A stretch of DNA of 64,000 nucleotides. Origin: Physcia stellaris (lineage: Eukaryota > Ascomycota > Lecanoromycetes > Caliciales > Physciaceae). Below, piece by piece: positions 1 through 64,000 of the stretch. The stretch lies in NCBI GenBank assembly GCA_018902385.1, contig JABSSW010000009.1, forward strand, positions 744,001-808,000, in the 5' to 3' direction. The notes below the pieces were generated by a model. That model was not told the DNA's origin. It saw only the letters and a program-made list of their open reading frames with translations, and made no database searches. Made by a program: the position numbers and the translations under genes. The number at the start of each line of letters is the position of its first letter. Positions within the stretch are counted from its first letter, which is position 1.

Positions 1-888
1 TTGCATAGGAAGATGCAAATGCACAACATCCCACGTCAAGGGGACGATCACATGGGGGATGAGAGATGGGGGTGCCATTCCCGACTCATGTCTCTTCCCC
101 AGTTTTTTCTCGGAGAATTTCACGTTGTGATCGGACAGCGCCCCAGTGTAAGTGGCACCAGCTGTCAAAGCCCAAGAATAGCCCTGCAGAGATCCGGCTC
201 GTCCTGACTATCTCCATGACCCAAGACGGAAAGCTTCGAGAATGGCCAAACGATTGAAGCAGCAGATAATTGGCAGTCGACGCATGTCAAGATCATCGCT
301 TGTGTTGCTTGAAACGAGGATATCGAGTCGAACAGCGGCTATGTCAGCCTTAGCGGTGTGGCGGCGTGTCAGCGATGGAGGGAAAATCCCTCAATGCTTC
401 GCCTATCGTGGTCTGACATCAATCAATCTGTTACAGCTGTTGTGCATTCGGAGTCCAGATCCCAAGATTCTCAAATCTTGTCGAAATGGTCATGGCATTG
501 GATACCAGGACCGTCCGAAATGTGAGATGGAAATCCCAAGCGCTGGTGGGGTCGGAGGAACGATGCGGGGCAGGTTGCTCGATCTAGCAGCTCTAAGCGT
601 CCACTTGACTGGATTCCGCACCCTTTCGCAGCGTAAACGGAACATCATCCTCCAGTAGTTACCTGATATTCCGATATTTTACCAGATAAGACGAAGGATG
701 GAGGAATAAGAGTAAAAAGCAAGTTCAAAAGTACTTGGCTGTACCAGGATTTTGGGTACGGTCCGTCATACGTTATCTCAACCCTAATCTGCTGCCCTAA
801 CGAACTTCGAGTACTTTAGTTCTAGTGCATGTGAATATTTGTGTGCGAAAAGTTACGGTACTGCCATGCTTGCTTGACAAGGACCGAT
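1..888. other. Intergenic, no supportable gene
   Basis: An open frame of 138 codons lies at 242-658 (+) but shows no recognisable domain, composition bias or spliceable continuation. The last part is presumably the promoter of BFR2. Nothing else is visible. Confidence 0.5.
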
Positions 889-2707
889 ATGCCAAAGCAG
901 AAGGCGCCAAAGTCTTGGGCTGAACAGCTCGCCGATTTAGATGATCCAGCGCCGAAGGGTAGAGTCCCAAATCGCTGTGACATGCTGGAGGCTAATATTT
1001 CCAGACGTGGACCCTGAACAACATGGCGATGCGTTTGAGCAAGACGATAGCTCGAGCGTTGAAAGTACGCATCAAGAGGCAAGGGAGCACTACGAAGTCG
1101 TGGGGTATGTCAATGATGCTGCGAGTGGGTGCGACCGGTCCTTTATTTTTACTGATTATCTTAGGAAGAGTCAAATCCGTGAACCTGAGCAGTTGACATT
1201 AGGAGATGAGTACACTGGCTCGCGGATAAGTCGGGATGCTCTGCTCGGGGACGAGAGTGACGATGATCCGTTTGCTCGGAAAAGCGACGAGGAAGGATCC
1301 TTTGCTCACGATCAGGAGTCTACAGTTTCGGATGACGAGATGACAGAGCAGGCCACTGGCGGAAGCTCGGAGATCGGCCGCGAAGGTGAAGCAATCGAGG
1401 GGTTCGAGGATGATAGATTCACAGCGGCTGGGTTTAGGATTCATAATAACCTAGCAAATGGCGATTCCTCCGAGCATACAAAATCAGCATCGCAGGCATC
1501 GGATGGAGCCATGGAAACTCCCACTAACCGCGCAGACGGACAACTCTCACTTTCATCAGAAGACGAAGAGGATGAAGATATTGCGATGGATGATACATCT
1601 GTCTCAGACTCCGAAACAACATCCTCCTCCAGCGAAGCCCCCAGCCTTGACGGCGCAAGTCAGCCAAAGCAATCCGCCCAACGTGCCGAACTTCGGAAAA
1701 TGATGGCCGAATCCCAGCGTGCCATTGTCTCCAATCTCTCTGCAACAGCCAAAGCCGACGCTGCCAAAGGTAAAGCCATCAAGAAGCAGCGGTCCACATT
1801 CGACAGCCTCCTTAACACGCGGATAAGACTTCAGAAAGCATTAATCGCTACGAATTCCTTGACGGTGACCAGCAATGAAGGCGTAGACACCAAAGCCATA
1901 GAGGCAGCAGAACAAGCAGCTCTCAACCTCTGGAATACTATTGACTCTCTCCGCCGTTCCCTTCCTGGATCAACTTCCTCTCCACCGAGCACCCCAATCA
2001 CGGCGACAACCACGACCCCCCTCCCCACTCTCTGGACAGCTACTCACAGCCCCACCGCCGCTTCCCTCCCACAACATCGCGCAACCCTCACGAAATGGTC
2101 CCAAAAGATAAATCCCCCAGCCGCATCCCTCCTCCAACACAACAAATTCTCGCAGACCCCCTCCCAGCAGCCCCTGACCGCCCTCCTGGACGCGCAACTA
2201 GTAGGAAGCCAAGGGCAAAAGAACATCGACAAAGCGCGCACCCCGCGCAGCTGTGCACCACTGCAAGCACAGGCCGATGGGGAACAGTCGGGGGGCGTCT
2301 ACGACGACAGCGACTTCTACACCACCCTCCTCCGCGAACTCGTCGAGCAGCGCATGGGCGATTCTACTTCCACCTCGTCCTTACCGGCTACCGAGGCCCC
2401 GAAATCGATGCTTCCGGGCATGAAAGATCGCGCCCTGCGCGTGAGGAAGAATGTTGATACGAAAGCTTCCAAGGGGAGGAAGATGCGGTATACAGTCCAT
2501 GAAAAGCTGCAGAATTTCATGGCGCCCGAGGATCGTGGGAGCTGGGGCGAGAGGCAGAGGGGGGAATTGTTTGGCGGGTTGCTGGGGAGGAAGGTGGAGA
2601 TGGGAGAGGGAGAGGGAGAGGAGGGAGGGGAGAGCGAAGAGGATGGGATGGATGGGGATGAGGATGGGAGGAGAGAGGAGGAGGCTTTGATGCTGTTTAG
2701 GCGGTAA
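889..2707 (+). CDS. BFR2: Bfr2/AATF/Che-1 family ribosome biogenesis protein
   Basis: Nucleolar factor of the small-subunit processome; the yeast family member is needed for early 18S pre-rRNA cleavage. Model: join(889..958,1005..1104,1165..2707), about 570 aa. The start at 889 gives the family N-terminus (LADLDDPAPKDVDPE) only after removing a 46-nt intron (959-1004). A second, in-frame 60-nt intron (1105-1164) is inferred because its removal makes HYEVVGKSQIREPEQ continuous, matching the family block before SRISRDAL. The middle is acidic and Ser-rich, typical of the family. The AATF leucine-zipper-like region (about RAELRKMMAESQRAIVSNLS) follows, and the C-terminal TRAUB-type block contains EKLQNFMAPEDRGSW. 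The tail ends in a Glu/Gly-rich stretch. An unspliced reading starting at 941 was rejected because it lacks the conserved N-terminus. Confidence 0.88.
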
Positions 2708-3058
2708 TATCACCTATGAAAGTGAAATCGGATGAGCATTCGCTCTTGACAACATTGAGTGCTGATCCATCTTCGAGTCAAGTTACCCATATTTGGAACG
2801 TCATATTGAATACGCCATGAATGGATCTTTGGGAGTGACTTTTCACAATAATTTGGCCCCTTATCTCGTCATTCCGCACCATGTAATATTTCAGAGCGAG
2901 TCGACCGAAGACCAGGACACCACCATCAACGCACCCAATCCACGCTCCAGAGTCCCAATGCTATCCCTCCAAACACCACCACCATCACCATTGAATCCAA
3001 TCCCACCCCATAAAACAATCCTCGCCAACTCCCCTTCCCAAAACCCAGCCCCTGGGAC

Positions 3059-5298
3059 TCACTCATACTCCATCCCATCCCCCTCTCCCTCTCCCTCCTC
3101 CATCTCCCACCCCGGCGGCCCCGCCAAAGAATCATTCATCAAACTATCCGGCAGAAGCTGGCTATCCGTCAACCTCTTCCCGTCCCAGCCCACACCATAC
3201 CCAGTCCACTTATCCTCGTACTGTGATTTGCGCGCGTACAGCGGGGACGATGTCAAAGGAGGCAGGGAAGGCGGAGGAGGTGGAGATGGAGATAGCGACA
3301 GCGATAATTGACGCTTCCTCGTGGTTTTCGGGGCTGGGTTGCGCTGGTGGGGAAGTCCAAGGGGGTCGGAAGGGGTAGGGGCAGTTGGGGCTGCGTGCGT
3401 TGAGTGATATCGACTGTTGTTGCTTGGGAGGGGGGGATAGGCGCTGTATCCGAGGGAGGTTGGAGGTAAGGGGAGGGCTTGGCGAGGGTGGGCGTCGAAG
3501 GCTCGTCGGGGCTGATGTGGTTCGGGGAGCTGGAGATTGGTGACAGACGAGGAGGCGGAGAGTAGGAGCGCCAGGCGTCGTCGAATTGTGATTCTGTTTC
3601 CGGAGCGAGACGGGGCGGGTAGGTGAGGGTCGTGGGAATGATCTCGGTGTCTACAGTTGGTGGAGGGGACGAATCCAGGTCGCGAGATGCGCCGTGCTTT
3701 GTGATCGAGCTGTCGGAGTAGTGAGAGGGAGCTGCTTCAGGCGAGCTTGGATGAGAGGCTGGAAATTCCATGTCTGGGATGGAGAGTTCGCTGGCTGCTC
3801 TGCTGTCCCGCCCCGGCGATTGCTTGACTGGAGAAGTCGTGGGCTCAGAGGGTTGGCTGACCTCTGCTTCTGATGACTCCACCTCCCCTGAACGTCTCCA
3901 CGATGTCCGTGGGCTTGCCTTTAGAATTTCAGAGCGAGGCGTCAACTGTTGATCTGTGATTTTGCAGCCAAGACTCCCACTCTCCCTGCTGGTTCCTGCT
4001 ACATCCTCCAAGGCATCTTTGCCTAGCGATGGAGGATTCTGTGAGGTGTCAGGCAATTTTTGAGTTTCTTTCTTAATATGGCTCAGCGACGAGCAAGCGG
4101 TTATCTCCCGAGCTGTCTGAGTATTATCTTCAGTCGCGAAATCATTCTGCTCCAGCTCCTCTTCCTCATCACCTTCTTCGTCGTCGTTATCGTCAGAATC
4201 GAAAATTTCGGATTTGACCCTTCTAGCTGAAACCCTCCCGGGACCAGAAGCCATTGGCGAATGTGCATGGAGCTGGCTGTTCAAGTCTTCGAGGTCTGGC
4301 TGGGTTAACAATCGCATGGATGGAGGCAGATATATCTGTGAACCCTCCTTGCTGACGCCATTGGCACCTGGTACCTGGCTTTCGTCGCCATCGCTGTCCA
4401 TGGTATCTGCAATCTCAAGCTTGGCTGGGAACAGCAGTCGGTTTGGTACACCCTTCGCTGCCGCTCGTATGTTCGGCGATACATCTTTGAGAGGCGATCT
4501 GGTTTGCGTTTCTAGAGATTTTCTACTTCGCATGGAAAGCGGTGTTTCTAGAAGCGATCTGTTCTGCGTTCCTAAAGATTCTTTACTTTGCATGGAAAGC
4601 GGTGTTTCTGGAGGCGACTGAGATGACGGGATCTCTTTCTGTCGCGATACTCGAGGGGTTTTGGGTGGTAGCATTGAGTTTGGCTGTCCTTGTGGTTGTC
4701 TCGGCTCTATTAAGGGAGATCCTGAGGGGTTTTCATTCTCGTTGTGGGCAAGGAGAGACCGACCCTTTTCAGCGGCATGCTTTTTAACGCTTCTTGTCTG
4801 TACAACACGGGCCAATGATTCCTCCTTGACTGCTTTCGGTCGCTTTCTTTTCCTCGTCGGAGGCGGCAGTTGGGGAAAGTTCTCCGTTTTCCCATCGTCC
4901 GACTCAAGATCGTCATGTTCGTAAGGTATAAGCGAAATGAAAGGCATTTGCGTTAAAGTCTCCTTCTGCTTGGGAAATCTTTTTCGTCGTCCTTGCCGTG
5001 ACTTATTTTTAGTAACCTTAGGGGGAATTTTGTTGGGCAACCTCTCATATTGAAGGTCGTTGTCTTCATCATCTAGTCGTGGCGAAGATCCCCAGCCAAT
5101 CTGGGTCAAAGTCTCTTGCCTTTTGATGGACATTGTTGACGCAGAATATTTCCGCTGCTTCCTTCGACTCGTGGGTGTAATGCCAAATTCTACTCGGTCC
5201 AACTCATCTTCTGGCATGTGTTCTAGAGCTTTCTGCTTTTTCACCTCGGAGGACATCCTTGGGTTGACGAAATCGGAAGAAATGCCAACGATAGCCAT
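3059..5298 (-). CDS. Disordered basic/acidic protein of unknown function
   Basis: I do not recognise a named family. The main exon (about 3310-5298) encodes a Ser/Pro/Lys-rich, mostly disordered protein of about 660 aa. It has repeated short blocks with the pattern RKQ/KRFPKQ-ETLTQ near the N-terminus, basic NLS-like runs (PTRKRKRPK), two near-identical ETPLSM-containing repeats in the middle, and an Asp/Glu run (DDNDDEEGDEEEELE). Near the C-terminus is a PPSQATTVDITQ motif. A second exon is proposed because a different frame downstream carries LTDSQLLPDSLMNDSLAGPPG, which looks like a conserved tail; joining needs an intron of about 90 nt ending CACAG at about 3221, and its donor is weak. 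The start is uncertain: Met at 5298 or 5256 is likelier than 5442. Nuclear location is an inference from the NLS-like runs. It is divergent from RAD4. Confidence 0.6.
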
Positions 5299-5651
5299 CG
5301 ATATATTATACGTCGTGACAAAGTGGTACGCGTATCGCGTTACCTCGGCATCTCGATTACGGCGCAAGGCTGATGATGTAAGCAGATCATGCATGCCAAG
5401 ACCAAAGACATTAATATTATTGCTCCTACTTCCTGAGAGCACGGAGTACCTTACTTAACTCGACATTTCTCGAGTCGCGATAACAGTGCAACCCGGTACG
5501 TATGGCACAAGAATTGACAAAATCGTTTACCTCGAGATCGGAAAGAAAAGATATGCAATGGGCTTCAAACCTGGGCGCGTTACTTTTCCTGCAGTCGTTC
5601 CGCAGTGAAATATTGAGTGATCGGCCATCCTTTGTACGACAATCGCCCCCA
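5299..5651. promoter_or_regulatory. Shared divergent promoter of the disordered protein and RAD4
   Basis: About 350 bp separate the two opposed start codons, so both promoters must lie here or overlap the 5' ends. No defined factor site was identified. Confidence 0.4.
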
Positions 5652-8600
5652 ATGGCGCGCTCGAAAAATAAAGGATTGAACAAAAGTGCGTTGAAGAGAT
5701 CTCAACCCAGAGGCCATGAATCGTCGGATGTGTATAACGAGATGTTGCGCAATGCGTTGGCTTCGTCTCCTCCACCAGGAACTGTGGAGGGCAGACCGGT
5801 AAAGAGGCGCAAGACGGCAGGTGGAGTCGCGGCAGTGTCTGAAGACAATGCGAATGAAGTACCAGTTCCAAAGGTCGTTGCTGAAGACGATCTATCTTCT
5901 GAGGACCCTACTCGAATTGCTACCTCTTGTGGGCACCAAACTGCCTACAATGACTCCGATGTCTCGGAAGACAGTGATTTCGACTGGGAAGACGTTGATC
6001 TCGCTCAAACTATAACTCAAGAACAAGTTTCATTTTCAGAGAACGACGGAAAGCTGGATCTGGTGCTGGGCGGCAACGAGGACTTGCTGTCGCCTGGGAG
6101 GTTAACAAGGAGAAGAAAGCCTGCTACTGCTGAGGAAAGGAAAATGAGGCGCGAAATTCATAAAATGCATGTCCTCTGCTTGCTTGCACACGTTCATCTT
6201 CGTAATCATTGGTGCAACGACGAAGCAGTCCATGTATGTGATGTCTGTGAGCCGTTGGCATGACCGAGATTAACAATCTATAGAAGTCTCTCAGGGGCCT
6301 GTTGAGTAAGAAAAATGTCTCTTATCTAAATCCAGATGAATCACGGTCTCAATTTCAACGTACCAGATCCTTCCTGGACGGCCTCAATCAAGCCGTTGAG
6401 GCCTTCAAGCTGCACTTTAAGGTTACAGCGAGGGGCCTGAGCAGGTCTTACTGGGCTGAAAATGCTGACGAGCTAGCTGGTGTACGCCACAATCTCTGAT
6501 CCATATCTTCGCGTCATGATTGCCATTGTCGGCACTTATCTAACTTGGGGACGTAGGTTAATTCGCTTAATGCGCTTGATCTTCCAATCGAGAAGTCCGA
6601 TTTCCAGGACCTAGCAGAGCAGCGAGAGGCGTCACGAGATGTTGGAGCACAGATCTTCTGTGCTTTGTTACGTTCGGTCGGCGTTGATTCGCGTCTGGTG
6701 TGCTCGCTGCAACCGTTACCTTTCAGCGGTGGCGCGAAAGGAAAACCACCACCACCAATCAAGCCCCCAGTCTACACATCCGCCACTCTCCAAGAAAAAG
6801 TCATTGACAGTGACTCCGAGAGCGGCAGAGGGAAGGCGGCAGCGACATTGAACCCGAGCAGCACGATTGGGTCCTTAGGAGGCCGTAATCGTTTTGCCTC
6901 CGCTCCTTCACGACCATTGGAACAGCAAGTCCCTCGCAATGTCGACACAGAAACTAGCTCACGACGTGCAGAGAATACTCCAAGTAGGTAGAAGGTAGCT
7001 TTATTCCTGGCACTTGTTGACGGTAACAGTGCGCCCTAAGCGCATCGTTGAATCTTCATATCCCATATACTGGGTCGAAGCATTTGATGAAGCAGCGCAG
7101 AAGTGGATATCTGTAGACCCGCTCGTCACGAAGACAATCGGAAAACCCTCCAAGCTTGAACCTCCAATTGGCGATCAGCGGAATAATATGAGCTATGTCA
7201 TCGCCTTTGAGGATGATGGATCTGCTAGAGATGTCACTCGTCGCTACGTTAAAGCGTACAACGCCAAAACCCGGAGAGCAAGGTTGGATGCTATTCCTCA
7301 AGGAGCAAAATGGCTGAAAAGAGTCCTGAGATTGTATAAAAGGTCTCATCGACTTGATCGTGACCAGGTTGAGGACACAGAACTTACAGGAAAAGAAGCT
7401 CAGGAACCTTTGCCAGATAATGTGCAAGACTTCAAAGACCACCCTTATTACGCCTTAGAGCGACATCTGAAGAGAAACGAGGTCATCTATCCCAAGCGAG
7501 AGACTGGCAAGGTCATGAATGGTCGAGCGGCAAACGCCAAGGGTAGCGAACCTATTTACCGACGACGCGATGTACACGTCGTGCGAAGTGCAGACCGCTG
7601 GTACAGGATGGGAAGGGAGATAAAGGTAAGTATGTCTAACTACTGATTGTCGACCATCTCTAAAGCTTTCACACAGCCCGGAGAGCAGCCTTTGAAGAGC
7701 GTTGCAGCACGACGCAAACAACAGCAGGCGGCTAGTGACGAAGAATCCGATGTAGGGGATGACGAGAGCACGGACACTGCACTATACGCAGCACACCAGA
7801 CGATCGAGTATCAACCTCCACCTGTGGTCAATGGTAGGGTCCCACGGAATGTATATGGCAACCTCGACGTATATGTGCCAAGCATGATTCCACCGGGTGG
7901 AGCACATGTAGTTCATCCAGAATGCGCTCGCGCAGCTAGACTTCTTGGCGTGGACTTTGCAGATGCTGTCACTGGTTTTGCATTCAAAGGTAGACATGGG
8001 ACCGCTATCGTCGATGGCGCTGTAGTAGCAGCAGAATATGTGACAGCAATTCAAGAGGTCATCAGCGGTTTTGCAAATGAACGTGCCCTGGAAGAGGAGG
8101 CACGGAAAAGTGTGGAGGCTCTGAGGATGTGGAGACGCCTCCTTGCTGGGTTGCGAATCAGGGAAAGAATTGAAGGTTACAACGTTGAAGGTGACGCCGA
8201 TGTGCCGCACGCGGCTCAAACAGACTTGGAAGACGACACGACTGATGGCGAGGCGGGTGGCTTCTTTCCTACCGGGGATGTAGAGGCTGTAGCTGCTTCG
8301 ACCGCCGCAGGATCAGCTCCGTATCAAAATGACAATACTGTAGCAGGGAAATTTGCCGCCAAAAGCAATGCTGCTAGCCAGTACACCGACCATGTTCCAC
8401 CTGAAGCTGGTGGCGTCGCCTCTCCTATGGGACATCAACCTAGAAATCACTATCTTGAGAGCCATGAGCAGGGTCAAGTGGAAGCCATGAATGAGAACCC
8501 ATGGGTTATGCCTATCATTAAGGTCGTATATGGCAGTAGAAGTCTTCCCTCTCACCAAAAAGCCGTGAAAAACGATCAAGAGGGAGGAGGCTTCATTTTG

Positions 8601-8999
8601 GATGTTGATGACCCAGAAGTTACGAGGCAATCGCTGTCTACCGTCACTAAAGAACAGTCCCCACCTTTGAGTCTGGCAGATGAAGACCTAGCCCAAGCCA
8701 GGATACTTCAGGAATCTTACGAAAGTCAAGGTCGTGCCCTAGAGTCTCCGCCGACAACGCAAAGCCTCAACTTAAGAGAACTCGAATCACCCAAGCGTCT
8801 GAAACTGGAGTGCGATACCAGTAAAGAGCCAACACCCACCCCTTCGGACACCGGCGAAGACCAGTCACCACACGAGGAGATATCGTTGCCAACCAAGGAC
8901 CGCACCCCTCTCCAAGAAGAGGGCTCCGAGGAAGATGCCGGCTCTTTACTATCTGAAGATCCTGACGATGAAGACGCCGACCCCGAGTGGCTGGTCTAA
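5652..8999 (+). CDS. RAD4: Rad4/XPC nucleotide excision repair damage sensor
   Basis: Recognises helix-distorting lesions and starts global-genome nucleotide excision repair with Rad23. Model: join(5652..6233,6284..6481,6557..6983,7030..7625,7677..8999), about 1041 aa; all four introns (50, 75, 46 and 51 nt) have GT-AG ends and close the frame. The transglutaminase-like domain spans exons 2-4 (blocks SRDVGAQIFCALLRSVGVDSRLVCSLQPLPFS and YPIYWVEAFDEAAQKWISVDPL). Next come BHD1 (PKRETGKV through YRRRDVHVVRSADRWYRMGREIKPGEQPLK), BHD2, and BHD3 (RNVYGNLDVYVPSMIPPGGAH through GFAFKGRHGTAIVDGAVVAAEY). The C-terminal 250 residues are disordered and acidic. The N-terminus has an NLS-like VKRRK run. 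The exon 4/5 junction was placed so that REIK joins PGEQPLK directly, as in the family. Confidence 0.93.
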
Positions 9000-9880
9000 A
9001 ATAATATTGCCTAAGAAGTGGGAGTCTAGATGACTTGATCTCGTCCCACTACATGGATACCCAGGTGGACGGACCAGGTTAGGTTGCTATCTGCCGTATG
9101 TCTGTCCCATTATTATGTGTTGATTGTGTCGATCCGTCCCTGATAACCGTATCTGTATCCCTATCTTTGTATACCCTGGTGCTGGACAATGTCAATATCT
9201 TCGAGCCTCGAAGTCTCACCGTGCTTAATCTGGATCTCAGGTCGTGGTGTTATCGGTGGAGTCACATTATAATGCGGATCTCTTATCGTTCCTCCAATTT
9301 CATCTATCTAAGACAGTGTTCTAAAACCCTCAATTAGTAATAATCTCGATGTTCTGTTGTCTAACATGGTGAGTTTTAGCGAGCCCGTAAGAATTGATTT
9401 CCGAATCCTTGAACCAAATGCGTACCTATGCAGAATCACAATATTTGCGCAGGGCAGCAACTGTCAGCTGTTGCGGCATAGATTGCCGAGCCTCTGGAAG
9501 CGCTCAATTTGTAGGTCCTCTTATCCCTCAATCGTGATGGCTCTAGGTATCTGCTTCTTAATTATCATTGTAAATCAACACCAGCGAAGATTGGCTTACT
9601 CAGGGGCCATCATGAGGTCTGTTTCTATCTATCTATGAAACATGAGCGGGATGATAATCAGATCTTATCTATGGTGCTGCTCCCTGAGGTAGCTGTCTTT
9701 TTCCGAAGGGAACCAAACAACGTTGAATGCATAAGCGGGTAAATGCTACGCGCCGTGGGGGTCCTAAAGTCTCAGGGTGCATAATCATATGGCATGGTTA
9801 GAATGAATACATTTAAAGGGGAACATATCCCAATGTATTTATCTTGCTACAACAAAAAGTAAACAGGACCGAGGAGCACA
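9000..9880. other. Intergenic
   Basis: About 880 bp with only short open frames (for example 9357-9638) lacking any recognisable pattern. It holds the 3' end of RAD4 and the promoter of the next gene. Confidence 0.5.
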
Positions 9881-10674
9881 ATGGCATACCTTTCACTCTC
9901 GCGCTCGACTAGTCGTTACTCTTTACATACCTTTTCTATCTTTTTATGTCTCTTGCTTCGTCTTGGGCATTGCGCGGTCATTCAAAGAAATCAGACGAGG
10001 ATCTTGCGGGACGATGTTGGGTGCACGAAGAGTACTGCCTGGGTTGGGCATGCGCTACCGAACGAGGAAGACTGCGCTGCGACTTTAAACATGCTATACA
10101 GAGTTGAGCTTCTTAAGCATGGGATGAACAAGTTCGAATTCCTCGGGAGAGGAGCTCGTCCGGAATACGAACTACCTACGATGCAAACACCGAGGCGCTA
10201 CACTGTTGGTAAGCCAGAACATCTTTTCATCTTGCACTCTCCTTGTTTCTTTGCAGTGCCGGTCTAGCCCTCAAGACTGACCCTGCGCAAGGCCAATGCA
10301 CGTTGATAATCGCAATGCTTGACATCTTCCCTGTCGGACAACTGCCAAATGCTCCCAAAGGCCCTACCTACGGAACGGACATCGCGAGCTTTCGGGATAT
10401 CGAGCTTCTTGCGAGCAACATCAATCTTCACTGCGTTGTGTTTCGGCACAGTGCTGGCTATCGGGTCGCTGGTATGTCAATACGAGTCCTCCTATAAGGG
10501 ACTGAGCTGACGTTATGTGTCTTTGCAGGCGAGTGGGATAGTCTTGGGGTTCTACTTCTCTCTACCGAAAGCTATGAAAATCGTGTCATACCCCCGGGCG
10601 TGAATCCGACATTTTCAACGGCTTTTCATCTCCCTAATATTCTGAATAGTAGTACCGCAGGTGTTACTGCTTGA
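9881..10674 (+). CDS. Small secreted cysteine-containing protein
   Basis: Model: join(9881..10208,10268..10471,10529..10674), 225 aa. Residues about 12-31 form a hydrophobic signal peptide (SLHTFSIFLCLLLRLGHCAV), so secretion is expected. The mature part has four well-spaced cysteines (VGCTK, EDCAA, GQCTL, LHCVV), likely two disulphides, and an EWDSLGVLLLS segment near the C-terminus. This pattern resembles a common, unnamed family of secreted proteins in ascomycetes, but I cannot give a function; an effector-like or cell-surface role is only a guess. Intron 1 needs the second AG (ending 10267) rather than the first at 10256 to keep the frame open. Intron 2 is a clean GTATGT...TTTGCAG. Confidence 0.7.
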
Positions 10675-11217
10675 GCTACTCAATACTTTTTCTCTATTGG
10701 CCTTCTGTGGTGGGTGGAACTTTGCAGTATTGGGCTGGGTCATGGACAAACATTCCAATATAGACTACTTCGAAATACATCTACAGCTTGCAAGAGTCGT
10801 GGCTTTTGAGATAGTTAATAATATGATAGACTGTCCATAGGTTTGTCTTGAAAGCGTTCGGAGATGATAATGAGGACGCCGAAAGAGCTTGTACTAGACG
10901 ATAGAATCATTCTCAACAACTTGAAGTGTTCGACAACGGAGAAATAGGATTCTTTTCCCATTCAGCCATGGGATGCAATCATAAGGTATCTGATGGTAAG
11001 GTACCGAGGTTACGGTAGGGACCCTCTAGAACCCTATTTTGAGATTCCATTTGAGACGTTGCCACAGCAACCGGCTTGATTATTCTTCGCTCGCGACAGT
11101 TGAGACACTGAATGACGAAACCATCATGACGGTAATATTGCATTGCGCCTAATCGAGTAACAACAGCAATGTACACATGCTGAAATTGGGAATTTATATC
11201 ACCCCACATTCCTCATT
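10675..11217. other. Intergenic
   Basis: No gene, repeat or RNA recognised; presumably the exgD promoter. Confidence 0.5.
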
Positions 11218-13360
11218 ATGCCTCGCCCCGACCCTGATCGCCCAAACCGCCCTCCAAAAACCCACACCCGCCCCAAAACAGATCGCAAAGAAAAAGTCAC
11301 ACCCCGAGGGACACCGGAGAGGAGGAGTAAGCAAGCTAGTCCTCGTACACCTGATCGCCGGTCGAATCAAAGAGCCTCGAAGCACACCAGCGCTTCGACT
11401 ACCGAACGGTCGTCGAACGTTCTAAGCCTAGATGCCCTCGCGAAGCTAGATGCGCTCAATGAGAAGGATACTGTCAGAGAAAAGGAACGCGTTGCAGATC
11501 GAAGGGCAAAAGAGAAGGTAGTCACAGGAAGAGTCCTCAAAGAAAGAGGAAAGCATAGGCGAAGATCAGGAGGCCAAGGCCATGGAGGAAAGAGGCGAGT
11601 GGTCAGTGGACCCCTTGCGGAGGAGGGAAAGGTCATGCACAGACGAGGCGGCTATGGTTCAAAGGATGGCGGTAAGCGCAGGTTTGGCAAGAAGTTCTGG
11701 TGGATAGTGCTCATCTCTGTGGCTATATTGATTGTCATCATTGCTGTGGTCGCGGTGATGGTCGGGAAGAAAGGGAAAGGCGAAGGCGGTAACGGTGGAG
11801 GGTCAGATTCAGGAGCTGATCCAGCAAATAGCAACCTTGCAGGAATCAGTGAGAGTGACATACCGACTGCAGCGAAAGGCAGCTACTTCGACCCGTTCAC
11901 GTGGTATGATACCACAGATTTCAACGTCACCTATACAAATGATACGGTTGGGGGGCTCCCGGTGATGGGTTTGAACTCCTCCTGGGACGATTCAACCCAG
12001 GCAAACAAAAATGTTCCTGCCTTGGACAAGGAGTGGGCTTACGGCACCATGCCCATACGGGGCGTCAATCTAGGAGGGTGGCTCTCCATCGAGCCATTCA
12101 TTACACCAAGCTTTTTCAATAGCTACAAAGAGAACGAGAACATAGTGGACGAATGGACATTGACAAGCAAACTGGGACCGAGTCAATCGGCGAAAATGCT
12201 GGAAAAACACTACGCGCTCTTCGTCAATGCACAAACGTTCAAGGATATTCAGGATGCGGGCTTCGACCATATCAGGATACCCTTCTCGTATTGGGCAGTC
12301 ACAACATATCCTGGTGATCCCTATGTAGCGAAGATATCTTGGAGGTATTTACTGCGTGCCATTGAGTATGCCAGAGCGTGTGGCTTGCGCGTCAATCTCG
12401 ATCTGCACGCTGTACCAGGCAGTCAGAATGGATGGAATCACAGTGGTCGTTCGGGAGACATTGGGTGGCTCAATGGGACGGACGGTTCACTGAACGCTCA
12501 GAGGTCTCTAGACATCCACAACCAGCTATCGACTTTCTTCGCCCAGCCCCGTTACGCAAAAGTGATTGCTATCTATGGTCTTGTCAATGAACCGAAAATG
12601 ATTGCTTTACCTACCCAAACTGTGATAGATTGGACTACCAAGGCTGTGGGAGTTGTGCGGAAGAATGGAATCAAGCAAAACATTGCAATCGGAGACGGCT
12701 TCCTAGGTTTGCCTAAATGGCAAGGAAAGCTCGAAGGTGTCAATGGCTTGATCTTGGACTCGCACCCATACACCATATTTGACCCTAATCTAATCGTTTT
12801 TCCGCATCAGAAAAAGATACAGTTTGCCTGTACGAGTTGGTCCAGTCAGATGAAAGCCAGTTTGAACACTGCTAGCGGGTATGTTGTCTCCCCTTTTCTG
12901 AGTTAGGCGTATGCCGGTCGACTAACATTTCCCTAGCTTTGGACCCACAATGACAGGCGAATGGTCGCAAGCAGACACAGACTGCGCCCTTTACCTCAAC
13001 AATGTCGGAATTGGTAATCGCTGGACAGGCACCCTCAACAGCGCCGATCGCTCCACTGCAGTGCTCGAACCATCCTGCCCTAAGGGTTCTGGCTCTTGTT
13101 CTTGCGCCCAAGCCAACGCCGATCCCAGCACATACAGCGATGAATACAAGCAATGGTTGATGATGAACGCAATGGCCCAAATGTCGAGCTTTGAAAAGGG
13201 CTGGGGCTGGTTCTACTGGACTTGGGTGACCGAAAGCGCAGCGCAGTGGAGCTGGAAAGCAGGCATGCAGGCGGGCACTTTACCGCAGAAGACGTGGGAT
13301 AGGGATTTCAATTGTACAACAGATGTTCCAGATTTCAAGGGACTGTCGGAAACTTACTAA
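11218..13360 (+). CDS. exgD: Membrane-anchored exo-1,3-beta-glucosidase, GH5
   Basis: Releases glucose from beta-1,3-glucan chains during wall remodelling. Model: join(11218..12878,12937..13360), 694 aa, one 58-nt intron with a CTAAC branch site. The layout is that of the ExgD type: a long, very basic Ser/Arg-rich cytoplasmic N-terminus (about 155 aa), one transmembrane helix at about 160-182 (FWWIVLISVAILIVIIAVVAVMV), a Gly/Ser linker, then the GH5 domain. Visible GH5 landmarks are RGVNLGGWLSIEPFI, the acid/base region IYGLVNEPKMI with Glu in NEP, and TGEWSQADTDC, the expected nucleophile-bearing block, starting exon 2. The C-terminus has GWGWFYWTWVTE, typical of fungal exo-glucanases. It is a type II membrane protein with the catalytic domain outside. 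Function is well supported by motifs; substrate specificity is inferred from the family. Confidence 0.93.
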
Positions 13361-14009
13361 GAGGGTCGTCGGTACATATTTGACTGCATGGCGAGGCGTT
13401 GATAGATACCCCTTTTGGATAGTACATATGACTGCGGCGCTCAATGCAGAATGAGCTTGGATAGGGTGAAGCCCGACCAGGAACAACCTTTGATTTCGAA
13501 ACTTCATTCATAACCAAATTCTGGTACACAGGCCTCAAAGACGAGTAAACTTGTTATGACCAACGGTTCATCTCCCCTCTGGCACTCATCTTGAATGGCC
13601 GAGAGTGGGTGCACGGATTTGACTTCAGCCACGAACATGCGCCACATTCAACGACGTCAAGGATTCACGTTCTGCTCGCATTGGAAGTCTCCCATCTCCT
13701 AGGACGACGCTCGAGCTTTCGATGGCGGACCATTTCTCGGATGATCGCAGTTTCCCGATGCTGGGCGAGGGAAAGCTCTGTGACTTCTCTTTCGCACCTG
13801 CTTCGTCTGCGGAGCGATGGCCTAATCTTCGATTTGTTTCTTCATCCTCGCTCCTGTTTCAAGCAGACTGTTTGAAATAACGCACGTCGAACTGCATTTA
13901 TTGCGTGCGCGAAAGAGGTTTGGGTAGCCCAGTATCGGTTGTGGTATCAATCATTACATTAGAGTTTATCACCTTTCACCTGCTCGGCTCTACCTAAACA
14001 ATAATAGCA
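13361..14009. other. Intergenic
   Basis: About 650 bp. A 94-codon open frame at 13591-13875 has no recognisable features. Otherwise this is the promoter of the coiled-coil gene. Confidence 0.5.
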
Positions 14010-17000
14010 ATGTCGTTCAGCCATCGTGGAACTCCAAAGGGTGGAGTCAAGGACCCAAGTTCCGGCCGTGCGGCTACGACTGGCAAGGCTGCATCCTTAG
14101 CAAAATCGAAATTGAAAGCAAGACCGTCGCTAAGCTCAATCACGAACAGAAATGTGGAACCCGAGGATACCGCAGACGAACGGTCCAACCCTGCAGTTGA
14201 CGCCACAAGCAAGAAAGCATCCATTGCAAGCTCCAAGAGGTCCACATCACCGACTAAGGCATCAATTGGTCGGCGTTCCACAATGGGTTCAAAGAGCAAT
14301 GTTGAGAAAAGACCCATAGCGGACCAATCCAGCATCGCAAGCCCGAGCACAGTCTCTGCAAAACCCTCAACCCACAATGCTCGTCCTCCGACTACAGCTA
14401 CTCACCGTAGCACCCGCCCTATACATTACTCTCCGCAGAGCGTAGGGAAGTCTGCACTAGCAAAGAAAAGACTGAGCTCAATCTCAGCATCTCCCACACC
14501 TCCAGAAGAGAATTCTCCCTCATCTGCCGCGATTCAACCGTCAAATCAAGTCATGACGAAAGCTGCGAGGCCCGCTCTGGGCGCTCGCAAGTCAACCATG
14601 TCTGTCACGATCGAGCAACGATGGCGAGAATTGGCTTTGGTCGGTACTATGTTAAGAGCTGCTATGGATGATGATGGAACACCCGACAATGCAACCAAAG
14701 AGGAGTACGGTGATCAAGCAGATAAGGATCTAGCCATGCTGAGAGCGAAATTGGAGGAAGCCAGGCGTAACGAAGGTAAAGAACCTCTAGATACAACTGG
14801 TGAGGAAGCCCTGCCAGAGTCAGTCAAGGAAGCCTTGCCTGTCGTCAATATCGATGAATTGGAGACCAAGCTTACAGCCAGCGAGGAGAAGGTGTGCCAT
14901 CCCCTGGGCCTTGATAAGGGCAGCGATGGTTGACATGATTTTTTAGGTGACACGCCTCCAAGCAGAACTCATCGTGGTCCGTAAAGAGCTGGAAAAGAAG
15001 CTCGACGAAGCTGCGGCCTGTCATCAGAAGGAGATCGAGGTCGCTCGGTCGGAAGCCAAGGAAGCCGATGCGCGCAAGCAAGAAGCGGTTTTGAGAGTTG
15101 AGCATTTGGCTTATGTTGGTTCCCAGTCTCGATAATCAAAGCCAATGTGGACCAGGATTGCTGACTGCGAAATCATGAATAGGAAAAACTTGACCTCAAA
15201 AATTCGATTGACGACGCTCAAGCAAAGCATGCACAGCTACTGCAAGAGTCCCTGGAAAGTGAAGATCGCCACCGTCACGAACATGCAATTGAAGAGGCGA
15301 GACATCGTCAATGGCGTGATATGGCGATAGAAGCAGGTACGTCTTTTCGCCTTACGAATCTAGATTCACTCGCCCCGAAACTATAAAGAGCACGGAAATG
15401 ACGTGAACACGTGGTAACCCGAGTGGAGAACAAGATCAATTCCAAAAGTCCTTTCATATCACAGTCAGCTGTAGTCCTTAGAATGGGCTATTATTATGAT
15501 TTCATCGTTGCCTACCTCGCGATGCTCGGTCGTGTATTGGCCGAGTGACTTAGCAGAGGATACGAACGCTGACTTCCTGAATAGAGGGCAAGCCAAGGAG
15601 CTCAAAGTACAGCTGGCGAGTGCTGTTGATCGGTATAAAACGTCCCAAGAAGAGCTCCGTAACTGCCAGCTACTGGTCAAAAAGCTTGAGTCTGCTGCTG
15701 AAGAAAGGCTTTCCCATTTCGTCCAAGCTACAGATTCGTACATGGACAAGATCAACGAGCTCCAGATCCAGATCGAGCAAAGTTCTGCCAGTCGTAAGCT
15801 GCTAGCCGACAGTCGTGACGAACAAAACACTCAGTTGCAAAGAGTCATCGAATCGCTTCAAGATAGAGTCCAAGACGTCTACGAGGCCAAAGAAACGGAG
15901 CTAGAACGCCAGAGACTACATCTTACCCAGGAGCATGACGAAAGTATCTCGAAACTCCGTGCCGCCAATGAGAGGTGAGTGTACTCTAGCACTGTCTCAC
16001 ATCCCCAGAAGAATCTGTTATATGGTTCGACGCGTACCCTTAGGTGGAACTGAGATGCTGACACCAAGCCTACTAGGCTTCTACAAAGCGAAAGGGAGAG
16101 TGGTCATATGCAGCTCGAGAAGCTGAAGAAATCACGTGATCAGGCAATGTCCGAGCTTCAAAATTCGCGTGGCAATCATGAAGAGATCATAGACAACTAC
16201 GAATACAGGCTTGAAGAGGCCGAAAGACTGTTAGAAAGTTCCAACATGGAGCGTTCCGAGGCCGTATCGAAACTGCAGGCTGCGGTCGCCGAGAACGAGG
16301 AAAAGATCAGCATCATCATGGCCAAGGATCGTGAGCTTGATACACTCTACCAACAACGAAACGCGGAGACAGCCAACGTGGTTACCGTCAAGGATGACGA
16401 GGAGAGTACCGAACTGCATGCGGATCATGCAGATGCGACGAAAAATCAGAGTCGCGAGGAGACCATCTTCAGCGAGGAAGTCATCGAGATGGCTGATGTC
16501 AACGAGGCAGCAGATGACAAAAGAATAATCAGCGCTGTTGCATACATCAAGCATCCGGAGGAGCTTGGGGACGACGAGGTAGGTTGCATGGGAGCTGCTC
16601 CCCTTAATCGACTGTTTGGATTGAGACACGCCTACCCATCTACGGTTATCAAGCCATAATTCGAAAATGATTGCTCCAAAGGCTAGGTCCTCAATCGAGA
16701 CCTCCTGGCGTGGATATGCTAACCTGGGGGACTTGTGCACAGGATCTGGGTCCAGCCCTCATGGGCAACGTAAGCAGCTCTTTCTTTTCAACCCCTATCC
16801 CGTGACGATATGGAAGAGCAGGCTGACAGTCACCTTTCAGTTGGCTGCGATCCAAGAACGACTCAGGGCGATGGACAGTGCCAATGAAAATCAGATTGCG
16901 GAGCAGAAAAGGTTCGGACAGCGACAAATCTGCTACCTTGGCGAGTAGATGCCTGCTAACCGGTATTCCTAGGCTTATCCAGAGGATGTCGAGTTTGTAC

Positions 17001-17072
17001 AAGCCCGAGCCACTCCGATGGTTGGATGCGAATATTTCCGAGGAGACTGAAGAGAAGCTGGAGCAGCATTAA
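14010..17072 (+). CDS. Large coiled-coil protein with Ser/Lys-rich head
   Basis: Model: join(14010..14891,14947..15114,15183..15336,15587..15974,16077..16578,16743..16769,16841..16911,16973..17072), about 763 aa in eight exons. The first 190 residues are basic, Ser/Thr/Pro-rich and disordered, a composition often seen in microtubule- or cytoskeleton-binding heads. From about residue 205 almost everything is Glu/Lys/Leu heptads (for example RLQAELIVVRKELEKKLDEA and YEYRLEEAERLLESS), that is, extended coiled coil. The C-terminus is IQRMSSLYKPEPLRWLDANIS and a short acidic tail. I do not recognise a named orthologue; automatic annotation would probably say M-protein-repeat or myosin-tail-like. 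Exon 6 is only 27 nt. The 250-nt intron before 15587 uses a weak acceptor (TAGAG) and may conceal another exon. Confidence 0.7.
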
Positions 17073-18083
17073 GGAAGACCGGATCATAGACCTCTACTCT
17101 CATAAAGAATTCACGAGGCATCGGATCCCGTTCAACGGCCATGTATTTATCTGGTGGGTTGGCGTCGAAGGTGGGTATACCCTTATGGCGAGTGGCGAAA
17201 TGACCGCTCAATAGGTCGAGGTTTGGTGGCTGGAGGCTAAGATGGGACGGTGGGTGGCTATATTGTTACTTTGCTGCTCCCTTGCTCTAATCAAATTGGC
17301 TGCATTGCACTAGTACTACTACCGCTTCTAGAGTCTAGACCTTATGAGATTCTCAGCATGGCCGAAGCCTCTAGCCGTCGTCTGGCGCTAAGAATGTCAG
17401 AAGCGACGCTAATCGTCAGTTCCTCTATAACAGGCAGTCTCCCTAACCGCAGCGATTCCCCGACCGTGAAAGCGTTCCTGAGACAGCGAGGAAAGCAAAG
17501 CAAGAGTATGGCACAGCAATGGCCAAGCAAGGGACCTTCACGCGACTCGTGCTCTTGGTGGTCCGCGCTCATTCAGCTACACGGCAAGCGGACACCACCT
17601 CCTTCGTTCACGCTGCTTTGGAGATCTACCGGAGCGGCGTGAATCTCGGTTTTAGGAAATCTGTCCGAGTGGCGTGAAGGTCATCACTCCAAAGGCCAGT
17701 CTCATGGTGGTACCACACACCTCCATCCTGTACTACTGTAATCCACGCGGCTAGCCCGCTTCGACACATGGCTGACACATGTACTGACCGTCCACCTCTA
17801 GCTCACTGATCACTTGTTCCTACTGTCCTTACAGTGTCTGTCCCTTCATCACAAAAAACCCTGCCACCTTCAGCCTGGCTCCGCCAGATCCTGCCTGTCT
17901 CTCTTTGATCTTCTCTTATGGAACAGCAAAACAGAATATAAGGCTCAATGGTGTATAAGACTCACTCAATTCCTGAAAGCATTAACAATTGACTCGAATA
18001 ATTCACCGACGTCAAAACCCTACTTGATCCCGACCACGACTGTGCTTTGAATTTTCACTTCTTTTCTTTGAGGATTATTCGAG
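17073..18083. other. Intergenic, possible small unassigned reading frame
   Basis: About 1 kb. Two overlapping frames occur at 17250-17642 and around 17519-17683 (+). The latter reads MAKQGTFTRLVLL onward for about 53 codons, but neither has a recognisable family or clear splice partners. The rest presumably holds the promoter of the ammonia-lyase gene. Confidence 0.4.
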
Positions 18084-20963
18084 ATGATAGGGTCTCAGTC
18101 AATGCGACATGGCCATGTCGTTTTGGCGGGGTGGGACTGCCTGCTCGACTTGGTCCACGGTGGCAGTGCCGAGGTCGTCGTGAATGGCGAATCACTGCGG
18201 CTTGCAAAGGTAGTCGCTGTTGCAAGGTGAGTGATACTAATCTCACTCAAATCTCCGTGCGGACAGTTGGCGAACGAGGTTCCGATGTGGGATTGAATAG
18301 CATGGTTATCCTTCTCAGTCCCGTCGTTGCATATTTTCTGAGGACCTTACACTAGCCTGCTCTGTCCACGATTGTTTTCCACGCCCTTTAAAATATCACC
18401 TTGACAGTCACTTCAAAGCCCAAGTTTCACCACGAGAGTCATCTCAATTAACATGAGGAGCTATGTTTCTTTCGCTTTCCCGAGCGCTTCAACTGGTTTT
18501 ATAAACACGGTAGCGCTATGCTGACATGGGTGAGCAATGGTACAGGTACAATGCGTCAGTGACTCTGAGCAAAGCCATCATCCCGCGGGTGAGGGCTAGC
18601 TCCGAATTCCTTACAAACTGCCTCGCGCGTGGAGATTGTGTTTACGGTGAGTCTGACTAGACGACTCCCTGCATATGCACTCACAGATTGAAAGGGGTCA
18701 ATACCGGCTTTGGTGGCAGTGCCGATACACGAACGGATGACACGTATGGCCTGCAGCGATCATTGCTCGAAATGCTCCAGTATGGCATTGTCGATCTCCC
18801 AAGCCAAGATAACCGACAAGCCTCCGATTCTGAACATACTTTGGATAATCGATTTTTCGCCAGAGCGCTACCAAATACAGACCCATCCAGCTCCACTTGC
18901 ATGCCGGAAGCATGGGTTCGAGCATCAATGGTCGTTAGGACTAATTCCCTCGCAAGCGGTAATTCAGGGGTTCGTCCAGAACTGATTTACTGCATCGCTG
19001 ACCTCCTTCGAAACAACATCATACCAGTCGTTCCACTTCGGGGCAGCATATCCGCCTCCGGCGATCTCAGTCCGTTATCATACATCGCTGGAGCAATCCA
19101 AGGCAATCCAGGCATCAATGTCTGGGCTCATGAGCCTACAACCGGTCGCCGTACAATCCTCACGGCCAAGGCAGCACTAAAAGCGGCCTCAATAACGCCG
19201 GTAGAGCTCGGTCCCAAGGAAGGCCTCGCCATCGTCAACGGCACGGCAGTATCCGCCGGCGCCGCTGGCTTGGCCCTTCATGACGCTCACTGCCTCGCAG
19301 TACTATCCCAAGTACTGACGGCAATGGGCGTAGAAGCGTTGCGTGGTACAGACGAGAGTTTCGCTCCTTTCATCGCAGCTGTACGACCGCATCCGGGCCA
19401 AGTCGAAGCAGCGCAGAACATCTCCTCCTTTCTCAAAGGCTCTAAACTCATAGTCTCCCACTCCTCCAACGATCATTCCATAATGGACGATGGCTCCCTG
19501 CGCCAGGATCGATACTCGATCCGGACCTCCTCGCAATGGCTGGGCCCACAGCTCGAAGACCTCCTCCTAGCGCACGATCAGCTCTCTACGGAGTTCAACT
19601 CCACGACGGATAACCCCCTCATCGACCCCTCAGGCCAGGGAAAGATCTATCACGGCGGCAACTTCCAAGCCATGGCGGTCACCTCCGCGATGGAGAAGAC
19701 ACGCAGCTGTCTACAGATTATCGGGAGGATGTTATTCGCGCAGTGCACCGAGCTCATCAACCCAGCACTGAACAACGGCCTCCCCCCCAACCTGACAGCC
19801 GACGAACCGAGCAAGAGCTTCCTGATGAAGGGCATCGACATCGCCGTCGCGGCGCTGCAGGCCGAGCTGGGGTTCCTGGCCGGAAGCGTGGCGGCGAACG
19901 TGCAGACGGCGGAAATGAACAACCAGGCGCTCAACTCGCTGGCGCTGGTCAGCGCGCGGTACACGCACACCGCGCTGGACGTCCTCTTCCAGCTGAGCAG
20001 CTACTACCTGTTCGCGCTCTGCCAGGCCCTCGATCTGCGCGCCATGCAAGCCCGCTTTCTCTCCGCCCTCCAACCCTCCTTCTTGGCTCTAGCGACGGAG
20101 TCCCTCGCCTCCGCCGTCCCACACCGGGACATGGAGCCCCTGAAAGCGGAGCTCTGGCCCCGCCTGCTGAAAGAGCTGGCCCAGCGCACGACCCTCGACG
20201 CGGCGCACCGCGTCCGCGACGCCCTCGAGGCACTGACCCCGCTCGTGCTCCGCCACGGGGATCCCTCCGCGCCGCACCTCCAGCGGTGGATGAGCGCCGC
20301 GAATACGCTCACGATGGCGGTGTATACCTCGACTCGCGCCTCCTACATTGCGGCTCCGGACGCGACGCCGCTGCTGGGACATGCCGCGAGCAGGATGTAT
20401 ACTTACGTACGGAAGGAGCTGGGGGTACCGTTTATCCACGGCGATGGCGAGTATGAGAATCCGAATTTGGGCGCGGCGGTCATTACGGGCGGGGGAGGGT
20501 TGTGCTTGATGAGGGGGCGGGTGGAGGGACAGGGGTGGGAGTGGGTGGGGAGAAGGGTGGTGATATCAATACCGGAGAAGAGGATGAGGGGAAACAGACT
20601 ATTGGTGATAAAGTCTCGGCTGTTTATCGGGCGCTGAGGGATGGGAGGGCGTTGGGGCCTGTTATGGAGTGTTTGAGGGATGTTGGTGGTGGGGAGGAGG
20701 GGGTGGGGGAGGGCGAAGTTGTGAGGTGGGAGGCGGTTGGGGGAAGGGTGAAGGGTGAAGGGGAAGATGGAGGGAATGGGGCGTTCGATGGGGCTATTGG
20801 ACTGGCTGCATGGGTTCTGTGGGGGCGTTTGAGGAGTGTGGATCTTGGCCGTTGGGAATGGGGTCTTTCGAAAAATGGATATCGAAAAAATTGTAGGATG
20901 GGGGTTTCGAGAGTAATAGATGGGACCCTTACGGGGATAATAGACAAGAATTGGTGTGGATAG
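18084..20963 (+). CDS. Phenylalanine/histidine ammonia-lyase family enzyme (PAL-type)
   Basis: MIO-dependent aromatic amino acid lyase; in fungi usually phenylalanine to trans-cinnamate plus ammonia. Model: join(18084..18226,18546..18646,18695..20450,20498..20963), about 821 aa. Exon 1 gives VVVNGESLRLAKVVAVAR, exon 2 the next helix, and exon 3 opens with GVNTGFGGSADTRT, the mobile-loop region. The MIO tripeptide Ala-Ser-Gly is at about residues 202-204 (ISASGDLSPLSY). NGTAVSAGAAGLAL, STTDNPLI and QSVA-like helices (LAGSVAANVQTAEMNNQALNSLALVSAR) follow. The conserved C-terminus (TIGDKVSAVYRALRDGRALGPVMECL) is in another frame; a 47-nt intron (20451-20497, GTATGA...GGGGAG) restores it, otherwise the protein would end in an unrelated tail. 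The extreme C-terminus after about residue 735 is low-complexity and unlike the family. The start may instead be the ATG at 18102. PAL versus HAL cannot be settled by eye; length and C-terminus favour PAL. Confidence 0.86.
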
Positions 20964-21646
20964 ATGGGATATTTGCGTGGATAGATGAGATATTGGTGAG
21001 GATGGATAGATGTAGAAATCTTTGCAAGATGCTAGAATATTAGATTTTTGCTTTTACTGTTTTTTCTTCTAAGGCGCCTTCCTCCTTTGTCGTACGCTGC
21101 GCTTCGTCACTTCTTTTGCGTGCTTTTCTTCTCCTGTTTCTGGCTTTTCCTTGAGGCTTTTGTATTGGTTGTCTGAAGGGGATATAGGGGGGAGGAGGGA
21201 GGAGATGGGATGTGGGTGGGTACGGTTTTACTTATCTACTCTCTACGCCGCCGACTGCTTCGTAGACGTTTTATATACTTTTGAGGAAAGAAAAAAAGGG
21301 ACGGCGAACAGATTTACGAAATCGACGACAGGGAAGTCCATACCGGGAACGTAGGATGTTCATCTACGAAGATGGGGAATCCGTATACTGCTGGTCTTCA
21401 TCAAAGCTATTGGGCTCATTGGTCTGTTCAAAGCTCTTTACTAGAACGACGAGTTCCGCGAGGACGACGAAGTGCAACGGATTTGATAAATACGTCATAT
21501 AACGAAGAACGAGGCCCAAACCGAAACAATTGTGCTGTGAGAGAGGCTTCAAATAGAACGCCAATACACAACGTAATCTAACCCCCTAGTGGTCACACCT
21601 CCTCGTGAGTCACATCAGCTATAATCTATCATAATCAAGATCATGA
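20964..21646. other. Intergenic between convergent genes
   Basis: No coding pattern. T-rich tracts at about 21050-21070 may belong to 3' end formation of the lyase gene. Confidence 0.5.
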
Positions 21647-23056
21647 TTAGACATTTAAGAACATTCTGGCGATTCGAATTGCGAAGTCAGGATCGTGAAC
21701 GTCAAGATAGTTGTTCCAAGTACTGAGCGTGACATGTACCACACGGCACTCCGTATCGTAAGCGAGGAGTGCGTGGCGATGAGAGGAACCCTGGCCTTTG
21801 AAGTGTTCTAGATAGATACCTGGAACGAGCATGAAGGAAAACATAAGCAAGCTAAGGAGTGGTAGCATTATTAGTGGAATATAATATGAAGAGTCGTGTA
21901 TCTTTGATCGGTGACGAAATATATCCAAGTCTAGCTTCTGCGTTCCGTAGCGGTATCCTAGGTAGAAAACGTAGCCAGTCGTACAGGATAGTAACAGCAA
22001 GAACACGAAAAGGTATGACATTGAAAAGAATTCCGACCACTCTCCATCGGAGTCTGATTCCCAACCCGGATTACTAAATAGCCACCCTTTGGAACATATG
22101 GCGGCTGGCGAGCAAAGCGAACTCCCAGGTGCATCAACAATATCGGACTCGAGACAACGGTACCTGACGGAGAAGTCAGGAGACGGAAATCCAAAGTAAT
22201 CTGGCCATTTGGTTTTCAAGGCAATGCACGTTGCTATCGCTTGAATAAGAGTGACCACAGAAACAGTCCAAATAAGAAAACGTCGGCGGGTAGACTTGTT
22301 ATTAAGGACGCAATCGTAGGGATGAATGAACAACGACGCAAGTTGGCGCTCAGGAGCTGTCCAGGCCAAGAGTGACACAGGTTGGCTATTGCTTGGGTCT
22401 GAGATCAGAACCCCAAAGCTATACATCCAATAGCCGAAGCTACCGACGTCCCATGTTATGGAGAAGTAGTCAAAGATGCTAAGGCCTTTGCAGTCGTCCT
22501 TATCGTGATATTTGGTAAAGAAAGCATTGTAGAGCCATCTGAAAGCAAAGACAAGCGTTATAAGAGTATAAAACCAAGTCGTCACTGGAGAGGAGCCGTA
22601 TGCTGACGGTAGTGGCTTTGAAGGTATTACTTTGAATCCATGTAAGCAACTAGCGAGACTGCACCAGTCGTACGACGGTGCAGTCTCGTTATCGGAGCCA
22701 GTTGCCCAGCCAATATACTTGGATTGAGCCAAAAAATGCCGTCCACGCGCTGCGTTATCCGACCAAACGTCCCGCAAGGTCGAAGTATTCCCAATATCCC
22801 GGGAGCCTAGATCGGTCATAACCAGAGTACAGTTGACCGGTTCTCGAGGCGTCGAGTTAGAGCATTCTTCAAAGCGACTGTTTTTATAGAAGGGAAATTT
22901 GGGATCGCTGACGTCGAGGCCAGTTGTGTCGGTTTTAATTAGCAACGCAAGAATCACTACGGCAGCAGCAGCGCACAGCCCAGCCCCAATCATGATTGCC
23001 CAGACTGCAGCCTGTCCTATTCTCCGATAAATGTTCTTCGACGACCGGATAGCCAT
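21647..23056 (-). CDS. Polytopic membrane protein of unknown function
   Basis: An intronless 469-aa frame. The N-terminus has a transmembrane helix at about 16-41, then an extracellular-type loop rich in Cys and N-glycosylation sequons (NST, NCT, NTS, NET). Further hydrophobic segments lie at about 158-182, 200-220, 265-285, 345-370 and 395-418, so about six helices. Short basic loops (STRRR, FRHRSK) mark the cytosolic side. It resembles fungal orphan integral membrane proteins that occur in accessory regions; I cannot assign a family. The start Met at 23056 is followed by RSSKNIYRR, a plausible cytosolic N-terminus. Confidence 0.65.
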   Translation of the reverse strand: MAIRSSKNIYRRIGQAAVWAIMIGAGLCAAAAVVILALLIKTDTTGLDVSDPKFPFYKNSRFEECSNSTPREPVNCTLVMTDLGSRDIGNTSTLRDVWSDNAARGRHFLAQSKYIGWATGSDNETAPSYDWCSLASCLHGFKVIPSKPLPSAYGSSPVTTWFYTLITLVFAFRWLYNAFFTKYHDKDDCKGLSIFDYFSITWDVGSFGYWMYSFGVLISDPSNSQPVSLLAWTAPERQLASLFIHPYDCVLNNKSTRRRFLIWTVSVVTLIQAIATCIALKTKWPDYFGFPSPDFSVRYRCLESDIVDAPGSSLCSPAAICSKGWLFSNPGWESDSDGEWSEFFSMSYLFVFLLLLSCTTGYVFYLGYRYGTQKLDLDIFRHRSKIHDSSYYIPLIMLPLLSLLMFSFMLVPGIYLEHFKGQGSSHRHALLAYDTECRVVHVTLSTWNNYLDVHDPDFAIRIARMFLNV

Positions 23057-23611
23057 TAGTCAATCTTTTCCGGCCAACAGTTGTAAACCAAGTTCAATCC
23101 AAATTGGAGTTGGATATCTGTTACTGGTGATTGGAGTCGTTAGATGATTACAATCATTGAACCACCGCTTGTCTTTCTGGAAAACCGATGCTCAGAGCTG
23201 CAATCTTGAAAAACTTTGTACTGGATTGTCCTCGTGTACCAAGTCGAAGGCGAAGCCGCTCAATAAGATTATTGATATTGAAGAATTGAGAAAGTGGAAA
23301 TTATGAGAAGCAAGGCATGAACGGGGCAGCATCGCATTATTACAAGCAATGGCCATGGTGAAGTATGTAATCGGGGTGCCTAATGAGGTGCATGCTTCAC
23401 CTATGGAAGTCGTACTGCGAGCAGGGCTGTAAAGCGACAAAACACTCATTCCGAAATTTCGGGACCGTCTGCAGCAAATGTTGAAGAGTAATAGGTCAAA
23501 TTGCCGTATATCCATTCCATTCTTATTGTCTGGTAGGACATAGGTTGGATATAAATACAGCGGCGCTTACAGAATGATTTTAATGCTGTCTACTCCGTAC
23601 CTTGCTAAATA
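23057..23611. other. Intergenic
   Basis: Upstream region of the minus-strand membrane protein; nothing recognised. Confidence 0.4.
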
Positions 23612-24131
23612 AAGGGAGCTACTATAGCCACCCCAAATTTTACTATAGTCACTTTCATCTTGCTAAGTACACCCCTCAGAAAATCATTCGGAGTGGCCCC
23701 CGAAATCTCGCCCGAAGATCATCCGACCTTTATAATTCTAACATATCAATCAAGCGAACGTGTCTCTCAACCATTACACTCAATAAAGTACCATGAAAGA
23801 GAAAAAATACATCAACTGTTTGCCTCTCTGTTGTGCGACCTCACCCCGCAGTCATATGCTGGTGATAATTCTTTGGTTTTGACACATTTGGCTTGCGGCC
23901 AGGTTAGGAACAGGCGGGTGAGTAGGTAGGTAGGTGGATGGGTGGGTAGGTAGGTAGATCAATAGATGGATATGTAGATTATTATAAAGTATTTCTTCGT
24001 ATGGCAAAATCGAACTTTGTCAGGAGAGGTACGTCGGTTAACCTCCAGGCAATGCTCCGGGGGTCACTCCGGGTAATTCTCCGAGTATGTTGATGAATCC
24101 GGCAAGATGGGAGTGGCTATAGTGACTCCCT
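23612..24131. mobile_element. MITE-like element with ACTATAGCCAC terminal inverted repeats
   Basis: The left end reads AGGGAGCTACTATAGCCAC and the right end, read in reverse complement, AGGGAGTCACTATAGCCAC. A second inverted match (CATCTTGC) lies further in at both ends, and the left end also carries an inner ACTATAGTCAC copy. The 520-bp interior has no transposase-like frame. TA dinucleotides lie at or near both ends, suggesting a Tc1/mariner-Fot1 type target site, but the duplication is not clean. Inside is a GTAG/GTGG microsatellite at about 23917-23960. It could be a non-autonomous deletion derivative. Confidence 0.5.
23917..23960 (+). repeat. GTAG-type microsatellite
   Basis: An imperfect run of GTAG, GTGG and GTGA units inside the MITE-like element. 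Confidence 0.8.
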
Positions 24132-24765
24132 AAAAAATGGACATTGTTAGACCGACAATCACGTCTAGCCGCCCACGTTTGGAATGTGTTTCATCTTCGA
24201 GAGACGGTAACCAAGTCGACAGCATCCGTGGCTTTGCCTGCTTCTTGCGCCTTTCTATGGCCTCAGAACTTTGCATTCATTAGTCGATGGTAGATTGCAT
24301 CTTCGACGTCTCGCCAAAGCTGTTCCTGTCTTTGAGATATAGCTGGTTGTATCGACGGTTGTACATGATTATTTCTCAGTATAGGCTTTCATTGTTTCAA
24401 AGACCCAGGGAGTCTGCTTGTTTTTGGGGGGTTATATTTGGTCGTTTGATTGTCACATGTGACCAGGGAAGATGGGTGATTTGATTGACGTTCAAACTGC
24501 TGGTTCCTAGAGACTGTTGCGGGTAGGATTGATAGGCCAATCTGTCAAGCATTTGCTGCGGCCTTCGTCAGGACTTGGTGACGCTGCGGTCAAGATAGAT
24601 ATTGCCAAAATCTGCCTACGATTAGCTCGAGTGCGGCTAGTCAAGCCGAGCCACTGTGTTGTGGGTGTGACTCCACTTGCCTCCGGTGAAGATATTGAAT
24701 GCTCACAATGACACTGGATGTGAATGATTTGTCCATAACATAGTCACCATTACTGAGACTGTTTG
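24132..24765. other. Intergenic
   Basis: Several short frames, none recognisable; no repeat seen. Confidence 0.4.
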
Positions 24766-24777
24766 CATATAAGCTCC
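24766..24777 (+). promoter_or_regulatory. TATA-like box upstream of the first CaaX gene
   Basis: CATATAAGCTCC lies 265 bp before the ATG at 25031. A similar string, CATAAAGCTC at 25677, lies 250 bp before the ATG of the second gene of the cluster. The shared sequence and spacing suggest a common promoter layout; the call rests on similarity only. Confidence 0.35.
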
Positions 24778-25030
24778 ACTCCTTGCCCTTCTTTTCTACA
24801 CAATCTTGCACCAATACCTACGCCTTCCTTCGAAGCATCGACGAAACATACCGTACACACATCTAAAGCTGTATCACCTAACCAAATGCACAACTCTCGC
24901 GATTACCTTCCACTTCTCGACTAAGAACCCCAAACAGCGACACTATCTCTTCAACTGACGCACAAGAGTCTCGAACTTGTGCACCCTTGTCCCATCGCCA
25001 TAAGTACGATTAACGGCAAAATCCTAAGCC

Positions 25031-25156
25031 ATGGACCCGATCGAGCTTGCAAGTCAGCCTCCAGTCGTGAACGAAAATGTGGAGAATGTCACTGTCATTG
25101 AAGAACCTGATAATTGTTGTTGTGGATGTTGTCCCAACCCTTGCGTGGTTATGTGA
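25031..25156 (+). CDS. Tiny cysteine-rich CaaX-box protein, copy 1
   Basis: A 41-aa protein. Residues 1-28 are polar and acidic (MDPIELASQPPVVNE). The C-terminal 13 residues are CCCGCCPNPCVVM, with Cys at 29, 30, 31, 33, 34 and 38. The last four (Cys38-Val-Val-Met) form a canonical CaaX box, so farnesylation, removal of VVM and carboxymethylation are expected; the neighbouring cysteines could be palmitoylated. The start is the first ATG after an AT-poor leader. No intron. It is the first of three similar genes within 2 kb on one strand. Known fungal a-type pheromone precursors are also tiny and end in CVVM, but they lack such cysteine clusters; CYSTM-like stress peptides have the clusters but not the CaaX. 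Function unknown. Confidence 0.65.
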   Translation: MDPIELASQPPVVNENVENVTVIEEPDNCCCGCCPNPCVVM

Positions 25157-25926
25157 AGCCGGTGTGCCAAGAGAATACGGACATACAGGTTGAGTGCGGG
25201 TTGGCAAAATGGGGGATAGGAGGTTGTTGTTGTAAAATAGGAGGATGGGTGGGTCGAGAGATTCCAGAGGAGCGGGGCTTGACGGCTCTCATGTTTGAAA
25301 TATTCGAAAGGGGTAACTATATGAAGCTGGTAGCTCGTCTTTGAGAACTTATGCCACTGCCTACGAGTGCGCGAATGTGCTGGTTGCTGTTATGCCGTGA
25401 TTGAAGAAGCTGAAATTAAAGTAGGGAAAGTTGGGAGTGATGCTTTATTGACTGCGTAGAGGAGAGCTGAGATTATCTTTGTAGTATGTCAATGTCTCTT
25501 TCCAAAGATTTCGTGGTCATACTTTCTCGCGATTGGAGAGTCCTCGATGACCGCACCGTCACTCTCATTATCTCGAATGGTCATCTTGACTCCTTGTTTG
25601 AAGTGTAGGTATTTTAGATGTGACGGAAGATGAGTCGTTTGGCCAATGAATCAGTCACAGCCCCACGAGCCACAAACATAAAGCTCGCTCCCTGAACTCT
25701 TCCTCGCTACCTTCCCCATCAGCAATCACCCTCCAACGAACGGCGATCTCCTTACCTGAGCACTACTGACCTGCGAATTGGATATTCCATATCCTAGGAG
25801 ATATAACGGGTGAACAGGTACATATGATAGAGCCTAAGAGATACGTCGATGATGATACTAATATCTAGCTACAGCACGTTCCACTCACCTATTCTACTAC
25901 CACCAACCTCCTCGCTCGTTGACACG
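25157..25926. other. Spacer between CaaX genes 1 and 2
   Basis: No independent gene. It holds the TATA-like CATAAAGCTC at 25677-25686 and a pyrimidine-rich leader. Confidence 0.45.
25677..25686 (+). promoter_or_regulatory. TATA-like box upstream of the second CaaX gene
   Basis: CATAAAGCTC, 250 bp before the ATG at 25927; compare the site at 24766. Followed by a C/T-rich leader in both genes. Confidence 0.3.
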
Positions 25927-26052
25927 ATGCCGACTTCAATAAGCAGCTCCACAATCTCCATCTTGAAGCCAACCAAGCCGAAGCAAGGTTGCTGGTATGA
26001 GGATGATGATAGTGCCTGTCCGGGTTGTTGTTTTTGTTGCGTGGTTATGTGA
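25927..26052 (+). CDS. Tiny cysteine-rich CaaX-box protein, copy 2
   Basis: A 41-aa protein, the same length as copy 1. The N-terminus is MPTSISSSTISILKPTKPKQ and the tail CPGCCFCCVVM, with Cys at 22, 31, 34, 35, 37 and 38; Cys38-Val-Val-Met is a CaaX box. The SSSTISILKPTKPK segment matches SSTTSIIKPSGPK of copy 3, which shows paralogy. The frame stays open upstream to ATGs at 25849 and 25852, and the stretch just before 25927 (SSLVDT) still resembles copy 3 (PSLPVD), so the true start may be upstream, giving up to 67 aa. The DNA TGCGTGGTTATGTGA at the 3' end is identical to copy 1, so the tail coding sequence is shared at base level. Confidence 0.65.
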   Translation: MPTSISSSTISILKPTKPKQGCWYEDDDSACPGCCFCCVVM

Positions 26053-26770
26053 GGCCTAGGTCGAAAACAGGGAGGTGAGATGGAGAAGTGAGATGGGGGT
26101 ATAGAGATTTGTGGGAGGAATGATTTGAGAAAGGATGTTGGAGGTCCCCAACTTTGAAACTACATGGCATATACTCGAAAAGTAGCAAAATGGATGATCA
26201 GGTTGATAGAGATCTAACTTGCATGCGATGCTATCAAACATGACGAGATTGATATGAGGCTGCAATGTGCTTCATGCTTATTCACTGTTCGTCAGGGTTG
26301 TTCCGCTACAAGGAGCAACTCAGAGAAAGCCATGCGGGATGCTCTCTGCCCGTGTAGTACCGAGATGTGAACAGACCTCTACTTTAGGTGTTGAGGATGA
26401 GTGATTCCCAAATGGAAGATGGAATGATTGGGTGCCAGCCCGCTGAATCCTGCCTTGGCTGTCCACGTAAGCGAGCAGGGGTGTGCTGCTACTAATCGCT
26501 AAGCCTAATTCCGATTTCCGGTTTTGAGAAGCAAGCCCTGGGCTCAAGCGACTCTCTCTCTCAAACTTGGAAAGCTCGGCCACTTCCTCTGCGTCAATTG
26601 CCCGGTGGGCATCGCTCGATCTCTCCATCAACTGATCAGAACACTGGGCTTTACGACAGTGACCTGGGTATTAGGTTGTAAGTACATCAAGCGTTGCCAA
26701 TCGGAATTCCGCATTGACTGACCAGAGCAAAGTCAAGCAGATTTACCCATCTCCCTTCATACTGCGAACA
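26053..26770. other. Spacer between CaaX genes 2 and 3
   Basis: No gene recognised; short frames on the minus strand (26320-26631) have no pattern. Confidence 0.45.
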
Positions 26771-26947
26771 ATGACAGCAACAATCCCCTCGCTACCCGTT
26801 GACGCGGTCCTGCCATCTGCGGGCAGCTCCACTACCTCAATCATCAAGCCAAGTGGGCCCAAGACTCAGTGCTGTGGTTGCGACTGTGGCGGTACGGAGT
26901 GCGATTTCTGCTGCATACCCATCCCCTGTCCATGCACCATCATGTGA
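26771..26947 (+). CDS. Small cysteine-rich CaaX-box protein, copy 3
   Basis: A 58-aa protein. The N-terminal half is MTATIPSLPVDAVLPSAG, followed by SSTTSIIKPSGPK, paralogous to copy 2. The tail holds ten cysteines: CCGCDC at 34-39, then 44, 47, 48, 53 and 55. It ends Cys55-Thr-Ile-Met, again a CaaX box with Met last, favouring farnesyl. The cysteine spacing (CCxCxC) could bind metal as well as accept lipids. No signal peptide or transmembrane helix is present, so membrane attachment would depend on lipidation. Its Cys region is longer than in copies 1 and 2. Function unknown. Confidence 0.65.
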   Translation: MTATIPSLPVDAVLPSAGSSTTSIIKPSGPKTQCCGCDCGGTECDFCCIPIPCPCTIM

Positions 26948-27285
26948 GACCAAGGGAGGCTTACAAGACCTCGGAGTGTCGGCTGGAGAAAGAAAGCGAG
27001 CAGTCGCTGATGTACATTACGAAATCAAATACGCACTGCTCTGGACAGGAGATCTGTCTTGAGTGAGATGATAGGTGTTGAAGGCGTTTATCGAAGCGCG
27101 AGTCTGGCGCCCCCGTGGTGGTACAAGAGGCGAGCTTATTCTCACTTCCGGGAATGTACCTTAACCTGGTCCCACCTTGACCGGCTCTTAATGCTCAGCT
27201 AACTCTTATCACCAAGCAGATCACTGCAGAAATGTCGGGTTCTATCACGTAAACATACAACCACCTTCTTCCACTGCAACAGGAA
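26948..27285. other. Intergenic between convergent genes
   Basis: Nothing recognised. Confidence 0.4.
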
Positions 27286-28947
27286 TCAGCATGGGACCTG
27301 TTGGCTATTTGTACCTGCACCAGTTACTGAATTAGCGCCTGATTCAGACGGTACCATGTCTTTTTGGTCCCTTTTCCAACAAAGATACTGTTCCATCGCT
27401 AGTTCATACTCTCCTAACGGTCGGCCATCTATGTCGCGTGTCTCTTGTACTCCATCTCTTATCTGACACCACTTACTCCACACAACCTTCATAAGACCAC
27501 CAACCCCAAGGATGAAGGGTATCAATTGCCCGAGCGTCGTGAGGTGTTGCAGTCCACTTATGTTATTCCAAGTGATGGTCAGCTCGACCTGAACAATCAG
27601 AGTTGTAATGAGGAATAGTTTCTGCATTGCCATTCCCACCCATACACGAGCTGATTTGCTCAAGGCAATCTGAGATAGCTGTACATCAGAAGCTATTGCG
27701 AGCATTCGCCAGTCTGGGGCATGCGAGACCTTGGTGAGTGCGTGTATTCGCTGGTAAAGTCGAGGGATACGCAGCATTGTATGTTCGCCATGTGCTTTCA
27801 TATGCAAAGAGAGCGTCCATCGTTGGCTAAGTGATGGATTGCTGGTCCATTGCATCTTTAACCAGATCCAAAGACATTCTCTGTATCTGCATTTATTCCC
27901 GTTATGCTCATATGAACTTTGAGGCACGTGGAATTTCACACGTCCATGCCAGAGTTGGACCAGACGACTCTTTTGCAGCTGTGAGTTTCTTTTGAAATAC
28001 ACTGAAAAGACCAAATCAAGAAAATTCTCGGCTTGTTTTACAGTAGTAAAAAAATCGAGTCGGGTCTTGAGCCGCTCTGACTCTTTTTGTGCATTGGTTT
28101 GCGTTTTGTTCGTGTCATTATTGTTGTTTGGCGTCCTGTTACAAGTCTGCAACGATACGGGGAGGGAGGTGGATGCTGGTGATGGTTGTGCTCGAGACCC
28201 TTGACTTGCTGTTGCTGAATTCGGAATCACCGGAGACCCAGTAGCTTGGAGAGTACTTGTCGATATTCCCGGTAAGCATTCCTTGCTTTCGCTAAGCTTG
28301 CGGTACGCTACAGCAGCATCTATAAAGATTCTCCGCGTTTTCTTCTGCCGCCACCTTTGCAGCAGCTCTACCACATCGGCGAAGCCCAGTGTCAGAACCG
28401 AACCGATGGCTAAGTAAAGAGACATGGCACGACCAACAACTCGAAGCCATCCATATATACTGAATCTTGCAAAGAACCAGATATAAGTGGCATTTTCGTC
28501 GGCATGAACAGATCCACCGTCTCCTGTTGACGCAGAAGGACTCCTGCATGGTGTCTCTAGCATGATATCCAGGCCTCGCCACCAGAAGCAAACGTTGAAA
28601 AGAAGTCCTGCACCCATGATGGTCAATCTAGAGATGAGACGCTCCACTGAGGTTCTAGAGTATCTGGAGCTGTATTTCTTGGAATCCATGACACTGATGA
28701 GGCCAATTACTAGGCCGATCTGGAGTAAAAGAAAAGCCTCCACCGCATAGGTGGTCTGAGCTTTCGAGACATAGATGAAGCCTGCGATGACCAGGGCAAA
28801 TAGGAAGATTTTGTTCGTCTCCTGCAGAACCTGCGCCTCGCGGAAGTGAAAGAAACCTGCAAACCATACAGCAAGAGCTTGTGTGTAGTAGCCGATTCGA
28901 ATGCCGATGCCATAGATATCTGCGTTGCCTGCAAACCCACATTCCAT
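27286..28947 (-). CDS. Fungal polytopic membrane protein of unknown function
   Basis: An intronless 553-aa frame. The N-terminus ECGFAGNADIYGIGIRIGYY is a signature I associate with a large unnamed family of ascomycete membrane proteins. Hydrophobic helices lie at about 18-35, 47-62, 68-87, 108-130 and 168-195. A long hydrophilic loop (about 200-330) has a run of Asn/Thr/Gln (TPNNNNDTNKTQTN). Two further helices lie near the C-terminus (about 450-475 and 490-510). The closing segment GRPLGEYELAMEQYLCWK looks cytosolic. No enzymatic motif is visible. Similar proteins are often near heterokaryon-incompatibility or other accessory genes, but nothing like that is next to it here. Confidence 0.7.
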   Translation of the reverse strand: MECGFAGNADIYGIGIRIGYYTQALAVWFAGFFHFREAQVLQETNKIFLFALVIAGFIYVSKAQTTYAVEAFLLLQIGLVIGLISVMDSKKYSSRYSRTSVERLISRLTIMGAGLLFNVCFWWRGLDIMLETPCRSPSASTGDGGSVHADENATYIWFFARFSIYGWLRVVGRAMSLYLAIGSVLTLGFADVVELLQRWRQKKTRRIFIDAAVAYRKLSESKECLPGISTSTLQATGSPVIPNSATASQGSRAQPSPASTSLPVSLQTCNRTPNNNNDTNKTQTNAQKESERLKTRLDFFTTVKQAENFLDLVFSVYFKRNSQLQKSRLVQLWHGRVKFHVPQSSYEHNGNKCRYRECLWIWLKMQWTSNPSLSQRWTLSLHMKAHGEHTMLRIPRLYQRIHALTKVSHAPDWRMLAIASDVQLSQIALSKSARVWVGMAMQKLFLITTLIVQVELTITWNNISGLQHLTTLGQLIPFILGVGGLMKVVWSKWCQIRDGVQETRDIDGRPLGEYELAMEQYLCWKRDQKDMVPSESGANSVTGAGTNSQQVPC

Positions 28948-29786
28948 TCAGACTCTAGATTCGGGAAATACAAGAAGTCAGGGTTGCAGATACTTGCTGT
29001 TCAATCATGTAACGAATGAGCAATGGCAGAGGAGCCATCATGTATGTACATGTAGTGGCAAGGCTCTCCATCTGAGCCTCTTTTACCGCCCAACTCAGGG
29101 GGCGGGTTCAAAACAACAACGAGACCTTTCGCATACACATACGGGTTCAAACTACCTCCGTACCAATCAAACATCACGGTCACCCAGAAGATGTAGCGCG
29201 TTCGCGATTATGGAGGGCAGTTTCATCCTTATGCACGTAAGCGCTGGCTCGGCTGATCCGTTACGCTCGTTGTTATTTGCCAAGGTAGATGAAAACCTTC
29301 TTCGAATCATCGGAAGCTCCGAGGGAGTTTTACCGCTCAAGAAATGACCTTAGTGACTTGGAGAGTATAATTAGCAATATATAATAACATACTGTTGTGA
29401 TTTCAGACTTACCTGCCGCAGCCTCTTTTTGTACGTCACTTGCTGCCTAGGAAGGATAAATGGATTTTGTGGTCGAAAGAGCCTCGCTACAGGCTGTGGA
29501 GTTCAGCGGGAGTCAAGCCCCTGAGTTTTTGAAAGATCATGTTGCTCCTTGAGACGAGAGATACCCGCGATATATTGAATCAACATTAGTGATACCTCCC
29601 TCTGAGCGTCCCCCTCCCTTTCTCTCGCCTACAGCCTGCTTCAATGACTGTGACCTTTGATCTTTTCTTATCGATCAATTTTGTTCGAGAAATGCAGGGT
29701 AGGTAGCATGTACCTTGCACCGGAAAGGCATGGAAATGTGCCATTCGTCAAAGAAATTTTGCCTTAGTCCTGATGCCCTACGAAGA
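28948..29786. other. Intergenic
   Basis: About 840 bp; a 140-codon frame at 28925-29347 overlaps the 5' end of the membrane protein gene and shows no family pattern. Confidence 0.4.
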
Positions 29787-30587
29787 TCAAGAGGAACTGT
29801 TATGGTTGGGGACTGCTAAGCTCTTTTCCAGATAGCTCCAAAGTCTCCGGTCTTCATTCTCCCTTAAGGCCTCTCGTTTCCTTTTCCTCCTCTGATCGTA
29901 AACGACCTCCGTCTCCTTCACATGAACTTCCGCATTGACCTTGTCCAAACTTCCCAAGACCTCTTTCACCTTACTCCTTGCGTCCCCACATATCCGAATC
30001 TCCTCTCTCCCTTTCCGTATTTGCTCCTCCATCATCTCAATCAAACTCTCCCTTGCCTGATGCGGTCGATACTGATTGATGATCCCATGCGCCTCAATGA
30101 ACAGATCTCTCAATTGGTTCCATGTCGCTACCCAAGAAGCTGGTTCTGTCGAGAGGATCCGCGTCAAGGAGAGAAATTCGAGCAACATGCGATGGACAAG
30201 GGTGCGGAGGGCTCCGAGGCTCGGTAGTGAGGATGGCTCAATTGGTGGTGGTAGCGGAATGATATGCTCGAGGTTGATTCCTTGCTGAGCCTCTTCGAAG
30301 ATTTCAGCGCGAGTAGATCGCGTGCCATGGATGTTGTTGAAGGAGCGGTATTCGCCTGTAGGAGGTGACGGTGGGATTAGGTAGCGGAGCTCGGATGGGA
30401 GGGAGGTGATATCGACAGGCGGAGGGGATTTGACGGGAGCATCTAATGAGATCTCCTCACCAGCAGGTTGCTTCGATGATTTGATCGTTTCTAGTCGAGC
30501 GAGGTTCTCGGTGGTGAAATGTTTATAGAAGGGTGGTGGGGCCGGGAAGGCGGAGCTGATGGTGACAGATTGCTGTTGGTCTGCCAT
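29787..30587 (-). CDS. MED7: Mediator complex subunit 7
   Basis: A component of the middle module of the RNA polymerase II Mediator, pairing with Med21 and Med31. Intronless, 266 aa from MADQQQ at 30587; an ATG two codons upstream (30593) is the alternative. Family blocks visible: the N-terminal SSAFPAPPPFYKHFTTENLARL, which is the Med31-contacting region, then LRYLIPPSPPTGEYRSFN, then the helical LRTLVHRMLLEFLSLTRIL, and the helix YRPHQARESLIEMMEEQI that packs with Med21 in a coiled coil. The tail is basic (RRKRKREAL). Length and order fit fungal Med7. It is divergent from the PAP2 phosphatase gene, with a hairpin element between them. Confidence 0.93.
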   Translation of the reverse strand: MADQQQSVTISSAFPAPPPFYKHFTTENLARLETIKSSKQPAGEEISLDAPVKSPPPVDITSLPSELRYLIPPSPPTGEYRSFNNIHGTRSTRAEIFEEAQQGINLEHIIPLPPPIEPSSLPSLGALRTLVHRMLLEFLSLTRILSTEPASWVATWNQLRDLFIEAHGIINQYRPHQARESLIEMMEEQIRKGREEIRICGDARSKVKEVLGSLDKVNAEVHVKETEVVYDQRRKRKREALRENEDRRLWSYLEKSLAVPNHNSSS

Positions 30588-30730
30588 TATCAAGTTACAA
30601 AAAGGGTTTTTGATCTACTGGAGCAAGATTGAACTCAACTATACGAGTTCATGCCTACGGTATGGACATGTACCCGGGCTCGCCGGGGGATTTTGATCAG
30701 TTCGGCACCTCGGGCCGTCTCCGAATCATT

Positions 30731-31127
30731 ATCCCCTCCGCATCCAATTTGTGAAATTTAGCGCGTTTTTTTTTATTAAAACTATTACTACTCCACGAAA
30801 TATACATATATTTCAATATAACTTAGTAGAGAGTATCAATAGTATACAAGTATTTAATCGCTGCAATATAAAGTCGTTTCGACTAAAAAAGAGTGCAATA
30901 CAAGTGTTCTGCTTTATAATAAGGTCTGAAAACGTGTGAAAACGATTCAAAGTATACTAGTGATTTCAATAGACCTCGAAACGACTTTATATTGCAGCGA
31001 TTAAATACTTGTATACTATTGATACTCTCTACTAAGTTATATTGAAATATATGTATATTTCGTGGAGTAGTAATAGTTTTAATATAAAAAAACGCGCTAA
31101 ATTTCACAAATTGGATGCGGAGGGGAT
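30731..31127. mobile_element. Hairpin (foldback) MITE with 152-bp inverted arms
   Basis: Left arm 30731-30882 and right arm 30976-31127 are inverted copies of equal length that differ at a single base in the T-run near the outer end. The 93-bp centre (30883-30975) is unrelated to the arms. The ends are ATCCCCTCCGCATCC and its complement. A TA precedes the left end, with TC at the right, so a target duplication is not proven. There is no coding capacity; open frames on both strands are arm translations. Near identity of the arms means a recent origin or ongoing arm correction. Long subterminal AT-rich arms suggest a Tc1/mariner-derived MITE, which is an inference. Confidence 0.85.
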
Positions 31128-31312
31128 CACCAATCAAGCTTTCGGATTTGAGTCAGTCAATAACCACCTCAACAGTTCCATAAGCTACTCTGCTATGTTG
31201 GAAGGATGGAGCATCAGATGTTATTTTGTTGGCGCATGTCAAAGTGATGATACCTGTCTGTCTACGTTGACCACGTTCTGCCCACGTATTGGCTCGTTCT
31301 GCCCCAGCGCAA

Positions 31313-32461
31313 ATGGAAAGAAGAGCGAGCATTGGACAGCAGAAGGGCGTGCTGGGGTCGGCGTCTAGGTTCTGGCAGGTGTGTAACATCATATTCAACG
31401 TATAGAAGCACGTACTAAGTAGTCTTTAGAGGTCTTACGCAGCCGATTACATTGCCTTCGTCTTCCTCCTCATCGGATATCTCTTGGTACTACCACCCCA
31501 GATTCCTAACACAAAGCTACCTTCGCTGATAGGAAGCTCAGCTCGAGATGACTGAGCCATTCCACCGCATGTTTACTCTTGACAATGTCGCCATCCAATA
31601 TCCGTATACTGTAGTCGAGCGTGTTCCGGTCAGTGTTCTTCGTTCCAGTCCGCTCCTCTTCGACCTCCGATGACTGATAAGTGGTAAAGTCGTCCTACAA
31701 CATGCTATACGCCGGCATTATCCCTCTACTAATACTCATTCTCTGGGCCGCTGTTGTTCAACCTGGGACGCACAAGGCTCATGTCACTATTCTCGGACTG
31801 TTGATTAGCCTCATACTGGCTTCCGTCCTCGCGGATGTTGTAAAAAACGCCGTAGGGCGGCCAAGACCTGATCTTCTTGCTAGATGTAAACCAGCAAAGG
31901 GGACCCCAAAGCATGAGCTTGTGACGATCGATGTCTGCACAGAAACGGATCATCACAAGTTACACGACGGGTGGCGAAGCTTTCCAAGTGGGCATAGCAC
32001 TTTTGCTTTCAGCGGATTGGGCTTCTTGGCGCTGTATGGCTATGTCTCAAGTGCACAACATGCTGTTGCTAACCCAGGATAGATTTTTGGCCGGTCAGAT
32101 GCACGTTTTCCGCCCACGAACAGATCTAGCTAGAGTCATTCTGGCCCTGGCACCCTTGATAGGTGCTGCTCTTATTGCCATCTCTCGCTGCGAGGATTAT
32201 CGGCATGATGTGTACGATGTTACTATCGGGTCTATCCTTGGCATGCTAGTTGCGAATTTCTCCTACAGAAGGTATTATCCAGAACTCAAAACGTCTCGCT
32301 GTGACGTCCCGTACCCTAGCCGGGCAGAAACAGCCTCGCTTCACGGCTATGGCAAAGTCAAGGATGAAGAAGAGCGTATTCAAGGTATTGGGAACTCTGC
32401 AATGGATGACACCGAGGAAGATTCTGATCATGTACCTTTACGGAATACGCGTATTGATTGA
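31313..32461 (+). CDS. DPP1: PAP2-superfamily lipid phosphatase (diacylglycerol pyrophosphate phosphatase type)
   Basis: A membrane phosphatase acting on diacylglycerol pyrophosphate, phosphatidate or lysophosphatidate. Model: join(31313..31378,31430..31486,31542..31628,31690..32033,32083..32461), 310 aa. Four introns (51, 55, 61 and 49 nt) all close the frame. The three phosphatase motifs are intact: KNAVGRPRPD, FPSGHSTFAF and SRCEDYRHDVYD. Before them is the family block EPFHRMFTLDNVAIQYPY. About six transmembrane segments are expected; clear ones are IAFVFLLIGYLL, YNMLYAGIIPLLILILWAAVV and VTILGLLISLILASVLADVV. The last intron was placed (GTATGG...GATAG) to give LALFLAGQMHVFRPRTDLARV, as in relatives. 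The C-terminus is hydrophilic and acidic. The start lies 186 bp downstream of the hairpin element. Confidence 0.88.
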
Positions 32462-32739
32462 CGCGTAAAGCAGGTCGTTTTGTGCGAAACTCACTAGGTC
32501 CATAGCTGATTCATGTTTAACGCTTTTCTGGCATTATTTCCTTGAAATGGACCATAGCTCATAACCGTTGGCCGACTCGCGTCTTGTCCCTTCGCAGCCT
32601 TCTGCAAGTACCCGATCCAGCCTCCGAGCTCGCCACTGGGACGTTAAAAAACCCCCCTAAAAAACTTTGCTAATGGTCATTCTTCACTCTCCGGTTCTCT
32701 TCCGACTGTATATCGTGGCCTTAAGGTCTTATCAAGAAT

Positions 32740-35127
32740 ATGGTAACGTTTCAACTCAGTCTGGAGCTAGCCGGCATTGTGAAGCCTTTGATGCAAAGCG
32801 CCTTAGCTCTTGGATCTCTGGCGCTGGGAGAATCTTCTAGAAGAGCTGTTTCTGACATTATCACTGAAAAAAAGCTGGAGGTGCTTCTGGGTCGTCATCA
32901 CATCGACCCTGCCATAGAATTCCACTTTCGGCAAGCAGTCAATAAGTCAGATCAAACACTTCTATCACAATGTCTTGAATTGACACTCCAATCGGGCGCA
33001 GGGTCAACCGTCCAAGATGCTCTCAAGAATCCTCCTTTATTCTCGACAATTGTTCAGCTCTCCGCTCTGGCATTTGCCCATAATCATGAGGCTTTAGCTA
33101 ATGCAATGGTAATTGCAGCTGAGAGGATCCTACGGGATGGAGGCGGGGCACTCGAGAACGCTCCAGATTACGGGTTACTTGTGAGCGTGATAATGGCCTG
33201 TCGACAGCAAACCGCAGCATTTCGCTGGGCTTTTGTGTACGAGAACGTTGAGTCTAAGATACTGTCTGCTGTCGAATCAGAGAGCGAGAACTCAAAGAGC
33301 AAGAAAACTCGAGTCACTAACCTCGAAATTCATGAGCGCTCACTACAGTTTCCTGTTCTTCAGTCCTTTCTCATGTTGTTGAAAACAGTCCAAAGCCTTC
33401 CAGAGCATCGGTTACTTCATGTCAGGTGTAACACAGGGATTAGCACCGCCGTGGTCTGGTGTCACTTCATACTTGGACTCAATGTTCTTGTTCGCGTTGA
33501 TGGAGTCGATGTTGTATTTGGAAACGGAGCAACAACCGTCGTGATCGTCAGGATTGATAGTCTCCTCGACGCCGGGGTATCTTTGCTTGATGCCTCCTGT
33601 CAGGATGAGCCGCTTTTCACGTTGTCCTTGACTACTGAAGACGTCATCATGAGTTCAGACATTCGTGCTGATGCATATGGCTTTGGATTGAGACTCTTGA
33701 ACTTAATGCTGCCGAATGATGAGAAGGACCGACGAGAATCGATAGAATGGATCATTTTCCTAGCTTGTCTTAATGTTGACGAGGAAAACCTAGCACCACT
33801 CGTGATCCATTTACCTCATGTTCGAAGAGAGATACTCTGTGCAGGCACCTTTTTCTTTGCGCTCAGTAATTCCGAAGCAGAGTCAATCAGATCTCGTTGG
33901 GAGAACCGAGATCTACTAAAAGAGGCTCCCAAACACCTGGGAACGAAGATTTGGTTTCCTCTCCTCACTCTGCTGATCAGCCTTGCTCGGGTGCCGCATC
34001 TCGAACGTTGTGCACGAATGCCTCTCTCGTTAGATGTCTTCCTCCATCTCCAAGAGGAACATTTTGAAACGTGGACTGACGAAGCGAGCAACAACCATGC
34101 GAGCGGACACTATCTATGGGACCTACGTTTGGCGAATCAGGTTTATGCCCCCCAAACTACGATTGCTTACGGGCACAGCTTCGGATTTTACAGACCCTCA
34201 ACTCTCATACTGAATAGTCTAGCCTCATACCGTCTTCTTTCACAGCTCTTACTCGGCCGGTCCTATTCCAAGGATATTTGGCCGTCGTGCCTAATCAGTG
34301 CTTGGGGCTGGATTGTCATGTTGGATTCTGTGGACGTGGTGGATCCCGACCATTTTTCTACCGAAAAAATCCGCATCCTCTATGGTACGCCTTCTCGTCG
34401 AGGTGTCTGTAAACATCGTGTTATTAATGGACCTGGGGTAATGTGGGGAGGGTTACATGAGCAAACGCGTCACAAGCTCAACCATCGCCCTGAAGTCACC
34501 CTTTTTCCTGGTGATTCAGAGATCGAAAAGGGGCCGCTACTCGTTGGTCATCAAGGACAAGCCAGCATTTCAGCCATGCAAACATTCCGAATTCAGCGCG
34601 CATCTTCACGTCAGCCTGGTGGAAAGCTTCAGATAGGTCTATATGACATGTACGAGCTCTGCACTAGATTCTTGACTTTACCATCTTGTCAATGTCCCGG
34701 AACAACATACGACATAGCTTCTATGACTGGCAAACACGCCGTGATTGAAATGATTGGTAATGAAACGCACTATGAAGTCCATGTTGCTTGGGAATGCAGA
34801 TGGCCTAAGGATGGCGGCACCACTACGGACGATGATGCAAAGGTGATGGTTGCTCAGCTGTCATTGGAACCTTTAACTATGTCTCAGGAGCCCTTCGCGG
34901 GCCGCGCTGGAGATATTTGGTTCTTTTCTCGTGCGAAGAGTTCTCCAGCCCGTTGGGCCCAAATGCTAAGCCTCTGTTATCAAGACTCCCAGAAGTATGA
35001 CAGACGAGATGAAAGATATGTTCACTATCGGAAGGACCCTGACTGCTGTTTCGATTGTGTGCTTCGCATGATATGCAAGAATCGCGATTGCTCCTCCCAC
35101 CAAGCTACGACATTTGTTTTAATTTAA
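32740..35127 (+). CDS. Large intronless protein of unknown function
   Basis: A 795-aa frame without introns, unusual beside its multi-exon neighbours. It starts MVTFQLSLELAGIVKPLMQS. The first 200 residues are helical. Then comes a segment LLHVRCNTGISTAVVWCHFILGLNVLVRV, which I associate with orphan proteins of filamentous ascomycetes, often annotated only as hypothetical. Residues about 395-520 hold a Trp/Leu-rich part (KIWFPLLTLLISLARVPHLERC) and the C-terminus has clustered cysteines (DCCFDCVLRMICKNRDC), which could bind metal. There is no signal peptide, no clear transmembrane bundle and no enzymatic motif. Codon use looks like its neighbours, so recent foreign origin is not indicated. 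Confidence 0.7.
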   Translation: MVTFQLSLELAGIVKPLMQSALALGSLALGESSRRAVSDIITEKKLEVLLGRHHIDPAIEFHFRQAVNKSDQTLLSQCLELTLQSGAGSTVQDALKNPPLFSTIVQLSALAFAHNHEALANAMVIAAERILRDGGGALENAPDYGLLVSVIMACRQQTAAFRWAFVYENVESKILSAVESESENSKSKKTRVTNLEIHERSLQFPVLQSFLMLLKTVQSLPEHRLLHVRCNTGISTAVVWCHFILGLNVLVRVDGVDVVFGNGATTVVIVRIDSLLDAGVSLLDASCQDEPLFTLSLTTEDVIMSSDIRADAYGFGLRLLNLMLPNDEKDRRESIEWIIFLACLNVDEENLAPLVIHLPHVRREILCAGTFFFALSNSEAESIRSRWENRDLLKEAPKHLGTKIWFPLLTLLISLARVPHLERCARMPLSLDVFLHLQEEHFETWTDEASNNHASGHYLWDLRLANQVYAPQTTIAYGHSFGFYRPSTLILNSLASYRLLSQLLLGRSYSKDIWPSCLISAWGWIVMLDSVDVVDPDHFSTEKIRILYGTPSRRGVCKHRVINGPGVMWGGLHEQTRHKLNHRPEVTLFPGDSEIEKGPLLVGHQGQASISAMQTFRIQRASSRQPGGKLQIGLYDMYELCTRFLTLPSCQCPGTTYDIASMTGKHAVIEMIGNETHYEVHVAWECRWPKDGGTTTDDDAKVMVAQLSLEPLTMSQEPFAGRAGDIWFFSRAKSSPARWAQMLSLCYQDSQKYDRRDERYVHYRKDPDCCFDCVLRMICKNRDCSSHQATTFVLI

Positions 35128-36053
35128 GCGACCAAAGCATTCTAAGGTCAACATTAGAGAGCGGTACTTCCTGGATATGGAGAACACCATGGTCAAGATT
35201 ATCCAATATCTGTGGTTTCGTGCAAAGTACATGGTGCATGTCTGCTGCTTCCTTGCTTTGGAGAATGGCAGAGCGCTGTTCCATGTCATTCGGAACAAAT
35301 CCCTCCTCTCTCTGAAGTTTACCGCAGATATCGGCGAGCTTAAAAATTTCTCTGTTCTTGAATGCTCGACAAATCGACAATAACGAACCTGCTATTCAGA
35401 TACCATAAACGGCCATAAAATCTATACATGATCCATATGATCAGCCATTATTATCTTAGAAACACACTTCCGTTCATCTTTCCTCTGTCTCGAATCAGAT
35501 CACTCTGCCAAAAAGTGTAGGTCCATGTATACAAGCACACCATCCTCGTCTCCCAATTCCTGCACAGATCCCAGCTCGTGACGCATATCCAGGCGAGAAT
35601 AACCTCTCGCATACCCAACCGCCCCGTATTTTGCAGGATCTCAGTCTACGTACTTATTCTCTGTATCCTTTTGCGCGAACATCTCCAATACTTGAATCAT
35701 AGACCAAAATCAAAAGCGCTGCCCCTCCCATCCCATCCCACCCCATCCAAAAGCCTATCTCATTCTCCCATCACCGAAGTCGTGAATCTGTAGGCACGGA
35801 AGGATTACCCTTGACTCCCTTTCCCTTTTTCCCCTTTTTCTTTTTGGCTCCCCCCAGAGATCATTCGCCACAGATTCTCCTCATCCCATCCCATCCCATC
35901 CTACACCCCTCGCGAAAGCAGAATAGGCAAAAGCCACTACCATGAGCTCAGAATATTTCTTCTTAATGTATAGTTGTTTCCCCCCCTTCCTTCTGAGAAC
36001 GGTGTATGGTGCAGCAGAGGACGAAGACGGTGGTTTTCTTATTTTTGAATAGA
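35128..36053. other. Intergenic between convergent genes
   Basis: About 900 bp, with short frames only. A repeated ATCCCATCCC motif occurs at about 35725-35745 and 35880-35900. Confidence 0.4.
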
Positions 36054-36800
36054 AAGATCGTAAAGGATCAAGAGCTTTTTGAAGAGTAAATCTATCTACA
36101 ACGGTTGTTTATGAGCGTTTTCCAGCTAGTGATCCTCTTTTACTTATCTATCCCATGCTAATAATAAGAATAATATGCATTCTGTCCTCAAAGAATCTAC
36201 CTTAAAATCAAAAATGCTCGCTCAGAAAAACATGCTAAACTGCAGCAACGAGGTAGGTAGATAAGGGTATCAGAACAGAACGTCTTTAAAAAACACATGC
36301 TGTGAAATAGAGATTCGTAAACGCTCTAGAACCTTTTTGTAGAGTAAGTCTATCTACAACGAATGCTGATGAGCGTTGTACAGCTAGTGATTTTCCTTAT
36401 CTATTTCATGATAATAATAACAATAATGATATGCATTCTGTACCGCAAACTCAAAATGCTCGCTCAGAAAAATGCTAAACTGATGCAAGAAGGTAGGTAG
36501 AGTATCAGAAATAGAAGCATCAAAAATAAACACATGCTGTGAAATAGAGATTCGTAAACGCTCTAGAGCTTTTTTTCGAGAGTAAGTCTATCTATCTACA
36601 ACGAATGTTTATGAGCGTTGTCCAGCTAGTGATTCTCTTTTCCTTATCTATTCCATGCAAATAATAATAATAACAACAATCACAATAATGATATGCATTC
36701 TGTCCTCACAAGGAATCTACCGCAAACTCAAAATGCTCGCTCAGAACAAAAATGCTAGACTGCAGCAAGGAGGTAGGTAAGGGTATCAGAGCATCAGGAA
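36054..36800 (-). repeat. Three imperfect tandem copies of about 240 bp at the 3' end of the protease gene
   Basis: Copies run at about 36054-36308, 36309-36545 and 36546-36800. Each contains AAGTCTATCTACAAC-like, GAGCGTTGTCCAGCTAGTGA-like, ATGCATTCTGT, AATGCTCGCTCAGAA and GAGGTAGGTA blocks in that order. Copy 3 overlaps the last codons and stop of the aspartic protease gene, so the unit began inside the coding end and spread into the 3' untranslated region. Copies differ by substitutions and small AT-rich length changes. Confidence 0.85.
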
Positions 36801-38396
36801 CACGCTTCCCCCAACCACGGACAAGAAGCTGACGACACCCACCACGGCAAGGACCTCCTTCCCGTTCGGTCCAGTGGCCGCAGCCGCGCCCGTGCTGCCC
36901 CCTGCTTTCCCAGTCGCAGTGGAGCCGGCCCCACCAGCCTTCACGGAGCTCTCGGCGCTGAAGCTCGGCTTGCCCGGGTTCTCCGTCAGGGTGCCATCAA
37001 ACATCGAGCTCGATTCATCGCCGCCGTCCAGGGGACCCGGGATCTCCGTTGTCGCGGCCGCAGTGATGGTCGGGACTGCGATCGACACCGGGATCGAGGA
37101 AAGCACATCGCCCTTGATGCTCGGGATGTCGGTGCTGGTGATCTCCTGGATATCGGGACTGCCGCTGGGGTTGATGTTGCTGTTTGCGAGCGCGATGGTT
37201 TTCGCTTCGAGGTGGTAGACCACGTACGCGGAACGCAGGAAGGTGTCGCCGAGGATCACTTGGTCTTCCTCACTGGTCTGGATTTGAAGTTCGCAGGCGG
37301 CTGTGCCGTCTTTGAAGACCGTCACGCCGTCGTACTCCCTGACGAGTTGGGCGATGGGAACGCTGATTTTGGGGCCGGAGCTGCCGCCGAAGCCAAATAC
37401 GAAGGTTGCTTTCGAGGTGCTGAGGTTGCAGGCGACAAGTGGATTTGGGCTGAGTGGGTCTTCCACGGCGCCGAATGCATCGAGAATCTTTTGACTGATG
37501 TCGCTGGGGAAGTACGCTGATGTGGTTCCGGAATCGAGGAGAGCGGGAACGACGAGGTTTTTGTCGGTGAGGCTGATGGTGCCCGCGTCGCTCTTGAGTT
37601 CGACGGAGGTCATCTCCACTGCTACCTCGTTGACTTGTGTCGTTTCACCATAGTCAAAGGCTACCATGGGCAAGGCGATGAGTGGGGCGATGTATTTGGA
37701 TGTGTCCACTCCGCCAAAGAGGATGGATCCGGTCTGCGCGTCCTCATCGTCAAGCCAGAGGCTGTAGGATAGGGTTTTGATAAAGCCTTGTTTCTTGAGC
37801 TGTGATACGACACCTAGATATGGTCTATCTCCTTGATTGACTCGCGCTTCGAACGAATCGAAACCGATGCCCATCAGACCGTTGTTGGCTAGTGCTGATC
37901 CGCTTCCTACGAGATTTTGTGCCGACTCAGCCGCAGCCATTGTGACGCCTTTGAGTTTGGCCTCGCCGAGGACGAGATTGTCACTGAAGTATGACCCCTG
38001 ATACTGACTCCCATCTCCGTAGTGAATTTCAAAATCACCGAAATTGTTTAGGACGTCGAATGATTTCGAAGCTTGAGGGTCGAATGAGCCCCATGCGTCA
38101 CAACTCGGCTCGGAACATATGTTCGATTGAGTGGTAGGGACCCACAAGTCACTGCTGCCGGTGTCTAGCTGCACTGACATGTTCTGAGGTGGGGTGCCGA
38201 TGCTGATGTTGGCTATATAAAGGCCGATTCCATTGTAGAGAGGTTCGGAAATTGTGTTGGCGCGGCGTTGCAGGTCCGACTGAGCGACTTCTTTCCTCAC
38301 TTTGGCGAATTTCAGACCGAAGACCTTGGGTTCAGCAAGGCTGCAGGGAAGGACAACAAGCGCTGCGAGGGCTGCGTAGAGAGAGGTCGGTGCCAT
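36786..38396 (-). CDS. GPI-anchored yapsin-like aspartic protease
   Basis: A pepsin-type endopeptidase at the cell surface (yapsin/OpsB class), typically cleaving after basic residues. Intronless, 536 aa from MAPTSLYAAL at 38396; an upstream in-frame ATG at 38432 would add 12 residues before the signal peptide and is less likely. A signal peptide covers about residues 1-20 (LAALVVLPCSLA). A short propeptide ends at a dibasic LQRR, a likely Kex2-type site. Catalytic Asp residues are in QLDTGSSDLW (about residue 78) and LLDSGTTSAYF (about 288), and the flap Tyr is in IHYGDGSQYQG. After the protease domain comes a Ser/Thr/Gly/Ala-rich stalk, then GAAAATGPNG and a hydrophobic tail (VLAVVGVVSFLSVVGGSVFLML) typical of GPI attachment. 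The 3' end is embedded in tandem repeats. Confidence 0.9.
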   Translation of the reverse strand: MAPTSLYAALAALVVLPCSLAEPKVFGLKFAKVRKEVAQSDLQRRANTISEPLYNGIGLYIANISIGTPPQNMSVQLDTGSSDLWVPTTQSNICSEPSCDAWGSFDPQASKSFDVLNNFGDFEIHYGDGSQYQGSYFSDNLVLGEAKLKGVTMAAAESAQNLVGSGSALANNGLMGIGFDSFEARVNQGDRPYLGVVSQLKKQGFIKTLSYSLWLDDEDAQTGSILFGGVDTSKYIAPLIALPMVAFDYGETTQVNEVAVEMTSVELKSDAGTISLTDKNLVVPALLDSGTTSAYFPSDISQKILDAFGAVEDPLSPNPLVACNLSTSKATFVFGFGGSSGPKISVPIAQLVREYDGVTVFKDGTAACELQIQTSEEDQVILGDTFLRSAYVVYHLEAKTIALANSNINPSGSPDIQEITSTDIPSIKGDVLSSIPVSIAVPTITAAATTEIPGPLDGGDESSSMFDGTLTENPGKPSFSAESSVKAGGAGSTATGKAGGSTGAAAATGPNGKEVLAVVGVVSFLSVVGGSVFLML

Positions 38397-41300
38397 GGTG
38401 GGCACGATGGGAGGAATAAAGGGTGTAAACAATGTCGGAGCAATTATTCAATCGCTGTAGCCTGGTAAAGATACGTTATTCTGCCAAATGGTCAGCCCGA
38501 GACGCGGCTACAGGTGGAGGATAGGAAACTGACGAAGAGAGGGAATTGGGCGAGTCATATACCTTGGGTAGGTAGGCCTGGGTGAAGCAGTGATGCGATG
38601 CTCAGCTCCGTCTTCCAAACACATGGTGGCGCAGTATTTTGGGCAACCGGTGCAACCAAACAAAGCCAACCAAAAGAGCAAGTGCAGCCATAGGCCAGGC
38701 CTGTCGAGCCACAAGCATCAATAACCAAGCGCCTAGGGACAACAAGCTCATGGCCCCCGATCCAGTCAAACGGTCGCATGCCTTGATCGATGGACCGATT
38801 GGGTAAAGTGCGATGCCAGCGTTAGAAGTAGCTTGGGGGGCTCTTCAGGGCAAATTATTCCTTCACCCCTGAGAAGAATGACTGCTGAGGTTTCATCGAA
38901 CGGAGTCTATGATACATATGAATGGAACTTGGGTGATCCCATCATAGTTCTATCTATTCCGTACTGAAATCGGCGACTCATTCCTGTCCGGAGCGAGTGG
39001 TTCAGCCTTGCCGCTGTTTTCTTGGCCCTGATCGGTCGCCAACACAGCCGTCAATAAATCGAGTAGTCAACTCGACTCCTGTCTCCTGCACTCAGACTGA
39101 TTACTATTTTCGGATTGAAAAAGCCATGAAGCCTTCCTCGGTCAACCGAAATACCGTCAAGCTGTGAGGTGTGCATGTCTTCGCAGCGATGGCATGGCCT
39201 GGGCATGATCGGGCCTTCTCCGCCAAGGAGTAATCAAACTGCTACGGCTGAGATTCACACCAGTCCACCCAGCCGTCTCACTGGTATGCCTGGCCGTTGA
39301 AGCTGTGCATCTAGGCCGGCACCGGGTGGTTGACGAACTGCTTCACGGTTGGGAACGCACGAGGGGCATGGTATCAGCACGGTTTACACAACACACAGAG
39401 TCAGACAAGATCAGTCTCCAAGGATGGATAAGATCCCTTGACAGACGATGCAGATCTCTCTGTAACACACCAATCACGCATCTGTCGAAGGATGAAGATT
39501 GCAGGATGGATCGCAAGGATCTGTGGCGCTCTGCTGTGACACCTCATCTGCAGGAGGAAAGGCCTGTTCATACCGTCTCGCAAAGTATCCATGAGGAAAA
39601 ACTCTACAAGTTGTCCTCAGCCTTGAGCTTTCCTAAAAGGTGTCTCCAAAGGCTCCGGTTCAGTCCTCAAGGCATCGCTCCTTGACGTTGAGGATGTCTT
39701 TCGAAGGATGAAGGATCTGGGCCGATTGGCTCAACGGGACCGAGAGATGTCAGATCTTCAAGACAACATCTCTGGCCAGGCGGCAGATGGGTCGCCAAGG
39801 TGCTTGTTCAGACCTCACCGACACTAACACCCTGCCATTATATCCGAGTACAAAAGTACTCCTTACGTCGGGCTCAACGTCAACGAATTCCATTACTCTC
39901 CGCTTCTACGCCCTCCATCCCGCCCAGACCCAAAATGCTTCGTCATCCACACGCTACCATAGACCTGGATTCGACTCGCTTTCGAAATAAGAAGCACAAC
40001 GACCACTGTCCCCACCGCCTGCCATCTCGTCCCCGACCTCGTGTGCGCCATCCCAAATCCCAAGAACCCACTTCCAACCGAGGACGGGATGGCATTGGCA
40101 GGTTTCCTTCTTAATCGGCTACTGCGGCATCGGTCCAGGTGCCAGTGAAGGATACTTTTACGAGCAAGGCAGCCGCGTCGATGACCACGTTGCTTCGATG
40201 GCACTCATATCAGCTGACGCCTGCTGAAAAGCGTTGTTAAGTATTAATGGTAAGTCTCCGTTCGGTAATGTAGTATTTTGAATTTCGAAGCCATTGTCGG
40301 TGCTAAGTAGTAGAAATTCGCAAGAGTAGACACCGCCGCTACTGCTCCGCCTATGGTGAAAATTGTGAAGACGTCCCTTTTCATCCTTTTCCCTAAAGCT
40401 GTTAGGACTTATCAGCAAGCCAAACTTTCGGCAGTTCAACGCCCTGCACTGCGAAAAATATAAGAAAGCAGCAGTAGCAGCTCTTCACCATATCGTGTCC
40501 GGTCCTAATAATTCTGCCATCTCGAACCCCGATTCACTCTTCATTCTTTCATATCTTGCATTACTCGGAAATTGGAACTCAGAACTAAGAGTAAGAACCC
40601 GGTTATCTTGAGTCCAAGACCAGATCGGATTAGATACTTAGTTATCCAACCAAATCCATAAGACAAAATCTACTCTATCCCATTACCCAACCAAGAGCGT
40701 TTCCGAAACCCGATGCAATCGTACCTTAGATCCAGCTCAGTGCTTCGTACCCGAGATCGCAAAGCTACACGAATTCCAAGGTACTTTACCTACTTCGCAC
40801 TTTGATAGAATCCCGAGTCTCCTTCGCACGTCCTCGGGCTTGGGTTTGGGATTGCTCCTAGCCTACCTACCTTACCTACCTTATGACCGCAGATGCGTAG
40901 AAACCCAACCCAAAGTCTCTCTGACCCCAGACCTTGAGAGTCACAATTACGATTCCCATCTGGGGATTAAGCGGGATAACTTTCAAGACCGAGAAAAGGG
41001 AAAGGGAAAGAAAGAGTCGATGACGAATTTCCAGGTTTGGTACCTATTTCTCTGATAGGTCGGAGTCAAGAACGATATCGATCACAGACTTTGGACTCGA
41101 TGCATACCACTAAACAGAAACAGCAGCTTTCATCCATCGAGGAAAGCTCCATGATCGTCAGCTGCATGATAGCATAGTTTGGCGAGTCCAACTCTTCGTG
41201 TCAGAAGTCCGATTTCTCTATCGTACAGCAAGAAAAGGGCAAAATCAGCGGAATATCGATTTCTTACAAGAAGAAGAGAATTTAGCTACTCATCTAAAAC

Positions 41301-42227
41301 CCAACAGTGGAATTAGCAAAGTGCTAATAAGTAATCGCAGGCATAGGGCATATACATACACGTACCGAACCATCGAATCGATCTCCCATCTCGGACACCC
41401 GACCCCGATCAGCAATCACGGAGATGCACAGCATGCCAAAACGTCTCTCAGAGCTGCCCCGGACAGGCTTCCCCGAAGCAGGTTAGATGTCCGCCGGTCC
41501 ATCCCAGCTGTATCTTCCATCAATGACATATCCAAACAATCCAGCCGGAGTCTGAAATCCTGGCGTTTTGGGATGAGTTTATTAGTTTCCGTGTTCTTTG
41601 GCTTGTAGCGAGGGATGTGGGGATGCTGCATGGTCTCTCTGAATGCCCATATAAGTATGGACAGATCTCTATTTTTGCTCTGACGACGAGGTAAGTAGGT
41701 AGGTAGGTGATTCAAGTCGGGTTATTTGTCTCTTTCTTATCCGTTCCCGCGCTCGTTGGGGGTGGTTTGTTTCGAGTGGATTTGGGGAGGGAGATAGTAT
41801 ACTGTGCCGGAAAAAAGGCATTCATGGTTATCACGTTGCTGGACCTGAAGGAGATTGTCACCAACAGCAAAACGGCTGAAAATCGATAAATTGTAGATAG
41901 ATCTCCAAAAAGCCTATACATATGGATAATGCGCAACTATATGCTACGTGTCAAAAACACAAGAGTGGTATATATATCCAAATCGTACACCCCTCTTTTG
42001 CCACCATTCTCCTCCAACCTACCCTCTCCCAAAAGCCATCAAAAACCAAATTACAGAGAAAACGGCCCCCGATGCTCCCAAGGCACACACAAAAAAATCC
42101 AAACCCCCACCAAGCTTTGCAGGACAATTGCTCCCAGAAACGCCACATTTGCCATCATGGTATCCGCACTATTTTTACCCTTCCCCCCCCAAAAGACGAG
42201 CATTAGAAGCCCCTCATGACCTCCCCC
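38397..42227. other. Long intergenic region without a supportable gene
   Basis: About 3.8 kb. Open frames at 39305-39685, 39893-40204 and 41198-41608 have no recognisable domain, start context or splice partners. CCTACCTACCTT and GTAGGTAGGTAG microsatellite tracts occur at about 40860-40885 and 41695-41710. Transcribed non-coding RNA cannot be excluded. Confidence 0.4.
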
Positions 42228-44259
42228 TCACCGCCCTCCGGAATTAATAACCACCCTCGCGCCCTCCTTGCCCAAAACCCCCGACTCCTGCGGCTTGGGG
42301 CTCTTCTCCCGGCCCTTGTGCCGTGACAAAAACCCCAACATGCCGTTCGGCTTGGCGTGTTTCGCGCTCTCGGTGCAGCTAATCGCGTCGGTCGGGAGCG
42401 AGGAGTTTTTCTTCGCCAATTCGGTCCAGGGCCCCGTTTCGTCCAGGGTGACTTGGACGCCGCCGCCTTTCGAGACGTTGCGCGTGCCGCCTCGTTGCGT
42501 GGGGGTTTGCTGTTGTTGGGGCTGTTGTTGGTGGGGGTGAGATGTGGGAGGCATTTGGGTTCGGGGAGGGGAGGTCGTGGGCTGTTCTACGGCGGGGTAG
42601 TAATCCGAGTTGTTGGAGTGCACGCCGATGGGAGGGGTTGCGCTGCGGGAGCTGGGGCTTTCGGGGTCGCCGCGTTGGACGTCGATGCTGCCTTTTGCTT
42701 GGGAGGAGGTGTTGAGCTCGGGAGCACCTTCGAGTGCAGCGGCAGCTGAGACTCCGGCGTTGCTAGTGTGTCGATGGATGTTAGCTATTAGTTGCGTCGG
42801 TTGGTTTAGAAGGAACACGTACGCCATTGTGGTGTAATCGAAGGGCTCAAAGAGCGTTTCGATCATGCGATGTAATTCATCTGTCCGTATTTCCTTGTCA
42901 GTGGCATCATCTTTCAGCTGCACTCTGGGTTTTTGCCGCCTTGCTCGGGCTTCTAGCGGCGCCTCTTCTAGAAGAAGCTCTTCGAGATCGTATGTCGCGT
43001 CGAAATTTGTCTTCTCGCTTGATGGTATGAAAATTGGAGCTATGCGCTTCTTCTCCAGAAGATCGAAGTTGATGACCTGGAAAAATGGATTCTGCGTGAA
43101 GGTCTCGAAACCCGCAGCGCCTATTCGTTTTCGTTTGTTCTTTTCTAATAGCGAGCTGATGGCGTGGAGACAAGGCATAGATACTGGAGGTTGTGTGATT
43201 GGGTAATTTGGTGTTCCTTTGAGGATTTCCTTCTCAAGCTTCTCGTGGCCATGGGAGGAAAAGGGTCGCTAATTGGCAGTCAGCTTATCCGCCATGCTTA
43301 CTTTGCCACTGTACTGACCTTGTTGTATATACATTCATAGAAGGTGACGCCCAGAGACCACCAGTCTACCTCAGAGATATACCCGGTCCCTGCATATACC
43401 TCTGGTGCCAGATATGCTAGCGTACCGGATTTGCTGTGGAGCATCTTATCCGGTCGAAAATCGGAGGCAACATTCTAGCCATCGTAAGCGTGCTTCTGTG
43501 TGAAGAAGCTGACCGACTCACAAAGTCAGCCAAATGCACATGACCATCGGAATCCAACATGACATTGTCCGGCTTCAAATCTCTGTGCACAATCCCTTGC
43601 CCGTGTATGTATCTCAATGCGCAGGCCAGCTCTGCCATCCAGAATCGCACTGCTTCTTCGGTGAAAGTCTTTCTCGATATGTGAAAGCGTAGGTCGCCGC
43701 CATTCATGAGATCAATGACGAGGTATCTAGATTGATCCGTTACCTCCGTGCACTCGCTGTCAGTTGGTGCAGGGGCTATACAAGTATTCAATATCCTGGA
43801 AGCTATACCGCAAGTTGCATAAAAAGGGATGGTCCAGATGTTCCAGCATTCGCCGCTCCCGAATGATATTCCGAACGCTTTCTGATCGGACCACTGAAAA
43901 GCATGTAAGCCAATGTGCCAGCGACGGATTTAGCCCTCGACGGGACTGACCCTCATCTTTCCGTATGTATTTGAGGGCGAATGTCAAGCCTGTATCTTTA
44001 CGTTCGACGATTCGGACTTTCCCGAATGCGCCTTTTCCGACCACTCGCAGCAGTCGGAAATGGTTGAGGTTCACTATTGGTAGTAGCTATGGTTAGCAAA
44101 ATTGTCCAGCTAGGCGCAACAATTGACGCTCAGCACGAGCACAGAACGGCGTCCATCGGGCCAATAAGCGACAGGCGGGTGAGCGCAGGATAGGGAGACA
44201 GGGACAAGAGGCTTACCTTGATCTGTGAAGACCACGGGCTTGCCATTACTGTTACCCAT
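42228..44259 (-). CDS. YANK/STK32-family Ser/Thr protein kinase, N-myristoylation signal
   Basis: Model (minus strand): 44259..44217, 44073..43951, 43893..43782, 43726..43522, 43474..43319, 43268..42833, 42772..42228; about 539 aa. It begins [14 protein letters not shown], with Gly2 and Ser in a myristoylation context. Kinase features in order: GKGAFGKV glycine loop, FALKYIRK with the ATP-binding Lys, HRDLKPDN catalytic loop, ADFNVA, and LAPEVYAG. The metal-binding motif is DFN rather than DFG, which is the hallmark of the YANK family and not a defect. The post-kinase segment [21 protein letters not shown] is also YANK-like. The 60-nt in-frame intron 42773-42832 (GTACGT...CTAG, branch CTAAC) is probable; if retained it adds 20 residues. 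The tail is disordered, Gln/Pro-rich ([14 protein letters not shown]). Substrates unknown. Confidence 0.88.
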
Positions 44260-45247
44260 CGAGATTGAGGCCTGGCCTGTTGAAGAAAGCGGAGATTATG
44301 CGGAATACATAAGGCAAAATGCAATGGGGGTGAATGTGGCTGGCAAAAGGGAAGCCTCGAGCCTGCGAGCGAATGGGTTTCAATTGCGAAGCCAGGACAA
44401 GCAAGGGACCGAAGCGAAAAGAAAGCAATGGTGATGATTGAACGGTGGCATAGAGGGAGTGGTGAAGGAGGAGTGCATGACCAGTTGACGAGATGTGCTT
44501 GCAATCAGCCATCACCCAGCAGCGTGAAAGCGGACTTTGACTCGTTTGGCAAGGACGGGATGCTCCAGAGCTGAACCAATCAGGCGGCAGAGGATAAAGA
44601 CCCTGGTCGGATGGCACGTGGAAGCCATGATGGGCCTGATGGCAGCCCCTGAACGCTGCTTCAACGCTAAACAACGTGGCGCAGAACCAGAACCTCCAAA
44701 ATCTTCCATTCCTTCTATCATTTATCTTTCGCACGTGACTTTTACCCCTTTACTATCACTCGAGTGACTATCGTTATCACCTCAAAGCAGTACTCGGACT
44801 TGATACTCTTGTGACGTGGAAGAGCGTCGGTATGAAACAGATTCACCATTGTCATTACGACACGTAAAGAGGATGTTTTCTTTTTTGAATTATGGCTCGC
44901 GCATGATGACATTTAATCCCTTTGCTCTTTCGTGTTGTGAACGGCGTTGGAATGGTATATGTGCTAAAGGCAAATGCTATCTACAATACGCCGCAGAACG
45001 CAATGCGCCTCTAAGACGCCTTCGCTTCGAGCTTTCATGCACTATGACTCCAGCCAACTCCCCGCTCGGCAACCCTTTCAAAACAAATCAAAATCCCCCC
45101 GAAGCAGCAAGGTGTGGAGGTGGTCAGAGCTTCGTGTGATGACACCGAAGCCAAGGCGCATCGAACAGGGTTCGCGTCGCTATAAAGATTATACATAGGG
45201 TTTACCGCTGGGCGTCAGACCAGCTTTACCCAGCTGGTTGTGAAACG
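44260..45247. other. Intergenic
   Basis: About 990 bp: promoter of the kinase gene and 3' flank of the phytochrome gene. Nothing else recognised. Confidence 0.45.
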
Positions 45248-48200
45248 TCAGCTTTGCCGGCCTGCTTGAGAAGAGTTCCTCCTATGCGAAGTGATTAGTG
45301 TAGACTGGTTCAGGTGGCCGGACCCGCCTGGATCCTGAGGTCCAGAGTCCGCATGTACAGCATCATCGTTAAGGCTATTCAGTCGCTCGCGCTCCTTGTC
45401 TGTCGATTCTTCTTCATTCTCGACTGGGGTATCCGTTTTTGATGACTGCGATACTGGATTGGTGGCCGATGGAGCGGTCGACGAGCTGAAAACATCAGCT
45501 TGCCGCTTCTCAAACCAGCCTCCTCGTTCCCATTCGCCAGGCCGATACAAACAGCTGTTCCGCGTTTCCTCCTCCACTATGGCACGGAGAAGCACACTAA
45601 GGCGATGGAAATCGACAGGCTTCAAGATCCAACCATCGAACCCACCGTCAATATACTTTTGCCGGTCTTTTTCCACTAGGGATGCCGATACAGCAATGAT
45701 AGGTATACGGTGGTTGAGCGAAGCGCGGTGCGACAATTGATCTGGATGGGTCTTTTCAAATGAGCGGATCAGCTTCGTCGAAGTCAAGCCATCAACGATG
45801 GGCATCTGAAAGCACGTCAGTGGAGTTTTCCAATGCCTTGATTGTGACCGACCTGCATGTCCATCAAGACAACATCAAAAGCCGTCGGCCTTTCTCCAAA
45901 CGCACTTGAGCATTCCTCACCATTGACGGTAAGGTGAACATTGTGGCCCTGTTTTTCAAGCCTTTTCCGTATGATCTTGCTGTTGATCGGATCATCTTCT
46001 GCGACCAGCACTGAGAGACATTCGGCTGTGACTGCTTCGACCTTGCCCACAGGCTTGTCAGGGACATCGAATAACACTCGGGATGGTGTCCGAATATGAT
46101 GTTCTGGCTTTCTAGGTGAGCCGCAACTTTCCTCCGCGGGTATGCGGACTGGTCTGATTGGAGTTTTCGAATCTTTCACCTTGCTCTGACCTGGGACTTT
46201 CCATGATGGGGTACCGGGCGGTTGGTGATGCTGAATTGCGCTGCCAGGTCTAGAGGATGATGGCGAGTATGTTCGTAATGATCGGCTTGAAGACTTTCCC
46301 AAGCCGCTATCGGGTTCATGGTGTTTTACTTGCATTACTGGTTCTTGGATTGCACCAATCAGCCGATCAACATCGCTTCTCGCACTCGATCCACTTCTGA
46401 TGCTTCTAAGACTTGGAACACTTTTCACACTCTGTAGGCTGTTCACACTTTCGTTGCTGGTGCGACGTGCCATATCCATTCTACTAACCGAGTTACTTCT
46501 CTGAGCACTTTTGTCGACAAGGAGCACCTCTCCGCTTTCAACAGGTGGTGTCTCCGGTTGATTGCTAGGTGTCAAAGGTGCCGCGGTCTCTGCAGCTGCG
46601 ATCTGGGCTTGTTCACCATTGTCAGATGGCAAATAGAAGCCAAGCTGGATGATAAAGCGAGTTCCCTTCCCTTCTTCGGATTTCAGGCGAAGTTGTCCAT
46701 TCATGTTTCGAATAATGCGAGCTACCAATGCCAGCCCTAGTCCAAGCGTTCTTTTCGTATCACTTGTAGCTTCAATGGCCTTGGTCGGTGGCGCAAGCTT
46801 CTCTTGAAGTCCTTCATCTGTCTCGGTCTGGACTTGTTCGAGTTCTCTAAACAGAGCATCGAGTTTCTCAGAAGACATTCCAATCCCGGTATCCTGTACG
46901 ACTACATCGATATCGGCATGATCTACAATTGTTTGAGGGTCAGCATGCGTTTAATAATGGAGACTCCTGCGAAAAGAAATTCCGAGCTCAGGAGCCAGTT
47001 AGAAATGGTGTCACGGTCAGTCATTTGAGGGGCCGCGTAGGCGGATGCTGATCACTAAGTCACAGATAGCTGTGAGATAACACAGAAAGTCTATTCCATG
47101 GTGTGATCCGATGTAATTGTGCTACTCGTGCATCGCCACTGATATCCTCGGTGTCGCAAAACGCATACCCATTCTTGGCATAAAGTATAGGAGTGTGACA
47201 TGAAAACGGCCTCATCTTTTGAGTTCGTCCCAGGTACCGTACGCATTGATTTGTAAGGGTGAATTGATGAAGAAAAAGCACCCTTTGATACCAGGTCATT
47301 GGACAGTGGAACGATGATGATAATGGGCTTACTCTACCATTTCATTGAAAGGAAAAGCACGTGGCGAAAGGACGAGGTAAAAGGGAACAAAAAAGGAATG
47401 GGAACGTTACCTCGAGAGCGTGTCGCTTGCCAGAGCTCTACCTTTACTCCTCCACTGGAAGTGTGCTGAATTGCATTGGCAGTCACATTTGCTATCACCT
47501 GACGTATCCTTCTTTGGTCACCTATTACCATCTGAGGTACTCCTTCGTGTTCGATGACTTCGTAACCGATGCGCTTGCGCTTGGCATCGCCGGCAAATTG
47601 ATCGGTAGCTTCTCTGACAGTAGCTGGGAGATTGAAGATTTCATCTTTAACAAGGTTGTGGCCTTCTTCTGTCTTCGTCAGATCCAAGAGATCGTTAATA
47701 ACATATATGAGCGATTTCGATGCCGAGTGAGATTTGGCTAAGTTGTCTCTCGTCTCTTGATCAATGGCGCCCTCGAGCGCAATTTCTAGGTAATTAATTA
47801 TGGCATTTAGGGGGTTCTGACTTCATGAGCGGAATTAGCAAGAAGGAGTCGCGTCAATTGGCTATTTTCAAGCGCTGCTTCCTTTTGTCGCCAAACCTCA
47901 ATGAATTTTCCATAGACTAGACATAGAACGGCGGCTGTCTCGGCCTGTTCTTCAGTCCATTCTCGGCACTTGCCAACGACTGTCTCACTCCAAGTTTTGA
48001 AGCTTTTCCTTGGCTCGAGATAGCCCTCGGTACCCTCTTTCACAAATTTCTCATACGGGTTTCCGGCCCACTTTACCTCGCGGACTTGGCCTTTTCTAAA
48101 GAAAACGATGAAATCATGGCCTTCGACAGAGAGCGGAACGATCAGCAACCCAGCAATGACACTAAAGCCTGGTGGGTACCGTAAGTCGGGGAAGTCGACG

Positions 48201-50510
48201 CGAACATCTGTAGTATGAGTGACTGCTGTAAGTTGGCGAAGGCGGAGGTATTCGAGTAATGCAAGTGCTTCTTGAGTCTGTTCTAATTTGCCCAGGATTT
48301 TCGTCTCGCCTCTTATAGAAAGTAAACCGTAGTCCGCATCGAAGAGCTTTAGAAGGTCATCAGACGATGCGATGATGTATCCTGAAGGGTTACTGGCACT
48401 GGGAGCTGTATTGATCAGTTTTCGAGCCTGCAGGCGTGAGGCATAGGATAGTCTTTCAATGTTACGTGATGCGGAGTCCCCAATTAACCTGCACATTTTT
48501 CGAATGGGGAATGACACCCTCATTCCCTTTGAACCATACGAATGACAAGCAATAAGACCCCAAAGCTCATCGAAGGCATTGATCGAGATTGACATAGATG
48601 CTCTCACCGCCATATTTGCCAAGTACTTGATGTGTATTGGAGACATCGCTCGTAGGTAAGCGAAAGTTAAATCCAATGGTGTTTCAAGGTCTGCAACTGT
48701 TCGACAAACCAGTCTTGCTGTTTCTTGATCCCGATCGTAGAGCAAGCGTACTTTGTTGACTTTGTAGAGATCTCGAGCCTTCACATAAGGTTAGTCATGA
48801 TTTTTATAGTCAGAAAAAATCAGCAGTTGAGCACAGAATACAGTGAGCAATATGAAAAAACAGGGGTTACCTTTCAAGAAATTGTGTACTACAGGGGCAG
48901 TCGTCGTTGGGACATCGCAATTGTAATAAAAAAATCCGTACCTGTTTCGGTATGTCTGAAGCAGGAAAGTTGAGCCCTTTGTACAGATCTTTCGTCGCTC
49001 TGGGATCAACAAGTTCTGTCACCACTCTACCATTCCACGACTGATCAAATTGGTAGATCATGACACGATGAAACCCCGTAAGCTCTTTCACTACGCCCAC
49101 TAGAATTTTTAGGAATGCCTCCAAGTTGGTTGCGTTTGCCAGCTGTTCTTGCACTTGTGACATTATATTGAAGACCTCCATTGCCGCTGCCTCGCCCTTG
49201 CGCTTTCTTGCACTTCGCAAAACGCGCAGGGGCTTGCTCATATTGACCGTGCTTTCTGCATATTCTTCAGCTGTAGGAGTGGCGTTTAACGTGTCTTCCG
49301 GAGGTTCTGGGGTACTCTCGCCTACTGGAACCAGAGGGTTGAGAGTATCTTCTTCCAGCTCAAACTCACAGATGATGGTATCTGGACTACTAGGATTGAT
49401 ATGCATAGCACACCACATTTTCTGTGTCCTCCGCTTTGGTGCCCGGATTGCGATAGTAAAAACCTCAGGCCCATTCGTTGCCGGGTCGGCTTCATCATCC
49501 CGTATGAAATCGATGTGATCCAAGAGGTTGTCGGTTTGGTCGTCGGAGAGAATGTCCGTAAAACTTTCCAGCGCGAAGAGCTGCTTAGGGGTGAAGCCAA
49601 TGATTCTTTCCGAGTTCTCACTGACGACTCTAACCTTGAGCTTGCCTTCCTCCTCCTCATGCAATGCGATCAGCAGGCCAAAACTCTGTATAGCACCAGG
49701 TATATGGATGGGCTCGTCTTCGCACCTCTGTAATGTATCTCCATCTCGTCCAGTTATGACTGCGTGTCCGCCCTCAGTGACTGCATGTTTGAAGCGGGCA
49801 GTCATCAGAGGATTAGACTCATCTGCCATTGACCTTACCGACTCCGACGTGCTAGCGGGATATCCGTGCGCACTTGATATACTCTGTGACCTGAGCGATG
49901 CTGTGTCCACGAATGTCTGTATCTGGCGGGAGCCTCCCATTCGTTCACGAGGGTCGGGCGACCTCTTACGGACTGTGCTTGACCGTCCTGAAGGCTCGCT
50001 AGCATCGGTGGAAGGTGTTTGGGCTTCATCGTTTCCGGATTGTTCGTTCAAAGGTGCCTCCTTTTGTGAAGTAGCAGGCGTTGAAATCCTTGAACGCGTG
50101 CTACTGGTCGAAGGATATCTTCTCGCGCTGCTCCTGCGAGAGCCCTCTGCGACCGAGCCCATACCGGGATATTCGTCGCCAGCAGTAACATCAAACCGAT
50201 TTGTAGGAGTTGGGTTTGGATCAACGGACACTACGGATTTAACTGGAAATACACGGTCTGTAGCGGAGGCGAGGTCGTCGAAAGGTGAAGACATGCCAGG
50301 AACAAATGGCGACACGACTGTGTTGCTACGATAAAATTGAGGCTTGCGAGGAGTATGCCCCGCGAAAGGCTTTGAGTCATGCGTCTTTGAAGTGTCTGAG
50401 AGCGCTTCCTCCTCCGGGTGAGGGTTTGGCTGGACCGGAGAATGTGATAGACGCTTATCGGTGGGCAGATTGGGTGCTTGGGCTGGGGAAGGCGGGCTGC
50501 TTGACTGCAT
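45248..50510 (-). CDS. fphA: Fungal phytochrome, hybrid histidine kinase with receiver; frame break in the H-box
   Basis: A red/far-red photoreceptor, normally cytosolic/nuclear and binding a bilin. Exons: 50510..48942, 48778..47411 (contains the break), 46922..45853, 45805..45248. Order: disordered Ser/Pro N-terminus (about 1-230), PAS with the bilin-attachment Cys at about 263 (RCEDEPIHIPGAIQS), GAF ending in FPASDIPKQ then ARDLYKVNKVRLLYDRDQ, PHY region (LRAMSPIHIKYLANM), the H-box ANSAHEVRTP, HATPase (DTGIGM, TLGLGLALV), and a receiver (VLVAEDDPIN, VVLMDMQ, ILKPVD with the conserved Lys). At 47810-47814 a run of five G (plus strand) gives HEVRTP-stop; one more base would give HEVRTPLNAIINYLE. 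The intron before exon 3 (46923-47410) is 488 nt, far longer than its neighbours. Either the assembly lost a base or this allele is truncated before the kinase core. Confidence 0.9.
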
Positions 50511-51339
50511 GATGAGAGTTAAAAGCGATTAGTGGCTGAGAAATAAAGCATCGTCGAGCGCTGTACAGGCAAACCCTATGCCTGAGACATTCCCGGCTAA
50601 AAGGGCAGGAGCATGGTGATGGGAGCCTAAGATGGAGGACAAGGCAGTGTCCTGATGTTGATATTCCAAGCTCGGGGAAACGTGAGCGAGAAGTAATTAA
50701 TTATCGGCATACACAATCAGAACGTTTGTGGCGAATGCCCGAAAGATCATCGTCATCCCTGCCATGATATTGGGACTAAGTGTACTTCAGGACTAGGGAA
50801 ATCTGAAACAAGCGACATCCACAGATGCAGGATGCGTGATGACGATTTCGATAACAATGCCATGATGCCACCTTCAATTCACTACTATGCACCCATGGAC
50901 CCTATGATTTACTGATTACTTCTAGAACAGAGTTTTCGTTGCTGACAAGATGGGAGCTGTGACAGTACACTGACTTAGGACACGACTCAAGCTTCAAGGC
51001 GGAGAACTTAGTGGCGTGACTGCGTGGCCAATGGTTATAATCGAAGTAAAGAAGCAATGTTCCATGATCTCCTTGTTAATTTACGCTGTTTGAGTGGTAT
51101 TGCTGTGTGTCAATTGTTGATCTCGATTGATGCCACCTTGTGTTGATCACTGAAAGGTCTCCAATATCAAGCGGCAAGGTGAAGGCCCATCACATTTCTC
51201 ACTCCCTCCTACCTCTCTAGCTTCAACCACATTAAAAATCAAAAATCATCCCAGGGCGCATCAAACAGCGCCGACTCTCTGTAGCCTTTGCTGGTGGTTG
51301 TAGTCTCGAGGCGTTCAAATCTACATTTTCAGACAGGTC
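50511..51339. other. Divergent intergenic region
   Basis: About 830 bp between the phytochrome gene and the PPCDC-like gene; promoters for both are expected. No site identified with confidence. Confidence 0.45.
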
Positions 51340-53424
51340 ATGGCCACTGCAGTCTCTTCGGTCGAGCCTGCTAAGGTCCTGCTCGCGAAGGATGACCAGA
51401 TTATTGGTGACTTTCTAAAGGCCTTTCATGACCGTATGGTAGGGCTTCCACAGGTAACGACCGCATCTCTCGACTTTTTTGCCTCTCCTAGTCTGTCATG
51501 CTGTACAAGTATGACGCTACCTTCAGGCTTATCAGACCACGATGCATGTATCGACACTCCTGACTCTGCCATTGCATGGGCGGACCTGTTTGTGGTCGTA
51601 CTCGGAGCCAACAGTCTAGCAAAGATGCTGCATGGAATCACAGATGATTCTTTTCTTCTCAAAACACTTCGCTCTTGGGATGTATCTAAGAAAATCCTTC
51701 TGGTCCCTTTCATGTCGAAGCATGCTTGGGAGAACCCAATGACAAGGAAGCAGCTCAGCAAAATTCGCCGCAAATGGAGATGGATCCGCGCCCTAGAAGA
51801 GCCTATCATATCCTCTAGTATTGGATGTTCCGAAGAGGCAATTAGACGATGGCCTGGCATGGACAACGTAGTGAACACGATTCAAAAGCAGGCGGACATT
51901 TTGACCATGGGCCACAATCTAGTTATAGGACAGGGAAAGAGCGATCCGACAAGCATGTGTGAACGGCGACCCAAGGCCAATCTACCATTTGAAATCTGGT
52001 CGATGATCCTAGAATATGTGCAAGATTGGGAGCTGGCTCAGGCATTGGTAATTCACCCTCGTGATTTCGTCTCCCGCTACCGATACAACCTCAAGGTGTA
52101 TAACCTGTATCGAGTGGGCAATTGACCAGACGCTCCTCAAAATACCCCTCATTGAACAAGCAACGCTAATTTCGCAATTCACTCAGGGTATCCACACGAC
52201 GCTGGGTGTCCCTCCAGAATGGAACAAGCTTGTTCCACGTACTTCTACTCTTGAATGGACGATTCTCAAAGGGCGCCTTGCCGACTTTGTTTTCAGGCTA
52301 CCGGCGAATGATCCTCCTAGATGGCTTTCTTGCATGTGCGTGAAGCTTATCGTTAGATTTGCTAGGATAGACATTCTAGAGTATCTTGAAGTCAACCACA
52401 AAGACCTTTTCTGGTCCGCATTCGGTCATGAGTTGCTCCCCGTTAAGGCTTCCGTGGTATTTCCAAGCACCGAAGTACTCAGTTGGTGGAACAAGTCTGT
52501 GTCATTTTCAACTAAGGTCAGTACATTTCATAATACATCTTGAGCGCTTTACACAAGAAATATGAACAGAACACTCGGTAACTTACGTAAGATACCTACG
52601 TCTCAACATTTGCCAAATTATATCACAAGACTTATGTCTCGCAACTCCGCGTTTGGCCATGATTGGCAATACTGACTGCGAAATCTAATAGGAGTACACG
52701 GCGGAAGCAATAGATGGGGCGTCCAAGCATGGGCATGTGCACATACTGGACTGGTGGCGCTCTTCAGGTCTTCCACTTCATTATACCGAAGCCGCTTTAG
52801 AGCAAGCTAGAAGCATTGAAGTTCTAGAATGGTGGCGAGCTGTCTCAAAGCTATCCCTCAGTAATAAAGCTCCACTTCAGCTCAAAGTCGGCAAGGCCCT
52901 GTTATTCGCAGCACACAATGGCCTGGCAGATTTCATCAGATGGTGGGCTGATTCAGGTATCCCGACTGGTCATGAAGATGCCGTAGCACGAACTGCTTCT
53001 ACCAACGGGCACGTCAACGTGTTAGAGCAGTGGAAAGCTTGTAAAGGAGACAAGATGCAATTCGACAACCGTGAGTACCCGGCTTTGATCTCTGCCTTCT
53101 TTAAGAATAGCCTCACTTAGTGCCCAAGATGTTTGCTCGGGATCTGGCTGTGCACCACTGGAATTGGTACTTATCCGTTATTTGAGTACGGAAGTGCTGA
53201 CCGTGATCTCCCGAACAGAAATACTTGTAGGGCCTACGAGGAATTCGCATGTCCATGTAATGGAGTGGTGGAAAAACAGCGGCTATCAGGTTGAATACAA
53301 GACTTGTGATATCGAGGAGGCCCTCGAAGATAGCTCGGGAGAGAGTATCCATGCTTGGTGGGCTAGGAACGGGCTCAACCTTGGGATGGGAACGAGTGAA
53401 TGGATGAAAATCAAGGTCCTCTGA
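51340..53424 (+). CDS. Degenerate PPCDC-like flavoprotein fused to F-box-like segment and ankyrin-like repeats
   Basis: Model: join(51340..52047,52187..52516,52692..53070,53219..53424), about 540 aa. Residues about 10-190 resemble phosphopantothenoylcysteine decarboxylase (HFCD flavoprotein): WADLFVVVLGANSLAKMLHG, LRSWD and ILLVPFMSKHAWENPMT line up with WADL-IAPLSANTLAK, VRAWD and VAPAMNT-MW--P. Expected active-site features are altered: the His before WADL is absent and the PAMN Asn is Ser in PFMSK, so catalysis is unlikely. Then comes NLPFEIWSMILEYVQDWELAQALG (F-box-like), and from about residue 320 repeated units with paired Trp (HGHVHILDWWRSSGL, SIEVLEWWRAV, LADFIRWWADSGI, HVHVMEWWKNSGY, SIHAWWARNGL), similar to ankyrin-like repeats. 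The last intron (53071-53218) is uncertain; a different splice might add an exon at about 53121. Function unknown; a substrate-receptor or scaffold role is a guess. Confidence 0.68.
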
Positions 53425-53927
53425 GAATAAGTAGCTCCCTTAATCAAGACATCAGCTGCTGAAGTGTTGAACACTTTTCTCGAAAGCAACAAGTCGATCG
53501 AGTACTTTCGGGGTATTAATAGTATTATTATTTGTGCAAGTATGATAGTACTTTTTATGTTCCTGCATGATGCAAGGAAGTTGCATGGGATTAATTGTTT
53601 GCTTCGCGCTAGCGGGCTGTTGTCACGGCAGCCAATCAACCCAAGCGCTTTCTCGCAGCTATTTCACCGCACGCTACCCAATCTCCACCACAACAAACCA
53701 ACCTGCAATACCCCACACTCGTTCCACCGACCTATCGAGCCTTTTCTTTGATCTTGCTGTTGTCCTCTCTGTCCATTGTATCATTATGAGGGACAGCAGA
53801 CACCGGACAGGCGTGTAGGCACGCGTACGGAGCCTCCCAAGCTACCCCACCAGCGTTCATCTCATGTACAGCATTGTTACGCATGGCCGCAGTATTGTTA
53901 TCTCCAGCACCGTATAACATTGGAGCA
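53425..53927. other. Intergenic
   Basis: About 500 bp, no feature recognised; promoter of DBF4. Confidence 0.45.
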
Positions 53928-56107
53928 ATGTCCAACCGCAGGGCCCCACTCTCCAGTATCCCTAATGCCGCCAATTCCCCATTCAGAGCCGTAGCAGCCG
54001 CTGCCTCAAAGCGATCGAGACTAGATGCAGGCTTACAAGAGGGTGCCACTAATGACCGACAACCGCCTGCTAAGAGGCAGGCTTTGGAAGCTAAGGCATC
54101 AGACTTCATGACCCCTCCACGGAAGCAAGTCGTGAACTCGGGAGAAGATCGACTGTTTAACAGGAAAACCCAGAACAGAAAGCCTACGGCCTTCGAGCGA
54201 AAGCTTTTGGCTGCAAGAGAAGGGCAACAATTGGAGAAGGTCGAGAAGCTAGAGAAACAGACTGGCGAAGAGGGCATCAGGTCGTGGCAAAAGCATTACC
54301 GGAGGCTTTTCCCTTCATTTGTTTTCTATTTCGAAAGCATTCCAGATGATGTGCGGCTTCGGTGTTCAAGGCAGATTAAGTCTCTTGGAGCGGTAAGTTT
54401 GGCCTTTGCATAGTAGATGTTCACCGATGTTGACCCTAGAATAGAGGGAAGAGAAATTCTTCTCCAAGGAAGTCACCCATATCGTTACTACCCGTCCCAT
54501 ACCAACAGACAGCGATACTAGTCCAACAGATGCGGAAAGTTCCTCGTCCAAAGTCACAAGCTCTCAGCCTACGCAACCACGTACCATCAACCCTTCCTTA
54601 CTGGATAAGCAAACCGACCCAATCACTCAGGCCACCGGCAACAGGTATTTGTTCGATACAGCCGCCAGCAGAAAGCCCAAAGCTCCGCTGCGTGCGATAG
54701 TAGATATCGAACCCAAAAAGCAAATATCAGGCAACAATGACATTCTCCAAAGAGCTCACGGTATGGGGATAAAGATATGGCAATTAGAAAAATTGAGTCG
54801 AGTGATCGATTCAATCAACGGAGGTCTTGCCGATTCACAATCGCTGCAAGGTCGCAACGTGCGGAACGTATCCACCATTGGCGGAGGTAAAGTTTCCCAG
54901 GAAGCTGATCTCTCTCATCTGCTACGTAATGAGCAGTTGAACGGTCCATCGGACCGTGATCATACCGTCAGTACGGAGGAACTCATACCTTTCCGCGGTT
55001 ACTATCTTTACATACGCGACATTGACGAAAGGACCAGACCGATATTAGTCAAAGAGTATGCCAAAGTTGCTCGCAGCGAGGCTGGCGACTGGCCCCAATT
55101 TCGAGCCAATGGTTCAGGGAAATGTCCCTTCGTCGAAGACCCTCATGCAGCCCGCCACGAACTCGAAAAAGCCAATCAGCGTGCAAGGGAAGAGCGAGTA
55201 AGGCCACGAACCGAAATTCGAGCACCTCCTCGGACGCGTGCAGAGACTGCCACTCACAATGAGAGCCTTGGGACTGGGTTAGAGCCGCCTGAAAGGAAAC
55301 CTCTGACTGAGTCCAACAATGCTGGGAACAAATCGGCGACTACAACGCAGCAGCTACCGCCGCAGGAGTTCTGCCCTCCTCCTGCGCCCGTAGTACGAGC
55401 CAGCAACAAGAGTCCAGCGAAAACTTCTCAAACCGTACCTGCGACAAAGCCGACGAGATATTTCGGAGGCGAGCCTGCAGCTTCCGGTTTACAACAGTCC
55501 AATGTAACTTCAGCTATCCGCTCCCAGATGATCTCATCCACTGCAGCCGCCCCAGGCGCCAAAGCCGGCACCAGTAAAGAGGTACATGGGCTGAAGAGGA
55601 AGGTTCTCGAAAGAAATGCTCCTACATTGCATGGCATCCAGGCACCACAAGCACCCCAAAGGTCCACCGCCCCAGCACGAGCGGAGCAGGCTATACCGGT
55701 GACTCGACAATCGAGGAAACGCGCACAGGAAAGACTTATACATATCGAAGAAGAGTCGACACAATCCGAAGAGGAAGAGGATATATGGCGAGAAGAGGCG
55801 CGCAGGGTGGCGGTTAAAGAGAGCAAGATGGTCAAAGTCAAGGATTCCAAACCCGGATATTGCGAAAATTGCCGGGAGAAGTATGAGGACTTTGATGATG
55901 TGAGTCAGTGTCGTGTCAATTTGGGGATGATGCTAATTACTGCTGTAGCATGTGATTAGCCGGAAACATCGCAGATTCGCCCTCACGAGGGATCATTGGA
56001 AAGATCTGGATAAGCTCCTCGCGCACCTCGGACGGCCGTTGAAGGAAGATGTCACAGAGGAGCTTGTGGACGAAGACGATGAAGACCCCCTTAGCTCTGG
56101 TGCTTGA
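53928..56107 (+). CDS. DBF4: Dbf4/Dfp1-type regulatory subunit of Cdc7 kinase
   Basis: Activates Cdc7 (DDK) to fire replication origins by MCM phosphorylation. Model: join(53928..54392,54445..55899,55949..56107), 692 aa; introns of 52 and 49 nt close the frame. The N-terminus MSNRRAPLSSIPNAANSPFRAV is typical. The BRCT-like motif N spans the first intron (RRLFPSFVFYFESIPDDV, then FFSKEVTHIVTTRPIP). Motif M is LVKEYAKV in RPILVKEYAK after the FRGYYLYIRDI block. Motif C, a CCHH zinc finger, is CENC...HVISRKH, split by the second intron. The region between M and C is disordered and Pro/Ala-rich. The C-terminus is acidic. The start was set at Met53928 rather than the in-frame ATG at 53874 because the family begins MSNRR. 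Confidence 0.92.
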
Positions 56108-56825
56108 TGTCACTGAGCGTTACGGCTGCTGTTTTGTCCCATTACGAAGGAGAAGGGGGTGGTTGCTAAAGCGTCCCCGGAAAACTTGATCGAACTTGCA
56201 TTATTGCGTGCTTGCTGCATTTACATTCTTTTGTTTTGTTTCTGCTTTTTTTGCCGTTCTTCTTTTTGCTACCTTTTAGCAGGGCGCGCTCGCATACCCC
56301 CTTCTGTTCTGACCGGCGAAGCATGATTGGCATCTGCATGGATATCGATACTTAAGAATAGCATTAATAGAGGGGAAGAATTCGAGGAGGGAAGAAATGG
56401 GGAATGGAGAAGAGGACGTCGCCGGCAGAGCAGGCTACTACTTTGTATATTTAAAACCTCTATAGGCTGCATCTGTGGATGTAGGTAATTCTTGCGAGAT
56501 GTACAAAAATTGAGAGGGATGGGTCATAAAGCATGCTGTTCTTTTGCTTTTTTCTCGTTCTTTTTTGTTCGAATTGATCCGTCTTCCTTGAATTGGAATG
56601 ATATTTTACACCTCATTTCTTCATAACTGTGCTGAATAAGTAGAGGATCTCAATGCTCATCCAGACCCCAACGCCATCTCTATGGTAGCAACAAATCTGG
56701 CATACCCATCATCCAGCGCCTTTCCACGATATTCCCTTGTCCCGTATCCCAAAAAAAACACCTTGTTCGATACTATGCACGCTTATCCACTTTCATCAAT
56801 TTGATATGCCAGAATATTGCCTGTC
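56108..56825. other. Intergenic between convergent genes
   Basis: About 700 bp; T-rich tracts at about 56230-56265 and 56535-56570 may belong to 3' ends. No gene seen. Confidence 0.45.
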
Positions 56826-57943
56826 CTACACTTCCATCTGCCCCGCCACGTCCTCGTCCTCCTCGTCTGAAAACCCACCCACGGAGCTCATCTCAGAAGC
56901 GGACTCGACTCCTTCGCCGTCTTCTTCCACGGCGTCTTTATTGGCGTATTTAGATACGTATTCTGCCGTCCCGACTTATTAGCCAATGCCTCCTCATCAT
57001 TCTTCTTCCCTCTCTCTCTCTGCTCCCGGAACGACAGAAACGCACCTTTAACCTTCGCCTCATAGGTCTTTGGATCCCGCATCAGTAGCGCGGCAGCCTC
57101 GCCGTTCAAGGGGTCCGTCGGGTTCGGGTACCGTAGGAGTTGGGGAGGAAGACTTCGAAGATGTTGATCATGTCGAACATGGGCGACCAGGTCTGGTTGA
57201 TGACGTCGAGGCAGACGGAGCCGCTGCTGTGGGTTAGGTGGGGCTTTAGCCATTCTGCTTTTTGGATAAATGTGGGAGTAGATATCAGAGTATTATATGG
57301 TAAGGGGGGTAGATGGGTATGTAGGGGGTGGGGGGAAGAGGTAAGAGAGGGGGGATTGTATACAGTTCGTCGATGTTGGGGTGGAATATCCGGTTTACGA
57401 AACCGATGCTGGGAGATTTGTACGGGTATTGGTCTGGCAGCTCGACGTGGATTTTCCAGAGGCCGCCGGCAAACGGGGCTGGGTGTGGAGTAAGCGGCTG
57501 GTAAGGGCATGGTGTTTGGAATGGAAGAGACGTACTTTCTGCGGGTCCCTTGAAGCGGACGAAGAATTCTTGCCTTTGGGGTCGTTGAGCAAATGACACT
57601 TTGGATTGGGACAGCAATGACTTGGGACATACACTGAAGAATTCTTAGCACTCTTCTAGTTGGTGGAGGGAAGCTACTCACTGTTGTCGTTTACCAGTGT
57701 CACTTCGTAGTCACTCATCAACCTAAAGATCTGTTCAGCCAGATGACGGTCAGGTAGCTTGGCCTCGTGTATAGGTAACGCACATCCTAGATATTGGTCA
57801 GCCTCAGTCGTACTTTTGGAAGGGTTTGATGACACACTTCATAACCTACGAGAAACAGATAAAACTTGTCAAAGTGCGTCCCAAGATAGGAATGCTGGAC
57901 CCGAGCTTACATCGGTCTCTATCCTCCTCTTTGGGCTACTCAT
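56826..57943 (-). CDS. UBC8: Ubc8/UBE2H-type ubiquitin-conjugating enzyme with micro-exons and a frame break
   Basis: An E2 enzyme; in yeast Ubc8 works with the GID E3 in glucose-induced degradation of gluconeogenic enzymes. Exons (minus): 57943..57911, 57845..57838 (8 nt), 57722..57682, 57633 (1 nt), 57573..57536, 57478..57364, 57226..57046, 56962..56826; about 184 aa. It begins [21 protein letters not shown]. The E2 core shows [20 protein letters not shown], then [15 protein letters not shown] with the catalytic Cys, and [17 protein letters not shown]. The acidic tail ends in GQMEV. Two oddities: the 1-nt exon supplies the T of a conserved Met (NDN-M-QEFFVRF), and a run of four G at 57142-57145 (plus strand) needs a fifth for [19 protein letters not shown]. 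Both are set out under findings. Confidence 0.87.
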
Positions 57944-58569
57944 CTTGCCGCTCAGCTGTTCTCCGCGTTGCCACCACCTGCAGCTCTCGCCACAGAGAAA
58001 TCTACTCCTTGGATGCGGATGTAACGTCTGGGTGGTAGAAAGTTCTTATGTGTAGCTGAAGCGTCCCTCTTGGGGAACCGACGGTGACTGAATTGACAAT
58101 GGCGTCGACTGCGAGCAATTGAGGACCTTTAAGCACGACTGTTGGGAAAATGAAGTTGACCTAAGCCCCCCATGTGAACAGAATGAGTAGCCTATCACTT
58201 ATGCAAGGAGGTAACCCGTTGCTGGTCACTGGTGGTGGGTGATTTCAATGAGGTGGTCAATGAACAAAGGTGAAGTCTGGCATGCGGTGTTCTGTTCCAG
58301 TCAGTAGCTGATGCAAGATGCACCTCGGCACGCGATAAGAAGGTCATCTGATGTCATGGTCACGTGCTGTTGGCGATAACCGCTCTTGTGTCGAGCAGCG
58401 CTCTACGAGAACCACGGAACATGAATCTACCTACATAGTCACTTGTGATTGTAGTGTTGTAAAAGGTATTGATGATGTAGGATAGTAATGGCTTCGTCTG
58501 ATGGAAATTTCTTTAAGAACTAGTGATTGTTGTGCTGAGACGGAATAGCAGCTACAACTGTGCAGTCTG
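57944..58569. other. Intergenic, transition to AT-rich block
   Basis: Normal composition; no gene recognised. It ends at the sharp change to AT-rich sequence. Confidence 0.45.
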
Positions 58570-61500
58570 TGTTGAAGTAGAAATAGTTCATTGATTATAT
58601 CAATGATAATACTAAGTGTACAAAATTTGAAATTGAGATTTTCATCAGACTTTTTGCAATCTTAATTCTAAATGAATTAATTGCAACATTTTTTTTCGAA
58701 TCGAATTCGAATAAAATTTATTGACGAAAATGAATTTATCATTCAAAATTGATATGAATTTCATTTTACGTTGTAAAACATTTCAATATTCAATGTAGTG
58801 ATTTAAAATCGAAAAAATTCAACATGCTATGACAACAATACAACGTTTTTGAGTTTAATTCATGTTCAACATCTGAATAAAACAACGAAACTTGATAAAA
58901 ATCAAAATTTTGATAAGTTCGTCGACAAACATGTTTTGAATAAAAATGTAATATAAACGAATTCGATTAATTTTGATTTCGTTTCGAATGTAATGATAAA
59001 CAATATCGACGTGCTTGATGCGATCATGATGAATTGAATTTTCGACGAAAATTTTGACATTTTGATTATCGATATGTATTTGTAAAATAACGTATTTGTC
59101 ACGTTAATGATGAATGTGTAAATCGACGAACAAATTTCGAAATCACGTGATTTTTTTAGTAATCGTCGAAATGATTATATATTTTGCAACGCATGTGAAA
59201 ATGATCACGATAAATTGAAATTTTGACATTCAATTTATTGATTTTTCATTGAAAATGAAAACGTAAACGTCAGTTGATTTTTTAATGATCAAATCGTCAT
59301 CGTAATTGACGTCACAGTAATTTTGTGAATCAAAATTTTTTTTTCGTAAACAATGTTTAGACGATCAATGATATTGAAATAATCGAAAATATCGTTTGCG
59401 ACGTTCATGTGAATTTTGTTTGAATTTTGAACGAAACGATTGACGATAAAAATGACGTTAAAAACATTTGATTTGATTTCGATCATGACAAACATGACGA
59501 AATCAATTTTGATTTGATACAATTTTGTGTCGAATTTAAAAATTTGATTTTCGTTAAAAATCGAAACGAAATTCGTTCGTATTGAAATATGTATTGATTT
59601 GATTTCATTTCGATCAAATTTGACGACGATGCGTTTGATGTAAATTTTTTGATTGAATCGAATTTTTTTGCGATCACGATTTTTGATGACGATCATGTTT
59701 AAATAAAAATTAATTGATTTCATATTAATCATTTCGAAAACAACGAACAATTTTTTTTTGATTTTGTTGATTATGACGATGAAAAAAACAATGATTTTGA
59801 TATCGTCAATTCAAAAAATGAATATGAAATTTTTGAAATTTTTCGTCGTTGCAAAAATGCTGTGATCGACGTGTAAATGATGCAAATTCAATTTTTCAAG
59901 AAAAAATCTGCTAAACGTTCGTATCATAAGCGAAAAAATTGTTTAAAATCGTATAAAATTTTGTGAAGTTTGCAAATTCTTTTTTCGTTGTAATTTTCGA
60001 AATATTTAACGTATATTTTTATATCGATGAAATCGTAAAAAAAAACAGTTTTGACGTTCATTTGTTCGATTTTCAAATTCAAAAATGCGACGATGACGAA
60101 CAGAATTCGAAAAATCATTGATTTGATCACGAAAGCAAAAATTTGTTCGAAATCAATGTCATATTGTTGCAAATAATTTTTGACAATTCATCGAATTTTG
60201 TAACGAATTATTTTTTTTTCGACATTTCGTTTGATTTTGAAAATTCATTTATCGTTTAAAGATTTTCGATCATCGAATGTACGATTTATCAAAATTCATG
60301 TATTGTTTTTGTTCAAAGACTGAATTTCGTTTTCGACGACGTTCATTCAATTTGACGAATTTGAATTATTTATAATTTGTGTTCATGTATTGAGTTCGTC
60401 GTCATTCATATTGTTGAAAACAACGAAATTTTCAAAATTGATGACGTTTTGAGTTTCGATAAAATCAATTAACAATGAAATTGAATTGACAACGCATGAA
60501 TCATTGTGTCATTCGAAAAAACGCTCGACGAAAATAAAATTTTTTTCGATACAATTCAAAAAAACGACGAAATCGTCGAAAAAATGCTTTCAATTTGTCA
60601 GTAATTTTGTCATAACAACGTTAAATATTTTTGTCGTATTGTTTGATATAGACGAATAAACAAATGAATTCATAGAAAAATCAATTTGTTTGATTTGACG
60701 ATTTGAACGCATAATAATAAATTTATGAAAAATGATTGAAAATATGCTTTGTGAAATTTCTGATGCGAATTTGATTTTGCGAAAAATGATCGATTTATTT
60801 TTGAAAATGATAATTTTCGAAACAATAACGTTTGAAATTGTGTTTGAAATAATAAAACATCTTTTCTGTTCAAATGCAATGATTTCGTTAAAAATCGTGT
60901 ATTGTTTGAAAATTGCGACATCGTAAAAATCGACGTTTTTGATTTTGCGTATTTCGTTGTCGTTAAAAAATGAAATTCATACACGATAAATCGTGTCGTC
61001 GTCGTATTCAATGAAAATGCTTTTGTCATCGCGAAATTCGAAATGATTTTTGTGTTTGAAATTTTTGACGACGTACGCGATGATTTCAAACGAATACAAA
61101 TTAAAAAAATTTGAAACAATGTCGATAAGTTTTTCAATAAAATTTATGTCGTCAAAAAAAATCGAAAAACGACGTTTTTTGATATATGTCATAATCAAAG
61201 TGACGTTTGATCACAGAAAATCAAATATGTCGTCGTCAAATAACGTCGTTTGAATCATGATTGTAATCGTACGTTGATGAATTTCAGCGATTTCATTTAC
61301 GTTTTGAACGTCGATAAAAACGAATTCGAATAAAATGTTTTTGAAAATCAAAAATGTATCGAATTTGATGTTGCGAAATTCGAAATCATAATCAATTTTA
61401 ACGATTTTGATTTTCACATTGTATTGATTTTCAATCATGAAAATGTAAATCGAAAAATGAATCATTCATTTTGTTTTGTTCTTAATCGTATAAACATCAG

Positions 61501-64000
61501 TTTTTCGACATCAATCACAAATGAACGTGATGTAGCACGTTTTTTGTTCGTAATCGAATATCGAAATAAATACAAAATCAATATGTATGATGTGAAAAGA
61601 TTTTGAAACTCGTTTGATGTTTTCGTTTCGATTGAATTTTCGTTTAATTTTGATTTGTTTGCATATATCGCAGTGATTATTCGAAACGTCGTCAACATAA
61701 TTGATTTGCAAAAATTTAAAATATATTCGAAAAACAAAATAATTAAAATGTTTCAGTCGTTTATGTCATGTAAATAACGAAATAAACGAAACAATGATCA
61801 AAACAGTCATTTGACTGTTTTGCAACATAATTGCATAAAAATCATTTTCGCTCAAAGACGTTCAAACAACAAAAACATCACGATTTCTAAACACGTGATC
61901 GAATGTGTTTCAATGAATATTCTGTTTTTCGAAAGCAAATATCGAAAAAAAATTGACAAACGAATCGAGCATGTAATACATCGACAAAATAAAAATTTCA
62001 ATGATTTTTTCATTTGATAAAACGATAAGAAATTGTATCATGTTCAAATCTGAAATCGAAAAACGAACTTTATCGACGACTAAAACGATAAATTCGTGAA
62101 AACGAAATGATTGAATAAAATGTTTGTTTTTGCAAACATGAATATTTGCTTTCGAATCAACGTATCACAACATGTTGTTGATCGTTCGAACAATCGATAA
62201 AACACGTTTTCAATTAACGATCGATTGTGATTGTCAATTCGTTTCGCTTTTAACGTAATCGAACATGTTTTTGTTTAATCAATTTTTGTATGCAATGTTG
62301 AAATTTTGTCAAAAACATCGTTTGAAATCATGATGAGTTTGATTTGTTTCAACGCATTTAAAAAAAAAACATCACGATGATTTCACATATTTGAAAAATC
62401 TTGACGTGAAAATGAACGTCTGATTATCGTGAATACGTGTTCGTTTGTTTGACGATTTCGAAATCTGTGTGATCATGACGACGAATTTGAAAAATTGAAC
62501 GATTTTTGCATAATGACGAAATTCGAAACAAAATTTACTGACATTCGTATTGAATTCGATTCAATTGTTGCGTTGCTGTTGAACGAAAAAAAAATAAACG
62601 TGTTTCATTTTGACGAGCAAAATGTTTTGACAAATGACGAATATAATAATGAGAATTTCGATATTCATAATGATGAAATCATTTTGAATAAATTTCACGA
62701 CAACGACGAACGATTCAACGTCATTCGATTTTGAATTGAAATTTAAAAATGTAAAAATGATATTCATGACAAAAACGAACGTTTTTTTCTTGAATTGAAA
62801 TGCAATAACGATTCAACGTTTCAAAAAAATGTTTTGATTCAAAATAATGAAACGATATGAAACATGCACGAAATTAAATAAAAAATTATGTGTTTTGATG
62901 ATTTCAAAATCATGACGATTTTGAACGATTTTCAAATCAAACGTTTTGACGACGACATGTTCGTTCGTATAATTTTTCGCTTTGATTTCATTTGTTATGA
63001 AATTTTTGATAAAACGAATTCGTATGAATTTCGTGATAATTCATTCAACATTTAAAAATTGAAAATGATTTTTGATTTCAAATTTTCAAAAATAATAATT
63101 CTCGAAACGATACAATGATTTGATGTAAATCAAAAATTTGATCGAATGATTTTTCATTTTGATTTGAATACGTTTATTAAAGAAATGATATGAAATGATT
63201 ATCGTGTCTGTTTCGTTTCATGCATTTTCTTATTGTCAGAATTTATAAGCAATTGTGTAACGACGACGAAAGCAAATGCGTCAACTGTTTGATTTTTTCG
63301 AAATGACGATCGTATGATTTATTTCGAAACAGACAATGAAATAAAATAGACAAAAAGATGTATTGATATGTGTATCGAAAATAAATTGAAAATAATATAA
63401 CGAACAATGAGAAATACAAAAAGTTGATAAGAAAAAAAAAGAATAACGAAATCAATTATCTGTTTTGTAGAAAACGAATCAATGACACGATTTTCGAATT
63501 CAAAATTTCGTTCAAATTTTCATTTATGCGATACGAAAAAATCAACAAACGATCAAACGTTTGAACGAACAAAATAAACGAATGTTCAAACATTCGAATC
63601 AAATGTAACTTAACAATAAATTAATAGAAAAAATGAAATTTAATGTAAAAACATAATTTTCAACAATGAAATTTCATCGAAAATAACATCGATTCGAATA
63701 TGAAAATTCGATTTGAAAAATTTAACGCAAATAGCGCATTCAATTTGATAAAAAAATGTGCGCAAATGTTCAGAATTTGCGTGTGAAATTCGAATCGAAA
63801 TTTTGAATGACGATTGATGTTGATGATCGTTTGAACAATAATTCAAACATAAAATATCATGATGAAATGTTTTGACGACACGTAAATAAAACAAAATGTT
63901 GTAATGATTCGAATATCGCAATGAATCATGATATCGATCAAATGAATGTTTTGCGCACGATGTTGAAATGATAAAAAATGTAAATCGTTGTTTCGACGAC
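58570..64000 (-). mobile_element. AT-rich block with a fossil Ty1/copia retrotransposon
   Basis: From about 58.6 kb to the window end the sequence turns strongly AT-rich with no host gene. On the minus strand, pol relics occur in Ty1/copia order: integrase-like pieces at about 60.98-61.74 kb (zinc-binding and catalytic-core traces) and reverse-transcriptase-like pieces at about 59.29-60.17 kb. Integrase upstream of reverse transcriptase marks copia rather than gypsy. The left edge near 58570 begins TGTTGAAG and contains the palindrome ATTGATTATATCAAT, which could be a terminal repeat end; a partner was not found. The rest (about 62.3-64 kb) may be gag and repeat remnants or other decayed copies. 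The element is broken many times over (dozens of breaks) and old: only family-level residues remain. Confidence 0.8.

Follow-up and report, generated by a model that had tools for sequence, protein, structure and literature searches.

Three short cysteine-rich frames with CaaX endings in a fungal genome: candidate genes for lipid-anchored micropeptides

Our analysis of a 64,000-nucleotide stretch of fungal DNA (hereafter, the window) identified three plus-strand open reading frames of 41, 41, and 58 codons (copies 1, 2, and 3, respectively) that lie within 1.9 kb of one another and terminate in CVVM, CVVM, and CTIM, such that a C-a-a-X box stands exactly at the stop codon in 3/3 cases. A preliminary description of this DNA had reported three short plus-strand frames with cysteine clusters and these endings, and every one of these features was as described. 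The trio are real frames and probably real genes. As the best explanation, to which we accord a little better than an even chance, we propose that they encode cytosolic micropeptides that would be farnesylated at the CaaX cysteine, S-acylated on nearby cysteines, and thereby held at a membrane. The positions of the frames and of the candidate features upstream of them are collected in Table 1.

Table 1. Positions within the window of the three frames and of candidate features in their upstream regions
Feature	Position	Strand	Description
TATA-like string, copy 1	24768..24773	+	263 bases ahead of ATG
Copy 1	25031..25156	+	41 codons; C-terminal end NCCCGCCPNPCVVM-stop; 6 Cys; net charge -7
TATA-like string, copy 2	25678..25683	+	249 bases ahead of ATG
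Candidate leader intron, copy 2	25818..25868	+	GTACAT...ACTAAT...CTAG; covers all three upstream ATGs; relaxed pattern only, weak
Copy 2	25927..26052	+	41 codons (67 if ATG 25849); C-terminal end CPGCCFCCVVM-stop; 6 Cys
Candidate leader intron, copy 3	26678..26725	+	GTAAGT...CTGAC...CAG; strict pattern
Copy 3	26771..26947	+	58 codons; C-terminal end CDFCCIPIPCPCTIM-stop; 9 Cys

Besides the CaaX cysteine, copies 1, 2, and 3 carry 5, 5, and 8 cysteines, respectively, in the 25 residues ahead of the box. CC, CxC, and CxxC spacings occur in the trio and are strongest in copy 3 (9 Cys in 58 residues), and a serine/threonine-rich stretch is present in copies 2 and 3. The maximal 15-residue hydropathy over segments starting in the first 20 residues was 0.58, 0.45, and 1.03 for copies 1, 2, and 3; thus, the predicted products probably lack a strongly hydrophobic N terminus and would be made in the cytosol.

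Cysteine-rich frames ending in a CaaX box with Met are not in this window by chance. When the CaaX pattern was applied to frames of 15 to 400 codons among the 1,439 ATG-to-stop frames of the window, four were returned, three of which are the trio. More specifically, the window holds three frames of at least 25 codons ending in C-a-[IVM]-M, all of them Cys-rich (i.e., having at least four cysteines among the 25 residues that precede the box), relative to an average of 0.01 such endings in shuffled sequence, and 300 dinucleotide shuffles of the first 58 kb of the window yielded no Cys-rich frame of this kind. Six frames of 15 to 200 codons with Cys-rich tails were found in the window, three of them outside the trio. 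One of these three (26397-26495, plus strand; 32 codons), situated between copies 2 and 3, was rejected as a member because it carries no CaaX box. A potential fourth member at 28998-29012 (plus strand; CSIM-stop, 2 kb past copy 3) was likewise rejected: it belongs to a 17-codon open frame in which the sole Met is the last residue.

We extended the survey of Met-ending boxes to the 44-Mb assembly, with CaaX boxes ending in other residues being surveyed in the window. Two pattern searches returned 101 and 39 C-a-[IVM]-M-stop sites. As the corresponding backward-read controls returned 73 and 42, most of the genome-wide sites may be chance occurrences. Sites were read together with their upstream frames (100 of 101 plus 39 of 39, i.e., 139), leaving 130 distinct frames once identical ones had been merged; the site itself was confirmed in each of 141 loci, representing 138 distinct contexts. 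Ranked by the number of cysteines before the box, copy 3 came first among the 130 distinct frames (8 cysteines), copies 1 and 2 tied for second with one further frame, L087 (5 each), and the next frame had 3. L087 (C20:233104-233918) is the end of a 1,161-codon open frame, having an acidic, Cys-rich tail that closes with CCIVM-stop.

The preliminary description had treated the three copies as a tandem family, which held for two of the three pairs. Around their stop codons, copies 1 and 2 agree at 19 of 20 bases, in register, as that description had noted of their tail DNA (2 of 300 mononucleotide shuffles scored as high). Copies 2 and 3 have a 30-base ungapped stretch in common, in the same frame (0 of 300 mononucleotide shuffles), and the motif SS-T-SI-KP--PK that had been reported for them is indeed present in both. 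Pair 1-3, in contrast, displayed no detectable DNA similarity, its alignment score being reached by 150 of 300 shuffles. Aligning 14 codons of copy 2 with their counterparts in copy 3 gave 3, 3, and 5 differences by codon position, too few to prove selection. Two pairs among the three putative micropeptide genes thus appear detectably paralogous, on thin evidence. Protein-level searches of the genome with each copy retrieved only the query itself, with no dispersed paralogue.

The upstream regions did not extend this relationship. TATA-like strings had been pointed out ahead of copies 1 and 2, and both are present; they are no evidence of homology, because the alignment of these two upstream regions was no better than that of shuffles (129 of 300 reached its score). 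Homology of the upstream regions was rejected for the other pairs as well, with 43 (pair 1-3) and 219 (pair 2-3) of 300 shuffles reaching the scores. As for the leaders, the open frame of copy 2 can begin earlier, at ATG 25849 (67 aa), and three upstream ATGs (25824, 25849, and 25852) all lie between 25661 and 25926. Several relaxed-pattern intron candidates in this leader end at 25868, including the one in Table 1, and the 41-codon start of copy 2 would be right if its three upstream ATGs fall within a leader intron, as is plausible. The leader of copy 3 contains a second strict match at 26605-26659, whereas neither pattern produced a candidate in that of copy 1, which has one upstream ATG (24886). 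Since strict and relaxed patterns occur 0.6 and 2.9 times per kb, respectively, on the plus strand of the window, these leader introns are suggestions only.

As to the surroundings, the flanking frames at 21647-23059 and 27286-28947 had no Pfam match at 0.001 and are unrelated to each other, and a frame at 18661-20637 (plus strand) corresponds to an aromatic amino acid lyase (PF00221). From 58001 to 64000, G+C content drops from about 0.49 to 0.27-0.32, forming an AT-rich block that is possibly affected by RIP. Elsewhere in the assembly, an exact 25-base 5.8S pattern matched a single site (L142; C41, around 45945-45969), and the AT-rich, rDNA-like stretch around it appears, by eye, to carry C-to-T changes of the kind expected from repeat-induced point mutation; for taxonomic placement, we therefore turned from rDNA to Med7.

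We considered whether the trio might be untranslated, having arisen by chance in DNA that lies between genes or is transcribed without coding for protein. Synonymous codon choice amounted to 0.044, -0.002, and 0.017 bits per codon for copies 1, 2, and 3, relative to 0.030 ± 0.057 for coding pieces and -0.002 ± 0.053 for random sequence; codon choice was therefore dropped as coding evidence, having no power to distinguish the trio frames from random. A word-based search of a protein database retrieved no homologue for copy 3, nor for copies 1 and 2 searched together; this search requires three shared five-residue words and is a hard test for proteins so short. Fungal relatives are represented in that database, because Med7 from the window gave 340 matches in the same kind of search, its own entry included, with identities of 62% to Heterodermia speciosa, 61% to H. 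aff. obscurata, and 79% to another protein. Med7, a single gene, thus places the host near Heterodermia, which belongs to the Physciaceae (Caliciales, Lecanoromycetes); it and its Physciaceae kin are lichen-forming. Small genes are often unannotated. The missing codon signal and the lack of a homologue in the word-based search would both suit untranslated frames. Against them stand the shuffle and genome-wide tests, the crowding of three CaaX-Met stops into 1.9 kb, and the in-frame match between copies 2 and 3, and we consider this explanation improbable.

Lipid-anchored, cysteine-rich peptides are the best reading of the trio, because the predicted CaaX boxes end in Met, cysteines adjoin the putative prenylation site, and genes of the prenyltransferase and DHHC families are present in the genome. 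Matches to the prenyltransferase family PF00432 were found on C11, C28, and C60, with a weaker one on C73, and DHHC matches on six contigs; their presence is a weak test, since they are expected of any fungus. We infer that the trio are protein-coding micropeptide genes translated in the cytosol. Farnesyltransferase would modify the CaaX cysteine (Met being last), whereupon the last three residues would be removed and the new end methylated, and DHHC enzymes would S-acylate the neighbouring cysteines, such that the tails are most likely multiply lipidated. The product would be a short peptide on a membrane face, attached via one prenyl and several acyl groups, much like a Ras tail without the GTPase, and its likely job would be local to that membrane, where it might bind a lipidated partner, displace one, or keep metal or redox-active thiols in place. 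The prenylated cysteine of N-Ras is Cys186, five residues past Cys181; in copy 1, cysteines are found 4 and 5 residues ahead of the CaaX cysteine. Palmitoylation of N-Ras at Cys181 is an example of acylation near a prenylated cysteine (excerpt of PMC7893820), and Met-ending CaaX boxes are classically farnesylated, with cross-specificity having been reported (excerpt of PMC6550545). Prenyltransferases favour linkers whose residues are small or flexible and, ideally, hydrophilic, according to an excerpt of PMC1175975; the linkers of the trio likewise have small residues but are Cys-rich.

The dense cysteines would also suit metal binding or disulphides. Accordingly, the trio could be membrane-tethered metallothionein-like peptides, whose cysteines would bind metal at a site that the prenyl group anchors to the membrane, as the CC, CxC, and CxxC spacings, of which copy 3 is the clearest example, might suggest. 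However, these cysteines crowd the CaaX box, as for acylation; Pfam had no match above cut-off for the trio, the single one returned being to a domain of unknown function at E 0.22; and no such fungal peptide turned up in the literature at listing level. We regard this alternative as unlikely. Searches of solved structures with copies 3 and 1 gave nothing beyond chance-level matches (E 0.62 and above). Titles and abstract openings, subscription papers being mostly outside their scope, contained no description of such peptides, and the excerpt of PMC10949477 held nothing bearing on them.

In favour of the lipid-anchored reading, the genome-wide scan also returned several frames that resemble, by eye, known prenylated proteins, among them a Ras-like one (L009, ending in CCSRCVVM), a YKT6-like one (L108, CCVIM), and a Rho-like one (L047). 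The resemblance of the trio tails to the Ras-like and YKT6-like ones, again judged by eye, would fit decoys that mimic Ras, Rho, or YKT6 and titrate prenyl-binding or acyl-transferase proteins. We deem this proposal highly improbable.

An expanded pheromone-like set had been offered as another possibility, namely that the trio are a-type precursors that would acquire a prenyl group, be cut down to a C-terminal fragment, leave the cell, and be recognized by an STE3 receptor. The trio frames are short, carry CaaX at the stop, and include the serine/threonine-rich stretch of copies 2 and 3; putative Leotiomycete a-factors comprise 45-64 aa with an S/T-rich N terminus and end mostly in CTVM, with few CVVM and others (excerpt of PMC10569646). 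We nevertheless disfavour this interpretation and hold it to be quite unlikely, because a more typical a-pheromone candidate, L095, lies elsewhere in the genome and our search turned up a single STE3 gene (two exons, on C50; a lower bound from a six-frame search). One criterion for a-type precursors is a hydrophobic N terminus without a signal peptide, and the 6-11 residues ahead of the CaaX cysteine are taken as their mature segment (excerpt of PMC13037118). That segment would be Cys-rich in the trio, whereas known a-type mature segments have no Cys cluster and often contain GY, which the trio lacks. The missing GY is a weak point, since L095 is likewise without it; among the Leotiomycete candidates, 87 contain GY (excerpt of PMC10569646). 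The trio is thus probably not the a-factor, and may have some other exported role.

L095 (C27:482243-482092, minus strand) consists of two exons separated by a 68-base intron with ACTAAC and would encode 27 aa, MEPQTKITVPAPVAAAAHPGWNGCTVM. It resembles the M. grisea precursor, printed as MSPSTKNIPAPVAGARAGPIHYCVIM in an excerpt of PMC3068285, in PAPVA, short length, and CaaX, as judged by eye for a frame picked from 139 sites, and we regard it as a candidate a-type pheromone precursor. The a-factor had not been found in non-Sordariomycete classes before the Leotiomycete result (excerpt of PMC10569646, 2023), and the same scan now yields a candidate for a lecanoromycete near Heterodermia.

Genes as small as the trio escape annotation. 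If made and lipidated, their products would extend the range of prenylated peptides beyond GTPases, SNAREs, and typical pheromones. We put forward as distinctly unlikely the idea that they represent a new family of multiply lipidated, Cys-rich micropeptides, found in relatives of lichen-forming fungi, that would work at membranes or leave the cell as non-mating lipopeptide signals, possibly directed at the algal partner.

Several known systems share part of this architecture. Metallothioneins have a similarly high cysteine content with CC, CxC, and CxxC; the trio differs in its CaaX end and in its lack of a Pfam match above cut-off. Ascomycete a-type precursors are alike in length range and CaaX, to which the trio adds its five, five, and eight other cysteines. 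In seven Leotiomycete species, each genome encodes 2 to 12 CaaX/CPAX proteins of no more than 100 aa, which are short and CaaX-ended like the trio, a comparison made by description only, and one family of which has been proposed as the a-factor (excerpt of PMC10569646). HPP1, the h-type precursor of Trichoderma reesei, contains three (LI)GC(TS)VM copies and two Kex2 sites (excerpt of PMC3068285); it too is short with a CaaX end, but on reading the three trio sequences this repeat is absent from them. Finally, the dually lipidated tails of Ras and YKT6 have cysteines beside the CaaX cysteine, as do those of the trio, in which there is no GTPase or longin part and the tail makes up a large share of the protein.
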